Of a stretch of DNA of 64,000 nt, positions 1-64,000 are shown piece after piece (position 1 is the stretch's first letter; each line of letters starts with the position of its first letter). Below the pieces are notes generated by a model. That model saw nothing but the letters and a program-made list of their open reading frames with translations, had not been told where the DNA came from and did not search any database. The DNA is taken from contig NZ_JAVIFV010000001.1 in the NCBI RefSeq assembly GCF_031157375.1, forward strand, positions 496,001 to 560,000, given 5' to 3'. Source of the stretch: Sphingosinicella sp. LHD-64 (GTDB lineage Bacteria; Pseudomonadota; Alphaproteobacteria; Sphingomonadales; Sphingomonadaceae). The position numbers and the translations under genes were made by a program.

Positions 1-1071
1 CAGCCTGGCAAGCGCAAGCGGCGTGTTAAGATCGTCCGACAAGGCATTGAGAACGCCTTCATCCGCCACGCCACCGGCCTCGCCGACCGCGCGATAGAGC
101 CGATCCAGCGTCGCCTTGCTCTGGGCGATCAGCGCGTCGGACCATTCGAGCGGCTGGCGGTAATGCGCGGAGAGCAGGGCGAAGCGCAGCACCTCGCCCT
201 TGTGCCCCTCAGCCAGCAGATCGGCGACGGTCACCACATTGCCAAGGCTCTTCGACATCTTCTCGCTGCCCGCCATCGACAGGAAGCCGTTATGCACCCA
301 GTAGCGGGCGAGCGGCGCGCCCTGGTGCGCGCAGCGGCTCTGGGCGATCTCGTTCTCGTGATGGGGGAAGATGAGGTCGAGCCCGCCGCCGTGGATGTCG
401 ATCGTCTCGCCGAGATGCTCCCGGATCATCGCCGAGCATTCGATGTGCCAGCCCGGCCGGCCGCGGCCCCAGGACGACTCCCAGCCGATCACCCCGTCCA
501 CCGACGGCTTCCACAGCACGAAATCGGCCGGGTCGCGCTTGTACCCCGCCACCTCGACGCGGGCGCCGGCGATCATCGCGTCGCGGTCGCGCCGGCCGAG
601 CGCGCCGTAACCGGGGTCGCTCGGCACGTGGAAGAGGACGTGGCCGTCCGCCTCATAGGCGTTGCCGGTCGCGATCAGCCGCGCGATCATCGCGACCATC
701 TGCCCGACATGGCTCGCGGCGTGCGGCGCGATATCCGGCGCCTGGACGCCGAGCGCACCCATATCCGCCAGATAGAAGTCCTCGTAACGCTTTGTGATCA
801 CGGACGGATCGACGCCTTCCGCCCGCGCCGCCTCGATGATCTTGTCGTCGACGTCGGTGACGTTGCGGGCATAGACGAGGCTGTCCGCCCCGTAGACATG
901 GCGCAGCAGCCGGGCGAGCACGTCGAACACCACGGCGGGCCGCGCATTGCCGATATGGGCGCGGTTGTAGACGGTCGGCCCGCACACATACATCGTCACC
1001 CGCGCAGGATCGGCGGGGGTGAAGACGCGTTTCTCGCGCGCCATCGTGTCGTGGAGACGGATCTCGGTCAT
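1..1071 (-). CDS. cysS: Cysteinyl-tRNA synthetase, C-terminus cut by the window edge
   Basis: Class I aminoacyl-tRNA synthetase that charges tRNA-Cys with cysteine in the cytoplasm. Reading leftwards from the ATG at 1071, the first 357 residues are present. They contain the N-terminal YVCGPTVYN signature with the zinc-ligand Cys30, the HIGN form of the HIGH motif at residues 39-42, and KMSKS at about 271-275. The C-terminal anticodon-binding part (the family is about 460 residues) lies outside the window. Its ATG overlaps the TGA of the upstream cvpA gene by four bases (1068-1071), so the two are probably translationally coupled. Confidence 0.96.
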
Positions 1072-1601
1072 CGGGCTTTGGTCGGAGTCTCTTCGGGATC
1101 GGGGCCGCGCTGCGCCTCGACCAGGTCGACGATCGTCTCGCCGCTCGATTCGAGCAGGTGATAGGTGCGCGATTCGCTGATCCAGTCCGGCCGCGCCGCC
1201 GCCCGGCCCCAGATCGTGTCGTAGACGAGGCTCAGCAGCAGATAGAGCAGGGTCGCCCAGATCAGGCCCTTCAAGGCGCCGAAGCCGGCGCCGAGCACCC
1301 GGTCGACCGGCCCGACCACCGACTGGCGCACCCGCGTCCCCAGCCGGCGCGAGGCGAGCTTGCCGCCGAGGAAGACGAGGCCGAACACCAGCAGGAAGGC
1401 GAGCGCCGCGGCGCCCGATTCCGTCCCGATCGGCCCGGCCAGCAGCCGCTCCACCGGTTCGTAGAAATAGCGCAGCGCGACGATCGCCAGGATCCAGGCG
1501 AACAGCGACAGCACCTCCGCCACGAAGCCGCGCAGGAAGCCGAAGACGAGGCCCGCCCCGACCAGCAGCAGGACGACGATGTCGAGCATGGTGAGACCCA
1601 T
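1068..1601 (-). CDS. cvpA: CvpA family inner-membrane protein
   Basis: Small polytopic membrane protein of the CvpA family, named for colicin V production in E. coli; the biochemical role in other bacteria is unclear. The N-terminal [11 protein letters not shown] hydrophobic segment and three further hydrophobic stretches fit the usual four transmembrane helices. About 177 residues from the ATG at 1601. An in-frame ATG at 1637 would add 12 hydrophilic residues and one at 1589 would remove four. No start has a good Shine-Dalgarno, and 1601 was chosen for family length. The stop overlaps the cysS start by ATGA. Confidence 0.85.
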
Positions 1602-1650
1602 GGGGAGCGTGCCTAAAGGAGGACGAGCTTCGTTCAAACCACAATTTTAC

Positions 1651-1762
1651 ACTCATCCTGAGTGGCCGTTGAGCTTGTCGAAACGGCGTATCGAAGGACG
1701 CAGAGAGTCTCCGACCGGTCTTCGATACGGGGCTTCGACAAGCTCAGCCCCCTCAGGATGAG
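1651..1762. repeat. Long imperfect inverted repeat between radA and cvpA
   Basis: Left arm 1651-1695 and right arm 1721-1762 are near-complementary (blocks ctcatcctgag, gagcttgtcgaa and cgtatcgaa recur inverted). It can fold into a stem of about 40 bp with a 25-base loop. The blocks belong to the CCTGAG...GTCGAAGG class of palindromic intergenic repeat seen again in fragments at 26616 and 54173. It lies between radA and cvpA, so it would be present in a read-through transcript or end one. Confidence 0.8.
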
Positions 1763-1778
1763 CGGGATCGGATGATCT

Positions 1779-3152
1779 TCAACCGCGCCCGAGCAGATGG
1801 TCGACGAGTTGTCCGAGCGTCTTGTAACCGGAGAGCGTCAGCATGTCCTTCCCGCCACCGACCGCGGCCGGCACGAGCGCGCGCTCGAAGCCTAGCTTGG
1901 CGGCTTCCTTGAGGCGCAGATTGGCATGGGCGACGGGCCGGAGCTCGCCGGACAGGGCGACCTCGCCGAACGCCACCGTCTCGGCCGGCACCAGGCGCTC
2001 GGCCAGCGCCGAGACCAGGGCCGCGGCGACGGCGAGATCGGCGGCAGGATCGGTCACCCGGTAGCCGCCCGCGACGTTCAGATAGACCTCGGCGGTCGAG
2101 AAGCTGAGCCCGCAGCGCGCCTCCAGCACGGCGAGGATCATCGCCAGCCGTCCGGAATCCCAGCCGACGGCGGCGCGGCGCGGTGTGGCCCCGCTCGCAA
2201 GGCGCACCGTAAGCGCCTGGATTTCCACCAGAACGGGCCGGGTCCCTTCGAGCGCCGGAAACACGACCGCGCCCGGCACCGCCTCGCCACGATGGGTCAG
2301 GAACAGCGCGGAGGGATTGGCGACCTCGGCCAGGCCGCCTTCTTCCATCGCGAACACGCCGATCTCGTCGGTGCCGCCGAAGCGGTTCTTGACCGCACGC
2401 AGGATGCGGTACTGATGGCTGCGCTCGCCTTCGAAGCTCAGGACCGTATCGACCATATGCTCGAGCACGCGCGGCCCGGCGATCGCGCCGTCCTTGGTGA
2501 CATGGCCGACCAGCACGACCGCCGCCCCGCTCTCCTTGGCGAAGCGGATCAGCTCGTGCGCCGAGGCGCGGACCTGGCTCACCGTGCCCGGCGCGCCTTC
2601 GATCAGGTCCGAATACATGGTCTGGATCGAATCGATCACGACCAGTGCCGGCGGCGCCGATTCGCCGAGCGTGGTCAGGATGTCGCGCACCGAGGTCGCC
2701 GCCGCGAGCTTGAGCGGCGCCGCGCCGAGCCCGAGCCGGCGCGCCCGCAGCCGCACCTGATCGGCCGCTTCCTCGCCGGAAATATATGCAACGACAGCGC
2801 CTTGCGACGCGACCTTCGCGGCCGCTTGCAGCAACAGGGTCGACTTGCCGATCCCCGGATCGCCGCCGATCAGCGTCGCCGAGCCCGCCACGACGCCGCC
2901 GCCCAGCGCCCGGTCCAGCTCGGCGATGCCGGTCGAGATGCGCGCCGGCAGCACCGCCTCGGCATCGAGCCCGGTCAGCTCGACCCGGCGTCCGCCGCTC
3001 CTCAGGTCATGCTTGGCCGAAAAGGGCGTCACCACCCCGGCCGCATCCTCGACCAGGCTGTTCCATTCGCCGCAATCCGGGCACTGCCCCACCCAGCGCG
3101 GGCTCACCGAACCGCAGAGCTGGCAGACATAGCGGGTCTTGAGCTTCGCCAT
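1779..3152 (-). CDS. radA: DNA repair protein RadA
   Basis: RecA-like, Lon-related ATPase that promotes branch migration of recombination intermediates. From the ATG at 3152 the protein has 457 residues, normal for the family. It carries an N-terminal C4 zinc finger (Cys10, Cys13, Cys24, Cys27), Walker A GGDPGIGKST at about 96-105 (Lys103), the RadA-specific KNRFG motif at about 255-259, and a Lon-protease-like C-terminal domain. An upstream start at 3185 would only add 11 non-conserved residues before the conserved MAKLKTRYVC beginning. cvpA and cysS follow on the same strand after the inverted repeat at 1651. Confidence 0.97.
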   Translation of the reverse strand: MAKLKTRYVCQLCGSVSPRWVGQCPDCGEWNSLVEDAAGVVTPFSAKHDLRSGGRRVELTGLDAEAVLPARISTGIAELDRALGGGVVAGSATLIGGDPGIGKSTLLLQAAAKVASQGAVVAYISGEEAADQVRLRARRLGLGAAPLKLAAATSVRDILTTLGESAPPALVVIDSIQTMYSDLIEGAPGTVSQVRASAHELIRFAKESGAAVVLVGHVTKDGAIAGPRVLEHMVDTVLSFEGERSHQYRILRAVKNRFGGTDEIGVFAMEEGGLAEVANPSALFLTHRGEAVPGAVVFPALEGTRPVLVEIQALTVRLASGATPRRAAVGWDSGRLAMILAVLEARCGLSFSTAEVYLNVAGGYRVTDPAADLAVAAALVSALAERLVPAETVAFGEVALSGELRPVAHANLRLKEAAKLGFERALVPAAVGGGKDMLTLSGYKTLGQLVDHLLGRG

Positions 3153-3262
3153 GGCCGAGAGACTAGTGAAACATATGCGGAACATCCAGCCGGAATCGGC
3201 ACAGGGAACGCCGGGCGGCGCGGCGCATTGTCCTCACAATCGTAACCAGCGTGGAGGCAGGC

Positions 3263-3577
3263 ATGTTCGTCCAGATCAGCACCGACAACCAGATCAAGAG
3301 CGATGCGGACGCCAATGCCCGGCTGGAGGACCGCGTCCGCGCGAAGCTCAAGCGCTTTTCCGACCGGCTCTCCCATGTCTCGGTCCACGTCGCCGACGTC
3401 AACGGAACCAAGGGCGGCGACAGCGACAAGCGCGTCAGCCTGGAGGCGCGGGCCAACGGCCACGCGCCGGTCGCGGTCCACGCCGATGCGGCGCGGATCG
3501 ACATCGCCGTCACCGCTGCGGCCGACAAGGCGGCCCGCGCCCTCACCCACGCGCTGGAAAAGCAGAAGGCGCATTGA
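3263..3577 (+). CDS. HPF/RaiA-family ribosome-associated protein, short form
   Basis: About 104 residues with the fold pattern of ribosome hibernation/modulation factors: an early IRSD-like segment, RAKLKRFSDRLSHVSVHVADV, and an alternating basic helix ending in ALEKQK. Such proteins bind the 30S subunit between head and body and inhibit translation in stress. It lacks the long C-terminal domain of long-form HPF. The ATG at 3263 is preceded by GGAGG at good spacing. An ATG four codons upstream (3251) is possible but has no better site. It is divergent from radA. Assignment is by pattern recognition only. Confidence 0.75.
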   Translation: MFVQISTDNQIKSDADANARLEDRVRAKLKRFSDRLSHVSVHVADVNGTKGGDSDKRVSLEARANGHAPVAVHADAARIDIAVTAAADKAARALTHALEKQKAH

Positions 3578-3617
3578 GATTGCGCTTGGCCGCGCGGCCC
3601 GCCACATCACCCGGCGC

Positions 3618-4415
3618 ATGATCCGCGTCGCCAGCTACAATATGCGCAAGGCCATCGGCACCGACCGGCGCCGGCGGCCGGACCGCACGGTCGAGGTGCT
3701 GAACGAGCTCGACGCCGACGTGATCGCGCTCCAGGAAGCCGACCGGCGCTTCGGCGAGCGGGCGAGCGCGCTGCCGCTCCACCTGCTCGAGGAACATAGC
3801 GACTACCTCCCGGTCCCGCTCGACAACCGGGCGGCGAGCATCGGCTGGCACGGCAATGCGCTGCTGGTGAAGCGCCATGTCGGCGTCCGCGGAGGCCACC
3901 TGCTCCACCTCCCGTCGCTGGAGCCGCGCGGCGCGATCCTCGCCGATGTCGAGGCGCATGGCGTGGCGCTGCGCGTCGTCGGCATGCATCTCGATCTGTC
4001 GGGCCTGTGGCGGCGGCGGCAGGCTCATGCGATCCTCGCCCATCTCGCGACCCACGCGGGCGAGCCGCCGACCGTGCTGATGGGCGATCTCAACGAATGG
4101 AGCAGCCGCGGCGGCTGCCTGCGCGACTTCGCCCTCCATCACAATTTCGCGCCCTGCGGCCGGTCCTTCCACGCGAGCCGACCGATCGCCCAGCTCGACC
4201 GGATCATGGTGACGCCGGATCTCGACGTGCTCGACAGCGGCGTCCACGCCAGCGCGACCGCCCGCCGCGCCTCCGACCATCTGCCGATCTGGGCCGATCT
4301 CGCCCCGCGCGACTCCCGCCCCGCGCCCGCCGGCCTGCCGCCGCGCACGACCTTGCGGACGCGCCTGCGCGTCTCGATCGAGCGAACCCGCGTGCGGGTG
4401 CGCGTCCGGCGCTAG
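3618..4415 (+). CDS. Endonuclease/exonuclease/phosphatase (EEP) family protein
   Basis: 265 residues with the DNase I-like EEP fold: N8 in SYNMRKA, E40 in IALQEAD, H124 in VGMHLDLSG, the GDLNEW motif (D157, N159), D194 in QLDRI, and the terminal SDH pair D220/H221. These are the metal and catalytic residues of Mg-dependent phosphodiesterases and phosphatases. The substrate cannot be told: family members act on DNA, inositol phosphates or sphingomyelin. The Arg-rich C-terminal tail (after about 240) is unusual and may contact nucleic acid or lipid head groups. It follows the hibernation-factor gene after 40 bases and may be co-transcribed with it. Confidence 0.85.
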   Translation: MIRVASYNMRKAIGTDRRRRPDRTVEVLNELDADVIALQEADRRFGERASALPLHLLEEHSDYLPVPLDNRAASIGWHGNALLVKRHVGVRGGHLLHLPSLEPRGAILADVEAHGVALRVVGMHLDLSGLWRRRQAHAILAHLATHAGEPPTVLMGDLNEWSSRGGCLRDFALHHNFAPCGRSFHASRPIAQLDRIMVTPDLDVLDSGVHASATARRASDHLPIWADLAPRDSRPAPAGLPPRTTLRTRLRVSIERTRVRVRVRR

Positions 4416-5170
4416 GCGCAGCCTTCCTGCGCCGCGCTCGCCTCATAATGCGTGTCCCACCAGCCGCGCCAGCGCGCCTCCAGCGCGACGAAGGCATCTT
4501 CGGACAGTCCATAAGTGGTGAGGATCAGCATGCCGCGTCCATGCGCCGCCGCATCGGTCAACGACTTGTCGGTGGCGATCAGCAGGCCGTCGCCCCATTG
4601 CGGCACGGTCATCCCGATCTGCCACGACGTGCGATGCCAGACCTCACCCTTCACGACCTCGCCCGTGGGCAGGTCGACGCGCACGACATGGCGGTCCTCG
4701 TGCGCACGCAAGGAGGTCAGCCCGAGCGCTGCGATCGGGCCTGACCCGCCTTCCTTCGCGTTGCCGGAGAGGTAGATCGTCCGGCGCGGCCCGAGGCCGT
4801 GGCGCTCCATCGCCAGCCGCAGCTGCTGGACGAAGCTGATCCAGCCCTCGGTCATATCCTCGTAGATGTCGTCCCAGCTTTCGTCCGCCGGCGCCGCACG
4901 GATGACGCGCAACACGCTGCCCGAACCGCGCTCCGCCACCTCGAACCGGTCCTCGGTTCCCTCGAAACGGAGCGTCCGGGTCGCACCGTCCGCCCGGCCA
5001 TATCTGCCGAAGATGAAGTCGATCTCGTCCTTCAGCGTGTCGGCGTCCCAGCCGAACCAGTTGCGGATCTTCTCCTGGTCGCGGATCGCCTCCCACACGT
5101 CGCCGGCGGGCGCAGCGATGGTGACTTCGACGAGCAGGCGATCGACGGTCGGCTTGGCGGCTTCGGTCAT
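4412..5170 (-). CDS. SRPBCC/AHSA1-like protein partnered with an ArsR regulator
   Basis: 252 residues with an SRPBCC (START/Bet v1-like) N-terminal half: VEVTIAAPAGDVWEAI...IRNWFGWD followed by WISFVQQLRLAME. The remaining half (GLGPRRTIYLSG onward) has no obvious named domain and may be a second helix-grip unit. The fold binds hydrophobic ligands in a cavity; no ligand can be deduced. It starts 13 bases after the ArsR-type gene, a pairing common for AHSA1-family proteins, and is probably the regulated target. The stop overlaps the end of the convergent EEP gene by four bases. Confidence 0.8.
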   Translation of the reverse strand: MTEAAKPTVDRLLVEVTIAAPAGDVWEAIRDQEKIRNWFGWDADTLKDEIDFIFGRYGRADGATRTLRFEGTEDRFEVAERGSGSVLRVIRAAPADESWDDIYEDMTEGWISFVQQLRLAMERHGLGPRRTIYLSGNAKEGGSGPIAALGLTSLRAHEDRHVVRVDLPTGEVVKGEVWHRTSWQIGMTVPQWGDGLLIATDKSLTDAAAHGRGMLILTTYGLSEDAFVALEARWRGWWDTHYEASAAQEGCA

Positions 5171-5183
5171 CCTGGTTCCCCTG

Positions 5184-5786
5184 TCAGTTGACGCTGCGTT
5201 TCGCAGCCTTGGCGGCGGCCGCGGGATGGCCGGCAATGGTGACGCGGTAGGCCCGCCCTTCTCCCTCTGGCGCAAAGTCCGCGGCGATCGCGGCGACGGC
5301 CTCGGCCAGACGACTGGTGAACCGTTCAACGTCGGAGGGACGCGCGAAGGCGACATCGGCCTCGACCGTGAAGGTCAGCAGGCGGCTGCCCTCCCCCATC
5401 GCCGCGTCCCGCATCCGCGAGACCTCGCGCACGAGCCCGGCTGCCGTCCGGACGAGATGCTCGGCGGCGAACCGGTCCTGCTTCTCCGTCGCAACCGGAT
5501 CGGTGGGCGCCAGGATCATCGGATCGACGATCAGCGCATCGCCCCGCGCTTCGTAGAGCTTCTGGGTGAACCCCCGCCGCTGCCGCGTCCCGGCCTCCGC
5601 GATCAGGCCGGCCTTCTCGAGCAGGCGCAGATGATAGCCGATCTTCTGCCGCGGCATCCCGAATTCATCACCGAGCGCCGAGGCGGAAGCCGGCGTCCGC
5701 AGCCGCGCCAGGAGCCGCTGCCGCAGCGGCGACAGGGCCAGCCGCGCGGTGCCTGCGTCCTCGACCATAGCCAGCCTATCGCCCAT
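5184..5786 (-). CDS. ArsR-type winged-helix transcriptional regulator
   Basis: About 200 residues. The winged helix lies near the N-terminus (LSPLRQRLLARLRTPAS, then RQKIGYHLRLLEKAGLI as the recognition helix), with a C-terminal region that could sense a ligand. The ATG at 5786 was chosen because GGAG lies nine bases upstream; a TTG at 5888 and an ATG at 5768 are alternatives. It is probably autoregulated through the perfect 16-bp palindrome about 100 bases upstream (5884-5899) and controls the SRPBCC gene that follows. No metal-binding Cys motif of classical ArsR/SmtB proteins is visible. Confidence 0.85.
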   Translation of the reverse strand: MGDRLAMVEDAGTARLALSPLRQRLLARLRTPASASALGDEFGMPRQKIGYHLRLLEKAGLIAEAGTRQRRGFTQKLYEARGDALIVDPMILAPTDPVATEKQDRFAAEHLVRTAAGLVREVSRMRDAAMGEGSRLLTFTVEADVAFARPSDVERFTSRLAEAVAAIAADFAPEGEGRAYRVTIAGHPAAAAKAAKRSVN

Positions 5787-5883
5787 GCCATCCCACTCCA
5801 GGCGCTGCCCGCCCAACAGATCCGCTCCATCGGCAGGTTCCCTGCCTGGCGATACGGAGCCTTGGCATTCCCTTTTTCTATTA

Positions 5884-5899
5884 GACAAAATATTTTGTC
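5884..5899. promoter_or_regulatory. 16-bp perfect palindrome, probable operator of the ArsR/SRPBCC pair
   Basis: gacaaaatattttgtc is a perfect palindrome in an AT-rich island within GC-rich DNA. On the minus strand it overlaps a consensus -35 box (TTGACA, 5896-5901), so a bound dimer would block RNA polymerase. A -10 is less clear (TAATAG/TAGAAA region). Inference: binding site for the regulator encoded just downstream. Confidence 0.7.
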
Positions 5900-6006
5900 A
5901 ATTCAGAAATGCAGCATGCGTCAGGAGCGAACACATATCTTGCGCGATGCCATGATGGAGATTGACGAGGGCGACGTTCTCAACGGGACGATCCGCCGGA
6001 GCAGCT

Positions 6007-7347
6007 TCAGGCGCTGCCGCCCTCATTGTCGGGCCGCTCCGCCGGCGCCGCCATCTGCCCCGGCGTGTCGATCTGGAGCCAGTCGCGCGACGGCAGGCGG
6101 TAGACCATGTCCATGACCTCATATTCGAGACCCGCCGGCGCGTTGGTCGAGCTGTTCCACAGGGCGACGATGCCGGAGCGGCGGGCGGGATCGAACAGGA
6201 TCATCGAACGATAGCCGCGCACCCCGCCATGGTGGCCGACCACCCGGTGGCCGGCATAGTCGAACACCCGCCAGCCGAGGCCGTAGGCGGAGGTCGGCGT
6301 CCGCTCGGTGAACAGGCGCCGGCGCCGCGTCTCGCCCGGGGTGTTGACCCGCGGCGACTGGACCTCGGCGAGCACCTCGCGCGACAGCACGTCGGGCGCC
6401 GCGCCCATCTGGGCGAGCATCCAGATCGCCAGGTCCTCGATCGAGCCGTTGACCCCGCCCGCCGCCGGCACGCGATAATAGGAGTCGGTGACCTCGACCG
6501 GCTGGCTGTTCTTGCCGCCGGCATGGCCCCGCGCCCAGCTCGGCGCCGCCAGCAGCTCGGCCCGGCCGATGCTTGCCCGGCTCATGCCCAAGGGCTGGAA
6601 CAGCCGTTCGCGCACGACCGCCGGATAAGGCGTGCCGGTCACCCGCTCGACGATCTCGGACGCCGCGTCATAGGCGACGTTCTGATAGGCGTGGCAGGTC
6701 CCCGGCGTGCAGATGTCATGGAGGCTGGAGAGCGCGGCGCGCAGCAGTCTGGGATCCTCCCCGTCCTCGAGCTTGGCGTCCTGCGCATGGGCGAACAGGC
6801 CGGTGCGGTGCGAGAGGATGTCGACGATCGTGACGTTCGCCTCGCTGCCGCCGGGCAGGCGCAGCGAGTTCGCATAGCGCGCCGCCGGCTCGAACAGCGA
6901 CAGCCGCTGCTCACCGGCGAGCAGGGCGACCATGTCCGCCGCCACGCCCTTGGAGAGCGACGCCCAGCGGAACACGGTCGAGGTCGTCACCGGATCGCCA
7001 TTGCCGGCGCCCGTCTCCCCATAGCCCTTCACGAACCGGATCTGGCCGTCCTCGACGACGGCGATGGCGAGGCCCACCATCGCCGGATCGTTCATCAGGC
7101 GGCGGATACGTTCGTCGAGACGGGTATAGTCGACAGCGCCCGGCGTCGACGCGGACGGCGCCCCGACGGGCATCTCGAACCGCGGCCCTGCCTTGGCACG
7201 CGAGGCCACATTGACGGGCGCATCGTATCGGGCACCCGCCCACCAGGCCGCGCCGGCAAGGACGAGGGCGACAACGAGAACGGGTAACAGGCGCCTCAGA
7301 AACACGGTATTTGGCAATTCAGCTCCAGCCACCGGGTTCCATGACAT
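6007..7347 (-). CDS. Class C beta-lactamase-like serine hydrolase, membrane anchored
   Basis: 446 residues from the ATG at 7347. An N-terminal hydrophobic segment (about 18-38) acts as signal anchor. The catalytic domain has SLSK at 130-133 (nucleophile Ser130, Lys133), YQN at 221-223 and HHGG at 372-375, the three signatures of the beta-lactamase/DD-peptidase clan (family S12 esterases, AmpC). Likely periplasmic. Substrate could be peptidoglycan peptides, esters or beta-lactams; sequence alone does not decide, and the HxG instead of KTG motif favours an esterase- or peptidase-like member. It is divergent from the HTH gene at 7510. Confidence 0.87.
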   Translation of the reverse strand: MSWNPVAGAELPNTVFLRRLLPVLVVALVLAGAAWWAGARYDAPVNVASRAKAGPRFEMPVGAPSASTPGAVDYTRLDERIRRLMNDPAMVGLAIAVVEDGQIRFVKGYGETGAGNGDPVTTSTVFRWASLSKGVAADMVALLAGEQRLSLFEPAARYANSLRLPGGSEANVTIVDILSHRTGLFAHAQDAKLEDGEDPRLLRAALSSLHDICTPGTCHAYQNVAYDAASEIVERVTGTPYPAVVRERLFQPLGMSRASIGRAELLAAPSWARGHAGGKNSQPVEVTDSYYRVPAAGGVNGSIEDLAIWMLAQMGAAPDVLSREVLAEVQSPRVNTPGETRRRRLFTERTPTSAYGLGWRVFDYAGHRVVGHHGGVRGYRSMILFDPARRSGIVALWNSSTNAPAGLEYEVMDMVYRLPSRDWLQIDTPGQMAAPAERPDNEGGSA

Positions 7348-7509
7348 GCGCCGGCTGCGGCACGGCTTATCGTGACAGAAGTGTGAAGGAAAGGCGCCGC
7401 GGCCACACGTCGGCGCGCGCGCCGACCGGGATATCGGCGCACTGCACGGGCCGGTCCAGCCGGCGGCGCGGGCTTGCAATGTAGGATTTCGTCTGTTCTA
7501 TCCTTCGAC

Positions 7510-8292
7510 ATGGAACATATAGAGAACATTCACGAGCCCGGCCCCGGCCGCGCGCTCGTCCCCTTGCCCCGCCGGGACGGCTTCACGCCGAAACGGCAGC
7601 GCAGGTTCCTGAAGGCCCTGCGCAAGACCGGCTGCGTGCGCGATGCCTGCCGGGCCGCCGGCATATCGGACAGCGCCGCCTACAAGGCCCGCAAGCGCGA
7701 TCCGGGGTTCCGCGCGCTCTGGGATGCCGCTCTCTCGTGGGCCGGCAGCGATATCGAGACCTTCGCCTGGCACCTGGCTGTTGCAGGGGTGGAGGAGGAG
7801 GTCTGGGCCTATGGCAGGCTGGTCGGCGTGCGGCGCCGGACCGATCCGCAGCTGTTCCGCATGCTCCTCCAGGCGTCCAATCCGGCCCGCTATGGCGGCC
7901 GGGGCTATGGCAGCCGCAAGGCGCTGGAGAAGCGCATCCGGCAGGAGATCGCCGGGGAGCAGGAGCATCTTCAGGGCGAGGATATCGACGAGGTGCGCTC
8001 GCGCCTCGCCGAAAGAATCGCGCGGCTCCGCAAGCGGTTGGTGGGCGACGGCAAATATTACGAGGAGGATGGGGAACTGATCCCGGTGGGCTATGTCAAA
8101 GCCGCCGGTCCCGATCATTCCGATCCCGCGCCGCCAGAACCCGGCGATACATGGACCGGGGATGATGCGGACTGGACAAAGCCCGAACCGGCCCGAACCA
8201 GCGACCGGGACGAAAGCGGGGACGAAAATCCGCGGTTTTCCGACGAATCCGGCGCGGCGGAACCGCGCATCACCCGCCTCGATGGCTGGTAA
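7510..8292 (+). CDS. Terminase-small-subunit-like HTH protein (paralogue 1)
   Basis: About 260 residues. The N-terminal part (FTPKRQRRFLKALRKTG, then ACRAAGISDSAAYKARKRDP) is a helix-turn-helix of the kind found in phage terminase small subunits. The middle has LFRMLLQASNPARYGGRG, and the C-terminal third is acidic and low complexity (many Asp, Glu, Pro). No large terminase, portal or capsid gene is nearby. The protein at 27740 shares the same N-terminal pattern. Function is unknown; possibly a domesticated DNA-binding protein. Start ATG at 7510 precedes the conserved part; an upstream ATG at 7474 is possible. Confidence 0.7.
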   Translation: MEHIENIHEPGPGRALVPLPRRDGFTPKRQRRFLKALRKTGCVRDACRAAGISDSAAYKARKRDPGFRALWDAALSWAGSDIETFAWHLAVAGVEEEVWAYGRLVGVRRRTDPQLFRMLLQASNPARYGGRGYGSRKALEKRIRQEIAGEQEHLQGEDIDEVRSRLAERIARLRKRLVGDGKYYEEDGELIPVGYVKAAGPDHSDPAPPEPGDTWTGDDADWTKPEPARTSDRDESGDENPRFSDESGAAEPRITRLDGW

Positions 8293-8402
8293 TTTTGCCT
8301 TTTTTGCGCGAATCCCCGAACTTCGCCCTGGTCGCGGCAAAACGGGCGATGCACGGCGCCTCCGCTCGACATGACGGCCGCTTCCTGCCACGTTGCCGCA
8401 CG

Positions 8403-10703
8403 ATGCGGGAAAAGGAGCTCCGGATCGCGCTGATCTGCTACGGGGGGATCAGCCTCGCCGTCTACATGCACGGCATCACCAAGGAGATCTGGCGCCTTGC
8501 CTGCGCCAGCCGCGCCTTCCATGCTGGCGACGTCGACGATCCGGCTTGCACCGGCGTCTACTACAAGCTGCTCCAGCGGATCGCCGACGAGGCGCGGCTC
8601 GAGCTGCGCGTGCTGGTCGACATCCTGGCCGGCGCCAGCGCGGGCGGGATCAACGCCGTCTTCCTCTCCCACGCCATCGCCACCGGCCGGCCGATCGACC
8701 CGCTCACCGAGCTCTGGCTCGAATCGGCCGACGTCGACAAGCTGATCGATCCCGAGGTCGGCACCCTCTCGCGATTCGCCAAGTCGGCGGCGATACCCTT
8801 CGCCTGGCTCATGTCGCGCCAGTCGGGGACGGTCGAAAACACCGTCGAGAAGGAGCAGCGCGCGGAGATCCGGGCGAAGCTCGCCAGCTTCGTGCGCGCG
8901 CCCTGGTTCGCCCCGCCCTTCGGCGGCCCCGCCTTCACCGGCCTGCTGCTCGACGCCTTCGATGCGATGGACGCGACGCCGGCCGGAAAGTCGCTGCTCC
9001 CGGACAACCAGCCGCTCGACCTGTTCGTCACCGCCACCGATTTCCGCGGCTTCCCGCAGAAGCTCCAGCTCAATTCGCCGCCGGAGATCGTCGAGCGCGA
9101 GCACCGCATCACCCTCGCCTTCCAGGATCCGGGCGGCACCGGCCGCAATTTCGCCGATCCGATCGAGCTGACCTTCGCCGCACGCGCCACCGCGAGCTTC
9201 CCGGGCGCCTTCCCGCCGTTCAGTGTGTCGGAACTCGACAAGATCCTTGACCAGCGGAGCCGGCCCTGGCCGACGCGCAACCCCTTCCTCGCCCGGGTGC
9301 TGCCCGGCCACAAGGCGGCGGGCGACCTCGAGGCGATCCTGATCGACGGATCGGTCCTCGCCAACGCGCCGTTCCGCCCCTGCATCGCCGCGCTTGCCAG
9401 GCGCCCGGCGCGGCGCGAGGTCGATCGCCGGTTCGTCTATATCGATCCCAAGCCCGGCCGCCGCAGCGTCAATCTGGCCGGCGGCGGCGAAGCGGAGACG
9501 CCGGGTTTCTTCACCACCATCTTCGGCGCGCTCTCCGACATCCCGCGCGAGCAGCCGATCCGCGACAATCTGGAGACGATCGAACACCTGTCCGGCCGGA
9601 TCCGGCGCCAGCGGCGGATCGTCCGGGCGATGCGGCCCGAGGTCGAGGCCGCGATCGAGCGGGCGCTCGGCTCCAGCTTCCTGTTCCTGAGCCCGACGCC
9701 GAAGCGGCTCGGCAAATGGCGTTCGCACGCCAACGATCTCGCCGCCAGGGCGGCCGGCTATGCCTATGCCGCTTATGCCCATCTCAAGATCGCGACGGTC
9801 GCCGAAGAGGCCGCCAACGCGATCTTCCGGCTGGGCGGCGAAGGCGACCGCGTGCGCAAGGATCGCGTGCGCCGCGCGATCTGGCGGGTCGTCGACGCGC
9901 GCGGCCTGGTCGGTTCCGGCGTCGTCACGTCCTCCGGCGTCAGCCCTGACGCCATCGCCTTCCTGCGCGATTTCGACATGGGCTTCCGCACCCGGCGGCT
10001 GCGCTTCGTGGCGCGCCGGCTCACGCGGATGGCCGAGGAGCTGGGCGGCGAGCGCGAGGAGCGGGAAAGTGTCCGCAAGCTCCTCAACGACATGCTGGCG
10101 CGCTACCACACCCGCGAGCCGCAGCAGGCCGACGAGCCCAGCCGCCGCGCTTTCGAGGCGGTCGAAGAGCGGCCCGAGGCGGCGATGGCGGCGCTCGCCC
10201 GCATCCTCGATCTGAGGCCGCTCGACGAGGAGACCGACGCGCGCCTGACCGAGGCGTTCAACGTCCTGCCCAAGGGCGACCGCCGGTCGCTGCTGCTCAA
10301 CTATCTCGGCTATCCGTTCTACGACGTCGCCACCCTCCCCCTCCTCCAGGGCGAGGGGCTCGACGAGTTCGATCCGATCAAGGTCGACCGCATCTCGCCC
10401 GACGACGCGACCGCGATTCGCAAGGGCGGCACCGAGGCGACGCTGAAGGGCATCCAGTTCAACAGCTTCGGCGCCTTCTTCAGCCGCGCCTATCGCGAGA
10501 ACGACTATCTCTGGGGCCGTCTCCACGGCGCCGACCGGCTGATCGACATCACCCTGTCGGCGCTGCCCGACGGCGTCGCGCTGACCGCCGAATCGGTCGC
10601 GGCGCTGAAGCGCGAGGCCTTCCGCACCATCGTCGCGGAGGAGAAGCCGCGGCTGACGGCGATCCCCGCCTTGTTCGAGCAGCTCGAACGCGAAATCGGG
10701 TGA
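8403..10703 (+). CDS. Large patatin-like lipid acyl hydrolase
   Basis: 766 residues. The N-terminal patatin domain opens with LICYGGISLAVYMHGIT, has the nucleophile elbow GASAGG (Ser79) and the dyad Asp in DGSV (Asp315). The remaining 400 residues resemble the long C-terminal region of the bacterial patatin-related protein family with a C-terminal DUF3376-type part. Patatins hydrolyse phospholipid or glycerolipid acyl esters with a Ser-Asp dyad. No signal peptide is seen, so it is probably cytoplasmic or peripheral to the inner membrane. The ATG at 8403 gives the family's MREKELR-like start; upstream in-frame sequence from 8295 is not family-like. Confidence 0.88.
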   Translation: MREKELRIALICYGGISLAVYMHGITKEIWRLACASRAFHAGDVDDPACTGVYYKLLQRIADEARLELRVLVDILAGASAGGINAVFLSHAIATGRPIDPLTELWLESADVDKLIDPEVGTLSRFAKSAAIPFAWLMSRQSGTVENTVEKEQRAEIRAKLASFVRAPWFAPPFGGPAFTGLLLDAFDAMDATPAGKSLLPDNQPLDLFVTATDFRGFPQKLQLNSPPEIVEREHRITLAFQDPGGTGRNFADPIELTFAARATASFPGAFPPFSVSELDKILDQRSRPWPTRNPFLARVLPGHKAAGDLEAILIDGSVLANAPFRPCIAALARRPARREVDRRFVYIDPKPGRRSVNLAGGGEAETPGFFTTIFGALSDIPREQPIRDNLETIEHLSGRIRRQRRIVRAMRPEVEAAIERALGSSFLFLSPTPKRLGKWRSHANDLAARAAGYAYAAYAHLKIATVAEEAANAIFRLGGEGDRVRKDRVRRAIWRVVDARGLVGSGVVTSSGVSPDAIAFLRDFDMGFRTRRLRFVARRLTRMAEELGGEREERESVRKLLNDMLARYHTREPQQADEPSRRAFEAVEERPEAAMAALARILDLRPLDEETDARLTEAFNVLPKGDRRSLLLNYLGYPFYDVATLPLLQGEGLDEFDPIKVDRISPDDATAIRKGGTEATLKGIQFNSFGAFFSRAYRENDYLWGRLHGADRLIDITLSALPDGVALTAESVAALKREAFRTIVAEEKPRLTAIPALFEQLEREIG

Positions 10704-10745
10704 CGGTCTGGACGTAGCGCCGCGGACCGGTCAAAGAGGCAAGCC

Positions 10746-11048
10746 ATGCAGTTCCTGAAGACGCTCTTCTGGGTGATCGTCGCGGTCGCGGTGGTGCTGT
10801 TCGCCAGCTCCAACTGGGAAACGATCGCGACCGTCAATCTGTGGAGCGGGCTGCAGGCGGACATCAAGCTGCCGGTGCTGACGATCGGCGCCTTCCTGCT
10901 CGGTTTCCTGCCCACCTTCCTCATCTACCGGACGCGGATCTGGGGCCTCAAGCGCCGGCTCGAGACGCAGGGCCAGGTCCATGTCGCCAATGCGCCGGCG
11001 GCGCGGCCGGCGCCGGTGCCGGATCCCGAGCCGCGGACGAACCTGTGA
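10746..11048 (+). CDS. LapA/DUF1049-domain membrane protein
   Basis: 100 residues with two hydrophobic helices (about 5-22 and 42-62) separated by [14 protein letters not shown], typical of LapA-domain (lipopolysaccharide assembly protein A, DUF1049) proteins, then a short coiled region and Pro/Ala-rich tail. Inner-membrane protein of uncertain role. AGAGGC precedes the ATG. Its TGA overlaps the GTG start of pyrF (GTGA), indicating translational coupling, and this order is usual in sphingomonads as far as I recall. Confidence 0.85.
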
Positions 11049-11719
11049 CGCGCCCGATCTACGTCGCGCTCGACACCACGGACCTCGAGCGCGCCAGGGC
11101 CATCGCCACGCGGGTCAGAAATCATGTCGGCGGCCTGAAGCTCGGCCTCGAATTCTTCTGTGCCAACGGCCCCGACGGCATCCGCGAGATGGGAACGATC
11201 GGCCTGCCCATCTTCCTGGATCTCAAGCTCCACGACATCCCCAACACCGTCGCCAAGGCGGTGCAGGCGCTCAGGCCCTTGAGCCCGGCCGTGCTCACCG
11301 TCCATGCCGGCGGCGGGCGGGCGATGATGGAGGACGCCAAGGCCGCCGCGCCCGAAGGCACGAAGGTCGTCGGCGTGACCGTCCTCACCAGCCTCGACGA
11401 CGAGGACCTCGCCGCCACGGGGATCACCGGCGATTCGCATGCGCAGGTGGAGCGGCTCACCGCCCTTGCCCGCGAATCCGGGCTCGACGGAGTCGTCTGC
11501 TCGGGCAACGAGGTGAAGGCGGCGCGCAAGCTCTGGCCGGACGGCTTCTTCGTCGTCCCCGGCGTCCGCCCGGCGAATGCCGGCGTCGGCGACCAGAAAC
11601 GGGTCGTGACGCCGCGCCAGGCGCTGGACCGGGGCGCCTCGATCCTGGTCATCGGCCGGCCGATCACCCAGGCCGAGGACCCCGATCTGGCCGCCCGCGC
11701 GATCGAAGCCACGCTGTAG
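11045..11719 (+). CDS. pyrF: Orotidine 5'-phosphate decarboxylase
   Basis: Last step of UMP synthesis: decarboxylates OMP. 224 residues from a GTG overlapping the stop of the LapA-like gene. The (beta/alpha)8 signature is clear: VALDTTD at the start (Asp10), Lys32 in [10 protein letters not shown], and the catalytic [10 protein letters not shown] block (Asp59, Lys61, Asp64). [17 protein letters not shown] forms the phosphate-binding loop. Directly followed by accD after 50 bases, without the trpF-trpB-trpA genes often found here in related bacteria. Confidence 0.97.
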
Positions 11720-11769
11720 ACTTCGCGGGCGACGCGGCCTATCCGCCCGCCCTGAGGAGCTTTCCGAAC

Positions 11770-12621
11770 ATGAGCTGGCTGAATCGAGTCCGCAGCGCGA
11801 TCCCCTTCCTGCCGAAGCGGGAAACCCCCGAGACCCTGTGGCACAAATGCCCGGAATGCGGGGCGATGGTCTTCCTCAGGGAATATGAGGAGAATCTCTA
11901 CGTCTGCCCGCGCTGCGAGCATCACGGCCGGATCGGCCCGCGCCAGCGCTTCGAGATGCTGCTCGACCCCGGCTACACCGTGCTGCCGCCGGGCCAAGTG
12001 CGCGAGGACCCGCTCAAGTTCCGCGACTCCAAGCGCTACACCGACCGGATCAGGGCCGCCCGCGCCGCCACCGGCGAGAGCGACGCCCTGATCAACGCCC
12101 GCGGCGCGATCGACGGACATCGCGCCGTGATGGGCGTCCAGGACTTCGCCTTCATGGGCGGATCGATGGGCATGGCGGTCGGCGCCGCCTTCGTCGCCGG
12201 CGCCCGCGCCGCGATCCAGGACCGCGCGCCCTACATCATCGTCACCGCCGCCGGCGGGGCACGCATGCAGGAAGGCATCCTCAGCCTGATGCAGATGCCC
12301 AAGGCGACCGTCGCGATCGCCGAGCTCAAGGAAGCGGGCCTTCCCTACATCGTCCTGCTCGCCGACCCGACCACCGGCGGCGTCACCGCCTCCTATGCGA
12401 TGCTCGGCGACATCCACATCGCCGAGCCCGGCGCCCTGATCGGCTTCGCGGGCCAGCGCGTCATCGAGTCGACGATCCGCGAGAAGCTCCCGGAAGGCTT
12501 CCAGCGTGCCGAGTACCTCAAGGACCACGGCATGGTGGACATGGTCGTCCACCGCCGCGACCTGCGCGCCCGCCTCGCCTTGCTGCTCGACTATCTGACG
12601 CCGCGGCGGGAGGCCGCCTGA
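11770..12621 (+). CDS. accD: Acetyl-CoA carboxylase carboxyltransferase subunit beta
   Basis: Catalyses carboxyl transfer from biotin to acetyl-CoA, forming malonyl-CoA with the AccA subunit (not in this window). 283 residues. N-terminal C4 zinc ribbon (Cys27, Cys30, Cys46, Cys49), then the crotonase-like carboxyltransferase core with [13 protein letters not shown] and the oxyanion-type GGARMQEG segment. The start ATG has GAGGAG at good distance. folC follows after five bases, an arrangement conserved widely in proteobacteria. Confidence 0.97.
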
Positions 12622-12626
12622 GGCCC

Positions 12627-13955
12627 GTGGCCGACCATGCGTCGTCCGATCATCCACAGGTCCAGGCGCAGCTCGACCGGCTGGCGCGCCTGTCGCCGGG
12701 GCGCGACATCTTGGGGCTGGAGCGGATCGCCGCCCTGCTCGACCGGCTGGGCAATCCGGAGCGTGCGCTGCCGCCCGTCCTCCACGTCGCCGGCACCAAC
12801 GGCAAAGGCTCGACCTGCGCGTTCCTCCGCGCGGCAATCGAGGCGGCCGGGCTTACCGCCCATGTCTACACCAGCCCCCATCTCGTCCGCTTCAACGAGC
12901 GCATCCGCCTCGCCGGCCGGCTGATCGAGGACGACGCACTCGCTTCCTATCTCGCCGAGGCGCTCGACGCCGCGGCGGACATGGAGATCAGCTTCTTCGA
13001 GGCGACCACCGCCGCGGCCTTCCTCGCCTTCGCCCGGACGCCAGCCGACGCCTGCATCGTCGAGGTCGGCCTGGGCGGGCGGCTCGACGCAACCAACGTG
13101 ATCGCCGAGCCTTTGGTCTGCGGCATCGCCGAGCTCGGCGTCGACCACAATGCCTTCCTCGGCGACCGGATCGAGCAGATCGCGGTCGAGAAGGCCGGCA
13201 TCGCCAAGCGCGGGGCGCCCCTCCTCACCCAGCGCTACCCGGTCGCCGTGTCGCTCAAGGTCGGCGAGACCGCCAAGGCGGCGGGCGCGCGCTGGCTGCC
13301 GCGCGGCCAGGGCTGGGACGCGGACGTCCGCGACGGCGGCCTCGATTATCGCGACCGCAAGGGCAGCCTGCGCCTCCCCCTGCCCCGCCTGCCCGGCACC
13401 CATCAGGCGATGAACGCAGCGCTCGCCGTCGCGATGCTGCGCCACCAGAACCGCCTGCGCGTCGGCGAGGGCGCCTTCCGCGCCGCGATCGGCTGGGCGG
13501 AATGGCCGGCGCGCCTGCAGCGCCTCGCCCCCGGCCCGCTGCGGGGCCTGCTGCCGGCCGAGGCGGAGCTGTGGCTCGACGGCGCCCACAATCCCAATGC
13601 GGCGCGCGCCGCCGCCGACTTCTTCCGCGGCCATGTCCCGGCAGGGCGGCCGTTCCACATCATCTTCGGCCTGCTCGCCAACAAGGACGCCTCCGGCGTG
13701 CTGCGCACCTTCCGCGGCCGCCAGGCGACCTTCCACACCATCCCCGTTCCCGGCCACGAGCATCATGCCCCCGCGAAGCTCGCCGACACCGCCCGCGAGC
13801 TCGGCCTCACCGCCATGCCCGCGGCAGACGTCACGGATGCGCTGAACTGGATCGCCCGCCACGCCGACCGCGCGAAGCCGCCGATCGTGCTGATCCTGGG
13901 CTCGCTCTATCTCGCCGGCGAGGTGCTGAAGGCCAACGCTCAGCCGCCGACCTAA
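12627..13955 (+). CDS. folC: Bifunctional folylpolyglutamate/dihydrofolate synthase
   Basis: Mur-ligase-family enzyme that adds glutamate to dihydropteroate and folates. 442 residues from a GTG five bases after accD. P-loop GTNGKGST at 56-63, SPHLVRFNERIRL, the EVGLGGRLDATN segment and DGAHNPNA (binding of the second substrate) are all present. The stop codon TAA (13953-13955) overlaps the TAG of the convergent gene, leaving no intergenic terminator. Confidence 0.96.
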   Translation: MADHASSDHPQVQAQLDRLARLSPGRDILGLERIAALLDRLGNPERALPPVLHVAGTNGKGSTCAFLRAAIEAAGLTAHVYTSPHLVRFNERIRLAGRLIEDDALASYLAEALDAAADMEISFFEATTAAAFLAFARTPADACIVEVGLGGRLDATNVIAEPLVCGIAELGVDHNAFLGDRIEQIAVEKAGIAKRGAPLLTQRYPVAVSLKVGETAKAAGARWLPRGQGWDADVRDGGLDYRDRKGSLRLPLPRLPGTHQAMNAALAVAMLRHQNRLRVGEGAFRAAIGWAEWPARLQRLAPGPLRGLLPAEAELWLDGAHNPNAARAAADFFRGHVPAGRPFHIIFGLLANKDASGVLRTFRGRQATFHTIPVPGHEHHAPAKLADTARELGLTAMPAADVTDALNWIARHADRAKPPIVLILGSLYLAGEVLKANAQPPT

Positions 13956-14707
13956 ATGCCGCCGGCGCGCAATTCGGCGAGGTTGCGCATCGCCCAATCG
14001 TACATGTCGGCGTCACGGGCCCGCTCGAACGAATCCATCCGCTTCAGCCGCCGTTCGACTTCGCCCAGGACAGGCACGGCTGCGCTCCGCCGCCCGAGCG
14101 CGAGCAGCAGCGCCGCCTGGCGGCATTGCGCTTCCGCGCCCGGCAGCCGCGTGCCGACGTCGGCATAGATCGCGAGCGCCCGCTCGCTCTCGCCATCCTG
14201 GTCCAGCGTCCGGGCCAGCAGCAATTTGGTGCGGTCGTTCTGGCTGGGCGACGAGGAAGGAGGCAGCGCTTCGAGCAGGGCGCGGGCGCGCGCATTGCGG
14301 CCCGCCTCGAAGCAGGCCCGCGCGAGCCTGAAGCGGATCGCGCGATCCGGCGACGGCGAACGTCCGTCGGCTATCTCGTAGTGCGGGATCGCCTCGCTCC
14401 ACTTGCCCTGCTCGGCGAGCGCATCGGCCAGCGCGGCGCGGTTGGCGGCGGTGTCCGCGGTTTCGAGCGCGGCCCGCGCCGCGCGCACATCGCGATCGGG
14501 GTCGAGCGCCTTCACCGCCGCCTGACGGACCCGACGCACCTCGCGGCGGCCCATATAATCGGGCAGGATCTCGAACCAGGCGTAAGCGGCGCATCCGAGC
14601 AGTGAGAAGAACAGGATCACCATCAACCACAGGCTGTTGCGTCCGTTGCGCACGCAATGGACCGCACAAACGATCTGAACGATCACCGATAACGCAATGA
14701 AATGCAT
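13952..14707 (-). CDS. Membrane-anchored tetratricopeptide-repeat-like protein
   Basis: About 251 residues. Two hydrophobic segments lie at the N-terminus (MHFIALSVIVQIVCAVHCV and LWLMVILFFSLLGCAAYAWF), then helical repeats with TPR-like spacing (ALADALAEQGKWSEAIPHY, RLARACFEAGRNARARALL, KLLLARTLDQDGESERALAIY, and so on), probably cytoplasmic or periplasmic protein-protein contacts. Function unknown. The ATG at 14707 starts the first membrane segment. Stop codon overlaps that of folC on the other strand. ampG-like gene lies 17 bases upstream on the same strand. Confidence 0.78.
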   Translation of the reverse strand: MHFIALSVIVQIVCAVHCVRNGRNSLWLMVILFFSLLGCAAYAWFEILPDYMGRREVRRVRQAAVKALDPDRDVRAARAALETADTAANRAALADALAEQGKWSEAIPHYEIADGRSPSPDRAIRFRLARACFEAGRNARARALLEALPPSSSPSQNDRTKLLLARTLDQDGESERALAIYADVGTRLPGAEAQCRQAALLLALGRRSAAVPVLGEVERRLKRMDSFERARDADMYDWAMRNLAELRAGGI

Positions 14708-14724
14708 AGCCCCCGCCCGATCCT

Positions 14725-16083
14725 TCAGCCGCCCGGCTGAGTCTCCACCCGCGCGTCGCCTGCGCCTTCCTTGCCAGCGGTGCCGACCGAAGCGTCGACC
14801 AGGCCGGTGCGCATCATCCACCAGAAGAGCAGGATGCCGGGCAGCGCCGCCAGGGTGGTGAACCAGTAGAAGTTTACGAAGCCGATCGAGTCCACCATCG
14901 CGCCCGCCGTCGTCCCGGTCAGCACCCGTCCGACGACGCTCGCCGCGGCCGATATCAGCGCATATTGCGAGGCGGTGAACCTGAGGTCCGTCAGCGCCGA
15001 GAAATAGGCTACGACGACCACGCCGCCGATGCCGCTCGCCACATTCTCGAAGGTCATGCAGGCGGCCAGGCCGAGGTTGGTGTGGCCCGCCATCGCCAGC
15101 AAAGCGAAGCTGGCGTTCGAGACGCCCATCAGGACGAGGCTGATCAGCACCGACCGCTTCATGCCGACCTGCGCGTAGAGCCAGCCGCCGATGAAGATGC
15201 CGATGAGATAAGCCCAGAAGCCGACGCCCACGTCCCAGATCGCGATCTCGTCATTGCTGTAGCCCATGTCGTCGAGCAGAAGCCGCAAAACCAGCTGACC
15301 GAGCGTATCCCCGATCTTGTGAAGCAGGATGAACAGCAGGACGAGAATCGCGCCTTTGCGCAGGAAGAATTCCGCGAACGGCCCCCAGACCGCCGTCAGG
15401 GTCTGCGCGATGCCCTTGCGCTCGGTCGGTTCGCGATGTCGCTTCGGCTCGCCGACGATGAGCCCGGTCAGGATCGCCGGCAGCGCGAACAGCGCGCAGG
15501 CAAGGTAAGCCCACTCCCAGCCCACCCGCGCCGCCAGCACCAGCGCCAGCGCACCCGCTGCGGTCGAGCCGATCCGCCAGCCATATTGCGACATGCCCGA
15601 ACCCACGCCGAGCTGGCGCGGCTCGAGCAGTTCGATCCGGTAGGCGTCGATGACGATGTCGTAGGTCGCGCCCGCGACGCCGACGAGGATCGCCGCGATC
15701 GCCGTCTGGTAGATGTTCGCGGACGGGTCCTGGAAGGCGAGATTGGCGACCGCGAGGATCACGAAAACGCCCGCGACGATCAGCCAGGATACGCGCTGAC
15801 CCAGTCGCCCGAGCACCGGGATGCGCACGCCGTCGATGATCCACGCCCAGAGGAACTTTAAATTGTAGACCAGGAAGGCGAGCGCGAAGGTCGTCACCGT
15901 CGACTTGGTGATCCCCTCCTGCGCCAGCCGCGTGGTCAGCGTGGCGCCGATCATCGCGAACGGAAAGCCGGAAGACACGCCGACGAAGAAGGCCGCGATC
16001 GGTGCCTTCTCGAAATAGGGGCGGATGCCGGCGGGGAGGCTGTCGCGCCAGCTCGGGGGCGCGGTCGGGATCGCTTCGCTCAT
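14725..16083 (-). CDS. ampG: AmpG-type muropeptide permease (MFS)
   Basis: 452 residues with about 12-14 membrane helices. The early FFVGVSSGFPFAMIG and LVYNLKFLWAWIIDGVRIPVL, and the TYDIVIDAYRIELLEP motif after helix 5, are the hallmarks of AmpG permeases, which import anhydro-muropeptides for peptidoglycan recycling and influence AmpC induction. The ATG at 16083 is the only start that fits the family; upstream in-frame sequence is Arg-rich. A serine hydrolase of the AmpC clan is at 6007 but there is no ampR next to it. Divergent from the Rieske gene. Confidence 0.88.
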   Translation of the reverse strand: MSEAIPTAPPSWRDSLPAGIRPYFEKAPIAAFFVGVSSGFPFAMIGATLTTRLAQEGITKSTVTTFALAFLVYNLKFLWAWIIDGVRIPVLGRLGQRVSWLIVAGVFVILAVANLAFQDPSANIYQTAIAAILVGVAGATYDIVIDAYRIELLEPRQLGVGSGMSQYGWRIGSTAAGALALVLAARVGWEWAYLACALFALPAILTGLIVGEPKRHREPTERKGIAQTLTAVWGPFAEFFLRKGAILVLLFILLHKIGDTLGQLVLRLLLDDMGYSNDEIAIWDVGVGFWAYLIGIFIGGWLYAQVGMKRSVLISLVLMGVSNASFALLAMAGHTNLGLAACMTFENVASGIGGVVVVAYFSALTDLRFTASQYALISAAASVVGRVLTGTTAGAMVDSIGFVNFYWFTTLAALPGILLFWWMMRTGLVDASVGTAGKEGAGDARVETQPGG

Positions 16084-16162
16084 CCCGCTCTTGTAACGAG
16101 CGGACGCAGGTCGGAAAGCCTCTTTGCTTGCCTTACGTTCGCGTAAAGCGCACACTCGCCTG

Positions 16163-17296
16163 ATGGATATGCCGACCCGACAGCGGCCCACCGAAGGCCA
16201 GCTCGAGCTCGCCCGCCGGATCGCGGCGGGCGAGGCATCGATGGGCGCCGGAATCACCTCTGTTCCCGCCTCCGTTTATACCGACCCCGCGCGTTTCGCG
16301 GACGAGAAGGCCAGGCTGTTCGACCGCCTGCCGCAGGTGATCGCCCCGTCGGCGCTGCTGGCACCCGGCAGCGCCGTCGCGCACGACCAGTTCGGCGTGC
16401 CCTTGCTGCTCACCCGCGATCGTGCTGGTCGGGCGCACGTCTTCTTCAACGTCTGCCGCCATCGCGGCACCCGGCTGCTCGAGGGCGAAGACATCCAGTG
16501 CGCGCCGATGCTGGTCTGCCCCTATCACGCCTGGAGCTACAAGCTCGACGGCAGCCTCGCCGGCGTGCCGCGCCCCGACAGCTTCCCGGGCCTCGACAAG
16601 GCCGCGCACCATCTCGTCGAGCTGCCCTCGACCGAGGCGGGCGGCCTGATCTGGTTCGCGCGCGAGCCGAGCAATTTCGAGGATGCCGCGACGCTCGCGC
16701 CAGAGTTCGACGCCTTCGGCCTTGGCGGCCATCATCTCTACCGCCGCCGCGTCCATGACGTCACCTCCAACTGGAAGCTCATCATGGACGCGTTCCTGGA
16801 GAGCTATCACGTCCAGCGGCTGCACGCGCCGACGATCGGCAAGTTCTTCGCCGACGGCGTCACCACCGCGGACCGGATCGGCGTTCACCAGCGCTCGGCC
16901 GTCGGCCGCGCCGAGTATCTCGCGAAGATCGATCCGGACGACTGGCCGGCCTTGAGGGGCGCGATCACCTTCGCCTACCAGCTCTTCCCGGCGACGGTGA
17001 TCGTGGTCAGCCCCGATTACGTCAATGTGATGACCCTGATGCCGCAGGCGGTGGACCGCACTTTGGTCGAGGATTTCATGCTGATCCCGGAACCGCCCCA
17101 GACGCCCGAGGCCGAGGCGCATTGGGAGAAGAGCTGGACCCTGCTCGACGAAGGCACGTTCGGCGGCGAGGATTTTCGCGCTGCCGCGCTCGGCCAGAAC
17201 GGCCTCTCGTCCGGGGCGATCGACGAGGTGATGCTCGGCACGCTGGAAACCGGCATCCGCGATTTCCACGACGAGGTCGAACGCGCGCTGGTCTAG
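16163..17296 (+). CDS. Rieske non-heme iron oxygenase, alpha-subunit type
   Basis: 377 residues. N-terminal Rieske [2Fe-2S] domain with C98-x-H100 ... C119-xx-H122 in NVCRHRGTR and CPYHAW, and a C-terminal catalytic domain with the mononuclear iron motif around 209-221 (DAFLESYHVQRLH: His216, His221). Oxygenases of this type hydroxylate or demethylate aromatic or quaternary-amine substrates. No ferredoxin, reductase or beta subunit is adjacent, so the electron donor is encoded elsewhere and the substrate is unknown. Starts at ATG 16163 or 16169. Confidence 0.88.
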   Translation: MDMPTRQRPTEGQLELARRIAAGEASMGAGITSVPASVYTDPARFADEKARLFDRLPQVIAPSALLAPGSAVAHDQFGVPLLLTRDRAGRAHVFFNVCRHRGTRLLEGEDIQCAPMLVCPYHAWSYKLDGSLAGVPRPDSFPGLDKAAHHLVELPSTEAGGLIWFAREPSNFEDAATLAPEFDAFGLGGHHLYRRRVHDVTSNWKLIMDAFLESYHVQRLHAPTIGKFFADGVTTADRIGVHQRSAVGRAEYLAKIDPDDWPALRGAITFAYQLFPATVIVVSPDYVNVMTLMPQAVDRTLVEDFMLIPEPPQTPEAEAHWEKSWTLLDEGTFGGEDFRAAALGQNGLSSGAIDEVMLGTLETGIRDFHDEVERALV

Positions 17297-17301
17297 GACG
17301 G

Positions 17302-17444
17302 ATCGACATTCAGTTTTGTACCCTCTCCCTTGAGGGAGAGGGCACGGTGAGGGTGTCGGGCATTTGGGACCATTCTCGGAGGCAGAACCCCCTCACCCCA
17401 ACCCTCTCCCCGCTGGGAGAGGGAGTTTCATGCTGAATGTCGAT
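17302..17444. repeat. 143-bp palindromic element with 12-bp terminal inverted repeats
   Basis: The ends atcgacattcag (17302-17313) and ctgaatgtcgat (17433-17444) are perfect 12-bp inverted repeats. Inside are C/T-rich and G/A-rich arms (ccctctcccttgagggagaggg near 17321 and aaccctctccccgctgggagaggga near 17400), each itself a hairpin. A related copy is at 22862. The shape is MITE- or REP-like. It fills the gap between the convergent Rieske and receiver genes and could end both transcripts. Confidence 0.85.
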
Positions 17445-17449
17445 TGGTC

Positions 17450-17878
17450 CTAAGCCGCTACATGAAGGATCAGCTGCGGCGGGACACGTCGTACGGGCCG
17501 GCCCTGACGATGATCGTCGATTGCCGACAACGCATCGAGCAGCACCTTGGCCGTGTAGGGCTTGGCGAGGCATCCGAGGGCCAGCGGCTTCACCTCCTCC
17601 GCACAGCCCCCGGTCACGAACAGCACGGCAATGCCACGCGCGCCGGCGACACGGGCGACGTCGATCCCGTCGCCTTCCCCGGCCAAGCCGATGTCGGTCA
17701 GCACGAGATCGATCGCCTCGCGCGCGATCACCGCACTGGCCTCGGCGAAGCTGTCAACGGTGGCGACGACCTCGTATCCGGCCTCGCGCAGCAGGCGCTC
17801 GTTGTCGAACGCGACCAGCGGCTCGTCCTCGACGATCAGGATTCGATGGATCAGCCTTTGGCGCCTGCTGAACAGCAT
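17450..17878 (-). CDS. Single-domain response regulator (CheY-like receiver)
   Basis: 142 residues. Receiver fold with the acidic pair near 17-19 (VEDEP), phosphoacceptor Asp62 in LVLTDIGL, Thr89 in FVTGG and Lys106 in LAKPYTA. There is no output domain, so it acts by protein contact, as in alphaproteobacterial stress phosphorelays. No histidine kinase is adjacent. The last 20 residues (PVRRVPPQLILHVAA) are beyond the domain. Its stop is six bases from the palindromic element. Confidence 0.9.
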   Translation of the reverse strand: MLFSRRQRLIHRILIVEDEPLVAFDNERLLREAGYEVVATVDSFAEASAVIAREAIDLVLTDIGLAGEGDGIDVARVAGARGIAVLFVTGGCAEEVKPLALGCLAKPYTAKVLLDALSAIDDHRQGRPVRRVPPQLILHVAA

Positions 17879-18008
17879 GTTAGGGGCATTCCTCCCGCGT
17901 GTTTATATGAGACGCGTAACGAGCGATTTGGGCGCTGGTGCCCGGCATGCAAGCGCCTGAGCGCAAAAAGATTTCGGGCCGTCTGGTGGCCATCGGGAGA
18001 TGTGAAAA

Positions 18009-18875
18009 GTGCCTGCCCGCGAACCGCAGCGGATCGCCAAGCTCCTCGCCCGCGCTGGCATCGCCTCGCGCCGCGAGATCGAGCGGATGATCGAGGAACG
18101 CCGGATCGCGATCGACGGGGTTCCAGTCGAGAAGCCCGCGACCCTGCTCACCTCGCTGCACGGCGTGACGGTCGACGGCCAGCCGGTGAAGGCCCCTGCC
18201 CCGGCGCGCCTGTTCCGTTTCCACAAGCCGGCAGGCCTGCTCACCACCGAGCGCGACCCCAAGGGACGCCCGACCATCTACGACCGCCTGCCCATGGGCC
18301 TGCCGCGGGTGATGCCGGTCGGCCGGCTCGACATGAACACCGAAGGGCTGCTGCTCCTCACCACCGACGGCGAGCTGAAGCGCCAGCTGGAGCTGCCCGC
18401 CACCGGGGTCGAACGCAGCTACCGGGCGCGGGTGTTCGGCGAGATCAGCCAGGCCCAGCTCGAGGAGCTGATCAACGGCGTCGAGATCGAGGGCATCCGC
18501 TACGGCTCGATCGACGCAAATCTCGAGCGTAGAACCGGCCGCAACGCCTGGGTCGAGATGCGCCTCAAGGAAGGCAAGAACCGCGAGGTCCGCCGCGTGC
18601 TGGAGCATCTCGGCCTCCAGGTCTCCCGCCTGATCCGCACCGCCTACGGCCCGTTCGCGCTGGCCGATATGCCGACAGGCAGTGTGGACGAGGTCAGGCA
18701 GCACGATCTCGTCGCGTTCCGGAAGTTGCTCGGCAAAATTCCTCCCCGGTACGGGGAGGGGGACCGCGACGCGAAGCGTCGGGGTGGAGGGGCTGGCACG
18801 AAGCTCGGAGCAGCCCCTCCACCACGCGCTAAACGCGCGCGGTCCCCCCTCCCCGTTCCGGGGAGGAACCAGTAA
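18009..18875 (+). CDS. RsuA/RluB-family pseudouridine synthase with a repeat-derived tail
   Basis: Converts a uridine in ribosomal RNA to pseudouridine. S4 domain at residues 5-60 (RIAKLLARAGIASRREIERMI), catalytic Asp108 in GRLDMNTEGLLL, and KEGKNREVRRVLEHLG. The family member is most like RluB (23S rRNA). GTG start at 18009, preceded by GGGAGA. The natural protein seems to end near residue 243. Residues 244-288 are encoded by a palindromic repeat (18739-18868) and are Arg/Pro/Gly-rich. The stop codon is directly followed by the rsmD start. Confidence 0.92.
   Translation: MPAREPQRIAKLLARAGIASRREIERMIEERRIAIDGVPVEKPATLLTSLHGVTVDGQPVKAPAPARLFRFHKPAGLLTTERDPKGRPTIYDRLPMGLPRVMPVGRLDMNTEGLLLLTTDGELKRQLELPATGVERSYRARVFGEISQAQLEELINGVEIEGIRYGSIDANLERRTGRNAWVEMRLKEGKNREVRRVLEHLGLQVSRLIRTAYGPFALADMPTGSVDEVRQHDLVAFRKLLGKIPPRYGEGDRDAKRRGGGAGTKLGAAPPPRAKRARSPLPVPGRNQ
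18739..18868. repeat. 130-bp palindromic repeat inserted in the 3' end of the pseudouridine synthase gene
   Basis: Outer arms ttcctccccggtacggggag (from 18739) and the inverted match ending ccggggaggaa (18868), with inner arms around ggtggaggggctgg and cagcccctccacc. The whole can fold into one long stem. It is in frame with the pseudouridine synthase gene and provides its last 45 or so codons. Similar logic to the element at 17302 but a different sequence family. Confidence 0.85.
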
Positions 18876-19421
18876 GTGAGGATCATCGCCGGCCAGTGGC
18901 GCGGCCGCCCGCTCCTTTCGCCCCCCGGCCAGGCCACCCGCCCGACCAGCGACCGGGCCCGCGAAGGCCTGTTCTCGATGCTGGCCAGCCGCCTCGGCAG
19001 CTTCGAAGACCTCGCCGTCGCCGATCTCTTCGCCGGCACCGGCGCGTTGGGGATCGAGGCGCTGTCGCGCGGCGCGGCACATTGCACCTTCTATGAAAAG
19101 GACCGCGCGGCGCTCGATGTCCTCAAGCGTAACCTCGACAAGCTCGGCGCGGCCGACCGCGCCGACCTCCGCGCCCAGCCGGTCGAGCATGCGCTACCTC
19201 CGGCGAAACCCTGCGACCTCATCCTGATGGACCCACCCTACGGCGTCGGCCTTGCCCAGGCGGCAATGGACCGGCTCGCTGGCGGAGGCTGGCTGGCTCC
19301 AGGGGGCTGGCTGAGCATCGAAACCGATGGTGAAAGCCTCGCTTTCCCGCCCGGGCTAAACCCCCGGGTCGAACGACGCTTCGGCAAGGCGTTGATCCTC
19401 CTTCTTCAGGCAGCGGTTTAA
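18876..19421 (+). CDS. rsmD: 16S rRNA (guanine966-N2)-methyltransferase
   Basis: 181 residues from a GTG immediately after the upstream stop codon. MRIIAGQWRGRPL start, SAM-binding DLFAGTGALGIEALSRGA (motif I, about 50-67) and the catalytic DPPY at 119-122 identify RsmD, which methylates N2 of G966 in the 30S head. Paired with a pseudouridine synthase, so the two form an rRNA-modification unit. Confidence 0.95.
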   Translation: MRIIAGQWRGRPLLSPPGQATRPTSDRAREGLFSMLASRLGSFEDLAVADLFAGTGALGIEALSRGAAHCTFYEKDRAALDVLKRNLDKLGAADRADLRAQPVEHALPPAKPCDLILMDPPYGVGLAQAAMDRLAGGGWLAPGGWLSIETDGESLAFPPGLNPRVERRFGKALILLLQAAV

Positions 19422-19466
19422 GGGTTCAGCTCGCAACGGCGGTCGGCGCACCCTATCTGCCCCGTC

Positions 19467-20924
19467 ATGTTCGAGAACCTCATCGTCGCCGCGCGGGACC
19501 GCAAGCGGCTGGCCGAGATCACCGCCGTGCTCGGCCGCTTCGGCCTGGACAGCCTGATCGCCCGCCTCGGCCGCGGCGGCGATGAGGCGCCCGGCACGCC
19601 GGAACGCGCCCGCCTTGCGATCGAGGCGCTGGGCCCGACCTTCATCAAGCTGGGCCAGATTCTCGCCACCCGCTCCGATCTGCTGTCGCCCGACTGGATT
19701 GTCGAGCTGGAGAAGCTGCACAGCACCGCGCCCACGCTCCCGTTCGAGGAGCTGCGCCCCGCCGTCGAAGCGGCGCTCGGCGACGCGCCGGAAGCCGTCT
19801 TCGCCGAATTCGAGGCCGAACCCGTTGCCGCCGCCTCGATCGCGCAGGTCCACCGCGCCCGCCTCGCTGACGGCCGCAACGTCGCGGTCAAGATCCGCCG
19901 CCCCGGCATCCGCCCGCTGATGGAGGCCGATCTGCGGCTCATCGCCGCGATGGCGCGGACGATCGAGGCCAAGCCGTCGATCGCGCGCCTGCGCCCGCGC
20001 GAGATCGTCGCGCAGCTCTCCGAGGCGGTGCTGGCCGAACTCGACTTCACCCAGGAGGGCCGCAACGCCGATCGCTTCCGCGCCAATTTTGCGCGCCGGC
20101 CGAATCTGATCGTCCCCGACATCCACTGGGAGCTCAGCAGCGAGACCCTGCTGGTCATGGACTTCGTCGAAGGCGTGCCGATGAGCGACGCCGCACGCCT
20201 CACCGCCGCCGGCATCGATCCCGCCGCCATCGCCGCGCTCGGCGCCGAGGTGGTGCTGCAGATGGTGCTGATCGACGGCTTCTTCCACGGCGATCCGCAT
20301 CCGGGCAACCTGCTCGGCCAGCCGGGCGACCGGATCGCTCTGCTCGATTTCGGCATGGTCGGCCATGTCTCGCCGAAGCGCCGCGAGGAGCTGCTGGGCT
20401 TCGTGCAGTCGATCACCGGCCGCGATCCCGACCGGCTCGCCGACCTGCTCGGCAACTGGACCGAGCATGTCGACCGCGCCGCCGTAGAAGCCGCCGCTGC
20501 CCGCCTCGTCGAACGCCACGGCCAGGGCCGGCTGATCCTCGCCCGCGTCGTCGAGGACATCATGGCGCTGCTGCGCCAGCACGCGCTGGCCATGCCGGCC
20601 GATCTCGTCCTCACCTTCAAGGCGCTGATCACCCTCGACGGCGTGCTCGGCCGGATCGATCCCGACTTCGACCTCACTGCCGCCACGCGCCGCGCCTGGC
20701 TGATGGCGATGCGTGCCCGCCTCTCGCCCGGCGCGGTCCGCGACCGGATGAGCAGCCTGATGCTGGAGCTTGCCACAGTCGAGGACAACCTGCCCCGCCT
20801 GATCCGCGCGGCAACGACACGTCTCACCGACCCGACACCGCCCCCGCCACGGCCGGACCGGACCCTGCCGGTCGCCGTGCTGGCGGGTGCCGCGATGATC
20901 GCCGGCGCGATCCTGCTTTCCTGA
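19467..20924 (+). CDS. ABC1/AarF/UbiB-family atypical kinase
   Basis: 485 residues with the family-specific KLGQ motif (61-64), the Ala-rich nucleotide loop EPVAAASIAQVHRA (about 119-131), invariant Lys142 in VAVKIRRP, and the HGDPHPGN catalytic/metal block (about 274-281). The C-terminus ends in one hydrophobic helix. The family supports ubiquinone synthesis as an ATPase or lipid-binding kinase-like protein. True UbiB usually has two C-terminal helices and sits by ubiE, which is absent here, so this may be a paralogue. Confidence 0.88.
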   Translation: MFENLIVAARDRKRLAEITAVLGRFGLDSLIARLGRGGDEAPGTPERARLAIEALGPTFIKLGQILATRSDLLSPDWIVELEKLHSTAPTLPFEELRPAVEAALGDAPEAVFAEFEAEPVAAASIAQVHRARLADGRNVAVKIRRPGIRPLMEADLRLIAAMARTIEAKPSIARLRPREIVAQLSEAVLAELDFTQEGRNADRFRANFARRPNLIVPDIHWELSSETLLVMDFVEGVPMSDAARLTAAGIDPAAIAALGAEVVLQMVLIDGFFHGDPHPGNLLGQPGDRIALLDFGMVGHVSPKRREELLGFVQSITGRDPDRLADLLGNWTEHVDRAAVEAAAARLVERHGQGRLILARVVEDIMALLRQHALAMPADLVLTFKALITLDGVLGRIDPDFDLTAATRRAWLMAMRARLSPGAVRDRMSSLMLELATVEDNLPRLIRAATTRLTDPTPPPPRPDRTLPVAVLAGAAMIAGAILLS

Positions 20925-20981
20925 TCCCGCTAACCCATGTTAGCACGGACCTGCCCAACAACCGGGAGGGAGTGTTCTTCC

Positions 20982-21155
20982 ATGGCCCACAAGTTCACGA
21001 TCAAGCAGAACAAGGCGGGCGAGTATGTCGCCTATTTCAAGTATAACAGCGAGACGATCTTCTGGACCGAGGGCTACAGCTCCAAGGCCAATGCCGTGAA
21101 CGCGATCGAATCGATCCAGAAGAACGGCCCCGGCGCGCCGACCGAAGAGGAATGA
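20982..21155 (+). CDS. DUF1508 (YegP-like) small protein
   Basis: 57 residues: MAHKFTIKQNKAGEYVAYFKYN...WTEGYSSKANAVNAIESIQKN matches the single-repeat DUF1508 module (YegP family), a small alpha/beta unit often found as tandem copies. Role unknown. GGGAGGG lies about 12 bases before the ATG at 20982, which fixes the start; an in-frame ATG at 20937 has no such site. Confidence 0.9.
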   Translation: MAHKFTIKQNKAGEYVAYFKYNSETIFWTEGYSSKANAVNAIESIQKNGPGAPTEEE

Positions 21156-21179
21156 TCCGCGACGCCGGCGGACTGTGCG

Positions 21180-22448
21180 TCAGTCCGCCGGCCCGCGCTT
21201 CCTGAGCGCGATCAGCGCCAGCAGGCTCAGCAACGAGGCCGCGGCGAGATAGAGGCCGACCCAGATCAGTCCGCCCTGCTCCGCCAGCCACACCGCCGCG
21301 ATGGGCGTCAGCGCGCCACCGAGGATCCCCGCCACGTTGAAGGCGAGACTGACCCCCGTATAGCGCACCCGCGCCGGGAAGAGGCCCGGCAGCCAGTCGC
21401 CGAGCGGCCCGTAGACGAAGCCCATCACGAACAGGGCGAAGCTCAGCCCCGCGAAGATCGCCGGGATCGACCCCGATACCAGCGTCGGCGCCAGCAGCAC
21501 GCCGGCGACGGCCGACGCGACGCAGCCCCATGACAGCACGCGGGTCGAGCTCCACAGGTCGGAGAACCAGCCGGCGAGCACGATGCCGACCGCCATGAAG
21601 CAGATCGCGCCCAATTGCATCGACAGGAACAGTTGCCGGTCGATCCCGAGCGTCGTGGTCCCGTAGCCGAGCGCGAACGCCGTCGCGAGATAGTAGACCG
21701 CGAAGCAGGCGACCGCGCCGAACGTGCCGCCCAGCGTCACCAGCCAGTGCTTGCGCAGCAGCTCGGCGAGCGGCACCGCCGGCGGCGGTCCCTCCTCCAG
21801 CACCCGGGCGAAGGCCGGCGTTTCGCTGAGCTTCAGCCGCACCCACAGACCGAGGCCGACCAGCACGATCGACAGCAGGAACGGGATCCGCCAGCCCCAG
21901 GCGAAGAACTGCTCGCTCGTCATGGAGAGGCCGAGGATCAGGAACAGGCCATTGGCGGCGATGAAGCCCACCGGCGCGCCGAGCTGCGGCATCATCCCGA
22001 ACCGCCCGCGCCAGCCCGGCGGCGCGTTCTCGACCGCGAGCAGCGCCGCCCCGCCCCATTCGCCGCCCAGCCCGAATCCCTGCCCGAAGCGCAGGATGCA
22101 GAGCAGCAGCGGCGCCAGCCAGCCGGCGGTCTCGTAGGTCGGCAGGAAGGCGATCAGCAGGGTCGATCCGCCCATCAGCATCAGCGACGCCACGAGCGTC
22201 GACTTGCGCCCGATCCGGTCGCCATAATGGCCGAACGCCCACGCCCCGACCGGCCGCGCGACGAAGGCGACGCCGAGGCTGGCATAGGAGGCAAGCAGCT
22301 GCACCGACGGAGAATCGGCCGGGAAGAAAAGCGGCCCAAACACGAGCGCCGCCGCCGTCGCGTAGATGTAGAAATCGTAGAATTCGACGGACGTGCCGAC
22401 CAGGCTCGCCGTCAGCACCCGGGCGCTCGCCCTGATCGGATTCGCCAT
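21180..22448 (-). CDS. MHS-family (metabolite:H+ symporter) MFS transporter
   Basis: 422 residues, 12 predicted helices. The start SLVGTSVEFYDFYIYATAA and the loop GHYGDRIGRKSTLV, followed by RFGQGFGLGGEWGGAALLAVE, are the signature of the MHS group (ShiA, ProP, KgtP). It therefore takes up a small organic acid or osmolyte with protons. The specific substrate cannot be read from sequence. Ends 25 bases from the convergent DUF1508 gene. Confidence 0.88.
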   Translation of the reverse strand: MANPIRASARVLTASLVGTSVEFYDFYIYATAAALVFGPLFFPADSPSVQLLASYASLGVAFVARPVGAWAFGHYGDRIGRKSTLVASLMLMGGSTLLIAFLPTYETAGWLAPLLLCILRFGQGFGLGGEWGGAALLAVENAPPGWRGRFGMMPQLGAPVGFIAANGLFLILGLSMTSEQFFAWGWRIPFLLSIVLVGLGLWVRLKLSETPAFARVLEEGPPPAVPLAELLRKHWLVTLGGTFGAVACFAVYYLATAFALGYGTTTLGIDRQLFLSMQLGAICFMAVGIVLAGWFSDLWSSTRVLSWGCVASAVAGVLLAPTLVSGSIPAIFAGLSFALFVMGFVYGPLGDWLPGLFPARVRYTGVSLAFNVAGILGGALTPIAAVWLAEQGGLIWVGLYLAAASLLSLLALIALRKRGPAD

Positions 22449-22569
22449 CGTCCTCCCCGGCTCTCTTTGCGCCTCCGGTGCCCGCCGCGCCGGGGGAGGT
22501 CAAGCGCCGCTTGCATCGCGCCCACGTGTTCCATATTTGTTCGCCTGCCCTAACCCATCGAGGACGCCC

Positions 22570-22857
22570 ATGCTCAAGGTCATCGCCGAGGATTTCATCG
22601 AGCCGGAACAGGTCGAAACGGTCGCGCCGCTCTACCGCGAGCTGGTCGAGCAGACCCGTCAGGAGCCGCTCTGCATGTCCTACGACCTGTTCGTCGACCA
22701 GGCCGATCCGGGCCATTTCATCTTCGTCGAGCAATGGCCCGATCGCGCCGCGCTCGACGCCCACTGCAAGACCGAGCACTTCACCCGCCTCGTGCCGCAG
22801 ATCAACGCCCACCAGCGGCAGCCGGCGCGCATCCTCCTGATGGACCCGTTCGCCTAA
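22570..22857 (+). CDS. Antibiotic biosynthesis monooxygenase (ABM)-fold protein
   Basis: 95 residues: MLKVIAEDFIEPEQVETVAPLY...TRQEPLCMSYDLFVDQADPGHFIFVEQWPDRAALDAHCKTEHF, the ferredoxin-like dimeric alpha/beta-barrel pattern of ABM/YgiN quinol monooxygenases. These act on small quinones or are of unknown function. Short intergenic space separates it from the repeat at 22862. Start ATG at 22570. Confidence 0.87.
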   Translation: MLKVIAEDFIEPEQVETVAPLYRELVEQTRQEPLCMSYDLFVDQADPGHFIFVEQWPDRAALDAHCKTEHFTRLVPQINAHQRQPARILLMDPFA

Positions 22858-22861
22858 CGCC

Positions 22862-22991
22862 AACCGACATTCAGCACATCACTCCCTCTCCCCAGCGGGG
22901 AGAGGGTTGGGGTGAGGGGGTTCTGATTCCGATGGTCATCGCCGAGGCCGAGCCCCCTCACCCTGCCCTCTCCCCCCAAGGGGAGAGGGTA
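22862..22991. repeat. Second copy of the ccgacattcag palindromic element
   Basis: Starts with ccgacattcag as in the element at 17302, then ccctctccccagcggggagagggttgggg and, inverted, ccctcaccctgccctctccccccaaggggagaggg. It lies between two convergent genes, like copy 1. The right arm forms the last codons of the NTF2-fold gene on the minus strand (LSPWGERAG). The right terminal repeat is less well preserved. Confidence 0.8.
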
Positions 22992-23410
22992 AGGAGCTTG
23001 ACGTTGATACCATCTACGCGAGCATCAGCCGCCTGCTGCTGCAACGCCGCCGCCATCGCCTCGATCACCTTGTTCAGCGCCTTCACCGGCCGCACCATCA
23101 CCTTGAAGTGGACGATCTGCCCCGCCGCGTTCCAGCGGATGATATCGACGCCGTTGACGGTGAGCCCGTCCAGCACGGTCGCGAATTCCAGCACCGCCGA
23201 GCGTTCGCCGTGCCATTCCTCCAGATAGCGGAAGTCGCCACTGCCGAGCACCTCCATCGCCGCGGTGAGATAGGCGATGGTGATCGCCTTCCCCTCCTGC
23301 GGCCGATGCACGGCGGGCGATTCGAACACCGCCTCGTCCGCGATCAGCGCGTCGAGCAGTGCCGGATCACGCAGCCGCACATAGTCATGCCAGGCGGCGA
23401 TCACGGTCAT
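22958..23410 (-). CDS. NTF2-fold (SnoaL-like) protein
   Basis: About 150 residues. WHDYVRLRDPALLDALIADEAVFESPAVHRPQEGKAITIAYLTAAMEVLG, then a beta-sheet series (RYLEEWHGERSAVLEFATVLDGLTVNGVDIIRW), typical of NTF2-like small-ligand-binding or isomerase proteins. Function unknown. The ATG at 23410 is the family-like start. The C-terminal LTLSPWGERAG is encoded by the palindromic element at 22862, so the original stop has been replaced. Confidence 0.82.
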   Translation of the reverse strand: MTVIAAWHDYVRLRDPALLDALIADEAVFESPAVHRPQEGKAITIAYLTAAMEVLGSGDFRYLEEWHGERSAVLEFATVLDGLTVNGVDIIRWNAAGQIVHFKVMVRPVKALNKVIEAMAAALQQQAADARVDGINVKLLTLSPWGERAG

Positions 23411-23514
23411 TCCCCTCTCCCTTCGCGCGCAGCGATGACGCATTTGCCGCCGCCTGACCAGCCCGCCCGCCCAACCGGTTGCCCCGGGCGCCGCCGTTCC
23501 CTAGATGTTCACCG

Positions 23515-26500
23515 GTGAGCCAGACTCCCGCCCCGCTTCCCGATCCCCCCTATCTCCGGGGCCTCAACGCGCCCCAGCGCGAGGCGGTGCTGACCACGGA
23601 AGGGCCGGTCCTCGTCCTCGCCGGCGCCGGCACCGGCAAGACGGCGGCGCTCACCGCCCGCCTCGCCCATCTCATCGCCACCCGCCGCGCCTGGCCGAGC
23701 GAGATCCTCGCCGTCACCTTCACCAACAAGGCGGCGCGCGAGATGAAGGAGCGCGTCGGCCGCCATATCGGCGAGGCGGTCGAGGGCATGCCCTGGCTCG
23801 GCACCTTCCACGCGATCGGCGCGAAGATGCTCCGCCGCCATGCCGAGCTGGTCGGCCTCAAGAGCAATTTCACCATCCTCGACACCGACGACCAGCTCCG
23901 GCTGCTCAAGCAGATCATCCTCGCCGCCGACATCGACGAGAAACGCTGGCCCGCCCGCCTGCTCGCCGGGATGATCGACCGCTGGAAGAACAAGGGCTGG
24001 ACGCCGGATCAGGTCGATGCCGGCGAGGCGGAGGGCTATGCCAACGGCAAGGGCGCGCAGCTCTACAAACTCTATCAGGCGCGCCTGCGCGATCTCAACG
24101 CCTGCGATTTCGGCGATCTCCTGCTCCACATGCTGGTTATCCTGAAGACCCACCGCGACGTGCTGGAACTCTACCAGCAGCGCTTCCGCTATATCCTCGT
24201 CGACGAATATCAGGACACCAACCAGAGCCAGTATCTCTGGCTCCGCCTGCTCGCCCAGGAGCGCAAGAACATCTGCTGCGTCGGCGACGATGACCAGTGC
24301 CTGGCGGAAGGCACGCCAGTGACGATGGCGGATGGCTCGCTCAAGCCGATCGAGGCGGTGACGACCGACGACCTCGTCCTCTCCTGCCACGGTTCGGGCG
24401 ACTTCCGCCCCGCCCGTGTCGCCCGTGTCGCACGCCGCGAGTGCCGATCCGCCCTCGTGCGTCTGCGCACCGCCGGCGGGCGCCAGCTCATCGGCACCAC
24501 CGAGCATACCCACTTCGCCGATTTCATCCGGGCGGAGAGTCCGCAGAAATATTTCACGTATCTGATGTGGAAGCGCGATGTTGGCTATCGGCTCGGCACG
24601 TCACAAATCTACACGCGCGGGCAGTTGAAGCCGGTGATCGGCTTCAAGCAACGCTGCCTCCAGGAACGGGCCGACGCCGTTTGGCTGATCGACGCATTCG
24701 ACAACGAGAATGACGCGCGTGAGCGGGAGCATTGCCTCAGCCTCGCTTATGGGATCACGACCCTGCCCTTCGTCGCACGCAAAGGCGGGAGCACGAACGG
24801 GCTGGTCCATGACCAGGCACGGCTCGACCGCCTCCATCGGGGCCTCGACAGCGAGGCGAAGGCGCTTCGGTTGATGCAGGACCATGGCCTGTCACTCGAG
24901 CATCCCCATCACGTTCCGCAAACGGCCGCGGGCCGCCGCGCGGCGCTCAATCTGACGCTCTATGCGGAGCATCGCGGCGCGACGCCGATGCACCGCATCT
25001 CGCTGAGCGGCAACGATCCCGAGGGACGGGAAGCCGTCACGGCGCTCGGCCTCAATCCGCGCCCGTACAAGCGCAATCCGGCGAACTGGCGCTACGAGAC
25101 GCTATACCGTGACGTGGCGAAGCTCGATTCCGTTCGAAAGCTCCTCGCCACGCGCTTCGACCTCCAGCTCAAGGCCAAGGCCAATCTTCTCGGCAAGCCG
25201 CTCGCCCTGCGCCCCGCCGCGCAGGTCCGCCCCGGCATGATGGTCGCCTGCGCGGACGGCACGCACGATGTCGTGACCGCGGTGGAAACCGTCGCGGGGG
25301 GCGGCGCGGTCTATGACATCGATGTCGAAGGCACCCACAATTTCGTCGCCGGCGGGATCGTCACCCACAATTCGATCTACTCCTGGCGCGGCGCCGAGGT
25401 CTCGAACATCCTGAAGTTCGAGAAGGACTTCCCCGGCGCCGTGATCATCCGGCTGGAACAGAATTACCGCTCCACCCCGCACATCCTCGGCGCCGCCTCC
25501 GGCCTCATCGCCCAGAACGCGACGCGGCTCGGCAAGACGCTGTGGACCGAAGCCGACGAGGGCGAGAAGGTCCAGGTGATCGGCGTCTGGGACGGCCCCG
25601 AGGAGGCCCGCCGCGTCGGCGACGAGCTGGAGAGCCTGCAGCGCCGCGGCGGCCGCCTGGATCAGGCCGCCATCCTCGTCCGCGCCCAGTTCCAGACTCG
25701 CGAGTTCGAGGACCGCTTCATCGCGATCGGCCTGCCCTACCGCATCGTCGGCGGTTTCCGTTTCTACGAGCGCGCCGAAATCCGCGACGCCCTCGCGTAC
25801 CTGCGCGTCATCGCCCAGCCCGCCGACGACCTCGCCTTCGAGCGCATCGTCAACGTCCCCAAGCGCGGTCTCGGCGACAAGGCGGTGGCCAAGCTCCACA
25901 GCCTCGCCCGCGCCGAGGGCATCCCGCTCTCCTTGGCGGCCGCACAGATCCTCGACACGGACGAGCTGACCGGCGCCGCCCGCCGCAGCCTTGGCAACCT
26001 CGTCACCGATTTCGCCCGCTGGCGCGCCCGCCTCGACGATCTCCCCCATCCCGAGCTCGCCCGCCTCGTCCTCGACGAGAGCGGCTACACCGCAATGCTC
26101 CAGGCCGACCGCTCGGCGGAGAGCGCCGGCCGCCTCGAAAACCTCGCCGAACTGGCTCGCGCGATGGAGGAGTACGAAAATCTCGGCGCCTTCCTCGAGC
26201 ACGTCTCCCTCGTCATGGACAATGATGCGGATCCGCAGGCGGACAAGGTCACGATCATGACCATCCACGCCGCCAAGGGGCTGGAGTTCGACACCGTCTT
26301 CCTCGCCGGCTGGGAGGAAGGCGTCTTCCCCTCGCAGCGCGCACTCGACGAAGGCGGCAATGCGTCACTGGAGGAGGAGCGCCGCCTCGCCTACGTCGCG
26401 ATCACAAGAGCGCGCCGCAAGTGCTTCATATTGCACGCCGCCAACCGCCGCATCTACGGCCAATGGACGTCAAGCATCCCGAGCCGCTTCGTCGCCGAGC

Positions 26501-26886
26501 TGCCCGAGCCCCATCTCGATCAGGAAACGACGATGACCGGCGGCGCCTCGCTCTGGCGCGCCAATTGGTCGGAGCGCGCCGATCCCTTCGCCAGTGTCGC
26601 GCTCACCGACCGCGGCCTGTCCCGAGCGCAGTCGAGGGGCCCCGGCTGGCAACGCGCCGCGGCGTCAGGCCGTTTCGACCCGAACGCCAGCCGCGTGCTG
26701 GAGGCGAAGGCCAGCGCCGTCAGCTTCGGCAATCCCGGCCGCACCGACATCCGGGTCGGCCAGCGCGTGTTCCACTCCAAGTTCGGCTATGGCGAGGTCG
26801 CGGAGATCGAGGGCAACAAGTTGGAGATCGACTTCGAACATTCGGGGCGGAAGCGGGTGCTGGATAGTTTCGTGAGTGTGGCGTAA
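23515..26886 (+). CDS. uvrD: ATP-dependent DNA helicase UvrD/PcrA, interrupted by an intein
   Basis: Superfamily 1A 3'-5' helicase for nucleotide excision and mismatch repair. 1123 residues from the GTG at 23515: 765 of helicase plus a 358-residue intein. Walker A AGAGTGKT at 36-43, DEYQDT (motif II, Asp230, Glu231), motif III split as GDDDQ / SIYSWRGA at the intein, motif IV KVQVIGVW region, motif V/VI TIHAAKGLEF and VAITRARRK, and the C-terminal Tudor-like FHSKFGYGEVAEIEGNKLEID. Only after protein splicing would the helicase be active. A short repeat-like stretch (26616-26640) lies in the C-terminal linker. A TTG at 23479 is a less likely start. Confidence 0.97.
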   Translation: MSQTPAPLPDPPYLRGLNAPQREAVLTTEGPVLVLAGAGTGKTAALTARLAHLIATRRAWPSEILAVTFTNKAAREMKERVGRHIGEAVEGMPWLGTFHAIGAKMLRRHAELVGLKSNFTILDTDDQLRLLKQIILAADIDEKRWPARLLAGMIDRWKNKGWTPDQVDAGEAEGYANGKGAQLYKLYQARLRDLNACDFGDLLLHMLVILKTHRDVLELYQQRFRYILVDEYQDTNQSQYLWLRLLAQERKNICCVGDDDQCLAEGTPVTMADGSLKPIEAVTTDDLVLSCHGSGDFRPARVARVARRECRSALVRLRTAGGRQLIGTTEHTHFADFIRAESPQKYFTYLMWKRDVGYRLGTSQIYTRGQLKPVIGFKQRCLQERADAVWLIDAFDNENDAREREHCLSLAYGITTLPFVARKGGSTNGLVHDQARLDRLHRGLDSEAKALRLMQDHGLSLEHPHHVPQTAAGRRAALNLTLYAEHRGATPMHRISLSGNDPEGREAVTALGLNPRPYKRNPANWRYETLYRDVAKLDSVRKLLATRFDLQLKAKANLLGKPLALRPAAQVRPGMMVACADGTHDVVTAVETVAGGGAVYDIDVEGTHNFVAGGIVTHNSIYSWRGAEVSNILKFEKDFPGAVIIRLEQNYRSTPHILGAASGLIAQNATRLGKTLWTEADEGEKVQVIGVWDGPEEARRVGDELESLQRRGGRLDQAAILVRAQFQTREFEDRFIAIGLPYRIVGGFRFYERAEIRDALAYLRVIAQPADDLAFERIVNVPKRGLGDKAVAKLHSLARAEGIPLSLAAAQILDTDELTGAARRSLGNLVTDFARWRARLDDLPHPELARLVLDESGYTAMLQADRSAESAGRLENLAELARAMEEYENLGAFLEHVSLVMDNDADPQADKVTIMTIHAAKGLEFDTVFLAGWEEGVFPSQRALDEGGNASLEEERRLAYVAITRARRKCFILHAANRRIYGQWTSSIPSRFVAELPEPHLDQETTMTGGASLWRANWSERADPFASVALTDRGLSRAQSRGPGWQRAAASGRFDPNASRVLEAKASAVSFGNPGRTDIRVGQRVFHSKFGYGEVAEIEGNKLEIDFEHSGRKRVLDSFVSVA
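24298..25371 (+). mobile_element. Intein in UvrD motif III (358 residues)
   Basis: In-frame protein-splicing element. It begins with Cys (block A CLAEGTPVTMADG), has block B with a TxxH motif (GTTEHTHF, intein 66-73), block F VYDIDVEGTHNFVAGG and block G ending THN (intein 356-358), followed by extein Ser. Cys1, the block-B His, penultimate His and terminal Asn are all present, so splicing should work (class 1 pattern). The insertion splits GDDDQ|SIYSWRG, the most conserved ATPase site. The middle 250 residues have no LAGLIDADG motif; residues 84-160 look GIY-YIG-like. The coding DNA is locally less GC-rich than its host gene. Confidence 0.95.
26616..26640. repeat. Fragment of palindromic repeat inside uvrD
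   Basis: cctgtcccgagcgcagtcg followed by aggggc resembles the CCTGAGC...GTCGAAGGG intergenic-repeat half-site, here read as LSRAQSRG in the poorly conserved linker before the C-terminal Tudor-like domain. One half-site only; the coding frame is kept. Identification rests on resemblance to the arms at 1651 and 54173. Confidence 0.45.
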
Positions 26887-26900
26887 CCCTCATTCACGTC

Positions 26901-26927
26901 ATTCCAGCGAAAGCTGGAATCTTCCGT
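26901..26927 (+). terminator. Rho-independent-type terminator after uvrD
   Basis: attccagc-gaaa-gctggaat gives a perfect 8-bp stem with a GAAA tetraloop, followed by a T-rich run (cttccgtttcttttcc). It starts 15 bases after the uvrD stop. Confidence 0.7.
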
Positions 26928-27000
26928 TTCTTTTCCATGCCTTCGCGTCTTTGCGCGTATCCTAACCGGTCACGCCCGAGCGGCTCGAACGCCGGATCTA

Positions 27001-27161
27001 TTTCACGCAAAGACGCGAAGACGCAAAGGTACCGAGAAGCGTTGAAGCTGCGCGTTTCCGGCGAATCCGGCATCCTCTTTGTAGGCTCTGAAATTATACG
27101 CTTCGCGATGAGAAAGGCTGAAGCCCCTTTGCGTCTTCGCGTCTTTGCGTCTTTGCGTGAA
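27001..27161. repeat. Inverted repeats of the cacgcaaagacgcgaagac family
   Basis: Arm A (27001-27029, ttcacgcaaagacgcgaagac then gcaaagg) and arm B (27126-27161, the inverted cctttgcgtcttcgcgtc then two tttgcgt units ending gtgaa) face each other over about 95 bases. A third copy (27604-27630) lies inside the start of the GxxExxY gene and is in the same orientation as arm B. A shorter relative is at 26941-26956. The stretch 26928-27201 holds no gene that I can support. Confidence 0.85.
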
Positions 27162-27201
27162 ACTATCATCACATCGCCGCAGAACTGAGGTCCGAAGCAC
27201 C

Positions 27202-27672
27202 TCACAAAGGCGCATGAGCTTCATACCCGTTCACAACGCGCCTGATGCCCTCGCGAAAAGTCGCGGCGCCGAAGTTCATGAGAAGGCCCAACGGCAGATC
27301 CATCAAACGCAGATAGGTGAGGAGCTGCTTCCCGTGCACCGGCGCGAAGCGCTCCGCGCATTTGAGTTCGATCAGCAAAGTGCCTTCGACCAGAAGATCG
27401 GCCCGAAACCCTTCCTCGATCACAAGGCCGTCGAAACGTATCGGGATCGGCTTCTGCCGCTCGACCGAAAGCCCGTGTCGGGCAAGGCCCTGCGCAAGCA
27501 CCGCCTCATATACTGACTCCAGCAGGCCCGGTCCGAGCCGCTCGTGAATCCTGAACCCGCAATCCACCGCCAGAGAGGCGATCCGTTCGACATCCGCGCC
27601 GACCTCTTCGCGCCTTCGTCTTTGCGTGAACCAATCCAGCCTCCCCGCCTGAATGATCGATTGGGGTTTCAC
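27202..27672 (-). CDS. GxxExxY protein, PD-(D/E)XK-like
   Basis: 156 residues if the GTG at 27672 is used. Core: SLAVDCGFRIHERLGPGLLESVYEAVL, where GPGLLESVY is the GxxExxY motif that names the family, and FRADLLVEGTLLIELKCAERF, a PD-(D/E)XK-like ADLLV...ELK nuclease signature. Members of this family are widely scattered and of unknown function. The N-terminal FTQRRRREEV is translated from a copy of the cacgcaaagacg repeat, so the true start is uncertain. The gene sits between repeat copies B and C. Confidence 0.85.
   Translation of the reverse strand: MKPQSIIQAGRLDWFTQRRRREEVGADVERIASLAVDCGFRIHERLGPGLLESVYEAVLAQGLARHGLSVERQKPIPIRFDGLVIEEGFRADLLVEGTLLIELKCAERFAPVHGKQLLTYLRLMDLPLGLLMNFGAATFREGIRRVVNGYEAHAPL
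27604..27630. repeat. Third cacgcaaagacg repeat copy, within the GxxExxY gene start
   Basis: ctcttcgcgccttcgtctttgcgtgaa is in the same orientation as arm B at 27126. Translated on the minus strand it gives FTQRRRREE. B and C therefore bracket the GxxExxY gene as direct repeats. Confidence 0.75.
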
Positions 27673-27739
27673 GCTAAGCCTGACACCAGAACAAAGAAAG
27701 AACTTTCCTACACGCCCCTCCCTCCATCATAAGCTCGTA

Positions 27740-28192
27740 ATGGACGACGCCCTCCCCGACGACCTCGCCTTCGATCCTGTCCCCTCCGCCCGCCAGCGCC
27801 GCGACGGGTGGACGCCGGAGCGTCAGCGCGCCTTCATTCTCGCCCTTGCCGGGCTCGGCCTGGTCGGCGCCGCGGCGCGGAGCGTGGGGATGAGCCGCAA
27901 GTCCGCCTACGCCCTGCTGAAGCGCGCCGGGCCGGAGAGCGGCTTCGCCCGCGCCTGGGACGCGGCGGTCGACCGGGGCCGCGCCCATGCCCTCGATCTC
28001 GGCATCGAGCGCGCCATCCACGGCACGCAAATCCCGGTCTTCCACGGCGGCCTCCAGCGCGGCGTGCGGACGGTCTATGACAATCGCCTGCTGATCGCGG
28101 CGCTGCGCGCCGTCGAGCGGGCGGACGCGTCCCTGCCCTCGCCGCAGGAGGATCTCGCCACCATCCAACGGTTCGTCGCAGGATTGACGTGA
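27740..28192 (+). CDS. Terminase-small-subunit-like HTH protein (paralogue 2)
   Basis: 150 residues. WTPERQRAFILALAGLGLVGAAARSVGMSRKSAYALLKRAGP parallels the N-terminal HTH of the protein at 7510 (FTPKRQRRFLKALRKTG...ACRAAGISDSAAYKARKRDP), and both continue with a FARAWDAA/FRALWDAA segment. It is shorter and lacks the acidic tail. Function unknown; no phage genes adjoin it. The ATG at 27740 was chosen because the conserved region begins soon after; upstream in-frame sequence is not family-like. Confidence 0.72.
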   Translation: MDDALPDDLAFDPVPSARQRRDGWTPERQRAFILALAGLGLVGAAARSVGMSRKSAYALLKRAGPESGFARAWDAAVDRGRAHALDLGIERAIHGTQIPVFHGGLQRGVRTVYDNRLLIAALRAVERADASLPSPQEDLATIQRFVAGLT

Positions 28193-28339
28193 CGTGCCGG
28201 CACCTTTGTCACCTTTCTTGCCGCCGATCCGCCCGCCGGGAGCAGATTCTTCCCCGCCCGGCGCCCTCGCGCACCACAATCCTCCAATCCGCACCGCTTT
28301 GTTGCCGCCCGCGCGCCGCCGTCCTAAGGGGCCGTACTG

Positions 28340-29668
28340 ATGCAGCCCACGTCGCCCTTCCAGTACCGCGACTATCGCGCCTTCTGGGCGGCGCGGCTGG
28401 CGAGCACGACGGCGAACACGATGCTGGTCGTCGTCATCGGCATCCACGTCTACGACATCGCCCGCGAGACGATGTCGATCCGCGAGGCGAGCTTCTGGCT
28501 CGGCATGGTCGGCCTCGCCCAGTTCCTGCCGCTCTTCCTGCTCGTCCTCGTCGCCGGCTATGTCGCCGACCGGGTGGACCGACGGCTGATCGTCCGCCTC
28601 TGCCTCGCCGCCGAGATGCTCTGCGCCTTCGCGCTCGCCGCGCTCGTCTGGCTCGACGCGATGAGCCTGGTGCCCCTGTTCGTCGTCGCCGTCATCCTCG
28701 GCATCGGCCGCGCCTTCGCCGGCCCGGCGCTCTCCTCGATCGCGCCCAATCTCGTGCCGCCGGCGCTGCTGCCCAGTGCGATCGCGCTCAATTCGATCGC
28801 CTGGCAGACCGGCGCGATCGCCGGCCCTCTGCTCGGCGGCGCGGCCTATGCGCTGTCGACCAGCCTCACCTATGAGGCGTCGGGCGTGCTCTATGCGGTC
28901 TCGCTGGTCGCGATGCTGATCATCCTGCCGATCCCGCTCGGCGATGCCGGCAAGTCGCGTCCGCTGCGCGCCGTCATCGAAGGGCTCGCCTATGTGCGCG
29001 ACAACAAGATCGTGCTCGGCGCGATCAGCCTCGATCTGTTCGCCGTCCTGCTCGGCGGCGCCACGGCGATGCTGCCCGTTTATGCCCGCGACATCCTCCA
29101 CGTCGGCTCGGAAGGCCTCGGCGCGCTGCGCGCCGCGCCCGCGGTCGGCGCGGCGCTGACCGCGCTGGCCCTCGCCCGCTATCCGCTGAAGCGCCATGTG
29201 GGGGTGAAGATGTTCGCCTGCGTCGGCATCTTCGGCCTCGCCACGGTCGTCTTCGGCGAGAGCCGCTGGATGTGGCTGTCGCTCGCCAGCCTGTTCGTGC
29301 TCGGCGCGGCCGACATGATCAGCGTCTATGTCCGCACCTCGCTGATCCAGCTCCACACGCCGGATGCGATGCGCGGGCGCGTCTCCGCCGTCTCGGGCCT
29401 GTTTATCTCCGCCTCCAACGAGCTCGGCGAGTTCCGCGCCGGCCTCACCGGCTCCGCCCTGGGCCCCGTCACCGCGGTGGTCGGCGGCGGCGTGCTCGCC
29501 ATCGCCGTCACCGGCCTGTTCGCCTGGATGTTCCCGAGCCTGCGCAAGGCCGACCGCTTCGTTCCCCCCGACGCCGAACTCCTCGACGAGGCCTGTGGCA
29601 AGGACCAGCCCGACGTCGAGCTTCCCGCCATGGTCGCGGGCCTCAAACCGCAAACCGAGAAAGGATAG
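28340..29668 (+). CDS. EntS-like MFS exporter
   Basis: 442 residues, about 12 helices. FQYRDYRAFWAARLASTTANTMLVVVIGIHVYDIA and the loop GYVADRVDRRLIVRL are typical of the enterobactin-exporter (EntS)/DHA3 branch of MFS; RTSLIQLHTPDAMRGRVSAV is the second-half signature. Probably exports a small molecule, identity unknown. cysK starts three bases after its stop, so it is first in a three-gene operon. Confidence 0.85.
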   Translation: MQPTSPFQYRDYRAFWAARLASTTANTMLVVVIGIHVYDIARETMSIREASFWLGMVGLAQFLPLFLLVLVAGYVADRVDRRLIVRLCLAAEMLCAFALAALVWLDAMSLVPLFVVAVILGIGRAFAGPALSSIAPNLVPPALLPSAIALNSIAWQTGAIAGPLLGGAAYALSTSLTYEASGVLYAVSLVAMLIILPIPLGDAGKSRPLRAVIEGLAYVRDNKIVLGAISLDLFAVLLGGATAMLPVYARDILHVGSEGLGALRAAPAVGAALTALALARYPLKRHVGVKMFACVGIFGLATVVFGESRWMWLSLASLFVLGAADMISVYVRTSLIQLHTPDAMRGRVSAVSGLFISASNELGEFRAGLTGSALGPVTAVVGGGVLAIAVTGLFAWMFPSLRKADRFVPPDAELLDEACGKDQPDVELPAMVAGLKPQTEKG

Positions 29669-29671
29669 GAC

Positions 29672-30592
29672 ATGAAAGCCGCCAGCATTCTCGACACGAT
29701 CGGCAACACGCCGCACATCCGCGTCAACCGCCTGTTCGGGCCCGCCGAGGTCTGGATCAAATCGGAGCGCGCCAATCCGGGCGCCTCGATCAAGGACCGC
29801 ATCGCGCTCTCGATGATCGAGGACGCCGAGAAGACCGGCAAGCTGAAGCCCGGCGGCGTCATCATCGAGCCGACGTCCGGCAATACCGGCATCGGCCTCG
29901 CCATGGTCGCCGCGGTCAAGGGCTACAAGCTCGTCCTCGTCATGCCGGAGAGCATGAGCATCGAGCGCCGCCGGCTGATGCTGGCCTATGGCGCGACCTT
30001 CGATCTCACCCCGCGCGAGAAGGGCATGAAGGGCGCGATCGCGCGGGCGCAGGAGCTGATCGAGCAGACCCCCGGAAGCTGGATGCCCCAGCAGTTCGAG
30101 AACCCGGCCAATCTGGAAGTGCATCGCCGCACCACCGCGCAGGAAATCCTGAGCGATTTCAGCGACTCGCCGATCGACATTCTCATCACCGGCGTCGGCA
30201 CCGGCGGCCATATCACCGCCTGCGCAGAGGTGCTGAAAAAGGCATGGCCGGACCTGCAGGTCTTCGCGGTCGAGCCCACCCTCTCCCCGGTTCTCTCCGG
30301 CGGCGAGCCCGGCCCGCACCCGATCCAGGGCATCGGCGCCGGGTTCATCCCGGCGATCACCGACGTCTCGCTGTTCGACGGGATCATCCAGGTCGATCCG
30401 GGCGATGCCAAGGAATGGGCCCGCCGGGCCGCGCGCGAGGAAGGCGTCCTCGTCGGCATCAGCTCCGGCGCCACCCTCGCCGCCATCTCGCAGAAGCTGG
30501 CCGAGGTCGGCACCGGCAAGCGCGTGCTGGGCTTCAACTACGACACCGGCGAGCGCTACCTTTCGGTGCCGGATTTCCTGCCCGAACAGTGA
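29672..30592 (+). CDS. cysK: O-acetylserine sulfhydrylase / cysteine synthase A
   Basis: PLP enzyme that makes cysteine from O-acetylserine and sulfide. 306 residues, family length. PLP Lys41 in [11 protein letters not shown], substrate loop TSGNTG (68-73), phosphate loop GVGTGGH and the ending [10 protein letters not shown] are all intact. Its TGA overlaps the GTG of the ATP-grasp gene, and it starts three bases after an EntS-like exporter gene. A canonical primary-metabolism role is likely; a role in natural-product assembly is possible from context. Confidence 0.93.
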
Positions 30593-31443
30593 GCCCGCGC
30601 ATCGCGATCCTGACTCCGGCCGCGGACGGCGCCCACGGCGGCGGACGCTGGCCGGAGGTGCTCGCCCGGCTCGCGAGACCACTCGAAGCGGCGGGAATGC
30701 GGGTCGAAACCTCCGACTGGACCAATGGCCGCTACCTTTCGGATTGCGATCTCGTCCTCCCGCTGCTCGCCTGGGGCTATCACAGCGACGGCGACTGGGC
30801 GGGTCGGCTCGCTGCCCTGGAAGCGTCCGGTGCGCGGCTGCGCAATCCCGCCGCCGTGCTGCGCTGGAACGCCGACAAGGCCTACCTGGGTCGGTTGGCG
30901 GAGGCGGGCGCGCCGATCGTGCCGACCCTCTTCGTCGACAAGGTGGACGAAGCGGCGCTGCAAGACGCCGCCGAACGGTTCGGCACCGACCGGCTGATCG
31001 CCAAGCCGACCGTGTCGGCCGGCGCCTACCGCACCATCCGCTGGTCGCCGGGGACCCCGCTCGACGACGCGCCGGAGCGCGCGGCGATGATCCAGCCCTA
31101 TCTGCCCGATATCGAAGCGGGCGGCGAAATCTCGCTGCTCTATTTCGGCGGGCAGTTCAGCCATGCGATCCGCAAACGGCCCCAGCCGGGCGACTTTCGC
31201 GTCCAGCCGGAGTTCGACGGTATCATCACGGCCCACACGCCCGACACGGACGAAATCGCCGCCGCCGACCTCGTCCTGTCGCACGTCGAGGAGGACCTGC
31301 TCTATGCGCGCATCGATCTCGTCCGGGACATGGAAGGCCGGCCGGTCCTGATGGAGGTCGAGCTGGTCGAACCCGAGCTCTACCTCGAGCATGATGCGCG
31401 AGCGGGCGCGGCCTTCGCCGCAGCGGTCGGCCGCGCCCTCTGA
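30589..31443 (+). CDS. ATP-grasp (RimK/GshB-like) ligase
   Basis: 284 residues, GTG start overlapping the cysK stop. N-terminal Rossmann-like region ([11 protein letters not shown]), then an ATP-grasp core: [61 protein letters not shown] and the metal-binding end [29 protein letters not shown] (Asp and Glu ligands). Such enzymes form amide or peptide bonds via acyl-phosphate. The substrate is unknown; coupling to cysK suggests an amino-acid or thiol product. Confidence 0.85.
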
Positions 31444-31454
31444 CCGAGCGCCCT

Positions 31455-32984
31455 CTAGCTGATCGTCGCCATCTCGTAGAGAAAGTCGACATAGCCCATC
31501 GCTGCCTCGCGATAGCCGGCGACGGCGGGGGTGTTGCTCTCGATCAGCATGAACTCGTCCGGCGCGTGGGCGCCGCTGCCGTAACCCAGGCCGAATTGCG
31601 CAGCGGGCTTGCGCAGCGGATCGCCGGTGAAGGTGACCCCGGGCCATGAGCCTGCCATCCGGGGAAACAGGGCGAACGGGACGTTGTCGCGGGTGAACAC
31701 CGCCTGCTGCGCCCGGATGACCCGGCTGTCCTCGGCGGTCTCGGTCGGATTGTAGCCGCCGCTGACATTGACCTCGATGTCGTTGAAGCCCTGCCGGTCG
31801 AGATGCGCACGCAGCTTCGCGACGCAATCCTCGCGGGTCATGTTGGGGACGAGCCTGAGGTCGAGCTTCGCGACGGCGCGCGCCGGCAGCACCGTCTTGC
31901 CGCCCGGCCCGGTATAGCCGGCCACGAGGCCCTCGATGTTCACCGTCGGCTGGGACGCGAGGCGCTCCAGCGACTCGCGCCAAGGCAGATCGTCGATCCA
32001 GCGCTGGACGCCCAGCTGGCGCTTCACCTCCTCCTCGCTGCGGGTGCGCGCCGACTCGGCGATCAGGGCGCGCTCGCGATCGGTGAGCGGGCGGACGTGC
32101 TCGAACCAGCCCTCGATTGCCGGCGTGTTGCCATGGTCGGTCACCAGCGTCTTGAGCGCTTCCACCAGATGCCAGACCGGGCTGTCGACCTGCGCCTTGA
32201 GGCTCGAATGGATGTCCCGCGCCGGCCCGCGGCCCCAGCGCTCGCCCGACGACACCAGTTCCAGTTCGACAATGCCCTTGGAGCCAAGCGCGATCGACAC
32301 CGCGCCGTTGGCGGCCTGGGTGTTCATCGGAATGATCACGCCTTCGGCGCGGCGCATCGCCGCCAGAACCTCGGGATCGTTGAAGGCGTTGTGGAAGTTC
32401 GGCGAACCGATTTCCTCCTCGCCCTCGGCCAGCAGCACCAGGTTGACCGGCAGCCGTTTGCCCGCCGCCCGGAATGCATGGACCGCCGCCAGGAACGCGC
32501 TTTCGGGTCCCTTCTGGTTGGTCGCGCCGCGGCCGCGGATGGCGCGGCCGAGCTGATGATCGAACATCTGCCCCTCGAGCGGCGGCGAGGTCCATTCGGA
32601 CGCGTCATACTGCTTCACGTCGTACATGAAATAGATGCCCATCGTCCGCCGCGCACCGGCATCGAGCACGCCGAACACGGCCGGTACGCCGCCCGTCGGC
32701 ACCTTGCGCACAGCGGTAAAGCCCGCGTCCGTGGCGAGCCGCACCATGTAATCGGCACCCTGCTCGATGTTGAGTTGCTCGGCGGCGATCGTGGGGTGCG
32801 CGATCCAGTCCTTCAGCCGCTGGACGGACTCGTCGAATCCGGCGTCGACCGCCCGGCGGATCGCCTCGCGATCGCCGTCGCGGCGCGTTTGGGCAAGTCC
32901 CGCACCCGGCGCGAGCAGGGCAGCGGAGGCGGCTGCGGCCTTGAGGAGCGAGCGGCGATCGGTCGAAGAGCGGCGGTCGGTCAT
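31455..32984 (-). CDS. Tat-exported M20-family peptidase homologue with altered metal ligands
   Basis: 509 residues. Twin-arginine signal (TDRRSLLKAAAASAALLAPG) exports it to the periplasm. The M20 fold is clear (SGGYNPTE, GSGAHAPDEF at the end), but several metal ligands of the family differ: where HxD is expected there is M120-Y-D122, the bridging Asp is Asn156 in GRGATNQKG, and the later Asp/Glu position is Asn221 in IIPMNTQ. EGEEEIGS and the final His are kept. It may be inactive, use other metals, or act as a binding protein. Start ATG 32984. Confidence 0.85.
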   Translation of the reverse strand: MTDRRSSTDRRSLLKAAAASAALLAPGAGLAQTRRDGDREAIRRAVDAGFDESVQRLKDWIAHPTIAAEQLNIEQGADYMVRLATDAGFTAVRKVPTGGVPAVFGVLDAGARRTMGIYFMYDVKQYDASEWTSPPLEGQMFDHQLGRAIRGRGATNQKGPESAFLAAVHAFRAAGKRLPVNLVLLAEGEEEIGSPNFHNAFNDPEVLAAMRRAEGVIIPMNTQAANGAVSIALGSKGIVELELVSSGERWGRGPARDIHSSLKAQVDSPVWHLVEALKTLVTDHGNTPAIEGWFEHVRPLTDRERALIAESARTRSEEEVKRQLGVQRWIDDLPWRESLERLASQPTVNIEGLVAGYTGPGGKTVLPARAVAKLDLRLVPNMTREDCVAKLRAHLDRQGFNDIEVNVSGGYNPTETAEDSRVIRAQQAVFTRDNVPFALFPRMAGSWPGVTFTGDPLRKPAAQFGLGYGSGAHAPDEFMLIESNTPAVAGYREAAMGYVDFLYEMATIS

Positions 32985-33117
32985 GGCATTCCCCTGTTGA
33001 GCGAGGGGCGGATAGAACAACCCGCGGACGGCTCTGTCCAGCCCGTGCAGGCCGCACCTTCCGGAACCCCGCCCTCCGGGCCCGCGTTCTGCCTCCGAAA
33101 CCAATTTGGAGCGTCAG

Positions 33118-33378
33118 ATGGACGACGAACGGCCAATCGAGCGCGAAACGACCATTGTCCAGACAGGAAATGGCGGCGGCGGAAGTGGTGTCATCATTGC
33201 CATCGTCTTTCTGTTTCTGGTGGGCGCAATCGCGTTCTTCTTCTTCGGCGGCTATTTCGAGGGCGAGACCGACAAGGTCGATGTGAGCGTCAATGTCGTC
33301 ACCCCGAAGATCGACCTTCCCGACATCAGGATCGAGCCGCCGCAGCAGGCACAGCCGACGAACGCGACGACCAACTAG
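33118..33378 (+). CDS. Small single-pass membrane protein
   Basis: 86 residues: a short polar N-terminus, a Gly-rich stretch, one hydrophobic helix (GVIIAIVFLFLVGAIAFFFFGG) and an outside or cytoplasmic tail with VDVSVNVVTPKIDLPDIRIE. No family recognised. GGAG lies eight bases before the ATG at 33118. It is divergent from the M20 gene. The intergenic region after it (33379-33509) holds a 12-bp palindrome (33388-33399) and no gene. Confidence 0.65.
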   Translation: MDDERPIERETTIVQTGNGGGGSGVIIAIVFLFLVGAIAFFFFGGYFEGETDKVDVSVNVVTPKIDLPDIRIEPPQQAQPTNATTN

Positions 33379-33509
33379 GCTCGGGTTGGGCTCGAGCCCT
33401 AAAGGCGATTTCGAGCCGGTGCGTGACGAATCCGGTATGACGGCCGCGATCCTCACTGGCGGATAGTCGCGACTGATCGCTCTTAGCCTCTACCAGTGGA
33501 GGACGAGCG

Positions 33510-34769
33510 ATGGGACTGTTGAAGGCCCTGGCCGGGCTTGCCGCTCTGATCTCGGCGACCGCAGCGGGGGCGGCTCCTGAGCATTATGATCTTGAGGCCC
33601 GAATCGACCCGACGGCGGGAACCATTTCAGCGCGCCTGATCATCGATCTTCCGGTCGAGCAGGCGCTTGCGGAAAGCCGATACGTCGTCGGCGAGCGGTT
33701 CCGGATCGTCGCTGCCGATGCCGGGCCCGATACATCAACCGAAATCGGCCCGGCCACGGCGCCCTTTCCGGGTCTTCAGGCGGTCACGATTCGGACCCGC
33801 ACCGGTCGTCCACCGCCGCGGCGGATCACGATCCGGTGGGAGGGACCGCTCAATCCCCCGCAATCCGGCTCACCCGTCGTCGCCGCGTCGCCCGATCGGG
33901 TGGAATTGTTCATCGATTCGATGTGGCTGCCGTTTCGCGACGACCTCGGCCTCATCTACACGCTCGACGCGCGGATCAGCGGGCTCGCGCGCGATATGGT
34001 GGTGGTTGCGCAAGGGCAGATCGATCGCGACGGCGATGTTGTAAGGATCCGCCGCGAGATCCAGGACGTCGACTTCGCAATGGTCGCGGAGCGGGGGTTG
34101 ACGCGCGTCGTCGACGGTGACGTCGAAGTCTATGCCCGCGATCTGGGCACGGCGCATGCCACGCTCTTTCGCCGCCATGGCACGGCGGCGATCGACTATT
34201 TCCGACGCTGGTTCGGGCCATTGCCGTACCGGCCGGTCCGCATGGTGGTCGTCAGCCGTGCGGCCGGCCCAGGCTATGCACGGCGCGGCTACGTCGTGGT
34301 CGCCGAGCGTGGCGGCAACACTCCCAACGAGCGCGGCATTGCCGGGCTGGTCGCTCATGAGTTCGGCCATGCCTGGTGGTATCGGGGCGGCCCGACCACC
34401 GAGGATTATTGGATGACCGAGTCGATGGCCAGCTATGTCAGCGGCCGCTATCTGGAGTCGATCGGTTACGGTCTGGCCCCGCACGAGCTGGCCGCGTTGC
34501 GCAGGGAGAGCCGCGAGACCGGGCCGATTCTCGGCGGCGGGCGGCCGAGCGGTGCCGCTATCTACACAAAGGGTCCGCTTCTGCTGAGGGACCTCGAGGC
34601 GCGGATCGGCCGGCCGGCCATGGACCGGATCATCGGCGAGCTGGCCCGCGACCCGCCGGACCGGACCGCCGGGTTTCTTGCCAAGATCGCCGAAATCGCC
34701 GGCGCGGGGGCGGCGCAGGCGTTCGAGGCCGATCTCAGGCGGAACGGCTACGAACCGCCCGTCGGCTGA
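33510..34769 (+). CDS. Secreted M1-like (gluzincin) metallopeptidase
   Basis: 419 residues. N-terminal signal peptide, a beta-rich domain, and HEFGH at 283-287 with a downstream Glu (Glu304 in WMTESMASYV), giving a zinc HExxH...E site as in the M1 aminopeptidase clan. The gap between the second His and Glu (16 residues) is shorter than the usual 18, and the exopeptidase GAMEN motif is not seen. Probably periplasmic; substrate unknown. GGAGG precedes the ATG at 33510. Confidence 0.82.
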   Translation: MGLLKALAGLAALISATAAGAAPEHYDLEARIDPTAGTISARLIIDLPVEQALAESRYVVGERFRIVAADAGPDTSTEIGPATAPFPGLQAVTIRTRTGRPPPRRITIRWEGPLNPPQSGSPVVAASPDRVELFIDSMWLPFRDDLGLIYTLDARISGLARDMVVVAQGQIDRDGDVVRIRREIQDVDFAMVAERGLTRVVDGDVEVYARDLGTAHATLFRRHGTAAIDYFRRWFGPLPYRPVRMVVVSRAAGPGYARRGYVVVAERGGNTPNERGIAGLVAHEFGHAWWYRGGPTTEDYWMTESMASYVSGRYLESIGYGLAPHELAALRRESRETGPILGGGRPSGAAIYTKGPLLLRDLEARIGRPAMDRIIGELARDPPDRTAGFLAKIAEIAGAGAAQAFEADLRRNGYEPPVG

Positions 34770-34784
34770 CGCGCCACGTTTCTC

Positions 34785-34813
34785 ATTTGGACCTAGTCTT
34801 ATTTGGACCTAGT
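34785..34813. repeat. Two tandem copies of a 13-base unit at the comM stop
   Basis: atttggacctagt occurs at 34785-34797 and again at 34801-34813 (period 16). The second copy contains the TAG stop (34809-34811) of comM on the minus strand, so the duplication created or duplicated the stop region. Confidence 0.8.
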
Positions 34814-36317
34814 TGCGCGGCGCCTGCCGGCGATAGCTCAGCGCCTCGGCGACATGGACGCGTCCCACTCCTTCGCTGTGGGCCAGGTCGGCGATGGTGC
34901 GGGCGACGCGCATCACCCGGTGATAGCCGCGCGCGGAGAGGCGCATCGCCTCGGCCGCCTGGGCGAGCAGGCGACGTCCCGGCTCGTCGGGCGTCGCGAC
35001 CGTGTCCAAAAGCTCGCCATCGGCTTCGGCGTTGGTCCGCAGGCCCTGCCCATCGTAACGCCGCGTCTGTACCCCCCGCGCCTCTGCAACGCGCCGGCCA
35101 ACCTCGGCAGAGCCCTCCGCGGGCGGCGGCAGGACAAGATCGGCTGCGGCTACGGCGGCGACATCGACATGGATGTCGATGCGGTCGAGCAGCGGTCCGG
35201 AAACCTTGGCCTGATAGTCGGCGGCGCATCTCGGCGCACGGGAGCAGGCAAGCGCGGGATCGCCGAGATGGCCGCATCGGCAGGGATTCATCGCCGCGAC
35301 GAGCTGAACGCGCGCCGGAAAGGTGACATGGGCGTTGGCACGCGCAACCTGCACGATTCCGGTTTCCAGCGGCTGGCGCAGCGAATCGAGCGCGACGCGC
35401 TGGAATTCCGGCAGCTCGTCAAGGAACAGCACGCCGAGATGCGCGAGACTCGCCTCGCCGGGCCGGACCTTGAGCCCGCCGCCGACCAGCGCCGGCATCG
35501 AGGCGCTGTGATGCGGCGCGCGAAACGGCCGGGTCCGGATCAGCCGCCCGTCCTTCAGCTCGCCCGCCACCGACGCGATCATCGACACCTCGAGGGCTTC
35601 CGCCGGCGTCAGCTCGGGAAGGATGCCCGGAAGGCAGGCCGCGAGCAGCGACTTGCCCGCGCCCGGCGGGCCGGTCATCAGCAGGTTGTGCCCGCCGGCC
35701 GCAGCGATCTCGAGCGCGCGTTTCGCCGTCTCCTGCCCCTTCACCTGCGCAAGGTCGGGCCCGAGCCCCGGCGGATCGGCTTCGCCAGGCAACGGCGGCG
35801 ACAGCACCGCGCTGCCGCGCAGATGGTTGGTGAGCGCGATCAGGTCCGGCGCGGCGATCACCTCGACATCTCCGGCCCAGGCCGCTTCGCTGCCCTGCGC
35901 GGCCGGGCAGATCAGCCCGAGGCCGAGCGACGAGGCATGAATCGCGGCGAGCAGGACGCCCGGCGACGGCGCGATGCGCCCGTCGAGGCCGAGTTCGCCG
36001 ACTGCGACATATCCCGACAAGGTCTCCGCATCGATCGCGCCCATCGCAGCGAGCAGGCCAAGCGCGATCGGAAGGTCATAGTGGGACCCTTCCTTGGGAA
36101 GATCGGCAGGGGAAAGGTTGACGGTGATCCGTTTCGGCGGAAGCGACAGGCCGATCGCGGCCAGCGCCGCGTGGACCCGCTCGCGACTTTCGCCCACCGC
36201 CTTGTCGGGCAGGCCGACGACAAGGAACTTGGGCAGGCCGCTCGCAATCTGGACCTGCACCTCGACCGCACGTGCCTCCAGCCCCAGAAATGCTACTGTG
36301 GCAACATGCGAGACCAT
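34809..36317 (-). CDS. comM: ComM/YifB-family Mg chelatase-like AAA+ protein
   Basis: 502 residues. N-terminal Lon-like fold start (VATVAFLGLEARAVEVQVQIASGLPKFLVVGLPDKAV), AAA+ core with Walker A TGPPGAGKS and Walker B VLFLDELPEF, then the Zn-type MNPCRCG...CS motif and C-terminal helical lid. In competent bacteria ComM is a hexameric helicase promoting branch migration during transformation; in other species the role is inferred. Length is family-normal. Divergent from the PGPGW membrane-protein gene at 36422. Confidence 0.93.
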   Translation of the reverse strand: MVSHVATVAFLGLEARAVEVQVQIASGLPKFLVVGLPDKAVGESRERVHAALAAIGLSLPPKRITVNLSPADLPKEGSHYDLPIALGLLAAMGAIDAETLSGYVAVGELGLDGRIAPSPGVLLAAIHASSLGLGLICPAAQGSEAAWAGDVEVIAAPDLIALTNHLRGSAVLSPPLPGEADPPGLGPDLAQVKGQETAKRALEIAAAGGHNLLMTGPPGAGKSLLAACLPGILPELTPAEALEVSMIASVAGELKDGRLIRTRPFRAPHHSASMPALVGGGLKVRPGEASLAHLGVLFLDELPEFQRVALDSLRQPLETGIVQVARANAHVTFPARVQLVAAMNPCRCGHLGDPALACSRAPRCAADYQAKVSGPLLDRIDIHVDVAAVAAADLVLPPPAEGSAEVGRRVAEARGVQTRRYDGQGLRTNAEADGELLDTVATPDEPGRRLLAQAAEAMRLSARGYHRVMRVARTIADLAHSEGVGRVHVAEALSYRRQAPRN

Positions 36318-36421
36318 ATGGGCTGGCCCATCCCCCTCCGCCTTACCGTTCCACTTGTGAAACGGAAGGTCGGGGAAGTCGAGTGGGGATCGTTATTTGA
36401 CTTTCCCGCTCGGGCCACCAG

Positions 36422-36751
36422 ATGAAGAAGATGAGCCCAAGACAAAGATGGCTGACCTGGGGTCGCAACCCGCTCGTCAGGCAATGCCTCTTCATTCTGG
36501 GCTGCGTGCTGATCCTGGCTTCGCCCCTCGTCGGGATCATTCCGGGGCCCGGCGGCGTCGTGGTCTTCGCGGTCGGCGCCGGGCTCGTGCTGAAATACAG
36601 CGAATGGGCGAAGCGCCAATATGTCCGGTTCAAGCGCCGTCATCCGAACAAGGGCCGCTGGACCGACTGGAGCATGCGTCGCGAGAGCGCCAAGCGACGC
36701 GAGGAGTTGCGCCAGCAGGACGAGGCCGACGACGTTGCCGCCGGCAATTGA
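36422..36751 (+). CDS. PGPGW-motif membrane protein
   Basis: 109 residues: basic N-terminus, one hydrophobic hairpin (LFILGCVLILASPLVGIIPGPGGVVVFAVGAGLVLKYS) with the IPGPGG turn that names the family, then a very basic C-terminal tail (RFKRRHPNKGRWTDW). Inner-membrane protein of unknown role. It lies immediately upstream of rpmH and its stop overlaps the rpmH promoter candidate. Confidence 0.85.
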   Translation: MKKMSPRQRWLTWGRNPLVRQCLFILGCVLILASPLVGIIPGPGGVVVFAVGAGLVLKYSEWAKRQYVRFKRRHPNKGRWTDWSMRRESAKRREELRQQDEADDVAAGN

Positions 36752-36776
36752 CTTTGCCCCCTCCCTCCCGTATCGG
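36748..36776 (+). promoter_or_regulatory. Candidate sigma-70-type promoter of rpmH
   Basis: TTGACT (36748-36753), 17-base spacer, TATCGG (36771-36776). It partly overlaps the end of the upstream gene. Predicted start of transcription is near 36783, just before the GC hairpin at 36789, which would then be in the 5' leader of the rpmH transcript. Confidence 0.5.
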
Positions 36777-36788
36777 CGCCCGCAACGA

Positions 36789-36811
36789 GGCCGCCTTCGG
36801 GCGGCCCTTTT
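36789..36811 (+). terminator. GC-rich hairpin with U-tract before rpmH
   Basis: ggccgcc-ttcg-ggcggcc is a perfect 7-bp stem with a UUCG loop followed by ctttt. By shape it is an intrinsic terminator for the PGPGW gene. As it lies downstream of the candidate promoter, it could also act as an attenuator in the rpmH leader. Confidence 0.75.
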
Positions 36812-36833
36812 CATTCGACCTGAATTACGAGGA

Positions 36834-37310
36834 ATGAGCGATGAAGCGCACCTTCCAGCCGAGCAATCTCGTGCGCAAGCGCCGGCACGGCTTCCGCGCC
36901 CGGATGGCGACGGTCGGGGGCCGCAAGGTCCTGACCGCGCGCCGCGCCCGCGGCCGCAAGAAGCTGTCCGCGTAACAGCACCGATCGAAAAGCTCACCCG
37001 CCGGGCGGAATTCCTTGCCGCCAATGGCGGGAAGCGCGCGCCGACGCCGGGCTTCGTCCTGCTCGTCCGACCGCGCGATGACGGCGATCCCGCCATGCGG
37101 CTCGGCCTCACCGTTTCGAAGAAGGTCGGCAATGCGGTCGTGCGCAACCGCATGAAGCGGCGTTTCCGCGAGCTCGCCCGCGCGGTCCTGCCCGGCTCCG
37201 GTATCCCGGGAGCGGATCATGTCATGATTGGCCGGGCCAGCGGCATCGAGCGCCCATTCGAAGAGCTTGCCGCCGATTTGAAACGTGCGCTTGGCAAGGT
37301 CGCGCGATGA
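36834..37310 (+). CDS. rnpA: Ribonuclease P protein component, start uncertain
   Basis: Basic protein cofactor of RNase P, which matures tRNA 5' ends. The conserved part is [24 protein letters not shown]...[24 protein letters not shown] (RNR motif), about 109 residues from roughly 36985. In that frame there is no ATG, GTG, TTG or CTG between the rpmH ATG and 37096; the only usable start is the ATG at 36834, seven bases before the rpmH ATG, giving 158 residues with a Pro/Arg-rich N-terminal extension. rpmH would then be entirely nested, as reported for Thermus. The stop overlaps the yidD ATG. Confidence 0.8.
36841..36975 (+). CDS. rpmH: 50S ribosomal protein L34
   Basis: 44 residues, [19 protein letters not shown] then [10 protein letters not shown]: a textbook L34. 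It sits on the large ribosomal subunit. GAGGA lies seven bases before its ATG (ideal for this start). It begins the conserved rpmH-rnpA-yidD-yidC cluster. It lies wholly within the rnpA frame if rnpA starts at 36834. Confidence 0.97.
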
Positions 37311-37519
37311 TCGCCCGGGCGCTCATCCTGGTCGCGCGCGGCTGGCAATTGGGGCCGTCGCGCATCCTGCCACCGAGCTGCCGCTACTGCCCAAGCTGCT
37401 CGGCCTATGCAATCACCGCGCTTTCCCGCTATGGCGCGCTGCGCGGAAGCTGGCTCGCCCTGAGGCGGCTGCTGCGCTGCCACCCCTGGGGGGGATCCGG
37501 CTATGACCCGGTCCCGTGA
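37307..37519 (+). CDS. yidD: Membrane protein insertion efficiency factor YidD
   Basis: 70 residues. ILVARGWQLGPSRILPPSCRYCPSCSAYAITALSRYGALRGSWLALRRLLRCHPWGGSGYDPVP is the complete YidD pattern: Cys-rich CRYxPSCSxYA and the ending RCHPWGGxGYDPVP. It assists YidC-dependent membrane insertion. Start ATG overlaps the rnpA stop (ATGA), so they are coupled. Confidence 0.96.
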   Translation: MIARALILVARGWQLGPSRILPPSCRYCPSCSAYAITALSRYGALRGSWLALRRLLRCHPWGGSGYDPVP

Positions 37520-37545
37520 GGGAAAGGTCTATTGAGGGGTCTTAA

Positions 37546-39303
37546 GTGAACGACCATAAGAATATGATCCTGGCGGTCGTCCTGTCGGCGATCGTGCTCA
37601 TCGGCTGGGGCTTCGTCACCCAGACCTGGTTTCCGACCGCCAACCCGCCGGTGACCAAGGTCGAGAAGGGCCGCGAGGTCCCCCTCCCGCAGCCGCAGGC
37701 CGATCCCGCCGCCGACACGTCCCAGGCGATACGCGGCCGTGAGATCGTGCTGGCCGAAACCCCACGCGTGCGCATCGAGACGCCGCGCCTCGCCGGCTCG
37801 ATCAACTTGCGCGGTGCGCGGATCGACGACCTCGTCCTCACCACCCAGACCGAGACGATCGTCCGCAACTCGCCGCCCGTCCGCCTGTTCTCGCCCGCCG
37901 GCGCGCCGGGCGCCTATTTCGGCGGCTTCGGCTGGACCGGCCAGGGGCTGCGCGCACCCGATTCGAACAGCGTGTGGCGCACCGACGGCGCCCGCCTGAC
38001 ACCCGAGGCCCCGGTGACGTTGAGCTGGGACAACGGCCAGGGCCAGACCTTCCAGATCCGCCTGTCGATCGACGACGGCTATATGTTCACCGCCGAGCAG
38101 CGGCTGCTCAACCGTGGTACCGGTCCGGTCGTCGCCCAGCCCTTCGCCCTGGTCAGCCGCGTCGGCCCCTCGGCCGATCCGGACAGCTGGACCGTCCATG
38201 TCGGCCCGGTCGGCGTGTTCAGCGGCGCCGCCCACTACGATTCGAACTGGAGCGACGTCACCGAAGCCGGTGTGCAGCGCTTCCCGAGCCAGGGCGGCTG
38301 GCTCGGCTTCACCGACAAATACTGGCTGGCGGCGGTGATCCCCGATCAGGGCCGCACCGTCGAGGCCGCGTTCCGTCACAACGGCTCCACCAACGCCTTC
38401 CAGGCCGATTATGCCGGCGCGGCCGTCGTCGTCGCCCCGGGCCAGGGTCTGCGCACCACCTCACATCTGTTCGCCGGCGCCAAGGAGGAGGCCCTGCTCT
38501 CCACCTATTCGGCGAGCCTCGGCACCCGCCTCGACAAGGCGATCGACTGGGGCTGGTTCGAATGGTTCATGAAGCCGATCTTCGGACTGCTCCACTGGCT
38601 GTTCACCCATCTCGGCAATTTCGGCGTGGCGATCATCTGCCTGACGCTGATCGTCCGCCTGCTGCTCTTCCCGATCGCGCAGAAGCAGTTCGCCTCGATG
38701 GCGGCGATGCGCGTCGTCCAGCCGAAGATGAAGGCGCTGCAGGAGCGCTACAAGGACGATCGGGCGAAGCTCCAGGAAGAAATGATGAAGCTCTACAAGG
38801 AAGAGAAGGTGAACCCGCTCGCGGGCTGCCTGCCGATCTTCCTGCAGATCCCGATCTTCTATGCACTCTACAAGGTGCTGCTGATCTCGGTCGAGATGCG
38901 CCATCAGCCCTTCGTCGGCTGGATCCGCGACCTCTCCGCCGTCGATCCGCTCACCCCGGTCAACCTGTTCGGCTTCCTGCCGTTCACGCCGCCGCACTTC
39001 CTGATCATCGGCGTCCTGCCGATCCTGGTCGGCGTCACGATGTGGCTGCAGATGCGGCTCAATCCGGCGCCGATGGACCCGGTCCAGAAACAGGTCTTCG
39101 CGATCATGCCCTGGGTGCTGATCTTCGTGATGGCGCCGTTCGCGGCGGGCCTGCAGCTCTACTGGGTCACCAACAACCTCCTGTCGATCGCCCAGCAGAA
39201 GCTGCTCTACATGCGCCATCCGCAGCTCAAGGAGCCGCTGGTCGGCGCATCGCCGGAGCCTGAGCCCGCAGCGCCGTCATCCGGGCGCAGCCGCAAGCGG
39301 TGA
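37546..39303 (+). CDS. yidC: Membrane protein insertase YidC
   Basis: 585 residues, GTG start. N-terminal helix (MILAVVLSAIVLIGWGF), a large periplasmic beta domain, then the conserved insertase core: GWFEWFMKPIFGLLHWL, NFGVAIICLTLIVRLLLFPI, PKMKALQERYKDD, GCLPIFLQIPIFYALYKVL and QLYWVTNN. It inserts membrane proteins alone or with SecYEG. TGA overlaps the GTG of engB. Confidence 0.97.
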   Translation: MNDHKNMILAVVLSAIVLIGWGFVTQTWFPTANPPVTKVEKGREVPLPQPQADPAADTSQAIRGREIVLAETPRVRIETPRLAGSINLRGARIDDLVLTTQTETIVRNSPPVRLFSPAGAPGAYFGGFGWTGQGLRAPDSNSVWRTDGARLTPEAPVTLSWDNGQGQTFQIRLSIDDGYMFTAEQRLLNRGTGPVVAQPFALVSRVGPSADPDSWTVHVGPVGVFSGAAHYDSNWSDVTEAGVQRFPSQGGWLGFTDKYWLAAVIPDQGRTVEAAFRHNGSTNAFQADYAGAAVVVAPGQGLRTTSHLFAGAKEEALLSTYSASLGTRLDKAIDWGWFEWFMKPIFGLLHWLFTHLGNFGVAIICLTLIVRLLLFPIAQKQFASMAAMRVVQPKMKALQERYKDDRAKLQEEMMKLYKEEKVNPLAGCLPIFLQIPIFYALYKVLLISVEMRHQPFVGWIRDLSAVDPLTPVNLFGFLPFTPPHFLIIGVLPILVGVTMWLQMRLNPAPMDPVQKQVFAIMPWVLIFVMAPFAAGLQLYWVTNNLLSIAQQKLLYMRHPQLKEPLVGASPEPEPAAPSSGRSRKR

Positions 39304-39938
39304 CCGACGAAACGGACCTCGAAGAATCGGCCCGGAAGCTCTTTTCCGGGCCGGTTTCCTTCCTGAAATCGGCACCGGAGCTCAAGTTCCTGCCCGATCC
39401 GACCGTGCCGGAGATCGCCTTTGCCGGCCGCTCGAACGTGGGCAAGTCGTCGCTGCTCAACCGGCTGACCAACCGCAACGGCCTCGCGCGGACCTCGAAC
39501 ACGCCGGGGCGGACGCAGGAGCTCAACTTCTTCGACGTCGGCGAACCGCTCCAGCTGCGGCTGGTCGACATGCCCGGCTACGGCTTTGCCAAGGCGCCGA
39601 AGGAGATGGCGAAGCGCTGGCGCTACCTGGTCAACGACTATCTGCGCGGCCGGCAGGTGCTGAAGCGCACCTTGGTCCTGATCGACAGCCGCCACGGCCT
39701 CAAGGACATCGATCGAGAGGTCATGAAGATGCTCGACGACGCGGCGGTCAGCTATCACGTCGTCCTCACCAAGGCCGACAAGATCAAGCCGACCGAGCTG
39801 GACGCGGTGGCGCGCGCGACGGCCGAGGAAGCGCGCAAGCATCCGGCCGCCCATCCCGAGGTCATCGCGACGTCGAGCGAGAAGGGCACGGGCATGGACC
39901 GTCTGCGGACGGCGGTGCTAGAGGCGGCGGAACTTTGA
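39300..39938 (+). CDS. engB: Ribosome biogenesis GTPase EngB/YsxC
   Basis: 212 residues, GTG start overlapping the yidC stop. TRAFAC GTPase: G1 GRSNVGKS (43-50), TSNTPGRTQ, G3 DMPGYG, G4 TKAD. Required for late assembly of the 50S subunit. Continues the rpmH-yidC operon, linking ribosome assembly with membrane insertion. Confidence 0.95.
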   Translation: MTDETDLEESARKLFSGPVSFLKSAPELKFLPDPTVPEIAFAGRSNVGKSSLLNRLTNRNGLARTSNTPGRTQELNFFDVGEPLQLRLVDMPGYGFAKAPKEMAKRWRYLVNDYLRGRQVLKRTLVLIDSRHGLKDIDREVMKMLDDAAVSYHVVLTKADKIKPTELDAVARATAEEARKHPAAHPEVIATSSEKGTGMDRLRTAVLEAAEL

Positions 39939-39946
39939 CTCATCGT

Positions 39947-40012
39947 CACCCCGGCGCAGGCTGGGGTCCATACTGAGTCGGCTTGGATGCCAGCCTTCGC
40001 TGGCATGACGAG
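39947..40012. repeat. Intergenic palindromic repeat after engB
   Basis: The stretch contains catcgtcaccccggcgcagg and the hairpin atgccagc-cttc-gctggcat (39987-40006, perfect 8-bp stem). It resembles the short hairpin after uvrD at 26901 and probably ends the rpmH-engB transcript, although there is no T-run. Confidence 0.65.
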
Positions 40013-40026
40013 GTGAGAGGACGGGA

Positions 40027-40692
40027 ATGCTCAAGCTCATCATCGGCAACAAGGCTTATTCGTCCTGGTCGCTGCGCGGCTGGCTGGCGGTCAAGCAGTC
40101 CGGCCTGCCGTTCGAGGAGATCACCGTCCCGATGTTCGACGCGGACTGGGACAAGCGGACGGAGGGCGACGAATTTGCGCCGTCCGGCGGCAAGGTCCCT
40201 ATCCTGTGGGACGACCAGACCGTCATCTGGGACAGTCTCGCGATCATCGAGTGGCTCGCCGACAAGACCGACAAGGCGCGCTACTGGCCGCGCGACGAGA
40301 CGGCTCGGGGCATGGCGCGTTCGATGGCCGCCGAGATGCATTCGAGCTACGCGAACCTGCGGCGCGAATGCGGGATGAACGTGCGCAAGCAGTTTCCGAC
40401 GTCGGAGTTGAGCGAACCCGTGAAGGCCGAGATCATCCGCATCCTCGAGCTCTGGGCGCAGGCCCGTGCGCGCCACGGCAGCGGCGGCCCCTATCTGTTC
40501 GGCGATTTCGGCGCGGTCGACATCATGTTCGCCCCGGTCGTCACCCGTTTCGTCACCTATTCGATCCCCGTCCCCCGCTTCGCCGCCGCCTATATGGAAA
40601 CCATCCTCGACCATGCCTGGATGAAGGAATGGATCGAGGCAGCGCAGGAGGAACCCTGGGTGATCGAGCAATATGAAAGCCCGGTTGCATGA
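40027..40692 (+). CDS. Glutathione S-transferase family protein
   Basis: 221 residues. Thioredoxin-like N-terminal domain (LIIGNKAYSSWSLRGWLAVKQSGLPFEEI; Ser of SSWSLR is the likely catalytic or glutathione-binding residue, with PSGGKVPIL and WDSLAIIEWLAD) and an all-helical C-terminal domain. Detoxification or small-ligand role; substrate unknown. The stop overlaps the start of the next gene (ATGA). Confidence 0.9.
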   Translation: MLKLIIGNKAYSSWSLRGWLAVKQSGLPFEEITVPMFDADWDKRTEGDEFAPSGGKVPILWDDQTVIWDSLAIIEWLADKTDKARYWPRDETARGMARSMAAEMHSSYANLRRECGMNVRKQFPTSELSEPVKAEIIRILELWAQARARHGSGGPYLFGDFGAVDIMFAPVVTRFVTYSIPVPRFAAAYMETILDHAWMKEWIEAAQEEPWVIEQYESPVA

Positions 40693-41129
40693 AGCTCCTG
40701 CTCGCCGCCCTCGCCGCCGTTTCGCTGGCTGCGCCCGCCTTTGCCGAGGACGTGTCGCCGGAAACCCTGCGCGAGATCGGCGACCGCTTCGACCAGGCCC
40801 AGATCGGACAGGACCGCGCCGCGATGGAGGCGATGACGTCCGAAGGCCTCGTTTTCGTCGGCAGCGACGGCCGCCGCCAGAGCCGCGCCGACTTCATCGC
40901 CGGCTGGATGGACCCGAACACGCGCTACGAACCGATCACCGTCGAGGACCGTTACTTCCTGCCGCTCGGCCCGGATACGGGCGTGGTCGGCGGCGATGTG
41001 GTCGTGCGCGGCACGTCCAACGGCCAGCCCTTCGCCGCCCATATCCGCTTTGCCGACACCTTCCGCCGGATCGACGGCACCTGGCGCGCCGTCCACATCC
41101 AGGCGACGCGGGTGCCCGCCGCCCGGTAG
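40689..41129 (+). CDS. Secreted NTF2-fold (DUF4440-like) protein
   Basis: 146 residues: signal peptide (MKLLLAALAAVSLAAPAFA), then IGDRFDQAQIGQDRAAMEAMTSEGLVFVGSDGRRQSRADF and a beta-sheet ending in GTWRAVHIQATRV, the pattern of small NTF2-like proteins with a signal. Probably periplasmic; role unknown. Starts on the last base group of the GST gene, so the two are co-translated. Confidence 0.82.
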   Translation: MKLLLAALAAVSLAAPAFAEDVSPETLREIGDRFDQAQIGQDRAAMEAMTSEGLVFVGSDGRRQSRADFIAGWMDPNTRYEPITVEDRYFLPLGPDTGVVGGDVVVRGTSNGQPFAAHIRFADTFRRIDGTWRAVHIQATRVPAAR

Positions 41130-41132
41130 CCG

Positions 41133-41693
41133 TCAGGCCGTGCCCGATTCCGCAGCGAGCAGGCGCGGATCGATCCCGGCACTCAGGAACGCCGCGGACC
41201 AGCGGGATTCGACGTCGCATTCGTAGAGCAGATGGTCGTCGCCCGGCGTCGCGAACCAGCCGTGGCGGGCCAGTTCCTCATCGAGCTGGCTCGGGCCCCA
41301 TCCGGCATAGCCCAGGGCCACCACCCAGTGCGACGGGCCTTTTCCGGCGGCGATCGCCTTCAGGATGTCGAGTGTCGCGGACAGCACCCAGCGGTCGGCG
41401 ACCTGGATGCTCTCATTGCCGCCCCAATCGGAGGTATGGAGGATGAAGCCGCGCTGCGGCTCGACCGGACCGCCATGGTGGATCGCGACGTTGGGCGCTG
41501 CGCCGGGATCGATCTCGAGCTGCTTCAGCAGGTCGTGGAAACCGAGCCGCGGGATCACCCGGCCGAGGCCGATGCCGAGCGCGCCCTCCTCGTCATGGAC
41601 GCACATCGCAATCACCGCCTTCTCGAAGCGCGGATCGCCGATGCCCGGCATCGCGAGCAGGAACTGGCCGCCGAGGAACCGGGGATCGTCCAT
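41133..41693 (-). CDS. YqgE/AlgH family protein
   Basis: 186 residues. FLGGQFLLAMPGIGDPRFEKAVIAMCVHDEEGALGIGLGR with HHGGPVEPQRGFILHT and GYAGWGPSQLDEELARHGWF is a full match to the AlgH/YqgE family, of unknown molecular role (linked to alginate regulation in Pseudomonas). Convergent with the DUF4440-like gene, 3 bases between stops. Confidence 0.95.
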   Translation of the reverse strand: MDDPRFLGGQFLLAMPGIGDPRFEKAVIAMCVHDEEGALGIGLGRVIPRLGFHDLLKQLEIDPGAAPNVAIHHGGPVEPQRGFILHTSDWGGNESIQVADRWVLSATLDILKAIAAGKGPSHWVVALGYAGWGPSQLDEELARHGWFATPGDDHLLYECDVESRWSAAFLSAGIDPRLLAAESGTA

Positions 41694-41853
41694 TCGGTTG
41701 GTATAGTCCCGCCGGCGGTTGCCGCCCAGCCCCGCGCCCCTATCTCGGGGCGGGCCGGCTTGCTAGAGCGATTGCCAGCCGGGCACGCGCCCGGCGACTC
41801 GGAAATCGCGCTGACGAGACGCCACCGGCCCGCAGCTTCAAGGAGAAAAGACG

Positions 41854-42336
41854 ATGACGATCCAGGTCGGCGACCGCATCCCCAGCATGACGCTCACCAA
41901 GCCCTCTTCGGACGGTCCGCAACCGGTCCAGACGGACGACTTCTTCGCCGGCCGCAAGGTCGCCATCTTCGCGGTACCCGGCGCCTTCACCCCGACTTGC
42001 TCCGCCCGCCACCTCCCCGGCTTCGTCGAGAAGGCCGGTGAGATCAAGGCGAAGGGCGTGGACGAGATCGCCGCCGTCTCGGTCAACGACGTGTTCGTCA
42101 TGGACGCCTGGGGCAAGCAGGGCGGCGCCGACGGCAAGGTGACGATGCTGGCCGACGGCAATGGCGACTTCGCCGAGGCGCTCGGCCTCGCCGCCGACTT
42201 CTCGAAGTTCGGCATGGGCAAGCGCAGCCAGCGCTGGTCGGCGATCGTCGAGGACGGCGTGGTCAGGGAGCTGAACGTGGAAGAGCCCGGCGCATTCAGC
42301 GTGTCGAGCGCGGAATTTCTGCTCAATCAGCTTTAG
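41854..42336 (+). CDS. Peroxiredoxin, Prx5 type, single cysteine
   Basis: 160 residues. Peroxidatic Cys49 in VPGAFTPTCSARHLPGF; Prx5-like VSVNDVFVMDAWGK. No second Cys exists anywhere in the protein, so it must use an external thiol such as glutathione for resolution. Reduces peroxides in the cytoplasm. AAGGAG lies nine bases before the ATG. Confidence 0.92.
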   Translation: MTIQVGDRIPSMTLTKPSSDGPQPVQTDDFFAGRKVAIFAVPGAFTPTCSARHLPGFVEKAGEIKAKGVDEIAAVSVNDVFVMDAWGKQGGADGKVTMLADGNGDFAEALGLAADFSKFGMGKRSQRWSAIVEDGVVRELNVEEPGAFSVSSAEFLLNQL

Positions 42337-42356
42337 TTAAGGCAAATCGGGCTATT

Positions 42357-42390
42357 CCCGGCACGTTGAGTCGACAACCAATGTGCCGGG
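42357..42390 (+). promoter_or_regulatory. Stem-loop ahead of a small ORF
   Basis: cccggcac (42357-42364) pairs with gtgccggg (42383-42390), and inner gttg/caac extend the stem. The 3' arm runs into the Shine-Dalgarno-like gggaaggg (42388-42395) of the small ORF at 42398, so folding would partly hide the ribosome site. It could equally be a terminator after the peroxiredoxin gene. Confidence 0.5.
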
Positions 42391-42397
42391 AAGGGTC

Positions 42398-42556
42398 ATG
42401 GTCCAAAACTTCAACTCGGAACCGAAAGAGGGCCTCAGCGCCCGCGAGATCGCCGCGCGCAACCGCGAAACCTGCGGCAAATCGCTGAGCAACGTGATGA
42501 AGACCGCCGCAACCGCGCGGGAACTGGCGCAAGGTACGTCGCGAAGAAACGGATGA
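42398..42556 (+). CDS. Small hypothetical ORF, 52 residues
   Basis: ATG at 42398 preceded by GGGAAGGG at good spacing; reads MVQNFNSEPKEGLSAREIAARNRE...KSLSNVMKTAATARELAQGTSRRNG. Soluble, charged, possibly one or two helices. No family recognised. A ribosome-site-like signal and a hairpin upstream support it, but conservation was not tested. Confidence 0.45.
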   Translation: MVQNFNSEPKEGLSAREIAARNRETCGKSLSNVMKTAATARELAQGTSRRNG

Positions 42557-42677
42557 AGGCCGGACCCGGACCGTCGTTTTTCCGAAGACAGACCCTCATC
42601 ACGCACTGCCCTTTGTTGTGTCCATAATGACCTCAGGCCACAGTGACTTTTGCGTGAATAGCCATTAGCTTCCTTCA

Positions 42678-42691
42678 GGGCAAAATTGCCC
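42678..42691. promoter_or_regulatory. Short inverted repeat before the Cys-rich secreted protein
   Basis: gggcaa-aa-ttgccc, 6-bp arms around AA, lies 20 bases before the start codon of the next gene. It may be an operator or a small leader hairpin. The rest of 42557-42677 shows no gene. Confidence 0.35.
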
Positions 42692-42710
42692 GGCACGGAG
42701 GAGGAAAGTC

Positions 42711-43043
42711 ATGAAGGTTTCCCGTTTCGGACTCGTTGCATGCGCATCCCTTGCTTTGCTGGTCGGCAGCGCGCCGAGCCATGCCCAGCCGGATCCAGAG
42801 CAATATTGCAGCCAGTATGCCTGGAACTACTGCTCCTATGACCCGCATACCGGCCAGCCCATCCAGGTGACCTTCGAGTGCTGGGAAGCCGCGTTCAACG
42901 ACTGCATGAGTATTTATGGCGGGGTGGACTCGGCGCCTACATGCGGGACCGGACCGGTCGCGGCTAGCGCGGCGACGCTTCAGCCGGTCGCATCACCTCC
43001 ACGGCGAATCGCTCCGCCTGATTGGCGAAGACCAGCAGGTTGA
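42711..43043 (+). CDS. Small secreted cysteine-containing protein
   Basis: 110 residues: signal peptide (SRFGLVACASLALLVGSAPSHA) then PEQYCSQYAWNYCSYDPHTGQP, FECWEAAFNDCMSIYGG and CGTG, five Cys in the mature part, likely disulfide-linked in the periplasm. Family not recognised. GGAGGAG-like site before ATG. The last 27 residues are coded opposite the 3' end of the ybjN-like gene (80-base antisense overlap), so the true C-terminus may be a read-over. Confidence 0.7.
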   Translation: MKVSRFGLVACASLALLVGSAPSHAQPDPEQYCSQYAWNYCSYDPHTGQPIQVTFECWEAAFNDCMSIYGGVDSAPTCGTGPVAASAATLQPVASPPRRIAPPDWRRPAG

Positions 43044-43494
43044 CCGCGAGATTGCCGCGGATGAAGCCGAAATCGGCGGTGAGATAGCGCTGCAGCGCCG
43101 GCCGCCCGTCCTGGGTGATGAAAGCCCGTGAGAAGGCATAGCGCTGGTTGAAGGCCTGGATTCCAGTCGCCATCCGCTCGGCGGGGAGATTGTCCGGCCG
43201 TGTCCAGACCGCCTGGATGCTGATCGCCTTGCAACCCTGCCGGTCGCAGCTGCCGAACAGGATCGCGGCGCGGCGATTGTTCGGGAAGGTGACGGTGAGC
43301 GCCGGCCGCTCCGCTGTCCCGCGCCGCTCGAAGCGCGCGCCGATCTGGGTCAGCACCGCCTCGACCGTCTGATAGCTGAAGGCCGGGATCACCTGCCGGT
43401 TTTCCGGTGCGGCGGGGTTGAAGCGCGACGGCGCGACCTGGGCGGACGCCGCCGACGCGGAAACGAGAATGAGTGCGGCGCAAACGGCTCGCAT
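42964..43494 (-). CDS. YbjN-domain protein, secreted
   Basis: 176 residues: signal peptide (MRAVCAALILVSASAASAQ), then the YbjN-like fold (QTVEAVLTQIGARFERRGTAERPALTVTF, ILFGSCDRQGCKAISIQAVW, FNQRYAFSRAFITQDGRPALQRYLTADFGFIRGNLAVNLLVFANQAERF). YbjN proteins are type III-chaperone-like and of unclear role. Its 3' end overlaps the convergent small secreted protein. Confidence 0.85.
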   Translation of the reverse strand: MRAVCAALILVSASAASAQVAPSRFNPAAPENRQVIPAFSYQTVEAVLTQIGARFERRGTAERPALTVTFPNNRRAAILFGSCDRQGCKAISIQAVWTRPDNLPAERMATGIQAFNQRYAFSRAFITQDGRPALQRYLTADFGFIRGNLAVNLLVFANQAERFAVEVMRPAEASPR

Positions 43495-43512
43495 AGGGGT
43501 CCTCCGAAACTG

Positions 43513-43539
43513 GGTGGCGGGCCCGTGGCGCCCGCCACC
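43513..43539 (-). terminator. GC-rich hairpin downstream of the M2 peptidase
   Basis: ggtggcgggc (43513-43522) and gcccgccacc (43530-43539) form a perfect 10-bp stem with a 7-base loop, 12 bases after the M2 stop on the minus strand. No clear T-run, so a terminator is likely but not certain. Confidence 0.6.
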
Positions 43540-43551
43540 TGTACCGCCGAT

Positions 43552-45438
43552 TTACCCTGCGGTGCGACGAGCGGCGGATTGCGACCAGCCGCACTGCCGC
43601 CCCCTGTTCTGCTCGCGCAGCCAGCCGAGCAGCGGCTGGAAATATTCGACCATCGGCTCGGCGGACATTTCGCGGGTGCCGGTGAAGGCCTGGAGCGCCT
43701 CCGGCCATGGCCGTGAGGCGCCCATCGCCAGCATCTCGTTCAGCCGCCGGCCGACCTCGCGGTTGCCGTAGAAGGAGCAGCGATGGAGCGGCCCGCGCCA
43801 GCCGGCTTGCTCGCACGCCGCCTTGTAGAACTGGAACTGGAGGATGCGGGCGAGGAAATAACGGGTGTAGGGCACGCTCGCCGCGGTGTGATATTTGCCG
43901 CCGGCGTCGAAATTGCGCTCGCTGCGCGGGCTGGGCGGGACGATGCCCTGATATTGGAGGCGCATCTCGTCCCACGCCGCCTGGTAACGGTCCGGCGTGA
44001 TCTGGCCGGAATAGATGCCCCAGCGGTAGCGGTCCATCATCAGGCCGAAGGGCAGGAACGCGATCTTGTCGAGCGCCTGGCGGAGCAGCAGCGCCCGATC
44101 CTGCGCCTCGTTCGGCATCTGGTTCTGCTGCAAGAGACCGATCTGGACGAGATATTCCGGCGTCACCGACAGAGCGATCGTGTCGCCGATCGCTTCGTGG
44201 AAGCCGTCATTGGCGCTGTTGAGGTAGAGGTAGGGCTGCCGGTTGTAGGCGCGCTGGTAGAAATTGTGGCCGAGCTCGTGATGGACGGTGACGAAATCGT
44301 CGCCGTTCACGCGGGTGCACATCTTGATGCGCAGGTCCTCCTGATTGTCGAGATCCCAGGCGGACGCGTGGCAGATCACCTCGCGGTCGCGCGGCTGGGT
44401 GATCATCGAACGCTGCCAGAAGGTCTCGGGGAGCGGCGCGAAGCCCAGGGAGGTGAAGAAGGACTCGCCCTGGCGGACGATCCGCTCCGGCGTGTAGTTG
44501 GCGTGGGTCAGGAGCTCGGTGAGGTCGTAAGGGGCGCCCTCGCCTGCACCCTGCGGCGCGACGACGTCGTAGATATTGCCCCATTCCTGTGCCCAGAGAT
44601 TGCCGAGCAGGTCGGCGCGGATCGGGCCGGTGGGGGGCTGGACGGCATCGCCATATTGGCGGTTGAGGCCGGCCCGCGCGAAGCAGTGGATCTGCTCGTA
44701 GAGCGGGCGGACCTCGCCCCACAGCCGCTCGGTGAGTGCGGCGAACTCGTCCGGGCTCATGTCATATTGCGAACGCCACATCGCGCCGGTGTCGGGAAAG
44801 CCGAGCTCGCGTGCGCCGGCGTTGGAGATTTCGGCCATGCGCGCATAGCCGGTGCGCATCGGCGCGCCGACATTGTCGTTCCAGCTCGTCCACATCTCGC
44901 GGAGCTGATCGGGGTTGCGGACGGTGCCCATCCGCGCCTCGATCTCGTTGCCGGTGAGCTGATCCCCGCCCATCGTGCCGCGGCCGCGGCCATATTGGGC
45001 GCCGAGCTCGGTCGAGATGCGGTTGAGCTCGGCCGCCGCACCCGCCGTGGTCGGCGCCGGCAGGGTGAGACCGGTGCGCAGGATGTTGAGCTTGCGCCGG
45101 GTGTCGGCATCGAGGCCCTGCACATTGGCGTAGCGCGCGGCCTCATTGGCGAAGCGCACGCCCATCTCCGTGCCGATCGTGCCGAAATAGGCATTGAGCG
45201 CATTGGTGTCGTCGGTGATGTAGGTCTGGTTCACCCAGGCAGCACGGGCGCTGATCACCGAGAATTCGGCAAGCTCGCGCTCGGCGCGCTGGATGAAGGC
45301 CTCCGCGCCCGCCTTGGTCGCCGGCGCCGCCTCGCCCGTCTGCGCGGCGGCGGACTGACTTGCGGAGGCGGTGGCGCCGACGGCGGCGACACAGGCGCAA
45401 AGAGCGATGGCGAGCGCGGAGACGCTGGTTCTCATCAA
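43552..45438 (-). CDS. M2-family peptidyl-dipeptidase A (ACE-like)
   Basis: 628 residues. Signal peptide, then an all-helical ACE-type peptidase: HELGH at 387-391 and the third zinc ligand Glu415 (x23 after the second His), as in angiotensin-converting enzyme. Cleaves dipeptides from peptide C-termini in the periplasm. M2 homologues are regular in sphingomonads and xanthomonads. Single copy, not obviously in an operon. Confidence 0.95.
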   Translation of the reverse strand: MMRTSVSALAIALCACVAAVGATASASQSAAAQTGEAAPATKAGAEAFIQRAERELAEFSVISARAAWVNQTYITDDTNALNAYFGTIGTEMGVRFANEAARYANVQGLDADTRRKLNILRTGLTLPAPTTAGAAAELNRISTELGAQYGRGRGTMGGDQLTGNEIEARMGTVRNPDQLREMWTSWNDNVGAPMRTGYARMAEISNAGARELGFPDTGAMWRSQYDMSPDEFAALTERLWGEVRPLYEQIHCFARAGLNRQYGDAVQPPTGPIRADLLGNLWAQEWGNIYDVVAPQGAGEGAPYDLTELLTHANYTPERIVRQGESFFTSLGFAPLPETFWQRSMITQPRDREVICHASAWDLDNQEDLRIKMCTRVNGDDFVTVHHELGHNFYQRAYNRQPYLYLNSANDGFHEAIGDTIALSVTPEYLVQIGLLQQNQMPNEAQDRALLLRQALDKIAFLPFGLMMDRYRWGIYSGQITPDRYQAAWDEMRLQYQGIVPPSPRSERNFDAGGKYHTAASVPYTRYFLARILQFQFYKAACEQAGWRGPLHRCSFYGNREVGRRLNEMLAMGASRPWPEALQAFTGTREMSAEPMVEYFQPLLGWLREQNRGRQCGWSQSAARRTAG

Positions 45439-45499
45439 TGGAGCATCCTCATCCTGAACGGGTTTTCCGACGGATTTGTGGACCCGCTCCGACGGAGGG

Positions 45500-46252
45500 T
45501 CAACGGGCGAGAAAGTCGGCGATTGCCTGGCCCAGCTCGGGCTTGACGACGGCGCTCATATGATTGCCGGGGATCGACCGGAACCGCCCGCCCGGGATCG
45601 CTTCGGCCAGCGCTTCGCCGGAGCCGTTGTCGTCGTCCTCCGATCCGGTGACGACGCGCACCGGCAGGTCGATCGCCGCCAACTCTGCGCGGGTCGTGTC
45701 GACGAAGGTGTCGAGGATGAGCAGCAGCGCTTCGGGATCGCCGCCGGTGGTCTTGAGGAAGGCCTCGGTCATCCATTCGGACGTGCCGCGGGGGAAGCTG
45801 CCGAGATGGGTGAGGACGTTCCGGAAATAGCCGCCCCGCCCCGCCGTATCGAGGATGCCCTCGAGCCCCATGCCGCTCAGCACTGCGCGGCCCGGCTTGG
45901 CGCCCTTCACCAGCATGCGGACGGCGGTGCGGCCGCCAAGCGAGTAGCCGGCGAGGTCATAATCGGTGAGGCCGAGATGGCCGATCAGCGCGAAGCCGTC
46001 CTCGGCGAGGATGTCGGGTGGATAGCGCGCCGGATCGTGCGGCTTGCCGCTGTCGCCATGGGCGCGCAGGTCCGGCATGATGACCCGCAGACCGGCGTCC
46101 GCGAGCAGCCGCGCGTGACCGTAGCGGATCCAGTTGACCTCGGCGTTCGAGAAATAGCCGTGGATCAACACCAGAGGCCGCCCCTCCCCCACCTCCCGCC
46201 AGGCCAGCTCGACGCCGTCGGGCGCGGTGAAACGGTGGACCGTCGGATTCAT
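45500..46252 (-). CDS. Alpha/beta hydrolase
   Basis: 250 residues from the ATG at 46252. Oxyanion HGYFSN (31-36), nucleophile elbow GYSLGG (Ser104), acid near TGSEDDD and His in PGNHMSAV. Cytoplasmic esterase or C-C hydrolase of unknown substrate. Longer upstream frame is Ser/Thr-rich and not family-like. Same strand as queH upstream. Confidence 0.87.
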   Translation of the reverse strand: MNPTVHRFTAPDGVELAWREVGEGRPLVLIHGYFSNAEVNWIRYGHARLLADAGLRVIMPDLRAHGDSGKPHDPARYPPDILAEDGFALIGHLGLTDYDLAGYSLGGRTAVRMLVKGAKPGRAVLSGMGLEGILDTAGRGGYFRNVLTHLGSFPRGTSEWMTEAFLKTTGGDPEALLLILDTFVDTTRAELAAIDLPVRVVTGSEDDDNGSGEALAEAIPGGRFRSIPGNHMSAVVKPELGQAIADFLAR

Positions 46253-46292
46253 CAATGGCTCCGGATGGAAAGGAGATTCGGACTGGAGAGGA

Positions 46293-46949
46293 TCAGCTGT
46301 CGGCGTCGCCGTAGAAGAGCTCGCCGATGCGGATTTCCTCACGCCCTTGGGCAACGCGGTGGGCGTTGGTGTCCCTGAGCGAATAGACGCAGCCGCAATA
46401 TTCCTGCTGGTAGAAATGCTCGCGCTTGGAGATTTCGATCATCCGGCTCGCGCCGCCGCCCTTGCGCCAGTTGAACGTCCAATAGGTCATGTCCGGATAG
46501 TGCGATGCGGCGCGCTCGCCGCAATCGTTGATCTGGTCCATGTTCTTCCAGCGCGAGATGCCGAGCGACGACGTGATCACCGGAAAGCCGTGCTCGTGCG
46601 CGTAGAGCGCGGTCCGCTCGAAGCGCATGTCGAAGCACATCGTGCAGCGGATGCCGCGCTCCGGCTCCCACTCCATGCCCTTGGCCCGCTTGAACCAGTT
46701 GACGGTGTCATAGTCCGCATCGACAAACGGCACATCGTGCTGCTCGGCGAAGCGGATGTTCTCCTCCTTGCGCAGGAGATATTCTTCCTTCGGGTGGATG
46801 TTCGGATTGTAGAAGAAGATCGTGTAGTCGATGCCGCTTGCGGTCATCGCCTCCATGACCTCGCCCGAGCAGGGCGCGCAGCACGAATGCAGCAGCACCT
46901 TCTTGTGGCCGGCGGGCGGGACGAGGACGGGACGTTCGAAATCGCTCAT
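46293..46949 (-). CDS. queH: Epoxyqueuosine reductase QueH
   Basis: 218 residues. [14 protein letters not shown] (Cys23, Cys24, Cys27), [10 protein letters not shown] (Cys102, Cys105), and EYCGCVYS are the cysteine clusters (iron-sulfur and metal sites) of QueH, which reduces epoxyqueuosine to queuosine in tRNA wobble positions, a non-homologous replacement for QueG. Start at the ATG 46949; a start 6 codons earlier is not needed. Confidence 0.94.
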
Positions 46950-46982
46950 GGTGCGCGCCCTTAGCACGCTCGCGCCGGCGAA

Positions 46983-47687
46983 TCACGTCCCGGGCTGTGC
47001 GTCCAGCCGACGGGCGACGTCCGGTGCCATCCTCTCGACGACGACCCCGATCCCTTGCGTGGTCGGATGCATGCCGTCCGGGAGAAGCAGGTCCGGCCGG
47101 GTGATCACGCCGTCGAGGAAGAAGGGATAGAGGCCGGTGCCGAACGCCCGCGCGAGCTCCGGATAGATCGGATCGAAGCGGGCGGCATAGTCGGCGCCCA
47201 GGTTGCGCGGCGCCATCATGCCGGTGAGCAGGACCGGGATGTTGCGCCGCCGGAGCTCGGTCAGGATGGCCGCGAGGTTGCGGCGCGTCTCGTCCGGGCT
47301 GATCCCGCGCAGCGCGTCGTTGCCGCCCAGCCCGACGATAGCGAGATCGGGCGCGCGGGGCAGCCCGTCGAGCGTGAAGGCAAGCCGCTGGAGACCGCTC
47401 GCGGTCGTGTCGCCCGACACGCCGGCATTGACGACCGTCGCCGGGACGCCGCGGGCGACGAGCGCCCGCTCCAGCGCCGGCGCGAAGCCCTCGTTCTGCC
47501 GGAGCTGGTAGCCGGCATAGAGGCTGTCGCCGAAGGCGAGGACCAGCCTGCCCTCGGCGACCGGCGCAGCCGTATTCGTCGATGCCGCACGGTCCCCGGT
47601 CGAAATATTCTGGGGTGTTTCGGTTGAACAACTCACGGCCAATTGAACCGCGAGCAGCAGACCTACATATCGCACCAGCTTGAACAT
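46983..47687 (-). CDS. Arylesterase / SGNH hydrolase (TesA-like)
   Basis: 234 residues. N-terminal signal possibly with a lipobox Cys20. SGNH blocks: VLAFGDSLYAGYQL (Ser55), VNAGVSGDTT, VGLGGNDALRG, and DGMHPTTQGI (Asp/His). Similar to TesA/arylesterase, a periplasmic thio- or arylesterase. Divergent from an ABC ATPase with just 18 bases between the start codons, the classical tesA-ybbA arrangement. Confidence 0.9.
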   Translation of the reverse strand: MFKLVRYVGLLLAVQLAVSCSTETPQNISTGDRAASTNTAAPVAEGRLVLAFGDSLYAGYQLRQNEGFAPALERALVARGVPATVVNAGVSGDTTASGLQRLAFTLDGLPRAPDLAIVGLGGNDALRGISPDETRRNLAAILTELRRRNIPVLLTGMMAPRNLGADYAARFDPIYPELARAFGTGLYPFFLDGVITRPDLLLPDGMHPTTQGIGVVVERMAPDVARRLDAQPGT

Positions 47688-47705
47688 CGAAGGAATTCCC
47701 CAGTC

Positions 47706-48404
47706 ATGCGGCCCGACGCCGGCTCCGATATCGTCATCAGCGCGCGCAATGTCACGCTCCAGCTCGGCAGCGGCGGCGCGAGGACCGACGTGCTGAGGGG
47801 AATCGACCTCGACATCCGCCGCGGCGAGAGCATCGGCATCCTGGGGCCATCCGGATCGGGCAAGTCGTCGCTGATGGCGATCCTGTCCGGCCTGGAGCGC
47901 GCGACCGGCGGCAGCGTCAACGTCGCGGGGACCGATTACGGCCCGCTCGACGAGGACGCACTGGCCGCGGCGCGGCGCGGCAGGATCGGCATCGTCCTCC
48001 AGTCCTTCCACCTGCTGCCGACGATGACCGCGCTCGAGAATGTCGCGGTGCCGCTGGAGCTCGCCGGCCTCCCCGAGCCGTTCGCGCGGGCGCAGGCGGA
48101 GCTGGAGGCGGTCGGCCTCGGCCAGCGGCTCGGCCACTATCCGGCGCAGCTCTCCGGCGGCGAGCAGCAGCGCGTGGCGATCGCCCGCGCGGTCGCGCCC
48201 GGCCCCGACATCATCTTCGCCGACGAGCCGACCGGCAATCTCGACGGCCACACCGGCGCGGCGATCATCGACCTTTTGTTCGCGCGACAGGCGGCGGCCG
48301 GCGCGACCCTGATCATCATCACCCACGATCCGTCGCTGGCGGCGCGCTGCGACCGCATCCTCGAAATGGCCGACGGCCTGATCGCGCTGGACCGCGCCGC
48401 ATGA
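47706..48404 (+). CDS. YbbA-type ABC transporter ATP-binding protein
   Basis: 232 residues. Walker A GPSGSGKS (47-54), [15 protein letters not shown] signature, Walker [14 protein letters not shown]-loop THD. Together with the next gene it makes a MacB/LolCDE-like exporter of lipids or peptides; homologues next to tesA are of unproven function. The ATG at 47706 is preferred; a longer frame from 47643 overlaps the divergent gene start. Confidence 0.92.
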
Positions 48405-50920
48405 GGCCGCCCGGCTGGAGCTTCGCCTGGGCCGCGGCCCGGCGCGATCTGCATGCGAGCTTCCGGGGCCTGAGGCTGCTCTTCGTCTGCCTGTTCCTCG
48501 GCGTCACCACGCTGGCGACGATCGGCAGCCTTACCGCCGCGATCACCAGCGAGCTGGCCGGACGCGGCCAGGCGATCCTCGGCGGCGACGTCGAGATCTC
48601 GATGACCCAGCGCGAGGCTACGGCCGAGCAGAAGGCCGCCTTCCGCGCCTTCGGCACCTTGAGCGAGACGCTCCGGATGCGGGCGATGGCGAGCCGCACC
48701 GATGCGCCGCCGGGCGACGGCGCGATCCTGACCGAGTTCAAGGCGGTCGACGGCGCCTACCCGCTCTATGGGACGCTACGGATCGATGATGGCCGGCCGG
48801 TCGCCCGGCTCGCTGCGGACGAGGTGATCGTCGCGCCGGCGCTCGCCGAACGGCTGTCGGTCGGCGTCGGCGATTCGATCCGCTATGGCGAGGCCCGCTT
48901 TCGCATCGCCGGCATCATCGCCGAGGAGCCCGACCGGATCGGCGAGGGCTTCACCTTCGGGCCGGTCGCGCTCACCTCGATCGAGGGCCTGCGCCGCACC
49001 GGTCTCGTCCAGCCGGGCAGCCTGTTCGTCGCCAAATACCGGCTGCGCCTGCCCGGCAACGTCACGCCCTCAAGCGTCGTCGACCGCCTGCGGGAACGCT
49101 ACGTCTCCGAAGGCTGGGCGTTCAAGGACCGTGATCGCGCCGCGCCGGGCGCGAGCCGCTTCTTCGAGCGGATGGGCCAGTTCCTGAGCCTGATCGGCCT
49201 CGCCGCTTTGATCATCGCCGGCATCGGGGTCAGCAACGGCGTCTCCTCCTATCTCGGCCTCAAGCGCGACAGCATCGCGACGCTGAAGGTGCTCGGCGCG
49301 ACCTCGGCCGACATTTCGCGCATCTACCTGCTGCAGATCGGGCTTGTGACGCTGATTGCGGTCGTCGTCGGCCTTGCCGTCGGGGCGCTGCTGCCGCCCG
49401 CCGCGGTCGCGCTGGCCGGCGATCTCCTGCCGGTCCGGCCGGGCTTCGCCGTCTACTGGCTGCCGCTCGCGACCAGCGCCGCCTATGGCCTGCTCGTCGC
49501 CTTCATCTTCGTGCTGCCACCGCTGGCGCGCGCCCGGCTCTATCCGGTCGCGACCCTGTTCCGCGGCGGCGTCGAGAGCGGCGGCCGGCTCGACCGGCGC
49601 AGCCTGCTGCTGGCCGGCGGCGCGGTGGCCACGGTCTTCGCGCTCGCCGTCGCGACGGCGCGCGAGCCGCTGTTCGCCGCTGCGGTGCTCGGCGCGACCG
49701 GCCTCGTCATCCTGCTGCTGTTCGGCATCGGCTGGGGCGTGCGCCGGCTCGCCGAGCGGCTGCCGCGCTCGCGCCGGCCGCTGGTCCGGCTCGCCGTCGC
49801 CGGCCTCTACCGGCCCGGCGCGCAGACCATCGCCCTGGTCATCGCGCTCGGCCTCGCCCTCACCCTGTTCGTGACGCTGGCCGGCATCCAGACCAGCCTC
49901 TCGGCCGAGATCGAGCGTACCGTGCCGCGCCGCGCGCCCAACCAGTTCGTGCTCGACATCCCGGCGACCGAGCAGCGGCGCTTCGAGACGCTGGTCCGCG
50001 ACCAGGCGCCCGCCGCCGAGATCAACGTCGTGCCGACCCTGCGCGGCACGATCACCGCCTTCGCCGGCACCCGCGTCGCCGATCTCGCCGAGCTGCCCGA
50101 CGGCGCCTGGTTCCTGCGCGGCGAGCGCGGCGTCACCTACAGCGGCGCGCTGCCGGAGGGCAGCGAATTGGTCGACGGCGCCTGGTGGCCGGCCGACTAT
50201 CGCGGGCCCCCGCTCGTCTCGCTCGACCGCGAGGCGGCGCGGGTGATGAACGTCGGCGTCGGCGACACGCTGACGGTGAGCGTGCTCGGGCGCCAGATCG
50301 ACGCGCGGATCGCTTCGCTCCGCCAGGTCAATTGGGACACGATGGGGTTCAACTACATCCTCGTCTTCCCGCCCTCGGTGCTGCAGGCCGCGCCGCACAA
50401 CCTCGCCGCGACGATCAGCATGGACGGGAGCCGCGAAGGCGCGGTGTCGCGGGCGCTGCTCGCCGCCTTCCCCTCCATCTCGATCGTCGCGGTCGGCGAG
50501 ATCGTCGCGCAGATCGGCACCCTCCTCGGCCAGATGTCGAGCGCGATCGTGCTCGTCGCCTCGGTCGCGATCCTCGCCGGCATCGCTGTGCTGATCGGGG
50601 CGATCGCCGCCGCGCGCCAGGCGCGCGCCTATGACAGCGTGATCCTCAAGACGCTCGGCGCGACGCGCTGGCAGATCCTCGGCGCCCACGCGCTCGAATA
50701 TGCGGTACTCGCCGCGATCCTGTCGGTCGTGTCGCTCGGCCTCGGCCTCGGCGCGGCCTGGTATGTGATCGTCGAGATTTTCGAGTTCGGCTGGGCGCCG
50801 GACTGGACGGTCGTGCTCGGCACGCTGGGCGCCGGCGCCCTGCTGACGCTGGGCATCGGCATCCTCGGCTCGCTGCCCCTGCTCTCGGTCCGGCCGGCGC
50901 AGGCGCTGCGCACGCTCTAG
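48401..50920 (+). CDS. FtsX-family ABC permease (YbbP-like)
   Basis: 839 residues with about 10 membrane helices: N-terminal helix, large periplasmic domain, a FtsX block (FLSLIGLAALIIAGIGVSNGV...KVLGATSADISRIYLLQ), a middle helix pair, and a second FtsX block (VASVAILAGIAVLIGAIAAARQARAYDSVILKTLGATRWQIL). The doubled FtsX organisation matches YbbP. The start ATG overlaps the ATPase stop (ATGA). Probably moves lipophilic or peptide substrates across the inner membrane. Confidence 0.92.
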   Translation: MRPPGWSFAWAAARRDLHASFRGLRLLFVCLFLGVTTLATIGSLTAAITSELAGRGQAILGGDVEISMTQREATAEQKAAFRAFGTLSETLRMRAMASRTDAPPGDGAILTEFKAVDGAYPLYGTLRIDDGRPVARLAADEVIVAPALAERLSVGVGDSIRYGEARFRIAGIIAEEPDRIGEGFTFGPVALTSIEGLRRTGLVQPGSLFVAKYRLRLPGNVTPSSVVDRLRERYVSEGWAFKDRDRAAPGASRFFERMGQFLSLIGLAALIIAGIGVSNGVSSYLGLKRDSIATLKVLGATSADISRIYLLQIGLVTLIAVVVGLAVGALLPPAAVALAGDLLPVRPGFAVYWLPLATSAAYGLLVAFIFVLPPLARARLYPVATLFRGGVESGGRLDRRSLLLAGGAVATVFALAVATAREPLFAAAVLGATGLVILLLFGIGWGVRRLAERLPRSRRPLVRLAVAGLYRPGAQTIALVIALGLALTLFVTLAGIQTSLSAEIERTVPRRAPNQFVLDIPATEQRRFETLVRDQAPAAEINVVPTLRGTITAFAGTRVADLAELPDGAWFLRGERGVTYSGALPEGSELVDGAWWPADYRGPPLVSLDREAARVMNVGVGDTLTVSVLGRQIDARIASLRQVNWDTMGFNYILVFPPSVLQAAPHNLAATISMDGSREGAVSRALLAAFPSISIVAVGEIVAQIGTLLGQMSSAIVLVASVAILAGIAVLIGAIAAARQARAYDSVILKTLGATRWQILGAHALEYAVLAAILSVVSLGLGLGAAWYVIVEIFEFGWAPDWTVVLGTLGAGALLTLGIGILGSLPLLSVRPAQALRTL

Positions 50921-50947
50921 GGCCGCATAACTCGATCCAGAACATCT

Positions 50948-51031
50948 CGTCATTGCGAGCGAAGCGAAGCAATCCAGAACGGTCTCGAAGACAGGCTGGA
51001 TTGCCGCGTCGCTTCGCTCCTCGCAATGACG
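50948..51031. repeat. cgtcattgcgag palindromic repeat
   Basis: Left arm cgtcattgcgagcgaagcga (from 50948) continues to atccag and faces the inverted ctggattg...tcgcttcgctcctcgc ending aatgacg (51031). Long stem of about 30 bp. Same family as the composite element at 54161. Confidence 0.85.
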
Positions 51032-51059
51032 AAGGAGCGCAAGATATCCGAGTCGGCGG

Positions 51060-51668
51060 TCAGGCGCGGGTGAACTGCATCAGCCAGTTGATCTCCCAGG
51101 TCGTGCCATTGTCCGGCGAGAAGGCCTGTTCCCAGCGCGGCATGCGGGTGTCGACGTCGGTCCAGCGGAAGCGGACCTTGACCGGCCGGTTGTTGTGGAC
51201 GTCATCGCCGATGAAGGTGCCGACCCCGTTCTCGAACCCGCCATAGACCGGCGGCTCGATCCGGGTCGGATTGCGGGCGTCCAGCCACCAGATCGCCCAG
51301 CGCCGGGTCGCCGGATCGAAGGCGCGGATGCCGACGGCACGGTAGATTCCCGATGGCAGCTCCAGCATGTTGTCGTCGACAGTGCCGAGCCCCTCGAGCG
51401 TCAGCCACATCGTGGAGGTACCGTTGAACTCCTGCCAGTCGGTGCTGCCGACCAGCCGGCCGTTGAGGCGGCGGTGGCGGACATTCCAGCGCCCTTCCAG
51501 CCAGGCCCAGTCGCGGCGATGACGATCGAGCTCGGCGCCCGCCGCCGGCGCGTCGCCCTGCGCCGTGGCGGCGGTGGCGCCGGTCGAGATGAAGGTCGAC
51601 AGCGCGCCCATGGCGAAGCCCGCGCCGAGCGCCTCGCGGCGGCTGAGCAGATGGGAAGATTCGGTCAT
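51060..51668 (-). CDS. Tat-exported DUF1579-like protein
   Basis: 202 residues. Twin-arginine signal (LLSRREALGAGFAMGALSTF), then a lipocalin-like beta protein: WAWLEGRWNVRHRRL, GIRAFDPATRRWAIWWLDAR, GGFENGVGTFIGDD, RWEQAFSPDNGTTWEINW. Members with this pattern are periplasmic and of unknown function. Divergent from the WYL regulator with a gap of 84 bases, so it may be its target. Confidence 0.82.
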   Translation of the reverse strand: MTESSHLLSRREALGAGFAMGALSTFISTGATAATAQGDAPAAGAELDRHRRDWAWLEGRWNVRHRRLNGRLVGSTDWQEFNGTSTMWLTLEGLGTVDDNMLELPSGIYRAVGIRAFDPATRRWAIWWLDARNPTRIEPPVYGGFENGVGTFIGDDVHNNRPVKVRFRWTDVDTRMPRWEQAFSPDNGTTWEINWLMQFTRA

Positions 51669-51752
51669 ATGGCTCTCCTGGAGTTGCGTCGACGCTTGTA
51701 CGGGCCGATACCTGTCATCTAATGTCAGTTATTTTTCGGCGAGGGTGGAAAA

Positions 51753-52757
51753 ATGCGTGCGAGTCGCCTCCTCTCGATCCTGCTGCTGCTGCAGACCCGG
51801 GGGCGGATGACCGCGCAGGCGCTGGCCGACGAGTTCGAGGTGTCGGTCCGCACCGTCTATCGCGACATTGACGATCTCAGCGCCGCGGGCGTGCCGGTCT
51901 ATGCCGACCGTGGCCGGATGGGCGGCTTCCAGCTGCTCGACGGCTACCGTACGCGGCTGACCGGCATGACGCCGGCGGAGGCCGAGGCCCTGTTCCTCTC
52001 CGGCCTGCCCGGGCCGGCGGCAGAACTGGGCCTTGGCGACGCGATGGCGGCGGCGCAGCTGAAACTGCTGGCCGCCCTCCCCGACGAGCCCCGGCGCGGC
52101 GCGAGCCGGGCGGCGGCGCGCATCCATCTCGATCCCGTCGCCTGGTACCGCAAGGCCGAGCAGGCCGACATCCTGCCGCAGCTCGCCGCGGCCGTCTGGA
52201 ACGCCCGGCGAATCCGCATCCGCTACGAGAGCTGGACCGATGTGCGCGACCGCGAGGTGGAGCCGCTTGGCCTCGTGCTCAAGGCCGGCATCTGGTACCT
52301 GGTCGCCGAGGCCGGCCGGGGGCCCCTCACCTATCGCGTCGCCGCGATCCAACGGCTGGATGTCAGCGACGAACGGTTCGAACGGCCAGCGGACTTCGAT
52401 CTCGCCGCCTACTGGACGAAATGGGCGGCCGAATTCGAGACGCGGATCTACCGGGGCCGGGCGACACTGCGCGTCTCGCCAGCGGGCTACAAGTTGCTCG
52501 CGCTACTTGGCGCGGCGGTGACAGAGATGGCGGCGCATACCGCCGGGCCGCCGGATGCCGAAGGATGGGTGTGCGTCGAAATCCCGGTGGAATCGGTCGA
52601 CCATGCCGCGAGCGAGGTGCTGAGGCTCGGCGCCGGCGAGGCGGAGGTGCTGGCGCCGCCGGAGCTGCGCGCGCACCTGGCCGGGATCGGCGCCCGGCTC
52701 GGCGCGCTGTACGGCGCGGGGCGTGAAGATGTCACAAACCGGGCGGCCGATTCCTGA
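51753..52757 (+). CDS. YafY/DeoR-type HTH regulator with WYL domain
   Basis: 334 residues. N-terminal HTH_11 (LLLLQTRGRMTAQALADEFEVSVRTVYRDIDDLSAAGVPVYADRG), then the WYL module (RRIRIRYESW, GLVLKAGIWYLVAEAG, YRVAAIQRLDV) and a C-terminal WCX region. WYL regulators often answer to nucleic-acid or stress signals. Probably controls the divergent Tat protein or the OsmC/hydrolase genes downstream. Confidence 0.92.
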   Translation: MRASRLLSILLLLQTRGRMTAQALADEFEVSVRTVYRDIDDLSAAGVPVYADRGRMGGFQLLDGYRTRLTGMTPAEAEALFLSGLPGPAAELGLGDAMAAAQLKLLAALPDEPRRGASRAAARIHLDPVAWYRKAEQADILPQLAAAVWNARRIRIRYESWTDVRDREVEPLGLVLKAGIWYLVAEAGRGPLTYRVAAIQRLDVSDERFERPADFDLAAYWTKWAAEFETRIYRGRATLRVSPAGYKLLALLGAAVTEMAAHTAGPPDAEGWVCVEIPVESVDHAASEVLRLGAGEAEVLAPPELRAHLAGIGARLGALYGAGREDVTNRAADS

Positions 52758-52793
52758 TATAACCCACGGGACTCGCCAACAGGAGACCCGCCC

Positions 52794-53222
52794 ATGAAGA
52801 TCGTTCGCAAGGCATCGGCAGCATGGACCGGCGGTCTCAAGGACGGGCGCGGCGCGATCTCGACCGGCAGCGGCGTGCTCAGCGAACAGCCTTACGGCTT
52901 CGCCAGCCGCTTCGAGGGCCAGCCGGGCACCAATCCCGAGGAACTGCTCGGCGCCGCCCATGCCGGCTGCTTCACCATGGCGCTGTCGCTGATCCTGCAG
53001 GAGGCGGGCCACACCGCCGAGCGGATGGAGACAAACGCTGACGTCACGCTCGAGCAGGTCGAGGGCGGCTTTTCGATCACCGCGATCAAGCTGACGCTGC
53101 GCGCCAGTATCCCGGGCATCGAGGAGAGTCAGTTTCACGAACTCGCCAACAAGGCGAAGGCCGGCTGCCCGATCTCGAAGGCGCTCAATCCCGAGATCAC
53201 GCTCGACGCCGCGCTCGCCTGA
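52794..53222 (+). CDS. osmC: OsmC-family peroxide-resistance protein
   Basis: 142 residues. Peroxidatic Cys59 in [13 protein letters not shown] and Cys125 in [12 protein letters not shown] are the two conserved Cys of OsmC/Ohr proteins, which reduce organic hydroperoxides. Length matches OsmC. A hydrolase gene follows in the same direction after 41 bases. Confidence 0.93.
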
Positions 53223-53263
53223 ACATTTCGTCACCGGGGGACTTTGCCAGCAGGAGACGTGCC

Positions 53264-54148
53264 ATGCCGACCTTCACCACCAGCGACGGGACCGAGATTT
53301 TCTACAAGGACTGGGGCGCGAAGGACGCCGAGACCATCTGGTTCCACCATGGCTGGCCGCTCAGCGCGGACGACTGGGATAGCCAGATGCTGTTCTTCCT
53401 GCATGAAGGCTACCGGGTGATCGCCCATGACCGGCGTGGCCACGGCCGCTCGACCCAGACCGACACCGGCAACGAGATGGACACCTATGCCCGCGACGTG
53501 AAGGAGCTCGCCGCGGCGCTCGACATCCGGGACGCCGTCCATGTCGGCCATTCGACCGGCGGCGGCGAGGTCGTCCATTATGTCGCCCGATCCGAACCGG
53601 GCCGGGTCGCCAAAGCGGTCATCATCGGCGCGGTGCCCCCGATCATGCTGAAGACCGAGGCCAATCCGGGCGGACTGCCGATCGAGGTGTTCGACGGCTT
53701 CCGCGCGGGACTCGCGGCAAACCGCGCGCAGAACTTCCTCGATATCCCGAGCGGCCCCTTCTACGGCTACAACCGGCCGGGCGCGAAGGTCGATCAGGGC
53801 GTGATCTGGAACTGGTGGCGGCAGGGCATGATGGGCGGCACAAAGGCCCATTACGACTGCATCAAGGCCTTCTCGGAAACCGACTTCACCGACGATCTGA
53901 AGGCGATCGAGCTGCCGGTGCTCGTCATGCATGGCACCGACGACCAGATCGTGCCCTATGACGATTCCGCGCCGCTCTCGGCGAAGCTGCTGAAGAACGG
54001 CACGCTCAAGAGCTACGAGGGCCTGCCGCACGGCATGTGCACGACCCATGCCGACATCATCAATGCCGATCTCCTCGCCTTCGTGAAGGGCGAGCAGCTC
54101 CCGACCGGCACGGAAAGCCTGATCGTCAATCCGGCGATCCCGGCCTGA
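53264..54148 (+). CDS. Non-heme chloroperoxidase-like alpha/beta hydrolase
   Basis: 294 residues. [10 protein letters not shown] start, FHHGWP oxyanion loop, GHSTGGGE nucleophile elbow (Ser97), acid in [12 protein letters not shown] and His in GLPHGM. The family has been called haloperoxidase, but perhydrolysis or ester hydrolysis is the usual activity. The preceding OsmC gene hints at an oxidative-stress context. Confidence 0.9.
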
Positions 54149-54160
54149 TCTGCCGAAAGC

Positions 54161-54278
54161 CGTCATTGCGAGCCCTTCGACGCCGCCTGCGGCGTCGCTC
54201 AGGATAAACTCCGCGAAGCAATCCAGGGTGCGTTGAAGCCCGCTGGATTGCTTCGTCACTTCGATCCTCGCAATGACG
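54161..54278. repeat. Composite palindromic repeat, one element inside another
   Basis: The outer cgtcattgcgag (54161-54172) and the inverted ending cctcgcaatgacg (54266-54278) belong to the family at 50948. The left arm is split by about 40 bases (54173-54212: cccttcgacgccgc...ctcaggataaactc) that contain their own hairpin (gacgccgc-ct-gcggcgtc, 54179-54196) and resemble the CCTGAG/GTCGAAGG family seen at 1651. Lies between convergent genes. Confidence 0.8.
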
Positions 54279-54297
54279 GAAAAGAGGCCAGCCTCGC

Positions 54298-55641
54298 TCA
54301 GTGGCGCGTGAAGGTGGCCGGGACGCGGGCGTTGGTGTCGCTGACATTGCCCCGGATCACCCGCGCGTTGCTGAGCCGGAGATCGAAGGAATCGGGCGAA
54401 TAGGTCCCCTTCCCTTCGAGCACGCGGACGTTGAAGCAGTTGATGCGGACCGTCGCGCCGGTCGTGCGCACGCGGCAATCCTCGCGGATGCGATAGTCGC
54501 TGCCAACGTTGATGTTGATCGCGGCCGAATTGCCGGTGACGTTCATCGTGCCGCTGTGGCGGACGCCGCCCCAGACCCAGAAGACGCTCCAGCGGCCCTC
54601 CATCGACGCCTGGGCCGGCGGCGCCTCCGGGGGTTCCTCGCCCGGCACGGTGACGGGCGGTGCTCCCGGCACCGCGCCCGGCTCGAGCAACCGGATGCGG
54701 GAGGCCAGGACATAGCCGACGCGGCCGCTGGCGGTGCGCACCCGCCACCAGGGCGCGGTCTGCGGGTAGGTGGTGAGCGGATCGGTCGCGCCCGCCCGGG
54801 CGATCACGCCGAAGCCCTCGGCCGGGCCGGCATGAATGTTGATGCTCTCGGCGCCCTGGATCGCCGCGGCGCGGGTGAACAGCGCCGGATCGGCCTGCTG
54901 CGGCGCAACCGGCGTCGCGACCGGCCGCTGCTGGTTCGTCGGCTGGGTGGTCTCGGGCTGATTCTGCGCAAGGGCTTGCGGCTGGTTGGTCGCCGGTGTC
55001 GGATCCTGCGGCGCGGGCGGATCGCCCCGCCACCACAGGAAGGCGCCGAGCGCGAGCACCGCCGCGCCGCCGACCCCGGCGATCGCCAGAATGCCTCGGT
55101 TGCCGCCCCCCTGCTGAACCGGCGGCGTGGTCAAGAGCGCCGCCATCGGCTGCGTCGCCGCGGGGGAAGGTGATGGCGGGGGTGGCGGAGGCGGCGGCGG
55201 CGGCAGGTCGGGCGGCAGCGCGGCCTGGATCGTGCCGGGCGTCGCCGACGGCGGGCCGCAGAGTGCGCGGATGCTGGTCTTCACCGCCTTCCAGCCGGGA
55301 TGATCGTCCTCGCCCTGCCAGTCGCCGATCGCAGCGAACTGGATCAGGTTGAAGGGGAGCGGCGGCGTGGTGCCGTCGACCGAGGTCTGGATGAGCTTGC
55401 GGGCGCTGCGGCCCATGTCGGCCTCGGCGCGCACCCATTCGGAGGCTGCCGCGCTCTTCGACCAGACGACGATCGCCGCCTTGGCGGTGGCGATCTTCTC
55501 GCTGATCAGCTCGCTGTAGGAGACGTGCGGGGGGATGTCGTCGTCCCACCAGACATCGTAGCCGTCGCGCGCGACCGCCTCGGCGAGGCGCTTGGCGACG
55601 TCCTGATTGTCCCGCGCATAGGAAATGAACACATCGACCAT
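54298..55641 (-). CDS. TIR-domain, transmembrane, SH3-like protein
   Basis: 447 residues from the ATG at 55641, which has GAGGAG upstream. N-terminal TIR domain (about 3-115): FISYARDNQDVAKRLAEAV, YDVWWDDDI, SELISEKIATAKAAIVVWS, and Glu73 in SEWVRAEAD, the position of the catalytic Glu in NADase TIR domains. A Pro-rich linker (140-175), one membrane helix (about 183-204), then a Gln/Pro-rich stretch, an SH3b-like module (about 265-318) and an unknown C-terminal beta region. Topology would put TIR in the cytoplasm and SH3 in the periplasm. Possible envelope-sensing immunity or signalling protein. Confidence 0.87.
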   Translation of the reverse strand: MVDVFISYARDNQDVAKRLAEAVARDGYDVWWDDDIPPHVSYSELISEKIATAKAAIVVWSKSAAASEWVRAEADMGRSARKLIQTSVDGTTPPLPFNLIQFAAIGDWQGEDDHPGWKAVKTSIRALCGPPSATPGTIQAALPPDLPPPPPPPPPPSPSPAATQPMAALLTTPPVQQGGGNRGILAIAGVGGAAVLALGAFLWWRGDPPAPQDPTPATNQPQALAQNQPETTQPTNQQRPVATPVAPQQADPALFTRAAAIQGAESINIHAGPAEGFGVIARAGATDPLTTYPQTAPWWRVRTASGRVGYVLASRIRLLEPGAVPGAPPVTVPGEEPPEAPPAQASMEGRWSVFWVWGGVRHSGTMNVTGNSAAININVGSDYRIREDCRVRTTGATVRINCFNVRVLEGKGTYSPDSFDLRLSNARVIRGNVSDTNARVPATFTRH

Positions 55642-55800
55642 GAAGCACTCCTCGCCGGGCCTTAGCATGGCTGCCGACAGGTTTGGGATAGTCATTTCGT
55701 GGCCGTCAGGAAATCCTTCGTTTCAAACGGCTTAGCTCGGAAGAGAGGAACATTGGCGGCCAGCATCGGTTTGGACGGGAAACCGATGGGAGAGAGGAAA

Positions 55801-56412
55801 ATGGCCACCAAAACACGCGAAAGCACGTCACGGCAGGGCAATCGCAGCCGCCCGGCCTTCACCTGGTCGGCCGGGTCGGCCGGCACCCTGGCGGCCGCGG
55901 CGGTCGCCGGCGCCGCCGTCGGGCTGGCGGCGAATCTCGGACGCAAGTTCGTCGTCCAGGGCCTCGCCGGTGCGTCGGGCGACTGGGCCGAGACGCTGGC
56001 GAACGAGCATGCGATGGTGCTGGCGCTGTTCGACAAGATCGAGGCGACCGAGAACCACCAGACGACGATCCGCAAGCATCTCCTGACCAAGGTCAAGAAC
56101 GCGCTCGGCAAGCATGCGATCGAGGAGGAGAACGTGATCTACCCGGCGCTGCGCGACGCCAATTCCGCGCATGACGCCGACGCGCTCAACGCCGAGCACG
56201 GTTATGTGAAGACCTTTCTCTACGAGCTGGAGAACATGGAGGCCGACAGTCCGGAATGGCTGGCCAAGATCCGCGATTTCCGCAGCCTGCTCCAGAAGCA
56301 CATGCAGATGGAGGAGCGCGAGGTCTTCCCGGCCCTCAAGCGCGAGCTTTCGGACGAGCAGAATGCCAGGCTCTTCCACGCGATGAGCCGCGAAGGGATG
56401 AAGCTGGCATGA
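55801..56412 (+). CDS. Hemerythrin HHE-domain protein
   Basis: 203 residues. N-terminal Ala/Gly-rich hydrophobic helix (GTLAAAAVAGAAVGLAA), then an HHE cation-binding helical bundle: NEHAMVLALFDKIEA (His70), HAIEEENVIYPAL (His105, Glu109), EHGYVKTFLYELE (His133), and KHMQMEEREVFPAL. Binds a di-iron site for oxygen or NO sensing/storage or iron repair. GGGAGAGAGG precedes the ATG at 55801. Divergent from the TIR gene. Confidence 0.88.
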   Translation: MATKTRESTSRQGNRSRPAFTWSAGSAGTLAAAAVAGAAVGLAANLGRKFVVQGLAGASGDWAETLANEHAMVLALFDKIEATENHQTTIRKHLLTKVKNALGKHAIEEENVIYPALRDANSAHDADALNAEHGYVKTFLYELENMEADSPEWLAKIRDFRSLLQKHMQMEEREVFPALKRELSDEQNARLFHAMSREGMKLA

Positions 56413-56417
56413 GGCTT

Positions 56418-56450
56418 TCGCCCGTCCCGCGAGTCCGGCGGGAGGGGCGA
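56418..56450. terminator. Bidirectional-type hairpin between the HHE gene and secA
   Basis: tcgcccgtcccgc (56418-56430) and gcgggaggggcga (56438-56450) pair over 13 bases with one G-G mismatch and a 7-base loop. It lies between two convergent stop codons. No T-run. Confidence 0.65.
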
Positions 56451-56454
56451 GAAT

Positions 56455-59187
<2,733 letters not shown>

Positions 59188-59282
59188 AGTGGAATCCTGA
59201 CTTTATATGGACGCGCCGGCGCGGGGCCGGACCTGGAACTGGGCTGAAGACGGCGCGGCGGGTGCGCCGGAACGGCGAAAGC

Positions 59283-59546
59283 CTATTCGATCAGGCGGAC
59301 CGTATCGAGTGGGGCGGCCGGAGTCAGCGCGAAGGCGGGAAGCGAATCGACCACATTGCGCGGGGCTGCGGGCGTAGCCGCGGCCTGGTGAACGACGGCG
59401 CGCGCGGCACGCACGGCGCTTGGCGCGAGGGCGCGGACGGTGCCGACCTGTGCGGCCTGCTGCAGTCCCGCCTCCGGCGCACGGACGCCGGTGAGCGCGC
59501 CGGTCGCGGCGGTCAGCAGGGACAATAGGGCGAGGATCAGCTCCAT
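59283..59546 (-). CDS. Small hypothetical exported or membrane-anchored protein
   Basis: 87 residues: N-terminal hydrophobic stretch (MELILALLSLLTAATGALTG), then Ala/Val-rich low-complexity sequence (AVRAARAVVHQAAATPAAPR). No family recognised. Lies between trxA and secA, reading the same way as both. It could be a lipoprotein-free signal peptide protein or a non-coding frame; support is moderate. Confidence 0.5.
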   Translation of the reverse strand: MELILALLSLLTAATGALTGVRAPEAGLQQAAQVGTVRALAPSAVRAARAVVHQAAATPAAPRNVVDSLPAFALTPAAPLDTVRLIE

Positions 59547-59563
59547 CGCCGGTCACATAGTAA

Positions 59564-59592
59564 GCCCCGCCGCCAAGGTCCAGCGGCGGGGC
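59564..59592 (-). terminator. GC hairpin after trxA
   Basis: gccccgccgc (59564-59573) and gcggcggggc (59583-59592), perfect 10-bp stem with a 9-base loop, 24 bases beyond the trxA stop. No T-tract after it in the direction of trxA, so perhaps Rho-assisted. Confidence 0.65.
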
Positions 59593-59615
59593 GTAAGATC
59601 AGGCAGTTATATCGA

Positions 59616-59936
59616 TCAGAGGGCGCCTTCGAGCCAGCCCTGGATGCGGCTCTTGGGTTCGGCGCCGACCTTGGTCGCGGCCGGCTCGCCGTTCTTGAAC
59701 AGGATCATCGTTGGAATGCCGCGCACGCCATATTTCGCCGGCGCATCGGGATTCTCGTCGATGTTCAGCTTGGCGATGGTGACCTTCTCGCCCAGCTCCT
59801 CGCTCAGCTCCTCGAGCGCGGGGGCGATCATCTTGCACGGCCCGCACCATTCCGCCCAGAAATCGACGAGGACCGGGCCGGATGCGCCAAGCACATCGGA
59901 CTGGAAGGAGGAGTCGGTGACGGTCTTGGTGGCCAT
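59616..59936 (-). CDS. trxA: Thioredoxin
   Basis: 106 residues. [10 protein letters not shown] active site (Cys31, Cys34), [21 protein letters not shown]. General disulfide reductant of the cytoplasm. Follows addA on the same strand by 54 bases, a standard alphaproteobacterial order (addA-trxA). Confidence 0.97.
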
Positions 59937-59990
59937 GAATCTGTCTCCTGGAGAGCTTTGAAGCGGATGTAGGGTGCGCGGGCGCGGCGC

Positions 59991-62900
59991 TCAAGCACCC
60001 GATGGACCATGCGCGTCGAGCAAGTCGTCCGGCAGGGCGTGCAGGATGGGGGCCGCGGTGTAGAGCAATGCCGCCCTGACCGGCCGATCCGGAAAGACGA
60101 CCCTGAGCGCGGCGCGATAGGCCGCCATCTGGCGCAAATGCGCAGGCGGGATAAGGTCGAGCTCCAGCGGTGCCCGACGCCCGGTCTTGAAGTCGGCGAC
60201 AAGCACTCCGGTTTCGCTCACGAGGAGCCGGTCGACCGTTCCGGCGACGACCACGCCGCCGGCGATGACCGCCGCGATCGGTGCCTCGGCCAGAGCTTGC
60301 GGGCCGAACAGCTCGGCAAAGGCGGCGTCCTCGATCACACGGCAGGCATCGGCGACCAATAGGGCGCGGAGGGCCGGATCGGCGATTCCCGCAGCATGCT
60401 CCAGCCACTGGTCGGCCAGCGTCGGCCGAAGGGGTGGCGCGACGCCGGGCAGCCGCTCGAACAGCTGATGAAGCAGCCGGCCACGCAAGGCTGCCGCGCG
60501 CTGGTCCGGGCTCGGCGGCGGATCGGACACATCGTCCTCGCCGATCGACGAGGGCGCAAGCGGGCGCGGCGGTCGGGATTCGACCGGCGCCGCGCTCCAC
60601 AGCCAGCCTGGAACAGCGACGGAGGATTCGGCCGGGGCCGCGGGCGCCCGCTGCGGTTGCGGGGCCGGGCCGAGGCGAATCTCGCGAGTCCACAGATCGG
60701 ACTCCGTCCAGTCTTGGCCGAGCCCCGCCAATGCAGTCTCCACCGCACGATGCCAGCTCGTCTCCGGCGCGCCGTTGCGGTCGCGCGACGTCAAGGCGCC
60801 GCCGACATAGAGCCGCTCCTCCGCCCGGGTGAGCGCCACATAGAGCAGACGCCAATGTTCCTCGCGCTCGAGCTTCTCGCGGCGTGCGACTTGCGAGGCG
60901 AGCGGCTCGGCCAGCTCGTCCTTGCGCGGGCGGAAGACCGGGATGCGGGCCCCGTCCGCCAGTTCCAGCTCCGCCATCGCGGTGCCCGGGCCCTTGCGAT
61001 CCGGATCGGCGCAGGCGTCGGCAAGGATCAGCACCGGCGATTGCAGGCCCTTGGAGCCGTGCACGGTCATCACTCGTACCGCGTCACGGGGGCCCGACGG
61101 GTCGCGGACGATCTCGACGTCGCCACGCGCGAACCAGTCGAGGAAGCCCTGGAGCGACGTGCCCGTCCCTTCGAACTCCAGCGCCGCCGACAACAGCTCC
61201 TCGATCGGATCACGCGCCTCGGGCCCGAGCCGCTCCAGCAACTTACGGCGCCCGCCGAAGGGGCCGGACAGCAGTGCCTCGAAGAAGCCGTGCGGCGTGG
61301 CGAAATCGGCCATGGCCAGGATCGCCTGAAGGCCTTGCAAAGTCTCTGCCGGCGTCTCGCCATGCCCGCGCAGCCGAGGCCACAACGGCCCGTCCCGCCC
61401 GGCCGCGACCGCGTGGAGCCGGTCCTGATCCCAGCCGAACAAGGGCGAGACGAGCAGGCTGGCGAGGTTGAGATCGTCGCGCGGCTGAACCGCGAAACGG
61501 GCAGCGGCGAGGAGGTCCTGGACCGCAAGCGGCGCAGACAGCAGCAGCCGGTCCACGCCAGCGACCGGCACGCCCTCGGCATGGAGCCGGGCGACCAGCA
61601 GGGCTGCCAGGTCGCCGCGACGGCGGACGAGGATCAGGATGTCCTCGGGGCGCAGCGGACGGCCGCGGCTCTGCACATGGAAGGGGTGGTCGAGCCAGCG
61701 TCGAACCTGCCGCGCCAGCTTGCCGGCATAGGCACGGGTGCCTTCGGCGATCCAGCCTTCCTCCCCGTCATTGTCTTCGGCCTCGACGGAATAGGGCGCC
61801 CACAATGTCACCGAGCCCGTGCGGCCGGCATGATGGCTTTCGTGGGGGTTTGGGCGGCGCGGCAGGCCGAATGCGTCATGGCCGAGATCGCCGATCACCC
61901 GATCGACCACCTCCAGGATCTGGGGTGCGGAGCGGAAACTGCGATCCATCGACAGATCGAGGAACGCACGCTCGATCGCTTCGGCCTCGCGCGCGAACCA
62001 GGCACGGGCATGGTCGAAGCTCTCCGGATCGGTGCCCTGAAAGCCGAAGATCGCCTGCTTGTAGTCGCCGACGGTGAAGATGGTGCGGTGGCGCCCCCGG
62101 GCGCCCTCGCCGGCGAAATATTCGAGCGCGATTGCGCGCACGATGTTCCATTGACGCGTGTTGGTGTCCTGCGCCTCGTCGACGAGAATATGGTCGGTGC
62201 GCTGGTCGAGCTTGTAGCGCACCCATTCGCCCATGCCCGGCGTCAGCAAGAGTTTCTCGGCACGGCGGATCAGGTCGTCGAAATCGACTGCGCCGGCGGC
62301 CCGCTTGGCGTCGGCATAGGCCAGGGCGAAGGCCTGTCCGGCGCGAAGGCCCGCGGCGAGGCTCGCGACCATTACTGCGCGGGCGCGCATCGACAGAAGC
62401 CTGGCGGAGAAATCGAACGCCGCCTCAGCAAGCGCTGCATAGTCCGGATCGGGAGGCGCCTGGCCTTTGCCGAAGCTGCGCAGCTCGCCGTCCGCCTTCG
62501 CCCAGACGGTATGGAGGTCCGCCAGCAGTCGGACCCGTTGCGCGGGCTCGGCGGCGAGCCAGCGCGCGCACATGTCTTCGCGTTCCAGCCCGCTCCGTGT
62601 CCCCCAGGCGCCGTTGAGTGCGCCGATGCGCCGGAGTGCGGCGATGTCGAACATGTCGTCGGCGCAAGCGGCAGCGATCGCCTCGTCAATGTCTCCAAGC
62701 GGTAGCTCGAAGGCGTGGCGCAGGCGGGCCTCGATCCCTCCGCGGACGCCAAGCGTCGTCATGGCGTCGGGCGCACGGGCGCAGGCCTTGAGAAAGCTCT
62801 CGGCACCGCCTTCTCCCAGGCGCAGGCTCAGCGCCTGCATGTCGGCGATCAGGCCCAGGTCGCCTTCGGCTTCCGAACGGACCAGCAAGTCGGCGAGCGC

Positions 62901-63383
62901 GGTACGGGCCAGCAGCTGCTCGTCACGTCCGTCCAGCGGGCGGAAGCCCGGCACCAGCTCCGCTTCGGTCGGGAAAGCGGCGAGCAGGCTCTGGGCGAAG
63001 GCGTGGATCGTCTGGATGCGCAGGCCCCCACCGGTCGCCTCCAGCACGCGGGCGAAAAGGGTACGGGCCAGCGCCCGCGTCTCCGGACCGGGATCCTCGT
63101 CGAGCGCGAGCAGCTCGGCGCCGAGTTCGGCGTCCTTGAGCCGCACCCAATAAGCGAGCCGGGCATGGATGCGCTCGGCCATTTCGGCGGCGCCGGCCTT
63201 GGTGAAGGTGAGGCAGAGGATCGAGGCCGGGTCGACGCCGGCGAGCAGCAGCCGCAGCACCCGGGCGGTCAGCACATGGGTCTTGCCCGTGCCCGCCGAG
63301 GCCGACAGCGCCGCATGGTCGCGCGGATGCGAGGCCCGGAGCTGGTCCCCCTCCAGCACGGCAAGCGGCCTGAGGCGACTCAT
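59991..63383 (-). CDS. addA: AddA subunit of the AddAB helicase-nuclease
   Basis: 1130 residues. SF1A helicase with Walker A SASAGTGKTHVL (Lys34), DHILVDEAQDTNTRQW, VHGSKGLQSPVLILAD and a C-terminal RecB-type nuclease motif VADFKTG (about 1062-1068). Processes double-strand breaks for RecA loading with AddB, whose gene is normally just upstream. Here the upstream 350 bases hold no addB; a PAS gene on the other strand follows. AddA normally needs AddB, so that gene must be elsewhere or replaced. Confidence 0.95.
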   Translation of the reverse strand: MSRLRPLAVLEGDQLRASHPRDHAALSASAGTGKTHVLTARVLRLLLAGVDPASILCLTFTKAGAAEMAERIHARLAYWVRLKDAELGAELLALDEDPGPETRALARTLFARVLEATGGGLRIQTIHAFAQSLLAAFPTEAELVPGFRPLDGRDEQLLARTALADLLVRSEAEGDLGLIADMQALSLRLGEGGAESFLKACARAPDAMTTLGVRGGIEARLRHAFELPLGDIDEAIAAACADDMFDIAALRRIGALNGAWGTRSGLEREDMCARWLAAEPAQRVRLLADLHTVWAKADGELRSFGKGQAPPDPDYAALAEAAFDFSARLLSMRARAVMVASLAAGLRAGQAFALAYADAKRAAGAVDFDDLIRRAEKLLLTPGMGEWVRYKLDQRTDHILVDEAQDTNTRQWNIVRAIALEYFAGEGARGRHRTIFTVGDYKQAIFGFQGTDPESFDHARAWFAREAEAIERAFLDLSMDRSFRSAPQILEVVDRVIGDLGHDAFGLPRRPNPHESHHAGRTGSVTLWAPYSVEAEDNDGEEGWIAEGTRAYAGKLARQVRRWLDHPFHVQSRGRPLRPEDILILVRRRGDLAALLVARLHAEGVPVAGVDRLLLSAPLAVQDLLAAARFAVQPRDDLNLASLLVSPLFGWDQDRLHAVAAGRDGPLWPRLRGHGETPAETLQGLQAILAMADFATPHGFFEALLSGPFGGRRKLLERLGPEARDPIEELLSAALEFEGTGTSLQGFLDWFARGDVEIVRDPSGPRDAVRVMTVHGSKGLQSPVLILADACADPDRKGPGTAMAELELADGARIPVFRPRKDELAEPLASQVARREKLEREEHWRLLYVALTRAEERLYVGGALTSRDRNGAPETSWHRAVETALAGLGQDWTESDLWTREIRLGPAPQPQRAPAAPAESSVAVPGWLWSAAPVESRPPRPLAPSSIGEDDVSDPPPSPDQRAAALRGRLLHQLFERLPGVAPPLRPTLADQWLEHAAGIADPALRALLVADACRVIEDAAFAELFGPQALAEAPIAAVIAGGVVVAGTVDRLLVSETGVLVADFKTGRRAPLELDLIPPAHLRQMAAYRAALRVVFPDRPVRAALLYTAAPILHALPDDLLDAHGPSGA

Positions 63384-63730
63384 CGGCGGCGAGCCTCGAT
63401 CGTGGACCGGAACGACATCGCCATAACGCTAGCCGCCCGTCCGTCATCCGTCACGCCCTGCGCAAACGGGCGGGATATGATATGGTCCCCCGGTTCGACT
63501 CAGCGACGCCCGCATTCGGCATGGGATCGGCACCGGGACGCGTCGCCGAGGCCGCGGCCAAGGATGCACTGCGGCAGCGAGATGCTAGCAAGCGACGCGC
63601 ACTTTGCCTTGCAAAGAATTGAGAAAATTGAGAAAGATCGAAAGTTAACATATTTTATGAATGCGAGCGAAAGATTTTGAATCCGCGCGAGACTGTAGTT
63701 CAAACAGGTCACTCTAAGGAGACCACGGGG
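63384..63730. other. Non-coding region between addA and the PAS gene
   Basis: No supported gene in 347 bases. It turns AT-rich at 63600-63690. It contains a small hairpin (ctttgc-ctt-gcaaag, 63602-63616), the promoter candidate at 63628, and a tRNA-like ggttcgactc that is not part of a tRNA. Confidence 0.6.
63628..63656 (+). promoter_or_regulatory. Promoter candidate for the PAS gene
   Basis: TTGAGA (63628-63633), 17-base spacer, TATTTT (63651-63656), in the AT-rich stretch about 75 bases before the GTG at 63731. Confidence 0.5.
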
Positions 63731-64000
63731 GTGGGCGCACAGGACCGGTCACGTGAGATACTGCAGCTGATCAGTGAAGGCTTCGTGCTCGTCGACACCG
63801 GCTTCACAGTGCTGGAAATGAATGCGGAGGGCGAGCGGATCGACGGCCGTCCCGCCGCGAAGATCGTCGGCAGGTCGCTCTGGGACTCGTGGCCGAATGT
63901 GAAGGACGGCCAGCTCGGCCATCTGCTCAGGGAAGCCATGCACGACCGCCGGCCAGTCTCGTTCGAGCACCTCTACACCTGGCCCGACGGGCGGCAGGCC
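63731..64000 (+). CDS. PAS-domain protein, cut by the window end
   Basis: First 90 residues only. GTG start, AAGGAG ten bases upstream. ILQLISEGFVLVDTGFTVLEMNAEGERIDGRPAAKIVGRSLWDSWPNV and PVSFEHLYTWPDG fit a PAS fold (PAS_4 type) that senses small ligands, light or redox. The output domain (kinase, diguanylate cyclase or other) lies beyond the window, so the class cannot be named. Confidence 0.75.
   Translation, partial: MGAQDRSREILQLISEGFVLVDTGFTVLEMNAEGERIDGRPAAKIVGRSLWDSWPNVKDGQLGHLLREAMHDRRPVSFEHLYTWPDGRQA

Follow-up and report, generated by a model that had tools for sequence, protein, structure and literature searches.

We identify in Sphingosinicella sp. LHD-64 an intein inserted in motif III of the DNA helicase UvrD, and its likeliest reading, which is probably the correct one, is that of a mobile element homing by means of a GIY-YIG-like nuclease of an uncatalogued type. 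The window analysed is a stretch of 64,000 nucleotides from this organism. By sequence the identity of the intein is certain, and sequence comparisons likewise establish its anatomy, the empty alleles, its conservation and, as far as sequences can, its horizontal movement.

The uvrD/pcrA-type helicase gene lies on the forward strand in an open frame at 23479..26886 (1135 codons without a stop), and profile searches place matches to the N- and C-terminal UvrD domains (UvrD-helicase and UvrD_C) on the two sides of the insert. The intein itself (24298..25371, + strand) comprises 358 codons, C1 to N358, with no stop inside and a Ser codon directly after, and it separates the GDDDQ of motif III from SIYSWRGA, with C1 following the Gln and H357-N358 preceding the Ser. 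It is recognized by its translation, by profile matches to Hint domains and intein ends, and by the empty sites of relatives. The initial annotation had described a complete intein splitting UvrD motif III, and this description holds, with borders exact to the base. The start of the frame can be given as TTG at 23479 or GTG at 23515, for computed spliced products of 777 and 765 residues, respectively; the latter start is the one implied by the 765-residue product expected in that annotation. When the N-extein was searched against the organism's own 3.9-Mb genome, it matched the intein-split UvrD and one other long frame near 63.2 kb of the window, the latter across only ~50 residues, and thus no second intact UvrD was seen. 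The split gene is the only full UvrD found in this genome, and the insert is its only Intein_splicing match.

Other features were observed near the gene. An inverted-repeat cluster (CCCTCTCCCC/GGGGAGAGGG) lies upstream of it, at 22884-22994 of the window. At 27001-27162 there is a palindromic element with 25-base arms that are 100% complementary, adjoining a GxxExxY / PDDEXK_3 gene (27202-27672, minus strand); its pattern has four matches in the genome (with at most 2 mismatches), three of them at the window locus.

Searched alone, the insert matched above cut-off the profiles Pfam Intein_splicing (E 2.4e-10), TIGR01443 (intein C-terminal region, 1.6e-7, residues 338-358) and TIGR01445 (intein N-terminal region, 9.5e-6), all of which bear out its assignment as an intein. 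Its PDB sequence match is the Spl DnaX mini-intein (E 2.2e-4). The predicted model contains a Hint fold made up of residues 1-81 and 300-358, and the 50 matches listed in a structure search with the whole model were all inteins, intein-like proteins or hedgehog Hint domains, with PI-SceI at the top. Conservation was read from an alignment of 95 inteins (A4), consisting of the window copy, 75 of 80 bacterial loci and 19 of 80 viral loci chosen as full length; L040 and L113 were left out for frame breaks and L087, L108 and L112 for contig ends. A domain alignment (A5, 94 rows) holds the A4 rows minus L106. The splicing nucleophile Cys1 (24298..24300, +) is Cys in all 95 rows of A4. In block B, T67-T-E-H70 (24496..24507, +), H70 is kept in 95/95 rows and T67 in 85/95, with Ser in the other 10. 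Blocks F and G (25303..25371, +), where the TIGR01443 match falls, end in H357-N358, both of which are present in 95/95. Ser+1 (25372..25374, +), the first C-extein residue, is Ser or Cys in all 78 loci readable there. The earlier assignment to class 1 had relied on Cys1, a THxxH-like block B, a block F and a terminal His-Asn followed by Ser, and all of these are indeed in place, with block B as TxxH. We infer that the Hint part excises itself after translation through Cys1, Asn358 and Ser+1 and rejoins UvrD, which would be inactive while interrupted.

Residues 82-299 sit between blocks B and F, the usual place of the homing endonuclease in large inteins (PMC5050341). No Pfam, NCBIfam or PHROGs family matched this region of the window intein. 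Across the 94 members of A5, no Pfam family occurred in more than two members and no nuclease was among the families listed (25 of 30), while PHROGs gave two families with one member each; a domain-profile sequence search of the PDB returned only tektin (E 0.67). AlphaFold produced a two-part model of residues 82-299, with a mean pLDDT of 94.3 within the whole intein and 92.0 alone. We propose that the region is a homing endonuclease in which a cutting module (residues 82-166) would be joined to a possible DNA-reading module (residues 171-299).

The first of these, the N module (24541..24795, +), is GIY-YIG-like as judged from models, profile comparisons and viral structure matches. Its predicted core runs strand, strand, helix, strand, helix, which we take to be the order of the GIY-YIG core. 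Y88 (24559..24561, +; predicted strand 85-92) aligns with the Tyr of the GIY motif, R98-L99-G100 (24589..24597, +) stands at the place of the YIG motif, R119 (24652..24654, +) lies in the predicted first helix (115-122), and E144 (24727..24729, +; helix 137-151) aligns with the conserved GIY-YIG Glu. Y88, R98, G100, R119 and E144 are each kept in 94/95 inteins and occur all together in 92/95; the three inteins short of the set comprise one partial deletion and two single changes. Seven residues (Y88, M90, R98, G100, R119, W129 and E144) are invariant among 32 diverse N modules. The YIG Tyr is missing from the second strand, where Arg replaces it and the motif Gly is retained; the fetched T5orf172 rows often show Lys at this position.

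Against a profile of 29 GIY-YIG domains the N module scored 24.6 across 64 columns, with Y88, G100 and E144 in register with the Tyr, Gly and Glu of that profile; R119 did not fall on the family Arg in this alignment. The background consisted of 35 other comparisons, in which the C module versus LAGLIDADG scored 19.9, two mirror-image controls gave 20.3 and 22.6, and none of the 32 left over exceeded 15.6; the positive control, T5orf172 versus GIY-YIG, scored 31.3. A more diverse N-module alignment scored 21.5 against GIY-YIG, a value reached by 0/150 column shuffles (maximum 18.1). A merged GIY-YIG and T5orf172 profile gave 14.6 across 19 columns, which 3/150 shuffles reached, and global alignment of the N module to GIY-YIG gave a 2% probability. 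Membership of the N module in T5orf172 was rejected, as the T5orf172 profile alone scored at noise. That profile was built from 12 of the 19 rows fetched (L238 was mis-cut, L239, L240, L242 and L243 were GIY-like or short, and L241 and L244 were not taken), and the LAGLIDADG_3 profile from 8 of 9. Given that 21.5 lies above all shuffles but that the merged, global and T5orf172 scores are low, the GIY-YIG likeness of the N module is real but weak, and because both the YIG Tyr and a curated profile match are missing, the domain is not filed as a GIY-YIG member.

Structure searches and conservation also bear on this module. In a viral structure library the top three matches (E 8e-12 to 4e-8) were phage proteins belonging to or resembling the same family, of which one is named a helicase and another a methyltransferase; among the next 47 matches listed, 13 bear the name of a homing, GIY-YIG, Seg or NUMOD-type endonuclease or simply of an endonuclease, all of them weak (E 0.009-0.21) and amid unrelated or unnamed proteins. 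No GIY-YIG chain was named in the best 50 of 571 PDB structure matches to the insert model. Within the intein, conservation is highest in the N module, whose mean pair identity over 76 bacterial rows is 0.56 compared to 0.51 and 0.54 for the Hint parts and 0.42 for the second module. The dN/dS of the N module was 0.01-0.18 in 9 of 12 pairs hand-picked as near neighbours, these 9 being the computable ones, and the Hint parts are also under purifying selection.

The best surviving alternative takes the insert for a LAGLIDADG endonuclease, the type usually found in inteins, that has diverged strongly, and the GIY-YIG likeness of its first half for a coincidence. The C module (residues 171-299; 24808..25194, +) is where such a reading finds its evidence, since residues 185-284 are predicted as helix, strand, strand, helix, strand, helix, an order close to one LAGLIDADG half, and 20 of the best 50 of 571 PDB structure matches to the insert model, including ranks 1-3, are homing endonucleases. 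We take these 20 to be LAGLIDADG enzymes. But all of these matches are weak (E 0.03-0.44, with none below 0.03), a profile comparison against eight LAGLIDADG_3 sequences gave the C module 5.6% across 30 columns (score 19.9), and a Pfam LAGLIDADG match is absent both from the window insert and from the families listed for the 94 A5 rows. Furthermore, the near-invariant Tyr, Arg, Gly, Arg and Glu set belongs to the N module. A LAGLIDADG origin of the whole region is accordingly unlikely in our estimate, and secondary structure together with the PDB matches suggests that the C module is possibly a LAGLIDADG-like DNA-reading half-domain. The preferred reading joins a GIY-YIG-like cutter to a LAGLIDADG-like reader, and we hold the cutter part with more confidence than the reader part.

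Bacterial relatives of the intein come from a single pass over 84,980 species genomes with one C-terminal peptide pattern, which had 540 matches; this pass yielded 203 relatives, and the best 80 of the 203 were kept. Among these 80, Cys1 directly follows the motif III Gln in all 77 loci readable on the N side, and His-Asn is followed by Ser or Cys in all 78 readable on the C side. The 63 rows with enough of both exteins for trees come from Pseudomonadota, Actinomycetota, Acidobacteriota, Chloroflexota, Dormiibacterota and Kaiseribacteriota, plus unplaced bins, and the same helicase site is occupied in at least six phyla; locus titles are the submitters' own, and many loci are metagenome bins. 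Sphingomonad titles are carried by four of the best 80 loci. Within the window's family, one of 148 other genomes examined has the intein (Sphingomonas horti), and in a class sample of 385 genomes the full intein was found in the window's own genome only, with short hits in seven others. One apparent relative, G039, the third genome listed for the family, was dismissed as chance; as judged by eye, its hit is short and weak and runs antisense to a peptidase-like frame. The initial annotation was thus right that the intein is rare in sphingomonads, but it is no isolated oddity, given the same site across many phyla.

Two loci show altered copies. In Sphingopyxis sp. PET50 (L040:3501-4577) the intein has frame breaks and the extein pieces are in one frame, which reflects either decay or a faulty assembly. 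At the same UvrD site of an actinomycete, the intein (L106:3501-4481) is missing part of the N module and keeps the splicing residues, and it looks like a step towards a mini-intein.

Comparison with uninterrupted UvrD confirms the insertion from the other side: in 31/31 uvrD copies from 30/30 other genomes of the genus and order, GDDDQ runs directly into SIY, and the N-extein of the nearest empty relative is 94% identical. Over the 100 bases directly downstream of the insertion, the window shares 94% identity with S. horti, whereas its identity to 17 empty copies from the same genus averages 84% and reaches 89% at best; of 217 windows along the gene this stretch has the largest excess likeness to S. 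horti (rank 1). The upstream flank has no such excess (rank 94 of 217). Coarse flank bins against eight relatives had given no clear step, a result that the finer 17-copy test reversed on the downstream side only. This test concerns one pair and overlapping windows; within that scope, the downstream excess is what one-sided co-conversion would leave. The third-position GC of the intein (0.82) and of its N module (0.78) is below that of the exteins (0.90), in keeping with an outside origin.

Trees of inteins and exteins conflict as well. In quick trees of the 63 rows, the extein of the gammaproteobacterium Halorhodospira falls among gammaproteobacteria and its intein among alphaproteobacterial inteins; 32 of these rows were used for AU tests, in which the tested groups were named after the trees had been viewed, so that the p values are flattered. 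With this reservation, an alpha placement of Halorhodospira is rejected by the exteins (p 1.4e-4, 32 rows), and the intein tree separates Halorhodospira plus 11 alpha rows from the other 20 with a support of 99.8. A position of the Halorhodospira intein beside rather than inside the 11 alpha inteins is not rejected (p 0.26); a single clade of gamma and beta inteins is rejected (p 3e-48), a result not specific to Halorhodospira. Compared to the window, the Halorhodospira intein is 60% identical and its exteins 42%. Two Azospirillum species are extein sisters (support 100), and their inteins reject sisterhood (p 1.7e-49, flattered likewise). Together, the tree conflicts and the flank footprint indicate horizontal movement, as far as it can be read from sequences.

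In Azospirillum, L099, L114 (3501-4664) and L039 (3501-4574) are extein-sister helicases with inteins of two distant lineages at one site; only L039 and L114 are in the trees.

A second alternative is that the intein splices while its nuclease is dead in this genome, the element being vertically inherited or merely persisting. Single losses do occur in the family (the partial deletion and the two key-residue changes noted above), and the Sphingopyxis copy is broken. Yet the window copy keeps all five key residues, its N-module dN/dS relative to S. horti is ~0.16, none of the 30 nearest genomes examined carries the intein at this site and the flank footprint speaks for transfer, and we regard a dead nuclease as improbable, more so than a LAGLIDADG origin. 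That the intein is instead a conditional switch benefiting the host, with UvrD splicing tied to temperature or to redox at Cys1 (speculation, first voiced in the initial annotation), is very improbable: the only UvrD found in this genome does have the insertion in its ATPase core, and a review describes inteins in replication and repair proteins at positions critical for function (PMC5874633), but the empty alleles in 30/30 other genomes show that the genus does without it. Under the preferred reading of a homing element, the nuclease would cleave unoccupied uvrD alleles at the conserved codons of motif III, and these alleles would acquire the intein on being repaired from an occupied one.

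Related inteins are also found in phages and in non-helicase hosts. A tblastn search matched 66 phage records, with a query coverage of at least 80% in 37; they include UvrD-type helicases of phi92-like coliphages (26-27% identity), with shorter matches to SPO1-type Bacillus phages and to methyltransferases of Streptococcus suis phages. An intein is already marked in the PaulScherrer and SPO1 records. A Thermobispora plasmid ATPase and a methyltransferase-like gene in another genome of the class (host judged by eye) also carry related inteins, and in the viral loci L005-L009 only the N end of the query matched.

In one phage UvrD-type helicase (L143:3501-4478), an intein of the same family follows ANRLIAHN and not motif III; given this different place, the family seems to have invaded at least two sites. 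A viral-contig terminase (Terminase_6N/6C; L005:1705-4077) also contains an intein, with an HNH_3 nuclease frame in mid-intein (L005:3258-3920) in another reading frame, which recalls the hidden HNH in a phage methylase (PMC11855218).

A wider proposition, on which we find the evidence evenly balanced, is that these inteins make up a large lineage, so far without a name, with a chimeric homing endonuclease that combines a GIY-YIG-type cutter with a LAGLIDADG-type half for DNA reading. Starting from one motif III site of SF1 helicases, this lineage would have reached several bacterial phyla as well as phages, branching off into phage DNA methyltransferases. If true, it would add, beside LAGLIDADG and HNH, a nuclease class that the literature searched does not describe as fused inside continuous inteins, and would explain a broad set of inteins in a core repair helicase whose cargo is left unnamed by the libraries searched. 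It would further provide a homing system that lends itself to direct tests, its target being defined and lying in a strongly conserved part of the gene, with natural empty and occupied alleles in close relatives, and possibly a new family of rare-cutting enzymes.

UvrD inteins are already known. A review lists UvrD/Rep/PcrA in its table of intein hosts and places helicase inteins at the P-loop (PMC5874633), so that the host family is shared but the window's intein differs in lying at motif III. LAGLIDADG nucleases are named in inteins (PMC10448857, PMC9957025, PMC5050341), and an HNH intein is named in a reference title within PMC5050341. GIY-YIG appears in a general list of homing endonuclease families in a 2020 review (PMC7765530), and a 2006 survey (PMC1564403) states that its members were not found in inteins. 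Likewise, a GIY-YIG domain inside a continuous intein was not found in the literature searched, a body outside which most subscription journals fall. The split class 3 intein AceL NrdHF is similarly associated with a GIY-YIG-type homing endonuclease, but as a separate gene between its halves (PMC7891396), whereas in the window the nuclease would be fused within one continuous class 1 intein. Relative to GIY-YIG proper (PF01541), the N module has Tyr, Gly and Glu in register and a weak profile similarity, but it has Arg for the YIG Tyr, an extended loop preceding its first helix and no curated profile match. LAGLIDADG inteins such as PI-SceI share the Hint domain and an endonuclease between blocks B and F; the window's first module, however, is unlike LAGLIDADG, and its second may correspond, on weak evidence, to one LAGLIDADG-like half. 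The inteins of Bacillus phage SPO1 (gp34.33) and coliphage PaulScherrer (bas60_0082) differ from the window's in being about 26-27% identical over the matched part, and that of SPO1 is shorter (275 residues), without most of the second module; the records listed annotate the intein and leave the nuclease type unnamed. Both resemble the window's intein in having a helicase host, an insertion directly after the motif III Gln and the same N module with its Y, R, G, R and E.
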